From positions 1 through 22,803 of IMG/VR virus record IMGVR_UViG_3300014914_000043: a stretch of DNA of 22,803 nt, one strand, 5' to 3'. Below the pieces are notes generated by a model that did not search any database, was not told the DNA's origin, and worked only from the letters and a program-made list of their open reading frames with translations. This DNA comes from a virus. A program made the position numbers and the translations under genes. Shown here one piece after another: positions 1 through 22,803 of the stretch. Position 1 is the stretch's first letter. Every line of letters starts with the position of its first letter.

Positions 1-169
1 CATAGTCCCACAGACCTTAGGGGCTTGGCTGCTGATTGCCCAATCCCCACATTTTTCAAGCCATTGCGTTTGTTCTTTCGAACTCCGCTGTGGCAGTGGG
101 GCTCTAAGGGTGTCCCAGCAGTTAACGAGATTTTCATCGGCTATTTTCATAGCCGAGCCTCCCGATTGA
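1..169 (-). ncRNA. Second group I intron in the tail tube gene, 5' part
   Basis: On the minus strand, directly after exon 2, a group I core is clear. P1 pairs exon CUCCU with GGGAG. P2 is a perfect seven-bp hairpin with a GAAA tetraloop (155-138). P4 pairs CUGCUG (121-116) with CAGCAG (34-29). P5 and its extension pair CCCCAC (101-96) with GUGGGG (50-45). The Q-like segment GGGCAAUCAGCAGCCAAGC and a P7-like GGACUAUG at the edge are typical of phage IA introns. The 3' half, and any endonuclease gene, lies outside the window. Confidence 0.85.
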
Positions 170-387
170 AGGAGCTGATCAGGATAAACAGGAGTAGCAG
201 CATTCATGCCGACATCTCCTATTTCTCCAACAGCTGCCATCCTGTCACCGGTGTCTTCCTGGCCAAGAAATGCATTCTGCAGATATGGGTCATTCCCATA
301 ATCCTTCTGGGCGTATTTAGCCCTCTGCATAAGTCCATACAGTGCTGCTCTGTCAAGTATCACAAATACAAGTGATCCAGCGATTCC
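170..387 (-). CDS. Tail tube protein, exon 2
   Basis: The exon encodes GIAGSLVFVILDRAALYGLM, a region with charged helices, and ends ATPVYPDQL plus two bases of the next codon. 'GIAGSLVF' and a 'Y-x-D-Q' followed elsewhere by 'PPFD' are patterns I associate with phage tail tube proteins, so this part is firmly tube-like. The start is set at 387 because intron 1 must end in G and exon 1 ends in phase 0. The end at 170 rests on a P1 helix in the next intron (CUCCU with GGGAG, closing U-G pair). An end three bases earlier, after AGCT at 173, is a weaker option. The same frame stays open on both sides, so exon borders are not shown by stops here. The rest of the gene lies beyond the window. Confidence 0.7.
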
Positions 388-2590
388 CTTATAACCTTCT
401 GATATCGAAGGTGTTATATAGACTATACCATCAGACTTAGATTTCTTACCTAAGTCTGGGAGCGTATTACGATTCCATGCAAGGAACCGTCCAGTATCTA
501 TACTCGTATTATGCATCTTTAATCTCCTTTACTATATCCTCTATACGTCTCATATCTTGTTTTCCTATCCACAGGATACGTAAATCATACTCTTTAGCTA
601 ACATCTTTTTCCTAGAAATGTACTCTCTATACTTTTTCCCTATTTTACCTTTCACATCCTGCATCCCAAGATATTCTATATATAACTCTTTATCTGGTAG
701 GTAGAAGTCACTTTTCAGAAGAAGCTTGTCATTATAAAGGTCATGATGAGGATATGGATAGTGCAAAACATGCCTAATATTGTTGTTGTATAGTAGATCA
801 TCTATAACGCGCTCTCCTATAGAGTCACAAAGATGTCCGTCTAATGCTACGCACGTTTTCCCGAAATATGCTCCAGTTCTTTCTATAGGAATATTTGCCA
901 TACGTAGAGCGTTTGACCATGAACCAAACCTTCTTTCAATCACACTTGTAGACGGATAGTCTTTATTATCATTGAAGAAATCATATGTTATAAATCCATG
1001 TTCGTTATAAAACTTCCTTAGTTGTCCTAACAGATATTCATCTGTATAGTTATGATGTTTATTTATTGGTATACCTGCTGCTTGTAACGCATTATTAAAC
1101 GATCCAAAAGTACGTTCACATACTCTACTTAGATCCTTATTAGGCATTAAGTCTCTTAACATCTGATACGTAACTCGACCGTACTTGTCATACAAATGCC
1201 TCAACAGAAATATCAAGATTGCTTTTTTCTCATGTTGAGACATGTTTCTAGGGAAGAAGTGTTTATTATGTTCGAGTATAGGTACTGAGTCGTTACGGGA
1301 TCCATCTGTTACCAGATGGCTTACCCACGGTGTTGTATCAACAATAGATTCTACATCTACTGTAGTTCCATTATTGATAGTTCCACCGTTTTGAGCTCCT
1401 TTTACAAGCGCAGAATCGCTACCTACGCTTGCCCCTACTGAAGCTGAGGGGATTGACAGCACCGAGGACGTAGATTGGGGCTTTTTCCGTGGCTTATTGC
1501 CATCGACTATTTCTTCATCCACATCTTCGTGGAGGGCGGCGTTAGCAGAGTTACTGCTATGTTTGAGCAACAAATTGTACCTCGTAAGAGTATACGAATC
1601 TACCATTTCATAGCTATTTTTCATTATATATTCTAACATTTTAAGTGCATCATCTCCGTTTATAACAAGCGAAACTTTATCTACATCTTCTTCAGCTTTG
1701 GCACCTTTTATTCCTATACTATCCATATATCGTTCTATTAACTTCATATATTTGTCGTGTCCAGAAAATCTAACCCTTGGAGTCTTATACGCTATCTTAC
1801 CTCCTAAAACAAGATATCCTACAACAAAATCCTTTAGGAACTCATCCGGTATATCAGGACTCTCTTCTTTGCCTACTTTCAACAATTCTACAACTTTGTT
1901 TATTAATTCTGGATATCTGATAACAAGAGCTATGTATTGTTCATATGTATATATAGGTATATTTGTTTCATACAACGTTTTTATAAGCTGTAATGCATCT
2001 CTCCTAGCATGATCAGTTCTGTATTCAATTCTATTTAACCTTACGTATATATATGCTTTTGCAGCAGTTATGCCAAGCAATGACGCAGATCTCTTGTTAA
2101 TTGTATCGAATACATGTTCGTCGTATACATACTTGTGCATATTAACTTCTCTTTTTAGTCCTAATTCTGCTGCCTTTGTTATAACCGCTTGCTTTGTTCT
2201 GTCAGGAAATAGATCAAATACGGCAGGGTTCGTACTATAGTTCTCTTTTAGCAGTCGTATTTCGTCTTCAGTCCATGGAGATCTACTTACGAAACCATGC
2301 TTAGTTTTTATCTCTTGTATAAAAGAGACAGGTACGTTAAGCTTTTTCGCTAACTGAGTGTTAGTCATTTTTTTGTAGTGATCCCTTACGTAATTGATAA
2401 TTTTAACACGTTTTACGTTGTTGCTCATAGAACCCTCCTCTTTTCGGAGTTCAAGAACAAAGTCTGTAGACCGCTCGTCAGACCGTACTGATTTCCAGTA
2501 CGCGAGATACGGTACGGCGTTAGCTCGTTAGCCTTCACCGTAGAAGCCGCCTTTTTCCTCTGTATGTTACCATACAGGGTCGCGAACTTC
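388..2590 (-). mobile_element. Group I intron (IA-like) in the tail tube gene, with homing endonuclease gene
   Basis: The self-splicing intron core is visible on the minus strand. P1 pairs exon 1 UCGU with GCGA. P2 is a seven-bp hairpin with a GUAA tetraloop (2577-2560). P4 pairs CCGUAC (2517-2512) with GUACGG (2488-2483) behind the AAUCAG Q-like segment. P7 pairs AGACU (2465-2461) with AGUCU (424-420) in the S-like GGUAUAGUCU. P8 is a nine-bp hairpin (458-432), and P9 a six-bp hairpin (412-394). The arrangement resembles the T4 td intron. The endonuclease gene fills the space between P7 and P8. The 3' splice site is placed after AAG at 388 because this keeps exon 2 in frame. The 3' site is less certain than the 5' site. 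Length about 2.2 kb. Confidence 0.85.
509..2428 (-). CDS. Composite homing endonuclease encoded in the intron
   Basis: This 639-residue protein should cut intronless tube alleles and so spread the intron. It is a mosaic. Residues 12-46 form a helix-turn-helix. Residues 50-93 form a SANT/Myb-like module (PWTEDEIRLLKENY... KAAELGLKRE). Residues 198-268 look like a degenerate single LAGLIDADG half (FVVGYLVLGGKIA..., without the acidic catalytic residue). Residues 318-358 are a Ser/Gly-rich linker. Two homing-endonuclease-associated repeats follow (about 405-453 and 464-513, each ending FGS-x-x-x-AL). The C-terminal domain is a PD-(D/E)XK-type nuclease with E539 (GER), D574 (SDFYLPD) and E585 (IEYLG). 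The gene has its own GAGGAGGG ribosome site and would be translated from unspliced RNA. The family of the catalytic domain is inferred from motif spacing. Confidence 0.85.
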   Translation of the reverse strand: MSNNVKRVKIINYVRDHYKKMTNTQLAKKLNVPVSFIQEIKTKHGFVSRSPWTEDEIRLLKENYSTNPAVFDLFPDRTKQAVITKAAELGLKREVNMHKYVYDEHVFDTINKRSASLLGITAAKAYIYVRLNRIEYRTDHARRDALQLIKTLYETNIPIYTYEQYIALVIRYPELINKVVELLKVGKEESPDIPDEFLKDFVVGYLVLGGKIAYKTPRVRFSGHDKYMKLIERYMDSIGIKGAKAEEDVDKVSLVINGDDALKMLEYIMKNSYEMVDSYTLTRYNLLLKHSSNSANAALHEDVDEEIVDGNKPRKKPQSTSSVLSIPSASVGASVGSDSALVKGAQNGGTINNGTTVDVESIVDTTPWVSHLVTDGSRNDSVPILEHNKHFFPRNMSQHEKKAILIFLLRHLYDKYGRVTYQMLRDLMPNKDLSRVCERTFGSFNNALQAAGIPINKHHNYTDEYLLGQLRKFYNEHGFITYDFFNDNKDYPSTSVIERRFGSWSNALRMANIPIERTGAYFGKTCVALDGHLCDSIGERVIDDLLYNNNIRHVLHYPYPHHDLYNDKLLLKSDFYLPDKELYIEYLGMQDVKGKIGKKYREYISRKKMLAKEYDLRILWIGKQDMRRIEDIVKEIKDA

Positions 2591-2740
2591 ACGAGTAACC
2601 GAAAAAGAAATACCTTGTGCGTTACCCAGAAGGTATGTTCCGATAATCAGATTAATGTCCGCTCCGCCAAACGACGTATAGCTTCTTGCTACGTCGCTGA
2701 CGTTACTGTCGATTCCAAGTCCTCCAAAATTGCTGGCCAT
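2591..2740 (-). CDS. Tail tube protein, exon 1
   Basis: This is the first exon of the inner tail tube gene, which normally follows the sheath. The ATG at 2740 has AAAGGAGGTG five bases upstream; an ATG at 2770 in the same frame lies in the hairpin without a ribosome site and was not chosen. The 50 codons give MASNFGGLGIDSNVSDVARS and then end with GNAQGISFSVTR, a pattern I associate with tube proteins of myoviruses of Gram-positive hosts. Unspliced, the frame would stop after seven more codons at 2567. The splice point after CGT at 2591 rests on a P1 helix (UCGU with GCGA, ending in the conserved U-G pair) and on the 13-base distance to P2. The exon ends in phase 0. Confidence 0.75.
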
Positions 2741-2768
2741 GGTGACACCTCCTTTTCTAAGTTTGTAC

Positions 2769-2795
2769 ATGAAGATGGCCTCATGCCATCTTCAT
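2769..2795 (-). promoter_or_regulatory. Hairpin at the predicted 5' end of tail tube mRNA
   Basis: A perfect 11-bp inverted repeat (ATGAAGATGGC, five-base loop) begins within one or two bases of the predicted transcription start. The tube gene's ribosome site (AAAGGAGGTG) lies about 14-20 bases beyond it and stays free. A 5'-terminal hairpin protects mRNA against 5'-exonuclease decay, which fits an abundantly needed tail protein. An operator for a dimeric regulator is an alternative reading of the same symmetry. Confidence 0.6.
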
Positions 2796-2799
2796 CTCT

Positions 2800-2828
2800 A
2801 TTATAACAAAAAGCGCAGGGATTAGCAA
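2800..2828 (-). promoter_or_regulatory. Sigma70/sigmaA-type promoter for the tail tube gene, nested in the terminator
   Basis: The minus strand gives TTGCTA (2828-2823), 17 bases, and TATAAT (2805-2800). The -35 lies in the loop of the sheath terminator and the 17-base spacer contains the terminator's 3' stem arm and T-run. The hexamers and spacing match the promoter before the protease gene. The predicted start is around 2793-2794. Confidence 0.8.
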
Positions 2829-2838
2829 CCCTGCGCTT
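2806..2838 (-). terminator. Intrinsic terminator after the tail sheath gene
   Basis: Shortly after the sheath stop, the minus strand reads a nine-bp GC-rich stem (AGCGCAGGG / CCCTGCGCT, extended by AA/TT) with an eight-base loop TTGCTAAT, followed by TTTTTGTT. This is a standard rho-independent terminator. Its loop also carries the -35 box of the tail tube promoter. Confidence 0.85.
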
Positions 2839-2871
2839 ACGTTAATTATTAGTAATTGTACGTAACCTACT

Positions 2872-5721
2872 TTAGCCAGCCGTTACTTTTATATTTATCG
2901 TTATAGTTCTGATCTCAAATGCAGGTACTATTGTAAGATCTATATCGAGCTCGCCAAGTATTATCTTATTGGAATCTGTCCTTACAACTGCATATGCTCT
3001 ACTTACGACACCTGCATTAACAACATTCGCCAGATATTTGTCAATCTGCTGCTGTAACGAAGTTCTAATAGCTTCAGTATTCTTACTTCCAAGATATCTC
3101 TGAGCAAGATTTCTTATGCCGTTTGAAACTTCAAATACTTCCATAAGCGTAGACAACATAGAGTAGTCTGATCCATATGGAGCAAGAGTTGGATCTGCTG
3201 CTATTCTAAATCCGAAGTTTGGTAAGAACTTTACTACTGTATACCTCTTTTCAGCAAGTTTAGTAAGCTGCTCATTTGTAAAGAGATACCTCATGCCCTG
3301 TACTTTCAATCTCTGATTAATAGGAGTCTCGTTAGGCTTCAGAGACATAAGTATTCCAGTATAGATAGCCTCACCAGTTGTACTATATGGAACCGTTGAT
3401 ACAGGATAGTTCACTATAGGCTCAAATGCTGTAACTACGAGATGTTTTGTCTTGTAATCGCCAGTTGCCGCCATAACATTTGCCGGCCTAGTTGGATCGC
3501 TATATTTTACTTCTATGAGTCTTTCATAGTATTCATTTATTGACTTAGCGGTAAGATTTCCTGTCAGTGGTCTTAAAGCCATTACTCCTATTGTCTCGGA
3601 TACATTTTGAGAAAGATTATACAAATACTCTGCAAACAGTTTATGTATACCTGCATTCTTATATTCTTCAACGCCAGTATATTCATTAAACACTTTTACA
3701 TAATCATCGAAATATGCACCAGTCAAAGTAACAATATCGACGGGGAAGTTTACGAGTGACTCAAATGTCTTCTGCAATTCTCTATATATAGTTTCTGTAG
3801 AAAGATTTGTTCCATTAGATCCGCCGGAAAGTGACATAGCACTTGTAAGATCCATTTCCTCAGGTTCATATGTATATTCCAATCCCAACCACATGGGGAA
3901 CTTCAGGACACTAGTATGTGTAACATAATAACAGTCCTGAGGATCTGGAATTTCAGGAGGTTTCCTTGTAATTGGGGGTCTATCTCTATCCGCATATCCT
4001 CCCCTCATGAGTGCGGCAGTAGGTGCTACTTTACTACCAGTATTAGCATAGGGATGACTTTCTGCTTCTAAGTAATCAGATAGGCCTGTAGATTCTACAA
4101 CTCTGAGTGTAACTCCATGACATATAAGCTCGGTATAAGTAGTAGCTTTATACGGGTCTACATTATAGAATCCTGGCTGCATGAATGTATTAATAAACCT
4201 TAATTTCCCAGATTTCGGATCAGCCAATTCAACATCAGACCCCACCTCATATTCACGTTTATATGAATATGTTATAGTTATAGGAGATGGAAGCGGGTCG
4301 CCAAAATATATAGTATTTCCAGCTACAAAGTATTTCGTAAAGTCATCTGCATTTTTAACTGCTCCAATACTATCTACTTTAGTCATAACGCCAACGACTG
4401 TATCTATATCAATGTATATTTCATCTCCATCTTCGAGATGATCCTTAACAAAAGATTCGAATGTTATTGTAAGTTTACGTTCGTTATAATCCCAAGACAA
4501 AGAGTATATACTTGTTCTGTCATCTATTCCAAGAAGATCATTAATTGGTTGGAACGTATCTCCTCTTTTTACATAAACTATTACAAGATCTCTCGAATTA
4601 TCATATACGTAGTCCACGTGTGACTTATACCAATCAGGCATGTCTACTCCAGATACATAATCTCCAAGCCAATCATTAGAACCTGTTTCAGAAACATTAG
4701 GAGGAAGGTAGAGATCCATCTTCATGGTACCAGAAAATGTATCTGCATCAGATACGATACCTACATATTTCCTCCTTATAATCTGCCTGAATTCACTATA
4801 TTGTTTATGCGTCGCATCCGTAAGATCTGCATCAAGAGGCAGAATAGGATTAACAGTAGTATCAAGAGCAAGAACTGGACCTAACAATTGAAAACTACTA
4901 GCCCCCTCTCCATCTATTAACTGGTTTGCTATTGCTAACTCATATACTCTACTAAGAGTCCTTATTTTATCTAAAGCAGTGGCTGGAGCCTTTTTACTCC
5001 TACCATCATAAGGATCTCTCGTATTATCTATAACTCCATCTGTGTAAGGCAAACCACTCAGAGTTAGAGTCACTATACCCTCAGATGTATCATACGCATC
5101 GACTAACGATGTCATGTTCTGAGTGAGATCTATTTCGTAATATGCTTCTAAATTAGGGACTGTAGCTCTTATAATAGTATTGAGATTGGTATCATTATTG
5201 ATCGCGTCTGCTAATTCTACGGCACTATGCACATCGGCAGATGTATTAGGATTCGGACTATACGTGTATACAGATTCTACGCCAGTTTTTGGATTGTAGA
5301 TGACAATCGACAGCCTATTGTTTACTATGGCTGTTTTGATAGTGACATTATTGTATATCTCTCCCGGCACAAGAGCTTCCAATTTTAATGCGTACATCCC
5401 ACTTGTAGGAGCTTCCTTTCCTGTTCCAGTAGACTTTTCATCTATCTGTAGTGTAGCATAGGCTCCCCCTCCAATCCTGACTGCTCTTACATCAGGCCTC
5501 ACTCCATTTGTAGAATAAAACACTTCATAGATGGCTTTTACTAACGTTCCATCGTTTGGAGACCCAAATATCTCCCTCGCATCCTTCAAATCATTTATAC
5601 GTACCGGAGTATTTATAGGTCCATCTGCTGCAGTTCCTATGATAAGTACGGAACGCGTATCATATGGAACGTTCCTAGTTGCGTTTAAGTTGTAGTCCTG
5701 GATTTTTGATTTAATTTCCAT
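2872..5721 (-). CDS. Contractile tail sheath protein (enlarged)
   Basis: The tail sheath contracts around the tube to drive it through the host envelope. The N-terminus is typical: residues about 20-85 read YDTRSVLIIGTAADGPINTP, then LKDAREIFGSPNDG and an AIYEVFYSTNGVRPDVRAVR stretch. The C-terminal domain is also typical: KFLPNFGFRIAADPTLAPYG, YSMLSTLMEVFEVSNGIRNL and a last part with DLTIVPAFEIRTITINIKV, the handshake arm. Between them is a very long middle (about 220-620), giving 949 residues against roughly 400-700 for most sheaths. The insertion is probably displayed on the outer surface of the tail. A GAGGAGG ribosome site precedes the ATG, and the gene ends just before an intrinsic terminator. 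The presence of a sheath makes this a myovirus. Confidence 0.93.
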   Translation of the reverse strand: MEIKSKIQDYNLNATRNVPYDTRSVLIIGTAADGPINTPVRINDLKDAREIFGSPNDGTLVKAIYEVFYSTNGVRPDVRAVRIGGGAYATLQIDEKSTGTGKEAPTSGMYALKLEALVPGEIYNNVTIKTAIVNNRLSIVIYNPKTGVESVYTYSPNPNTSADVHSAVELADAINNDTNLNTIIRATVPNLEAYYEIDLTQNMTSLVDAYDTSEGIVTLTLSGLPYTDGVIDNTRDPYDGRSKKAPATALDKIRTLSRVYELAIANQLIDGEGASSFQLLGPVLALDTTVNPILPLDADLTDATHKQYSEFRQIIRRKYVGIVSDADTFSGTMKMDLYLPPNVSETGSNDWLGDYVSGVDMPDWYKSHVDYVYDNSRDLVIVYVKRGDTFQPINDLLGIDDRTSIYSLSWDYNERKLTITFESFVKDHLEDGDEIYIDIDTVVGVMTKVDSIGAVKNADDFTKYFVAGNTIYFGDPLPSPITITYSYKREYEVGSDVELADPKSGKLRFINTFMQPGFYNVDPYKATTYTELICHGVTLRVVESTGLSDYLEAESHPYANTGSKVAPTAALMRGGYADRDRPPITRKPPEIPDPQDCYYVTHTSVLKFPMWLGLEYTYEPEEMDLTSAMSLSGGSNGTNLSTETIYRELQKTFESLVNFPVDIVTLTGAYFDDYVKVFNEYTGVEEYKNAGIHKLFAEYLYNLSQNVSETIGVMALRPLTGNLTAKSINEYYERLIEVKYSDPTRPANVMAATGDYKTKHLVVTAFEPIVNYPVSTVPYSTTGEAIYTGILMSLKPNETPINQRLKVQGMRYLFTNEQLTKLAEKRYTVVKFLPNFGFRIAADPTLAPYGSDYSMLSTLMEVFEVSNGIRNLAQRYLGSKNTEAIRTSLQQQIDKYLANVVNAGVVSRAYAVVRTDSNKIILGELDIDLTIVPAFEIRTITINIKVTAG

Positions 5722-5738
5722 ATTTACCTCCTCTTAGC

Positions 5739-6443
5739 TCAGTTACCATAGCTATCATAGTATGTATTTACTACTATTTTCTCAATGATAGGTGCTGTAT
5801 TGAATGTCAACTGTTGTACCCTTATAGCGTAAGAAACTACATAATTATTTATTCCTTGCGCGCTATATAGCTCGGATCTTGGTTGTTCTGCCTCCCAGTA
5901 CGCTATTCTCACAATTCCATTTTTCATAAATACGGGAGTATATATATGCATCAATCTTTCGAAATCTCTAACCAAGTTTTGCAACTCCTCATTTTTCTCC
6001 GTCCATATTTCAAAGTAAGCAAGTACATCAAAGTGTTGCACACTTACTTGTATGACTCCACTAATCGTTCTGCCATAATATTCTATAGTAGCTGGAACTA
6101 CGTCAAATTCTTTCGGTCTTAGTTCAGAAATTTCAGAGAAGAATCTAGAACCAGATGAAGGCTGTTTTCTATATACCCTATAAGTAATAACTGGTTTAAA
6201 TATACCCATTGATGGCTGTTGGTTAGTTAATTCTGCAGGATCCATATGTAATCTTCTTCGTAAATATTCAGGATAAATCTGTGTATACTCTACTCTATCT
6301 CCTAGATGTGCACTCACTACTTCTCCGACCATTCTAAAGAAGTCCCATTCATCGGCTATACCAGACAATCTTGTACGATTTATCTCATAGCACTGATTAA
6401 CAAGTCCAGATAGTACATATCTATCTATTAAAACTGTACTCAT
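5739..6443 (-). CDS. Probable tail terminator / tail completion protein
   Basis: This 234-residue protein begins in a TAATG overlap with the upstream gene and lies directly before the sheath gene, as tail terminators do in myoviruses. It is mixed alpha/beta, with a helical N-terminus, a central region giving IFKPVITYRVYRKQPSS, and strands near YGRTISGVIQVSVQHFDVLA and NYVVSYAIRVQQLTF, followed by a short C-terminal strand. Terminators cap the tube and sheath and join the neck. It is larger than many of them, so a second neck component is possible. The call rests on position and general fold. Confidence 0.65.
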   Translation of the reverse strand: MSTVLIDRYVLSGLVNQCYEINRTRLSGIADEWDFFRMVGEVVSAHLGDRVEYTQIYPEYLRRRLHMDPAELTNQQPSMGIFKPVITYRVYRKQPSSGSRFFSEISELRPKEFDVVPATIEYYGRTISGVIQVSVQHFDVLAYFEIWTEKNEELQNLVRDFERLMHIYTPVFMKNGIVRIAYWEAEQPRSELYSAQGINNYVVSYAIRVQQLTFNTAPIIEKIVVNTYYDSYGN

Positions 6444-6952
6444 TACTTCTTCCCCTTAACATATACTGCATAGTATTCTATCCTTCCGAGATCTGCTCTC
6501 ATAGGTACTACTAATGTAACGTCATATCTCTCCTTATAATCCCGTACTGGATCTATTTTTTCTGGTTTGTCACCGTAACTTTTTTCCTCAACTAATGTAA
6601 AAATAATATCTTTCTCCGTTATATGCACATCATTAGGTATATAAAAAATGGGTTGCGGAGTCAATAAGTTCGCAGGTATCTCCTCTTCCAGATCACCTCT
6701 ACCAGAATGCATTCCATAGTATGTAAATCTTGCTAATGTTAAGATATCAACATACTTATATTCAGCTCCGACAGCAGACTCGTTATAGTATTCATCGTAA
6801 GTATCCGATGGTATTCCTAGAGAGTGTCTTACTATTACCCATTGTCCATATTTTTCTAACAGTTGTTTAAATTCCGAACGGAGGTCTATTCTATTACCTC
6901 CTATAGAGTAGAACGATCTGTTGTACCTATCAAAATTGTGGAATCTGCTCAA
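6443..6952 (-). CDS. Neck protein, probable head-closure (stopper) protein
   Basis: This 169-residue protein starts with TTG at 6952 inside a TTGA overlap with the adaptor's stop, behind a GAGG ribosome site, so it should be translated by coupling. Its sequence has an N-terminal helix (RSEFKQLLEKYGQWVIVRHS) followed by strand-rich parts, resembling the small beta-barrel stopper proteins that seal the portal channel and join the tail. No cysteine cluster or catalytic motif is visible. It lies in the standard position: adaptor, stopper, tail terminator, sheath. The name rests on order and size rather than on a specific motif. Confidence 0.65.
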   Translation of the reverse strand: MSRFHNFDRYNRSFYSIGGNRIDLRSEFKQLLEKYGQWVIVRHSLGIPSDTYDEYYNESAVGAEYKYVDILTLARFTYYGMHSGRGDLEEEIPANLLTPQPIFYIPNDVHITEKDIIFTLVEEKSYGDKPEKIDPVRDYKERYDVTLVVPMRADLGRIEYYAVYVKGKK

Positions 6953-8331
6953 TATTCCTCACCTTCTATTCTTCTGGCATGATACGTCCAATTTGTCCGC
7001 TGCTTTCTAAACCCTCCTGTATGTCTATATCCTCTATCTGGCCATACTTGCCATGGCGCTCTTGGATCATTTTTTGAAATAATAGGTGCTCTTACAAACT
7101 TATCTATTTTCATCGCTACCAGAGCGCCGGTCCAACATTCTTCAAACTTATCTAATAATGGTAATAAGGCTCTAGGATCTACATCTACTGTTACTTCGAA
7201 ATCTCCGAGCCGTTTCCTTCCTTGTCCAAAACTCCTACCTAAAGCGATGTTTCTTAGAATATCATATTTTACTTTACATATAATATATTGTTTCTGTTTT
7301 TCGTTAAGACGTACATTGTAATAAGTAATTATTCCGCTAGTAGTTGGTAGTGGAATAATATTTTTATCTGCTGCGTCTAATGAATCTTCAACGATTACTC
7401 TATATATCGAATCCACATCTATATTAGGAACAGCTTCACTAATTTCCATTAATATTAGCATTGGGTCTACATATAAAGGAGAATACAATGTAGTGAAGGA
7501 CATTTTGAATTCATATGTAAGCGTTCCATAGTTCTCTCCTGCAATGCCTCCTCTGCTAACTACTACTGTATATTCGTAGTTTGGCAGTACATCTTCATCT
7601 TTTAATACTATCTTAATTGCTTTTAAATATTCCACATACTCTATTTCTAACGGAGTTATTATCTCGACAGAAGACGAAAGAATGTGTGATCTGTATACTA
7701 CTATTGCGTCATATAATAAATCCGATACATTTCCATAATAATCATCTCCTAGGACAGCACCGTTGAAATAAGCTCCTACATATTCAGACGCTAGATCATC
7801 ATTAAGATAAAGAAAAATGCTATTATTAAAATCTTTTTTGAGGTCTATATTGAATGCTCCGTCTTCTGGTGCGCTACCTATGACTTTAAACGTAGTTGTC
7901 TCTATCTCTTCTATATATTCTTCAGGAGTTACTATTGCTTCTTCTTGTTCTTCCTCTTCTTGCTCTTCGTATTCTTCCGTTCTGAAATACAAATAATAAG
8001 ACGGATATAATACATCGCCATCTGTACTCTTAATTGCTACGTCGTCCGCAACAGGTAACGAGAAGTTAGCAGTACCTACTAGCGTTAATGTATACGTCTT
8101 TCCGTATTCTAAGAATGATTTAGGAGTAACTTCTAACGTTAGTTCTTCTCTATTATAATTACGTTCTATTGGAATATGTATATCGTCACGATCTTCCGTT
8201 AAGTAAACAGTGAAATCATTAATGGACTCTAGTTTTACGTCCTTACTGAACGTAACATACATCGTTCCGCTTATCGGAAAGTTAGCGGAGTAGTTCTTTG
8301 GATCTGTAGCCTTTACGCTAAAAAATGCCAT
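6949..8331 (-). CDS. Head-tail adaptor with N-terminal Ig-like domains
   Basis: This 460-residue protein appears to be a fusion. Residues 1-118 form an SbsA/Big_5-like Ig domain: a 'F.VKATDP' opening, GTMYVTFSKDV, LTLEVTPKSFLEYGKTYTLT and a final YYLYFRTE. A Glu-rich linker (EEYEEQEEEEQEE, 119-131) leads to a second Ig-like domain at 148-282 (VIGSAPEDGAFNIDL... NYEYTVVVSRGGIAG). The C-terminal part from about 288 is mainly helical and ends in a segment like head-tail adaptors (HK97 gp6/SPP1 gp15 class), with a KRLGDFEVTVD stretch at 373-383. Its position, two genes after the capsid gene and before two neck genes, is where an adaptor is expected. The ATG directly follows the upstream gene (one base between) with no good ribosome site, so translation may be coupled. 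Adaptor assignment is by position and pattern. Confidence 0.72.
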   Translation of the reverse strand: MAFFSVKATDPKNYSANFPISGTMYVTFSKDVKLESINDFTVYLTEDRDDIHIPIERNYNREELTLEVTPKSFLEYGKTYTLTLVGTANFSLPVADDVAIKSTDGDVLYPSYYLYFRTEEYEEQEEEEQEEAIVTPEEYIEEIETTTFKVIGSAPEDGAFNIDLKKDFNNSIFLYLNDDLASEYVGAYFNGAVLGDDYYGNVSDLLYDAIVVYRSHILSSSVEIITPLEIEYVEYLKAIKIVLKDEDVLPNYEYTVVVSRGGIAGENYGTLTYEFKMSFTTLYSPLYVDPMLILMEISEAVPNIDVDSIYRVIVEDSLDAADKNIIPLPTTSGIITYYNVRLNEKQKQYIICKVKYDILRNIALGRSFGQGRKRLGDFEVTVDVDPRALLPLLDKFEECWTGALVAMKIDKFVRAPIISKNDPRAPWQVWPDRGYRHTGGFRKQRTNWTYHARRIEGEEY

Positions 8332-8332
8332 A

Positions 8333-8938
8333 TTATTTTATAATAACTTCTTCAACTCTTTCAACTACAACTTCGCCAGACTTACCGCTCATTAGTACGT
8401 TTAGTCTCGACTGTAGAGCCTTTAGTATAGATTTCCTTCTTTTTCCTTTGAATTCTAAGTCAATCATTTCTTTCAGCAAATCTACATCGTTCAGTGTTTT
8501 TACTACATTTCTTACTTCATCTGATCTAAGTTTACTGAGGAGTTCTTCTGCAAGGGAAGAGGTATCTTTACGTTTATGCGTGCGACGTCTATGTGATTCT
8601 TCGTGATCGCTTTTATTAGTAGTCTTTTGATCATTCTGTAGCTTTAGTAGTCCTAGCTCTTGTTCTATACCAGGGATAAGCTTTCTTACGTCATCATACG
8701 GAGCTGTAATATTTTCGATTACGTTCTTGCCTCCTGGGGTAAAACCAAGCAATGTTCCACGTCTTATTGCATTCTTGATTATCTCGAAGTCACTTTTGGA
8801 CTCTGGGTCGAGTATTTCGTATATTTTGCCCGCCATCGCGTTTAAGAATACACCACTCTTCTCATCGTTAAAAAATACGGAGTTATTCGTATTTAAAACA
8901 ATAACACGGACTTCTTTGCCGTTTATTGTTAATCCCAC
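8333..8938 (-). CDS. Unrecognised protein between capsid and adaptor genes
   Basis: This 201-residue protein has no family I can name. The start is GTG at 8938, chosen because AGGAGG lies four bases upstream and no better ATG exists. The N-terminal 50 residues look strand-rich (VRVIVLNTNNSVFFNDEKSG). Residues about 100-130 form a highly charged, basic linker (SDHEESHRRRTHKRKD), and the remainder is helical and Leu/Lys-rich. It lies between the major capsid protein and head-tail adaptor, so it is probably a virion or head-assembly component. The basic linker could contact DNA or the acidic inner capsid. Function is unknown. Confidence 0.75.
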   Translation of the reverse strand: MGLTINGKEVRVIVLNTNNSVFFNDEKSGVFLNAMAGKIYEILDPESKSDFEIIKNAIRRGTLLGFTPGGKNVIENITAPYDDVRKLIPGIEQELGLLKLQNDQKTTNKSDHEESHRRRTHKRKDTSSLAEELLSKLRSDEVRNVVKTLNDVDLLKEMIDLEFKGKRRKSILKALQSRLNVLMSGKSGEVVVERVEEVIIK

Positions 8939-8962
8939 GTAACCTCCTTGTTTATTGTGGTT

Positions 8963-8990
8963 GGCCGAGGGTTATCAATAACCCTCGGCC
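8963..8990 (-). terminator. Perfect 12-bp hairpin after the capsid gene, possible attenuator or RNA-processing signal
   Basis: Between the capsid stop and the next gene the sequence forms a perfect inverted repeat: a 12-base stem (GGCCGAGGGTTA) and a four-base loop. On the minus strand the stem is followed by AACCACAATAAAC, not by a T-run, so it is not a standard intrinsic terminator. It probably shields the 3' end of capsid mRNA or lowers transcription into the neck genes, giving more capsid than neck protein. That role is inferred. Confidence 0.6.
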
Positions 8991-9005
8991 TTATGAATAT
9001 ATCAG

Positions 9006-10331
9006 TTATGAAACTAATGTTACACCCGAAATAGGAGCAAGTGTAACACTATTAACATTATCGAAGTTGTAGTGCTTGGTGAGAACAACATTCCTTGCTA
9101 CTGTAACTCCCTTACCCTGTTCGAGAATTGCAAATCCGTAGATTTCTCCGATTTTGAGGTTCCTGATATCCCTCTTAGGATCATCAAACTCCTCTGTCCT
9201 AATCGGAGATTTCTGAACAAGAACGCCTGTTGCGCTGGAATCCGCAAGGATCACATGCGAAGCAGCTGCTCCAGCTGCTGGAGTTCCAGCAAGACCTGCA
9301 TTCTGTTTAAAGTATGCAAAAGGAGTTACAAGAACTTTGATAGGAACTGGAAGATAATCAGGTTTTGCATAGAATGTTGCACCAAGAGGATTGAGACTCG
9401 TAGTATATGCCGAAGCACCAAATTTTCCATAAATATCATCAGGGCCATTACCAGGGCCTGTTCCAGTAGCCGTATATCTAGGACCAAATCCCTGCAAAGT
9501 AGAACCCCAACTTGGTGTAGGTTCGCCATTTGGTAGTGGCTGACTTGCTACGGTACCATTCTTCATAACCAACTCTCTCATAAGTGGATCTGTTGCAAAA
9601 ACCATCCATGCAAGAGGATGCATAACTATTGTATCTGGAACAAATCCTCTCATAAGCAGATAGCCATACATCTGGATCATATCATTAAATGTCATCGCGC
9701 CGTTCTGGGCACCATTTATATCTCTACCAGATGTAGATCCGTATTCTGCATTATCAGGATTTGCATTATCAAAGAGTGTATACCCCATCTCATTGAGGAG
9801 TTTCATGGCTTCCTGCTCTTTATGACGAGCAAGAGCACGCCCGGCTGCTCTAAGCCATATGTTAAGTACGCCCCACTGATCTTCTTCCAGAACCTCATGA
9901 GTGACAGGAAGCATAAGACCATGCTTCTGTACCATCACAGGCTGAATCATCTCTCCAGTATCATCGAGAGAAAGGGAGGCAGTCGGCCATACTCCTCCTT
10001 CTGGAATAATCGATGCATGCATTGCACCGATTGCTCCGATTTGAATACTCCTACCTGTCTCAAGATTAACTTTCTGGAAGAGGTTCTGTGTAATAACCAT
10101 CCTTGGTTCTTGTGCTTCTCTGACTATAGTATGAATAACTTTTGGTATAAACCTAGCAAAATCTGGGGTCATGAGAACATCATTTATCTGTAACCTAGTT
10201 GCTTTCTCACCTTCGTCGTTAGCAACTATTGTAAAACCATCCTCTTTAAATGCCCTAAGAATTGTATCAAATTTAACCTTATCGGTTCCCGTGAGTGGGG
10301 ATCTTTCATCTACAAATTTAATCTTATTCAT
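9006..10331 (-). CDS. Major capsid protein, HK97 fold
   Basis: This protein builds the icosahedral head. The 441-residue sequence shows the order of an HK97-fold capsid protein: a charged helical N-arm (about 1-70), then an E-loop/P-domain region with IIPEGGVWPTASLSLDDTGE (108-127), then the spine helix (VLNIWLRAAGRALARHKEQE, 155-174), and an A-domain with DTIVMHPLAWMVFATDPLMR (233-252), a hallmark 'vm.p..w....' stretch. There is no clear long cleaved delta domain, consistent with scaffolding being encoded separately. The ATG at 10331 has an AGGAGG ribosome site. It follows the candidate decoration gene and is followed by a perfect 12-bp hairpin. It should be the most abundant head protein and a target for procapsid maturation with the upstream protease. 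Confidence 0.93.
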   Translation of the reverse strand: MNKIKFVDERSPLTGTDKVKFDTILRAFKEDGFTIVANDEGEKATRLQINDVLMTPDFARFIPKVIHTIVREAQEPRMVITQNLFQKVNLETGRSIQIGAIGAMHASIIPEGGVWPTASLSLDDTGEMIQPVMVQKHGLMLPVTHEVLEEDQWGVLNIWLRAAGRALARHKEQEAMKLLNEMGYTLFDNANPDNAEYGSTSGRDINGAQNGAMTFNDMIQMYGYLLMRGFVPDTIVMHPLAWMVFATDPLMRELVMKNGTVASQPLPNGEPTPSWGSTLQGFGPRYTATGTGPGNGPDDIYGKFGASAYTTSLNPLGATFYAKPDYLPVPIKVLVTPFAYFKQNAGLAGTPAAGAAASHVILADSSATGVLVQKSPIRTEEFDDPKRDIRNLKIGEIYGFAILEQGKGVTVARNVVLTKHYNFDNVNSVTLAPISGVTLVS

Positions 10332-10360
10332 TGTTATCCTCCTTCGTGCCTATATTCAAC

Positions 10361-11398
10361 TTATATATCTACCTGAATATTTGCGATTCCGAAGATACCA
10401 GCTTTCACCGCATTAACAACATCCTGAATAGATGGAGTTGAACCTGTTGCATAATATATCGCCTGATGAGCAAAGACAAAGAGCATATCTGGGAGACCGC
10501 CAGTATCTGTGCCGGTAACCATCGAACCTGGATACGTATCCACGTATTCCAGTAATCCCTTTGGGAACCTGCTATCGACTGTATAGATCCTACCAACAGT
10601 CTGAATTGTCCTATTTGCGCTAACGTTATCACTTTCTACAATAAACTTTCCATGCGTGTCAGACTTGACGAATGCTCCAGGAGTAAGATCGGTCGAATCA
10701 TCATATATAAATGCATATACTTTCCACAGATTGCCATAGATTGTATCATCAGTAAATGTCGCACTATATGCTTCATCAAATTTGTCGGTTGCTACAAATG
10801 GTATATTTATGTATGCCTTCCTCAGAATACCTATTGGTTTGTTATAAGGACTATAGTAGTTAAGATATTTACCTCTGAAATCGGAGTACACATCCTGTGC
10901 AACAATACCAATAGGAATATTGGCTGGTACAACAAGACCAGAAGTACTGGCAGTTACTTTATTGCCCTCAATATCATAAGTACCAAAGTCAATATCATAC
11001 TGAGAGTAGTCAAGAGTAACAACTGAACCACCATTAGCTGGTACTAAAAGAGCAGCTACTGCATTTGGATATCCCCAGAAAGATGTATCAATATTGACGT
11101 TCATAGTTCCATTCCCTACAGCCTCATAAACAGGAATAGTCCCAGAAGAAGCAGGAACTGGAATATGAGTATTCTCAGTAAAGTGCCCCCAAGCAGATAC
11201 AATTGTTCCTTTTGCAATTACTACTGGATCCTGAGTTTCTACATCTAAGAAAGCTATGGGAAGAGCCTTCAGCGGATAGAAAACATCAGTAGGCTCATCT
11301 CCCGCATGTATCTGCCCTCTTAATCTCGAACTTCTGAATTTATCGGGGGCTTCTCTAAATGGCATGTTTGTCGTGCGTCCGTAAAGATCCTTAATCAT
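10361..11398 (-). CDS. Beta-rich protein between scaffold and capsid genes, candidate decoration/minor head protein
   Basis: This 345-residue protein is not firmly recognised. It is rich in Val, Ile, Gly, Thr and Tyr with short strand-like stretches throughout and no transmembrane segment, signal peptide or catalytic motif. Residues about 39-80 (TDVFYPLKALPIAFLDVETQ and VVIAKGTIVSAWGHF) resemble the 'preserve a value, gain access through a small beta barrel' layout of capsid decoration proteins. A GGGAGG ribosome site precedes the ATG, and the gene lies between protease/scaffold and major capsid protein, where decoration or head-stabilising proteins are often encoded. The call is therefore by position and fold character only. 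A head fibre or a second capsid component are alternatives. Confidence 0.7.
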   Translation of the reverse strand: MIKDLYGRTTNMPFREAPDKFRSSRLRGQIHAGDEPTDVFYPLKALPIAFLDVETQDPVVIAKGTIVSAWGHFTENTHIPVPASSGTIPVYEAVGNGTMNVNIDTSFWGYPNAVAALLVPANGGSVVTLDYSQYDIDFGTYDIEGNKVTASTSGLVVPANIPIGIVAQDVYSDFRGKYLNYYSPYNKPIGILRKAYINIPFVATDKFDEAYSATFTDDTIYGNLWKVYAFIYDDSTDLTPGAFVKSDTHGKFIVESDNVSANRTIQTVGRIYTVDSRFPKGLLEYVDTYPGSMVTGTDTGGLPDMLFVFAHQAIYYATGSTPSIQDVVNAVKAGIFGIANIQVDI

Positions 11399-11412
11399 AT
11401 CTTACCTCCCTT

Positions 11413-12396
11413 TTAATCCTTTGTTTTATTTCCATCGATCATGTTGAAGAACTCTAAAACTGCTTTCGCTCCAGGAGTTTGAGCTTCATTATCTTCTAGA
11501 TCCTGTTTTGCAGTTTCCTTCTTAGAAGTTATTTTTTTATTGATAGCCTCTTCCATATCTTTTATCTTTTCCATTACTTCTGGGAGAGATAGTTCTGCTG
11601 TTACATCCTCCACATAATCATTGAACTTAAAATTGTCCTTCTGTTCCAAATCACCTAACAGAATTGACATAGTAGTATACAACTTCTTTGCCAGAAGCTC
11701 CACTTTATTATTGAGGTTAACATTGTCAGTTGTAAGACTGGAAATTGTATCAACCAGATCTTCGTCTTTCATGTTTGCTATATTTTTGAGCTCCTCTTCA
11801 ATCTTCTCTAACCTAACCAAAAGCTTCTTGCTGGCTTGTTCAAGCTTTTCAAGACGTTGCTTATGTTCTTTAATAGTATCCTCGTATACTCCCTTTACTA
11901 TATCTCTTATTGTATTCTCGTCAGTAATATGCTTCTTATGCATTGTTTCCTGAACTGTAGTATTCTCGTCTACAGAATCCTTTTTCTTCTTTGCCATCTT
12001 ACATCCAAGTGCTTTAGCTCTTCTCATCACGCATGCTCTTATTCTTGCTCTAACGCTAGCACTATATTTCTTTTTAACTCTGGGCCAATTCAGCATGGCA
12101 AGAGCAACTGCAGCATGTTTACAATCCGGAATAGGAAATGTTTTGTTAGGACCACAAAAAACAGTTTTCATTTTCTTTCTGGCTTTGGAACCAGCAGGAG
12201 GAAGTTTCTTATCTTCTTCTGTAGAATCCTCAAACTCCTCCTCGTCGACCTCGATCTCAAACTCATCTGATGCCTTTTCTACTTCCTCAAGAAACTCATC
12301 TGATAACTCCTTAAGCGAATCAATATCTTCCTTGGATAGTTCGAGATCTGAAAAGTCCTCCATATAAACATCTTTATCCTTCTCTTTATCTCCCAT
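11413..12396 (-). CDS. Nested in-frame scaffold protein
   Basis: Within the protease frame, codon 233 is an ATG at 12396 preceded by GGGAGGT at 12408-12402 and a five-base spacer. This is as good as any ribosome site in the window and falls exactly between the protease domain and the acidic/coiled-coil part. The predicted product is 327 residues: an acidic N-terminus (MGDKEKDKDVYMEDFSDLEL), the Cys-containing basic module, a long coiled coil and a short Pro/Gly-containing tail. Nested protease/scaffold genes of this kind are known (lambda C/Nu3). Independent expression would supply the many scaffold copies needed per procapsid. That it is used is inferred from the ribosome site and the domain border. 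Confidence 0.78.
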   Translation of the reverse strand: MGDKEKDKDVYMEDFSDLELSKEDIDSLKELSDEFLEEVEKASDEFEIEVDEEEFEDSTEEDKKLPPAGSKARKKMKTVFCGPNKTFPIPDCKHAAVALAMLNWPRVKKKYSASVRARIRACVMRRAKALGCKMAKKKKDSVDENTTVQETMHKKHITDENTIRDIVKGVYEDTIKEHKQRLEKLEQASKKLLVRLEKIEEELKNIANMKDEDLVDTISSLTTDNVNLNNKVELLAKKLYTTMSILLGDLEQKDNFKFNDYVEDVTAELSLPEVMEKIKDMEEAINKKITSKKETAKQDLEDNEAQTPGAKAVLEFFNMIDGNKTKD

Positions 12397-13092
12397 ATTT
12401 AACCTCCCTTTTTGATACACGTCAAATAAGAATATTCTATTCCCTTTTGTCGTACTATCGTTATACCCTGATTTTTGAATTAACTCTGTATATTGAGACT
12501 CTGATAACACCTTTTCTACTTTGGCATAAGAATCTGCAGGAGTGTTTACAAATGCTACTTGTGTATATTCTAAGTCATCCTTTATAATCCAATATGCAAG
12601 TCTTCCGTCGTATTTCTCCCCCCTTACATGTTCATGTTCATATGGGTCACTAGACAATTTTTCTCCACATATGGAACAGTATGCGGAACCTTCAGCTCCT
12701 ATACTAACTGTAAGAAATCTTCTATCTAAAACTCTCTTTATAGCATCTGGATCTGTAACCTCTGCAAATACCTTTAGCACTCCTTCAGGAGAATATAGAT
12801 CATCTTTTTCCAATTTCGGTAGACTTACAAACTCAATCCCTATTACTCTTCCTATCGTAGTAACAGGATTTTCCCATTCATGTGATATTACAAGTGGTTT
12901 TGGATACGGATGTAGAAATGTATTGGCTCTTTCTTTTACAGTTTCTGTATCATACCAATAGAAGTTCTTGTTAACAAATCCTGTGTGCGTAGCACTCAGT
13001 TCTATAATAATCCTATCAGATGAGTACAAAGAATTATCATATTGAGGTAACTCTATTGTAGCTACCTTATCAATGAGTACTATTCTATTCAT
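11413..13092 (-). CDS. Prohead maturation protease with fused scaffold region
   Basis: This 559-residue protein combines a capsid-maturation protease with a scaffold. Residues 1-195 fit the herpes-assemblin/T4 gp21-like serine protease fold of phages: a Pro-rich PYPKPLVISHEW segment with candidate catalytic H71, the following IGRVIG strand, and candidate nucleophile S130 in LTVSIGAEG. Directly after the serine comes a C139-x2-C142...H153-x-H155 cluster, probably a zinc-binding insertion. Residues 233-300 are very acidic. Residues 311-364 form a compact Cys-containing, basic domain (FCGPNKTFPIPDCKHA... ALGC) seen next to phage protease/scaffold regions. Residues 400-475 are coiled coil, as expected of scaffolds. 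An internal in-frame start should also yield the scaffold alone. It sits between portal and major capsid protein, the normal place. The protease should cleave scaffold and perhaps capsid protein before DNA fills the head. Confidence 0.88.
   Translation of the reverse strand: MNRIVLIDKVATIELPQYDNSLYSSDRIIIELSATHTGFVNKNFYWYDTETVKERANTFLHPYPKPLVISHEWENPVTTIGRVIGIEFVSLPKLEKDDLYSPEGVLKVFAEVTDPDAIKRVLDRRFLTVSIGAEGSAYCSICGEKLSSDPYEHEHVRGEKYDGRLAYWIIKDDLEYTQVAFVNTPADSYAKVEKVLSESQYTELIQKSGYNDSTTKGNRIFLFDVYQKGRLNMGDKEKDKDVYMEDFSDLELSKEDIDSLKELSDEFLEEVEKASDEFEIEVDEEEFEDSTEEDKKLPPAGSKARKKMKTVFCGPNKTFPIPDCKHAAVALAMLNWPRVKKKYSASVRARIRACVMRRAKALGCKMAKKKKDSVDENTTVQETMHKKHITDENTIRDIVKGVYEDTIKEHKQRLEKLEQASKKLLVRLEKIEEELKNIANMKDEDLVDTISSLTTDNVNLNNKVELLAKKLYTTMSILLGDLEQKDNFKFNDYVEDVTAELSLPEVMEKIKDMEEAINKKITSKKETAKQDLEDNEAQTPGAKAVLEFFNMIDGNKTKD
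12402..12408 (-). promoter_or_regulatory. Internal ribosome binding site for the nested scaffold
   Basis: The minus strand reads GGGAGGT five bases before the ATG at 12396, inside the protease coding frame. The codons it uses (Lys-Gly-Arg-Leu-Asn) lie in a linker between domains, where there is little constraint on the protein, so the match to the anti-Shine-Dalgarno sequence is likely selected. Confidence 0.75.
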
Positions 13093-13117
13093 AGCTCCTC
13101 CTATGCATTTCTATTGT

Positions 13118-13146
13118 AGTATAGCATATAAACACCTGTCTAGCAA
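13118..13146 (-). promoter_or_regulatory. Sigma70/sigmaA-type promoter for the protease-capsid genes
   Basis: In the 128-base gap between portal and protease, the minus strand reads TTGCTA (13146-13141), a 17-base spacer, and TATACT (13123-13118). A TG one base upstream of the -10 box makes it an extended -10. The predicted start near 13111 leaves an 18-20 base leader with an AGGAGGAG ribosome site before the protease ATG. The same -35 hexamer and spacing occur at the tail tube promoter. No convincing terminator lies between the portal stop and this promoter, so it probably adds to read-through transcription. Confidence 0.75.
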
Positions 13147-13220
13147 GTAGATACTGTCTAATATGTGTGTAATCGTATAAGTATCAATGATATACACAGA
13201 ACTCTCTATGTGTCAAAATT

Positions 13221-15356
13221 CTACGTAGGAACTACGTCCCTTACTGCGTTAGGGTGCCACTTCCATGGAGTAAGAACATAATGTTTATCTTTTAGTGATA
13301 TTATAGTCTGCTCTCCGTTATGGTCTGTATTGTCTATAATGAACTTGATTTTTGCTTTATTATATCCCATCATGTTATATGCATATAATTTTGTAGCGCA
13401 ATACACACGTACTAGTTCCGTTCTAGCGAGAATCTCCATATTCAGTAATATTCTACGTTCTTTGTCTACGAATGTCTGGTATTTTTCGTCGTCATTCACA
13501 ACTTCTCTAATGTTTTTCACTGATTCATCTATTACGCTAAAGAGCTTATTTTTAAGTAATTTCAGTACGTCCGCGTGTGCCAACTTGTCTACTTTAGGAT
13601 TTTTACCTTCATATTCCGTAACAACATCATGTATTGCCTTCTTAATAACTACTGAAGAATATGCTATTAAGTAATGTTTTAGAGCAGTTTTAACCTTAGA
13701 ATATGACGCATTATTACCTGCCAATACGTCGTCCATTAACGGTAGCACTATACCTTTAAACACGCTGGCAGCATGGTATACATTAAGAGAGTCAAGAAAC
13801 TTTCTAGCTTCATCATTTAAGACATCCTGGAATTTGAGCTCCTCTAAAGTGATTTCGTCTGCTTTCCTTCCCGGCGCTTCTTTTGCTCCATATTGATTTC
13901 TTGGCATCTGTTGTGTCTGCAAAAACTCAGATAACGACTCGTCTCTAGCAATTGATACAGACTGCGGCAACTTAAACATATATGTGTACGTTTTCCATAA
14001 GTCATCATCTGAGTATGGTAACTTACCTAAATATTCCTTCCTGAATTCATCTATAGTTATGCCATTAGCTTGTAACAGCATTAATCCATGGTTTTCGATA
14101 CTCTGTCTCCATTCAATATCTATTTCTGGAATGTATATCTCTACTTTGTTTTCATCATTTATTTCCTTCTTTACCATTTTCGTTTGAACAAGTATCTCTT
14201 TCAGTAAGAAATGATCCAAATATAATTTAACCGTATTTAAGAGACTTTTCGCTATCATGACTAGATTTCTCGCTACAATGGTTCCTGTTGCTCTATTTGC
14301 AGTTGCTGCTTCTCCGAAAGATATAGCAGACAATCCTAATCCTGTATATACTCTTGTTTTAAAGTATTCAAGGTATTGTATTACATTAGGTATTCTCGAA
14401 TTACCTTGATCTATTACTTTCAACGTCCATGCATCTGTCGTTATTAATGCGCCGTGACTAACTTTATCTTCAACAGTATCATACATCTTATCCACTTGTG
14501 CTTCTGCTTCTAGCATATCCATTCCTTCTGTTGACAATTGCAGATGGTATAACGGAACAATATGCTGGAATAATAGATTATATACGTCTTCTTCTATTCT
14601 TCTTAATATAACGACATCGTCCATAACCGCTAACAGTGACGGGATCGCCCACATAAGAGTAGAGATACCGCCAAACTTAATATGTATAATATCTTCCTTT
14701 GGTATTTTAGTATCATAATCTACTACGTAACTTACTCTTTCCTTTCCTACTCTGACTTCTCGTACAGGGTGGTAGAACAATACATTACCTCTCTTATCAG
14801 TAACTATTGCAATATTGGTAGGAGTAATTATCTCTATTCCAGCTATTTTATCTACAGGCTTTCCGTCCACATATATCTTAGAGGCGTCGTCTGTAGGTAC
14901 TCGTAATTTTCTTATAAATACATTGTTAAAAGTAGCTACGTGAGTTAATACATTCTTGAAGAATACTTCAAATACGGTATCTGAATTATCGCAAATATGT
15001 TCTAACTCTTTCTTAACGGCTTCTAAATATTTCTTATTCCTGGAACTAAGACCTACTCCATTTATCAATGCAGTTTCTACTACCATATCAATAGCTCTTC
15101 TAATTATAGAGTCGTTATAATACATATATGGTACGTCTACTAAACCTTTAGGAGGATAATGAATAAACCACTTCTTTTCCCTATTATACGAATTTCTTGG
15201 AAGTCCATAATACTCTGTATAGATACCGAGATTTTGATTAAGTTCTCTATTATATAGTGATCCAAATTCCAATCTCTTTAAGAGTGTTTTCTTCTTCTCT
15301 TTAACTTTATTTTGATCTTCATTAACTGAAAACATCATATCTGTTAATTTACCCAT
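13221..15356 (-). CDS. Portal protein with C-terminal MuF/gp7-like domain
   Basis: The portal is the dodecameric ring at one capsid vertex through which DNA enters and leaves. Typical portal features are visible: an N-terminal region leading to the stem, a long helical stem/wing core, and the glycine-rich GEAATANRATGTIVARNL region at residues 349-366 that is widespread in phage portals. The protein is long (711 residues). From about 640 it carries an extra domain with the marks of SPP1 gp7/Mu gpF head-morphogenesis proteins: R645-T-E, then 'MMGYNKAK', then a DNTDHNG segment, and finally TPWKWHPNAVRDVVP at the C-terminus, which matches the usual 'P-P-x-H-P-N-C-R-C' ending without its cysteines. 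The ATG at 15356 follows the upstream TAA directly, with a GGAGG ribosome site five bases away. The gene ends at 13221, and a promoter-bearing gap follows. Confidence 0.92.
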   Translation of the reverse strand: MGKLTDMMFSVNEDQNKVKEKKKTLLKRLEFGSLYNRELNQNLGIYTEYYGLPRNSYNREKKWFIHYPPKGLVDVPYMYYNDSIIRRAIDMVVETALINGVGLSSRNKKYLEAVKKELEHICDNSDTVFEVFFKNVLTHVATFNNVFIRKLRVPTDDASKIYVDGKPVDKIAGIEIITPTNIAIVTDKRGNVLFYHPVREVRVGKERVSYVVDYDTKIPKEDIIHIKFGGISTLMWAIPSLLAVMDDVVILRRIEEDVYNLLFQHIVPLYHLQLSTEGMDMLEAEAQVDKMYDTVEDKVSHGALITTDAWTLKVIDQGNSRIPNVIQYLEYFKTRVYTGLGLSAISFGEAATANRATGTIVARNLVMIAKSLLNTVKLYLDHFLLKEILVQTKMVKKEINDENKVEIYIPEIDIEWRQSIENHGLMLLQANGITIDEFRKEYLGKLPYSDDDLWKTYTYMFKLPQSVSIARDESLSEFLQTQQMPRNQYGAKEAPGRKADEITLEELKFQDVLNDEARKFLDSLNVYHAASVFKGIVLPLMDDVLAGNNASYSKVKTALKHYLIAYSSVVIKKAIHDVVTEYEGKNPKVDKLAHADVLKLLKNKLFSVIDESVKNIREVVNDDEKYQTFVDKERRILLNMEILARTELVRVYCATKLYAYNMMGYNKAKIKFIIDNTDHNGEQTIISLKDKHYVLTPWKWHPNAVRDVVPT

Positions 15357-17456
15357 TTATTCCTCCATAAGTTTTCTATATTCTTCTACAGAAGCAGACG
15401 CTCCACATTCTCCAAACACATCGAGTATATCATCTATATTATAATCAATACTTTCCTTAGAAACAACTGCACCAGTCCGCGGGTCTCTATTAAACATACT
15501 GACTATCTCCTCATCCGAGAAACCTGCTTCCTTTAATGTCGATACAATTGGTTCAGTTTTAGCCTTCTCATCTATATATTGTTTCAATTCTTCATTTGTC
15601 AGTTCTTTATACCTATCCACATCGTCACCATCTGTCAAAGCACTCATTTGTCCAGCCTCTTTTATATCTTTCAATGTATCTGTATCTATACAATTAATTA
15701 AGAATTCTATATTAGAAAGTGCAGGATCCAGATACACCAAACCTAATAGTTTATCTAACTTTTGAAGGATATCTGACAGATATGTAAGCTTTATAATCTT
15801 TATGATCATGTCGGCAGACTTATCTGCTATTTTCATCTTACTAAGAACCCATACAAGGGCATCTCTAGCAAGTTTAGTTATAGTATCATACATATGACTA
15901 TACGCATCTATTATCCAACTAACGAAATTGTTCCATGCAAGACATTCACGTAATACCCTCGATATCTGATCATTCTTCGTAAATTTCATTCTATACAAAA
16001 GTTTGATAAATGGATCTGAAGCTTTAACTGCTTGTAGTACTACCGTTAATGCCGACACTAATGCTGCAACAACTGCTAGAAGGAATTCTTGAAGAATTTC
16101 AGTAAGATTCGGTAACGATATATTCATCGTCATCTTTTCAAGATTTATAACACCTCTAACTATAAGTCTTACGGACCTCAATGTATTTCTAAGCTTATTA
16201 ATAGCTTCTTTGCTTGGATACTGTCCATGTGTAGCTAACATGGATGAAAGTAAATTTCTAATAAGACAACATGCTACAGCTTTATCCTTCATTAGATAAT
16301 GTAAGGTCTTTTCTATTTTATTAAACAAATTGTCCAATCTTTTCATAAGCTCATAGAAATCTGCAGCGATTAAGTGATCGGTAGACGTAGAATATCCTCC
16401 TAATCTATTCTTAGGAGAATATCCTTTCGCGATTGGATCTAATGCCTTTTCAGAATGACCTAATAGTTTTTCTCCGAATCTGAATATATCATATAATGAT
16501 AACCCAGCAGAGTATGCCTCATTATCTAATTCTCCATTTACTTTATTCTTAAATCTTGATATTATACCAAGAGCACGTTGTCTACACCTAGCTGGAGGAC
16601 CATAATGAAAGGTATTATATAGCATATCATTGAATTCTGTTTCCATTCCCTTTATTAAATCGGATTCTTCTAATGGAACAATATCTTCCTTTTCGTCATC
16701 CCATTTATATTCTCTTTTGTCCCAGCACTTCTTCTGCAAATACACAGGTACAGGAACGGATATCCATCCTTTTATTGGTACCTTATATCTACATTCCTGA
16801 AATACTCTGTCTGGAACGTTAAGTTCAAGTCCTATATCGAATGGTAATTTTTCCTTTAGTATATAGAATACTTTTATTAATGGAGCCGCAACTGACATAA
16901 CGAGTCCACTAATAGGCCACTTTGCTAACGATAATAATACTTTAAGCACCAAATATAAAGCGTATTCTATAACATATAAGAATACTAACTTAAATACGTC
17001 TACTGTAGAGCTATTCTTTAGAGCTTCATCTAAGTTCGAATACTGACATTCAGAGACCTCTGAACCCTTAATATTACATTCGCTATCATAACTTTTCTTG
17101 TTTAATTTAATATACACTTTATTATCTACTATCGAATGGTAGACTACTTCATATGGATCTATAACTGATTCTCCTATTAATTCTTTTGCCTTCTTATAGT
17201 CTTCAAATGTTTCTCCGTTATCGGTCTTAATATGTTTAAATGCTTCTGAAAATAGGTTATTTATTTTGGAAGCTTTCTCTTTGAGAGAGGATAATAGATC
17301 CAGTAATTTATCTAGATTACTATCTATTTCGCTCTCAAACTTTTCAACTCGTTCTTGTTGTTCTTTTTCTGCGCTTCCGTAATCAGTTATACTTATTTGC
17401 TTCTGTATCCATTCTATTATAGGTCGTTTAGTAATATCATGTATGTTCTTATTCAC
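15357..17456 (-). CDS. Large helical protein with two hydrophobic blocks, unknown function
   Basis: I do not recognise this 699-residue protein. It starts with GTG at 17456, overlapping the terminase TAG by one base behind a strong AGGAGGT ribosome site, and ends in TAA directly before the portal ATG. The N-terminus (about 30-75) looks like a coiled coil. Residues 153-200 are a long hydrophobic block (VFKLVFLYVIEYALYLVLKV onward) and residues 450-480 a second one (EILQEFLLAVVAALVSALTV). The middle contains many cysteines (ECNIKG, ECRYKV, KKCWDK, PARCRQR, ACCLIR). The C-terminal 100 residues are acidic. Terminase and portal are usually adjacent, so an insertion here is unusual. Its character (large, helical, membrane-active segments) resembles proteins carried in the head and ejected with DNA. 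This is inference, and a membrane-anchored assembly factor is another option. Confidence 0.85.
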   Translation of the reverse strand: MNKNIHDITKRPIIEWIQKQISITDYGSAEKEQQERVEKFESEIDSNLDKLLDLLSSLKEKASKINNLFSEAFKHIKTDNGETFEDYKKAKELIGESVIDPYEVVYHSIVDNKVYIKLNKKSYDSECNIKGSEVSECQYSNLDEALKNSSTVDVFKLVFLYVIEYALYLVLKVLLSLAKWPISGLVMSVAAPLIKVFYILKEKLPFDIGLELNVPDRVFQECRYKVPIKGWISVPVPVYLQKKCWDKREYKWDDEKEDIVPLEESDLIKGMETEFNDMLYNTFHYGPPARCRQRALGIISRFKNKVNGELDNEAYSAGLSLYDIFRFGEKLLGHSEKALDPIAKGYSPKNRLGGYSTSTDHLIAADFYELMKRLDNLFNKIEKTLHYLMKDKAVACCLIRNLLSSMLATHGQYPSKEAINKLRNTLRSVRLIVRGVINLEKMTMNISLPNLTEILQEFLLAVVAALVSALTVVLQAVKASDPFIKLLYRMKFTKNDQISRVLRECLAWNNFVSWIIDAYSHMYDTITKLARDALVWVLSKMKIADKSADMIIKIIKLTYLSDILQKLDKLLGLVYLDPALSNIEFLINCIDTDTLKDIKEAGQMSALTDGDDVDRYKELTNEELKQYIDEKAKTEPIVSTLKEAGFSDEEIVSMFNRDPRTGAVVSKESIDYNIDDILDVFGECGASASVEEYRKLMEE

Positions 17457-19504
17457 TAAAACCTCCTAAATGATCGTCTTATACGTCTTCTGCCTACAAA
17501 ATTACGTTTTCTAAAAATGTTATTTTTATGTTTATCGTGCAATATTTCGTCAAAACTATCATAATTCCTTTTCTTAGAATCTGGACCAGGATCTATACGA
17601 TACTCGTAATCGTATATTCCTTCCTCTTCTACGATATCCTTCATCATTGGCCCACGTTTCTCCACTCCAGGTATCAATGTGCTACTCTCCGCCGTATTTA
17701 TTTCCCTATCCACTTCAGAATCCGAATCTATATACCTAAATCTTAAAGTCTTGAAAGGATTTACCATACCTGTTCTATGCCTAGGAGAAAATATACTAAA
17801 ATTATCCATGTATCCGTATACTGCCAACATTAACGCCGTAACTGAGTGACAATTTTCATCTTCGAAAACTGGAATATGACTAGTAGACTTTTTTCTTTTA
17901 AATTCTCTTAACTCGTCTACAATACGTCCAATCTCATTCTCCTCTTCTGGTATCTCTAATATGTTCTCGGCTAACACTCTAGCTAGAAAATCTACCATTA
18001 ATGGTTTAGGATGCTTCTTGACAAGAATTTTTCTCGTCGGACTCCATATCTCAACTGGTTTTGAGAAATCTATAATCACCAATTTTTTATGTAGATCCAT
18101 TCCTCTCTGTTTTGACAACAACATTAGATCTTCAACAGCTACATCACCATATCCTTTATCTACATATATATACTTCGGACGAAATTTATCGTACAATGCA
18201 ATTATTCTCTTCATGCTTTCTTGGTTCTTATACCTCTCTTCCATTACTATCTCATGCGCTACCACTCTGAATTTCTTCTTCTTATTGTCCCGTTCCAAAA
18301 CTACAATTCTATCTCCATTTTGTGGCGTATTCCAGTCTATCCCTATTATATATATACTTTCTTTCTTAGGAATTATATCTCTATATGAATATTTTTTAAT
18401 AGCAGCATCTATAAACTTATGAGAGAATACACCTTCTACTTCATCGCTAAAACTAGCAAGATATTCTCTTTCGTATATCCATGGATTTTTAGCATGTAAC
18501 TTTCTATAGAATAGGTCTCTTTCTCTTGACCAATTAGGATTGGCTTCATGTACTGTTAAATGTTTAACCCAAAATCCTAATTCAGGTTTTGTTTGTGTAT
18601 CGTAAAAGAATCCGCGCTTACCAGACGGAGTAGAAGATACTATGAGTTGCATCTGTTCGGCACCAGATGTCAATGCAAGAATAGCACCAAGAGTTTCGTC
18701 ACTCATATAATCTACCTCATCAAGTATCATTATATCTGCATCTGCGCCCCTGACTGTAGTACCTTTTGTGCTTCTTTCAGCAGTAGTAAACCCTCTTATA
18801 GTACTGCCATTCTTGAACTTTATTTCGTATGGAGAGCGTCTCCTAAATACAGTTATAGAAGAGCTTATTATATCGGAATCATGTATCATATTACCTATCA
18901 TTTCCCACAAAACACGTACCTGAGACTCGTAAGGCGTAATAAGCACTATGTTAACAGCTTCAGTAGTACTTGCTTTCCACAACGAAAAAACTGCTAACGT
19001 AACAGACTTACCACACCTTCTAGCGATACGTAACGATACTTTATCGTTTAATTTCATTGCCATTAAGACTTCTTTTTGCCAGGGTCTTAATCTTAATGGT
19101 TTGTTAGGGTTTTTCGGATCACGTAGAATATGTTCAGCCCAACGTACTGGATTAGAAAATATTTTATAATATTTTTCTATGTCTCGTTTTGTAAGTCCTT
19201 TAAATATTTTTTTATCTACAAATCTTATAGACGATAGGTTTTTGTCATTTATATCCGTTCTTTCTTTAGCTATTGTATTGTCATCCAAATACCACGATAA
19301 CAATTCAACTTCTATGTCATATGCATTTGTATAATCTCCAGTCATTAAAAATTCATTCAATCTCTTAACTATACTCTTAATAGTAGAAATTTTATGCCTA
19401 CCCCGAAGGTGTTCGCTTATCTCCTCTGGCGGCATATGTAAATTTTTTATAATAAATCTTAATTCTTCTATGTTAAATGAGCTATATAATACTGGTATCT
19501 TCAT
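17456..19504 (-). CDS. terL: Terminase large subunit (packaging ATPase and nuclease)
   Basis: This is the motor that translocates DNA into the procapsid through the portal and cuts the concatemer. The ATPase domain is clear. A Walker A-type motif (ARRCGKSV) is at residues 161-168, Walker B (IMILDEVD) at 258-265 with D262 and E263, and a coupling motif (IVSSTPSG) at 288-295. The RNase H-like nuclease domain shows D390 (IIGIDWN) and D449 (YIYVDKGYGD). The usual third acidic residue, expected in an 'H-x-V-D-A-L' setting, appears as H553-S-V-T-A-L, so T556 replaces it, with D549 and E550 nearby. Residues 1-60 look like a helix-turn-helix (EEISEHLRGRHKISTIKSIV), a small-terminase-like extra. The C-terminus beyond about residue 570 is an extension ending in an Arg-rich tail. 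The ATG abuts the upstream TAA, with an AGGAG ribosome site. The stop overlaps the next GTG start as TAGTG. Confidence 0.95.
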   Translation of the reverse strand: MKIPVLYSSFNIEELRFIIKNLHMPPEEISEHLRGRHKISTIKSIVKRLNEFLMTGDYTNAYDIEVELLSWYLDDNTIAKERTDINDKNLSSIRFVDKKIFKGLTKRDIEKYYKIFSNPVRWAEHILRDPKNPNKPLRLRPWQKEVLMAMKLNDKVSLRIARRCGKSVTLAVFSLWKASTTEAVNIVLITPYESQVRVLWEMIGNMIHDSDIISSSITVFRRRSPYEIKFKNGSTIRGFTTAERSTKGTTVRGADADIMILDEVDYMSDETLGAILALTSGAEQMQLIVSSTPSGKRGFFYDTQTKPELGFWVKHLTVHEANPNWSRERDLFYRKLHAKNPWIYEREYLASFSDEVEGVFSHKFIDAAIKKYSYRDIIPKKESIYIIGIDWNTPQNGDRIVVLERDNKKKKFRVVAHEIVMEERYKNQESMKRIIALYDKFRPKYIYVDKGYGDVAVEDLMLLSKQRGMDLHKKLVIIDFSKPVEIWSPTRKILVKKHPKPLMVDFLARVLAENILEIPEEENEIGRIVDELREFKRKKSTSHIPVFEDENCHSVTALMLAVYGYMDNFSIFSPRHRTGMVNPFKTLRFRYIDSDSEVDREINTAESSTLIPGVEKRGPMMKDIVEEEGIYDYEYRIDPGPDSKKRNYDSFDEILHDKHKNNIFRKRNFVGRRRIRRSFRRF

Positions 19505-20596
19505 TTATCTCCTAACAAGACCATGCATTATTCCTGCTTCGTTCCCCATATACATTCTTGCGTTCACTCCTATGTTCTGCATTGCCTGTAGCGCACGTTG
19601 TCTTTCTGTTGCGGCTTGCTGTGTCATATATGCCGAATATAATCTGCCTCCGAATTCTGTAGCATTCATCGTCTCAGCTACGTGAGACGTTACTCCTCTA
19701 AAAAATTCGTATGTTCCAAATATTGCTTTATTCATTGCACTGGATACGGTATATATATCAAATGCTACCGCTGCAGCTGTAGCAAATGGAGCTACTTTGG
19801 CTATGAACTTCCCTACTTGTCCTATACGGAATTTACTTAATGTCTCTGTAACCTTTTTGGCTGTCGCTTCTACGTTTGCACGTTTTATTGCCTGTCTTCC
19901 TCCTATTGCTTCTATGAATTCTTTTCCAGTTGCTCCGCTTTCTTCTATTTCTGCAAACGCTTTTATTAACGTTGTTTTCTTTCCGGTAGACTTAAATTTA
20001 GCAATAGCATCCATTACTTTTGCTCTTAGCTCTTGGTCTCCCGCTAACAATTTATATAACGTAGATGAGTCTTCAACAGGCTTTGCCGCACCAAGTGTTG
20101 TACCGGTAAAAAACGCTTTCATTTTTTCACCAAAAAAGATCTTATGTATTAATCCCTTTCCGGCTGCTTTTCCACTCACCTTCCCAAATAACACCTCTCC
20201 CAACTTTCCAATAATTGTATCCTCTCCTACTGTCATACCCATTAATCTACTAACTCCGCCTTCTGCAACTCTACCAATAAAGTTACTAGTTCTAGCAGCT
20301 GCTATTCCTCCATATCTAGTTATTTTCTCCGCTAGTCTATATAAATTCTTAGCTCCAAAAACTCCAGGCCATTTGAATTCTGCATAACCTGTAGCCCTCG
20401 CCATCTTTAACATATTGGCAAATCTACCAAGTCTGAAGGAAGTAGTAATGGCAACATATTTTACAGGATGTTTAAATGGATAAGATGCTATATCTTTTAC
20501 TGCATTCCTAATAACCTTTCGCATATACTGAGGACTATACCTATCCTCAGTATATTCAGCTGTATTTTGATCAGTAGTTCTTAAAGGCTGTGCCAT
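19505..20596 (-). CDS. Ala/Gly-rich helical protein, candidate internal virion protein
   Basis: This 363-residue protein is not recognised. Its ATG at 20596 overlaps the previous stop (TAATG), and its own stop directly abuts the terminase ATG. The sequence is basic and rich in Ala, Gly, Lys and Phe. It looks like a series of amphipathic helices, with a hydrophobic block near residues 268-292 (AKVAPFATAAAVAFDIYTVS). The C-terminal 50 residues hold a Gln/Ala/Arg-rich helix (QQAATERQRALQAMQ) followed by a Met-rich tail. Composition and position suggest a protein packed inside the capsid or associated with the portal vertex, but no catalytic motif is visible. A helper of DNA packaging is an alternative. 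Confidence 0.75.
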   Translation of the reverse strand: MAQPLRTTDQNTAEYTEDRYSPQYMRKVIRNAVKDIASYPFKHPVKYVAITTSFRLGRFANMLKMARATGYAEFKWPGVFGAKNLYRLAEKITRYGGIAAARTSNFIGRVAEGGVSRLMGMTVGEDTIIGKLGEVLFGKVSGKAAGKGLIHKIFFGEKMKAFFTGTTLGAAKPVEDSSTLYKLLAGDQELRAKVMDAIAKFKSTGKKTTLIKAFAEIEESGATGKEFIEAIGGRQAIKRANVEATAKKVTETLSKFRIGQVGKFIAKVAPFATAAAVAFDIYTVSSAMNKAIFGTYEFFRGVTSHVAETMNATEFGGRLYSAYMTQQAATERQRALQAMQNIGVNARMYMGNEAGIMHGLVRR

Positions 20597-20925
20597 TAGT
20601 AGTAATATCCTCTATGTCTAAGCTTATATAAAGATTGTACCAAATTATAAGTAGACTTATGTAATCTACTATATGTAGATGTATTGCCCCATACTGAGTA
20701 GGCAGTAGATACAGTCGGAACAGCCATCTTAACTCTAGAAACTGGACCTTCTTTTACTATCCTTGATCCTCTTTTAAAGGCTGACATACTTAGACCAAGG
20801 ACAGACACTGCAGCACTTCCAGTCAATACTATATTAGTAAGCCCTAACGCGGAAGCAGGGCTAACAAATGCTTTTAACATTGAAGTTACAGGTCTAGCAG
20901 CTACTCTTAGTATCCCAGTTCTCAT
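20596..20925 (-). CDS. Small basic protein with a hydrophobic segment, unknown function
   Basis: This is a 109-residue protein of unknown family. A good ribosome site (GGAGGAG) lies just before the ATG at 20925, which overlaps the upstream stop as TAATG. Residues about 20-50 (SPASALGLTNIVLTGSAAVS onward) are hydrophobic and Ser/Gly/Ala-rich. The rest is basic, and the C-terminus ends RHRGYYY. It shares the basic, small-residue-rich character of its two neighbours, so the three may form one functional group. A structural or membrane-interacting role is possible but nothing in the sequence proves it. Confidence 0.7.
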   Translation of the reverse strand: MRTGILRVAARPVTSMLKAFVSPASALGLTNIVLTGSAAVSVLGLSMSAFKRGSRIVKEGPVSRVKMAVPTVSTAYSVWGNTSTYSRLHKSTYNLVQSLYKLRHRGYYY

Positions 20926-21821
20926 TATACTCCTCCATTAGTTATGGCTCTTCTAAAATACATTTTAGCGTGATACGACGATGTCATCATGTGCCCTTTA
21001 TTCGGTCGCATACTAATAAGTTGAAACGACAATATATTAGCTTGTCTTATTGTAGGTTTTATAAAACTCTTGTTGTCCATTGCATTCACAGGTATATCAA
21101 TCTTAGATGACATCTCTCTATTCATATACATATACTCCATTCCCATTGCTACGTTTTTCATACCATTGAATCTAGAACCAAACGGAGTATATACATTACG
21201 ATATGCACCATTATATCCATTCCTCATAGATTCCATTAAATAATATCCCTCATTTCTACGAGGAATATGTTCTTTGTTATCTCCAGATATTACATTAGAA
21301 ATTTTCATTAAGATACTTCTACCTATCATTATAGCAGCAATGGCAGCCGCTACTTTACCAACTACTGCCCCTCCTCCAAATTTCTGTACTCCAGCTTTCA
21401 TAAGTTCTGCAAACTCCCTTAATGCGCTAGTAGTCTTAACTGTCTTTTCTGCTGTTTCTATTGCTTTTTCACTCCGGGAGAAAAGAGATTTAAAGATCCT
21501 TTTAATTCCACCTAAACTTCCTATTTTATATTCTTTTGCATATTCTTCTATATTTTCTAAATTAACTTCCCACTTTTTGATATTTGCCATTTTGTTTGCA
21601 GCTTTATGTACTATTTCACCGAATCCAAGATAATAGATTTCCGCTTCACTAGCTGGTCTACTATAATGAGGTTGTAGCCAACTCGGTATTTCTCTATTAT
21701 AAGTTACATTACGACGATTTCTATTCATATGAGATGCTATAGCATTTATAAGCGTACCTCTTTCTTGTTCTCCATATCCCATCCCGAAATCGTGTACAAA
21801 GTCTATTGGTCTAAACATCAC
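20925..21821 (-). CDS. Unrecognised protein with one hydrophobic segment, candidate internal virion protein
   Basis: I do not recognise this protein of about 298 residues. The longest frame begins with GTG at 21821, but an ATG follows directly at 21818, and either may be the start. Both overlap the end of the upstream gene, which suggests translational coupling. The N-terminal third is Tyr/Arg-rich. Residues 103-150 form a basic amphipathic stretch, and residues 149-178 are Gly/Ala/Ile-rich and hydrophobic enough to span or insert into a membrane (GAVVGKVAAAIAAIMIGRSI). The C-terminal part is rich in Met, Asn and Tyr. The next gene starts in a TAATG overlap. It lies with two other small hydrophobic proteins just before the terminase gene. 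This suggests a minor or internal virion protein, possibly acting during DNA ejection, but that is inference only. Confidence 0.75.
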   Translation of the reverse strand: MMFRPIDFVHDFGMGYGEQERGTLINAIASHMNRNRRNVTYNREIPSWLQPHYSRPASEAEIYYLGFGEIVHKAANKMANIKKWEVNLENIEEYAKEYKIGSLGGIKRIFKSLFSRSEKAIETAEKTVKTTSALREFAELMKAGVQKFGGGAVVGKVAAAIAAIMIGRSILMKISNVISGDNKEHIPRRNEGYYLMESMRNGYNGAYRNVYTPFGSRFNGMKNVAMGMEYMYMNREMSSKIDIPVNAMDNKSFIKPTIRQANILSFQLISMRPNKGHMMTSSYHAKMYFRRAITNGGV

Positions 21822-22803
21822 TACGTTCCATTAGGCTTTGCTGTTCCTCTGCTCTAACAGGAGATGGTATAAGATTTATAACAAATTTTCTTTCTAATCT
21901 TTCCAGTAAATTTTTATTATTTTCTCTAAATTTTAACAATTTGTATGCTATATCTTCTCCAGAAAATGAGGAAGGATCATATTTTATCTTAATATTCATA
22001 TATTTATTGTTTCCAGTACTTTTGTATTCTAAATTTATTGGTTTCCCTCTTAATTTCTTATTATCCCGTACAGGTCGTATACCATCACTGAATTCCATTA
22101 ACTTTCTTATAAATCTGCGTATGTAAGTATTCTCTTCTAGTAGCAATAGAAACTCTTCTGACTCTCCAAAGTCTATATATTGCTTAACAGCTTCAATAAA
22201 TATACTAACATTGGCCATCCTGGTACTTGGATATCTAGACTCTTGTTCTTCTACTACCTGATTATTGTCAATCTCCTTTTTTACTTCTTCGTCGTATTTT
22301 TCTGGATCATAACCTAAACGCTCTAATAAAAACTTTCTATTCTTGTTAGCTAAAGCCTTATACTTTTTAAACTCTATTGCATCCGTATCTTCTACCTCGC
22401 TTTCTATTTCCTTATCTGCTATTTTTATTATTTCAACCATGAATGTAGAAGGATCAATATTATTTCTAGTTTTAAGCGATAGCTTCTGTTTTCTTGTAGC
22501 TACAAATTCTTTTAGTATTTCTATTTTTTTCTTTTTAAGTTCTTCTTTTACTTTGAACATAGGATTTGGAGCATCTTTATAATATACGTTTCCTGTTTTC
22601 TCGTTAACCATTGCTGGTACCTTTACCAATACTCCCTTTGTCATCATAGGTCCGTTAGTACGCCATACATCATATAAATGCGTTTCTATTAGGTCGTTTA
22701 GTAACATTCTTTCTGAAACCGATGTTGGTTCTATTCCTAACTCCTCTTCGAACATGTAACGGAGTTTCGCTATTAATTCCTCTTCTATCGGACAAAATTT
22801 ACC
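21811..22803 (-). CDS. Possible small-terminase-like packaging protein, 5'-partial at the window edge
   Basis: The reading frame has an ATG at 22755, but it stays open to the window edge through 16 more codons (GKFCPIEEELIAKLRY). These join naturally to the helix after the ATG, and no ribosome site precedes that ATG, so the true start probably lies outside the window. The visible protein is charged and mostly helical. After an acidic N-terminus comes a segment reading NGPMMTKGVLVKVPAM, a Gly-containing turn, then DAPNPMFKVKEELKKKK and a TRKQKLSLK-like stretch. This layout (short valine-rich strand, 'NP', long helix, 'TR') loosely resembles P27-type small terminases. That is inference from a weak pattern, not a firm family match. 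The gene ends in TAG at 21811 and overlaps the next gene. It is separated from the large terminase by three genes, so a scaffold-independent internal head protein is a fair alternative. Confidence 0.55.
   Translation of the reverse strand, partial: GKFCPIEEELIAKLRYMFEEELGIEPTSVSERMLLNDLIETHLYDVWRTNGPMMTKGVLVKVPAMVNEKTGNVYYKDAPNPMFKVKEELKKKKIEILKEFVATRKQKLSLKTRNNIDPSTFMVEIIKIADKEIESEVEDTDAIEFKKYKALANKNRKFLLERLGYDPEKYDEEVKKEIDNNQVVEEQESRYPSTRMANVSIFIEAVKQYIDFGESEEFLLLLEENTYIRRFIRKLMEFSDGIRPVRDNKKLRGKPINLEYKSTGNNKYMNIKIKYDPSSFSGEDIAYKLLKFRENNKNLLERLERKFVINLIPSPVRAEEQQSLMERSDV

Follow-up and report, generated by a model that had tools for sequence, protein, structure and literature searches.

A phage tail-tube gene probably split by three or more group I introns, with an endonuclease reading frame that crosses two of them

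Introduction

The genes usually listed as intron-bearing in phages are those for polymerase, terminase and nucleotide reductase. A structural gene of this kind is orf142 of Staphylococcus phage Twort, which carries three group I introns (Landthaler and Shub, 1999, as described in PMC11878797 and PMC10136302) and was later recognized as the tail-tube gene (PMC11878797). A 23-nt exon lies between two of its introns and can be skipped (PMC10136302). In Kayvirus 812 the tail-tube gene orf103 has introns beside an intron nuclease gene (PMC6445280). Some Bastillevirinae genes contain two or three group I introns, in one case with exon skipping (PMC11878797); the genes affected are those for polymerase, terminase and nucleotide metabolism, and the tube is not among them. 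With Twort and Kayvirus 812 as examples, a tail-tube gene with multiple group I introns is therefore a known kind of arrangement.

Here we describe a tail-tube gene that very likely carries three or more group I introns. The window analyzed is a complete IMG/VR contig of 22.8 kb (IMGVR_UViG_3300014914_000043, 22,803 nt). As in Twort orf142, which an initial annotation of this DNA had rightly named as a precedent, the gene follows the tail sheath, encodes the tail tube and would contain three group I introns, two of them separated by a tiny exon (23 nt in Twort, 63 nt here); skipping of this exon was seen in Twort. The Twort introns, however, are at other places, and the phage studied here groups with Moorella phage MTATph1 and Bacillus phage KLEB27-3. 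A direct search of the Twort tube (ORF106) against the present tube family gave no match, hhalign returned a probability of 5% with weak loop similarity, and the Twort record has no annotated endonuclease ORF that crosses an exon. Kayvirus 812 orf103 is alike in having introns in the tail-tube gene and an adjoining intron nuclease gene, but its two introns are non-coding and the phage belongs to a different family. A narrow literature search found no report of one endonuclease ORF across two introns and an exon. What is new here is another phage group, the recurrence of the interruption and the exon-crossing ORF.

Results

Gene order and exons of the tail-tube gene

The genes discussed are all on the minus strand, in the order terminase, portal, major head protein, tail sheath (identified by a PHROG match) and, immediately downstream of the sheath, the tail tube from ATG 2740. 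By major head protein and tube, the closest named phages are MTATph1 and KLEB27-3, with 31–32% identity in the major head protein, and the tube homologue in KLEB27-3 carries the annotation 'tail tube protein'. Two sister contigs, L002 and L003, share 91–93% DNA identity with this contig. The MTATph1 gene MTATph1_CDS0020 (L006 13345–14001, OR602862) is annotated 'major head protein' and begins at an internal ATG; its homology reaches well upstream of the annotated start, and it is really a tail tube.

The gap between sheath and tube (2838–2800, minus strand) contains an intrinsic-terminator hairpin that overlaps a strong sigma-70-like promoter (TTGCTA-17-TATAAT, 10/12), identical in sequence in L002 and L003. 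The tube gene may have its own transcription from this promoter.

A tube-family HMM was scanned against all frames. Three tube pieces were found in the correct order and frame, among them a micro-exon:

2591..2740, minus strand: tail-tube exon 1 (MASNFGG...GISFSVTR), 50 codons; tube-family HMM 43.6 bits
1425..1487, minus strand: micro-exon, 63 nt, EKAPIYVLGAVNPLSFSRGKR; tube-family HMM 34.3 bits, frame in agreement with exons 1 and 3
170..387, minus strand: tail-tube exon 3 (GIAGSLVF...PVYPDQL+L), 218 nt; BLASTP to the MTATph1 tube, E = 7e-8

The Shine–Dalgarno sequence AAAGGAGGTG precedes ATG 2740. The three exons, which measure 150, 63 and 218 nt, can be joined without a change of frame. When exon 3 was aligned to the MTATph1 tube by BLASTP, the alignment stopped at DQLL, precisely at the start of intron 3; the contig ends before the 3′ half of that intron and before exon 4. 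The three-exon product scored 123 bits against an HMM of 34 tubes, but only 56 bits when the micro-exon was omitted. The predicted product of the joined exons is the tail tube, at its position after the sheath, in agreement with the initial annotation.

Tubes recovered from IMG/VR share one extremely conserved block, SVTREKAPIYTMGSPDPRSFSRGKRGIAGSLVF, which is present in 66 of the 66 complete related tubes. The protein implied by the initial annotation, with SVTR joined to GIAGS, would lack 21 block residues conserved in every one of them. That annotation had correctly placed group I introns in the tail-tube gene, and the 5′ splice sites (after TCGT at 2591 and after CTCCT at 170), the GNRA-capped P2 hairpins in both regions that it named and the 218-base exon (387–170) between its two introns are all present. 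The region 2590–388, which it took for the first intron, is better described as two introns and an exon, giving three predicted introns instead of two. The intron count, the extent of the first intron and the SVTR|GIAGS junction were wrong because the 63-nt exon, hidden inside an endonuclease ORF, had been missed. Its suggestion that splicing is a strong regulatory point for tail assembly is speculative.

The micro-exon sits within this ORF in a different frame, and the same micro-exon is present in L002 (listed as L147). Between the two contigs it differs by 2 substitutions, both synonymous for the tube and both non-synonymous for the ORF, a selection test that comprises two nucleotide changes only. 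A candidate junction, DPV|IVYITPSISEGYK, reflected chance similarity just upstream of exon 3 and was discarded after the micro-exon was found. On the minus strand, ATG 516 with the Shine–Dalgarno sequence AAGGAG opens a frame that continues through the last part of intron 2 and on into exon 3; if the RNA stays unspliced, a tube fragment with an altered N-terminus could be made from this start.

Group I cores of the introns

The sequences between and after the exons were read as follows:

1488..2590, minus strand: predicted group I intron 1, 1103 nt; matches the core descriptor
388..1424, minus strand: predicted group I intron 2, 1037 nt; matches the core descriptor, P1 and P10 read from the sequence
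1..169, minus strand: predicted group I intron 3, of which only the 5′ part precedes the contig end; partial match to RF00028

Introns 1 and 2 both have a U·G pair at the 5′ splice site in P1, and both end in G. In intron 1, P1 is UCGU|/GCGA (2594–2591/2583–2580), P2 is capped by GUAA (2577–2560), P3 is GGCGGC/GCCGCC (2551–2546/1540–1535), P4 is UACGGUG/CGCCGUA and P7 is C(A)GACU/AGUCG (2466–2461/1508–1504), accompanied by P8, P9 and the terminal G. In intron 2, P1 is CAAGCGU|/GCGCUUG (1431–1425/1411–1405), and an 8-bp P10 to exon 3 is formed by GCGAUUCU/GGAAUCGC (1419–1412/387–380); P3 is GGAGC/GCUCC (1399–1395/463–459), P4 is ACGGUG/CACCGU, P7 is A(C)GACU/AGUCU (1293–1288/424–420) and P8 lies at 458–432, again with P9 and a terminal G. 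In both introns the ORF is inserted between P7 and P3′, the interval where group IA introns carry P7.1/P7.2.

The core descriptor consisted of P3 directly before P8, P4 just after P3, a bulged P7 (GACU/AGUC), a J8/7 of 5–10 nt and P9 before the terminal G. It was composed after the pairings had been seen, and was found in 0 of 3000 dinucleotide shuffles for intron 1, 0 of 3000 for intron 2 and 0 of 1028 real windows of this contig used as controls. With the descriptor slightly widened to accept a 4-bp P8, a single G-U in P4 and longer loops, a match was obtained to L073, another phage, whose tube has a compact intron at the site of intron 1 (VTR|E); the J8/7 of that compact intron, UGAAGAAAU, is identical to that of intron 1, and the P3 is compensated (CGACCU/GGGUCG). 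The tube introns of L071, L135 and L139 did not match the descriptor as run; in L071 and L135, which are interrupted at the VTR|E site, this is probably because the HEG sits elsewhere.

The search with Infernal and the Rfam group I model that the initial annotation had proposed recovered the truncated third intron and neither of the other two. At a relaxed threshold, region 1–178 matched RF00028 with 20.5 bits (E = 0.0022, model 1–136, 3′ truncated), a score below the curated cut-off; the pairings of this intron are P1 CUCCU|/GGGAG, a GAAA-capped P2 and P4–P5. The halves of introns 1 and 2, set apart by about 0.9 kb of ORF, gave no RF00028 match even at E ≤ 10, and the compact L073 homologue was unconvincing (16.2 bits, E = 0.089). 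Over the whole contig nothing was reported at the curated Rfam threshold, and blastn of the 5′ half of intron 1 against phages returned chance matches only. For the TGG-TAA hairpin after exon 1, a group II intron and translational bypass had been considered, and both were dropped since a group I core fitted.

An endonuclease ORF across two introns and the micro-exon

One long ORF and its ribosome site lie in this region:

509..2428, minus strand: 639-codon ORF spanning intron 1, the micro-exon and intron 2; PF18780 3.8e-15, PHROG 559 5.2e-9, PHROG 9084 3.3e-5
2429..2452, minus strand: Shine–Dalgarno GGAGGG of the ORF within the hairpin GAACUCC...GGAGGGUUC; from sequence and MFE fold

The start of the ORF is in intron 1 and its end in intron 2, two introns that are only 63 bp apart. 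Its N-terminal part (about 2428–1537) has an HTH and a LAGLIDADG-like domain, a linker covers splice-core sequence and the micro-exon, and the C-terminal part (about 1249–509) has two HNH_repeat matches and, by PHROG similarity, a homing-endonuclease domain. The ORF in the first tube intron of contig L063 is a homologue of residues 1–297 (E = 5e-19; 27% identity over 282 residues) and contains Pfam LAGLIDADG_3 at 1.1e-6; Pfam LAGLIDADG searched directly against the N-terminal half gave no match. Relative to L063 both LAGLIDADG catalytic acids are replaced (AADGC to AAKAY and FDGDGS to LVLGGK), so this half should not cut. The C-terminal half, a candidate EDxHD / PD-(D/E)xK homing endonuclease, gave an AlphaFold model with a pLDDT below 50 in the nuclease part, and neither half of the ORF yielded a model good enough to search for related folds. 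An HEG search in viral contigs gave matches only in the sister contigs L002 and L003.

Compared with L002, synonymous changes accounted for 18/32 (p = 5e-5) and 17/32 (p = 4e-4) in the two ORF halves; judged by these substitutions, both ends of the ORF are under purifying selection. In the linker (micro-exon and intron 2 core) 2 of 8 changes are synonymous in the ORF frame, with 0 synonymous to 2 non-synonymous in the micro-exon and 2 to 4 in the intron 2 core. The linker frame is without a stop for 103 codons (p = 0.0016 by shuffling), whereas the other two frames contain 8 and 10 stops. No ribosome site is visible at the first ATG of the second half (about 1246), and this half thus seems to need an upstream start. 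Because the ORF overlaps both ribozyme cores, its translation and splicing should exclude each other; the hairpin over the ORF ribosome site would favour splicing.

Interrupted tubes in related phages

By HMM tracing, the tube gene is interrupted in nine lineages: this contig with L002/L003, L063/L102, L066/L136, L056/L144, L071, L073/L074, L083, L135/L139 and L143. The uninterrupted tubes form 46 clusters at 90% identity. Tube introns scored above the Rfam cut-off in L063 (58.8 and 50.5 bits), L056 (52.9 bits) and L083 (73.4 and 90.8 bits). By our reading, six of the nine distinct insertion sites fall within the 22–24 codons of the conserved block, a clustering that, as a post hoc count, has a chance of about 1–2 in 10,000 under uniform placement.

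Close parallels are L063 (IMGVR_UViG_3300028840_003855) and L083 (3300037400_004093), which have the same tube family with two introns around a short exon in the same conserved block, at insertion sites that are off by a few codons from those of this contig. The first intron of L063 encodes a homologue of HEG1 of this contig; in L063, in contrast, each intron ORF has its own stop and the LAGLIDADG catalytic acids are intact.

A second tube paralogue, in L016 (2876–4066), is interrupted by an apparent intein (NPKGY|C...HN|SYGGRTIGGS), whose place matches the intron sites of the first tube.

Discussion

The transcript is predicted to begin with exon 1 and intron 1, followed by the 63-nt micro-exon, intron 2, exon 3 and intron 3; exon 4 would follow off the contig and is expected to open with ...PFDVTI..NEYGQ. 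Each intron would excise itself, using a P1 with U·G at the 5′ site and a terminal G, and exon joining would rebuild the conserved tube block SVTR-EKAPIYVLGAVNPLSFSRGKR-GIAGSL. We infer this three-intron scheme with high confidence, as it is strongly supported by the exon, core and family comparisons. A scheme with two introns only, exon 1 being joined straight to exon 3 (SVTR|GIAGSL), would also use genuine splice sites at both junctions and keep the reading frame, and the known skipping of a short exon between group I introns in Twort orf142 (PMC10136302) makes it a possible minor form. As the main arrangement it is very improbable: the 21 residues that it loses occur in each of the 66 complete relatives, the family score falls by 67 bits, and two R/S pairs and an internal splice pair have no explanation under it. 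It is likewise hard to believe that the interruptions are something other than group I introns, the gene being broken or split by endonuclease insertions into separately translated pieces. That introns 1 and 2 are missed by Rfam would fit such a gene, and in unspliced RNA the exon 3 frame could be entered from ATG 516 with its AAGGAG; yet the junctions are exact and in frame, with P1/P10, terminal G and full cores, the micro-exon appears to be under purifying selection, the 5′ part of the arrangement is kept in L002 (into intron 2) and L003, and Rfam-positive introns occupy homologous positions in L063 and L083.

The nature of the ORF is a closer question. It may be a chance in-line arrangement of two separate intron endonucleases, of which the first has no stop, with no fused protein being made or selected. 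The linker, free of codon constraint in the ORF frame, agrees with this, and loss of the catalytic acids of the first domain is expected for a decaying endonuclease. We regard this accident as a serious rival with a considerable, though minority, share of the probability; it is opposed by the length of the open linker across two ribozyme cores and an exon, by purifying selection on both halves in the same frame and by the lack of a visible ribosome site at the start of the second half. Our own reading is that the ORF would encode one translated two-domain protein, with a linker that is open yet unconstrained.

In the working model built on this two-domain reading, (i) unspliced RNA would be translated into one protein of about 73 kDa from the 639-codon ORF; (ii) the second half of that protein would cleave the conserved block of tube genes that lack introns; (iii) repair would copy both introns and the micro-exon between them as one mobile unit; and (iv) the dead first half would be retained for DNA binding or to aid the folding of intron 1. 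This combination of fused protein, second-half cutting, joint mobility and a retained dead half is the most likely account of the locus, although we hold it tentatively and would give it slightly less than an even chance. The fuller proposal, that introns 1 and 2 with their exon are a composite element, that the fused endonuclease homes the pair while translation excludes splicing, and that exon skipping may give a second isoform, is conceivable but rather unlikely.

Since nine lineages of another phage group have been invaded, the tail tube is an apparent general landing site for mobile introns, with insertions at six neighbouring sites in its most conserved block and an intein in one case. 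The exon-crossing ORF would be a natural case of two introns sharing one endonuclease, in a structural gene where translation and splicing should compete. The tail-tube genes of such phages will be missed or mis-annotated unless micro-exons are sought.

Two of the related contigs are themselves rich in introns. The tail tube of L083 (6100–7530) has three group I introns and a 14-codon micro-exon, and further group I introns are present on that contig. The L063 contig is unusually intron-rich: its 32 kb contain five or more full-length group I matches.
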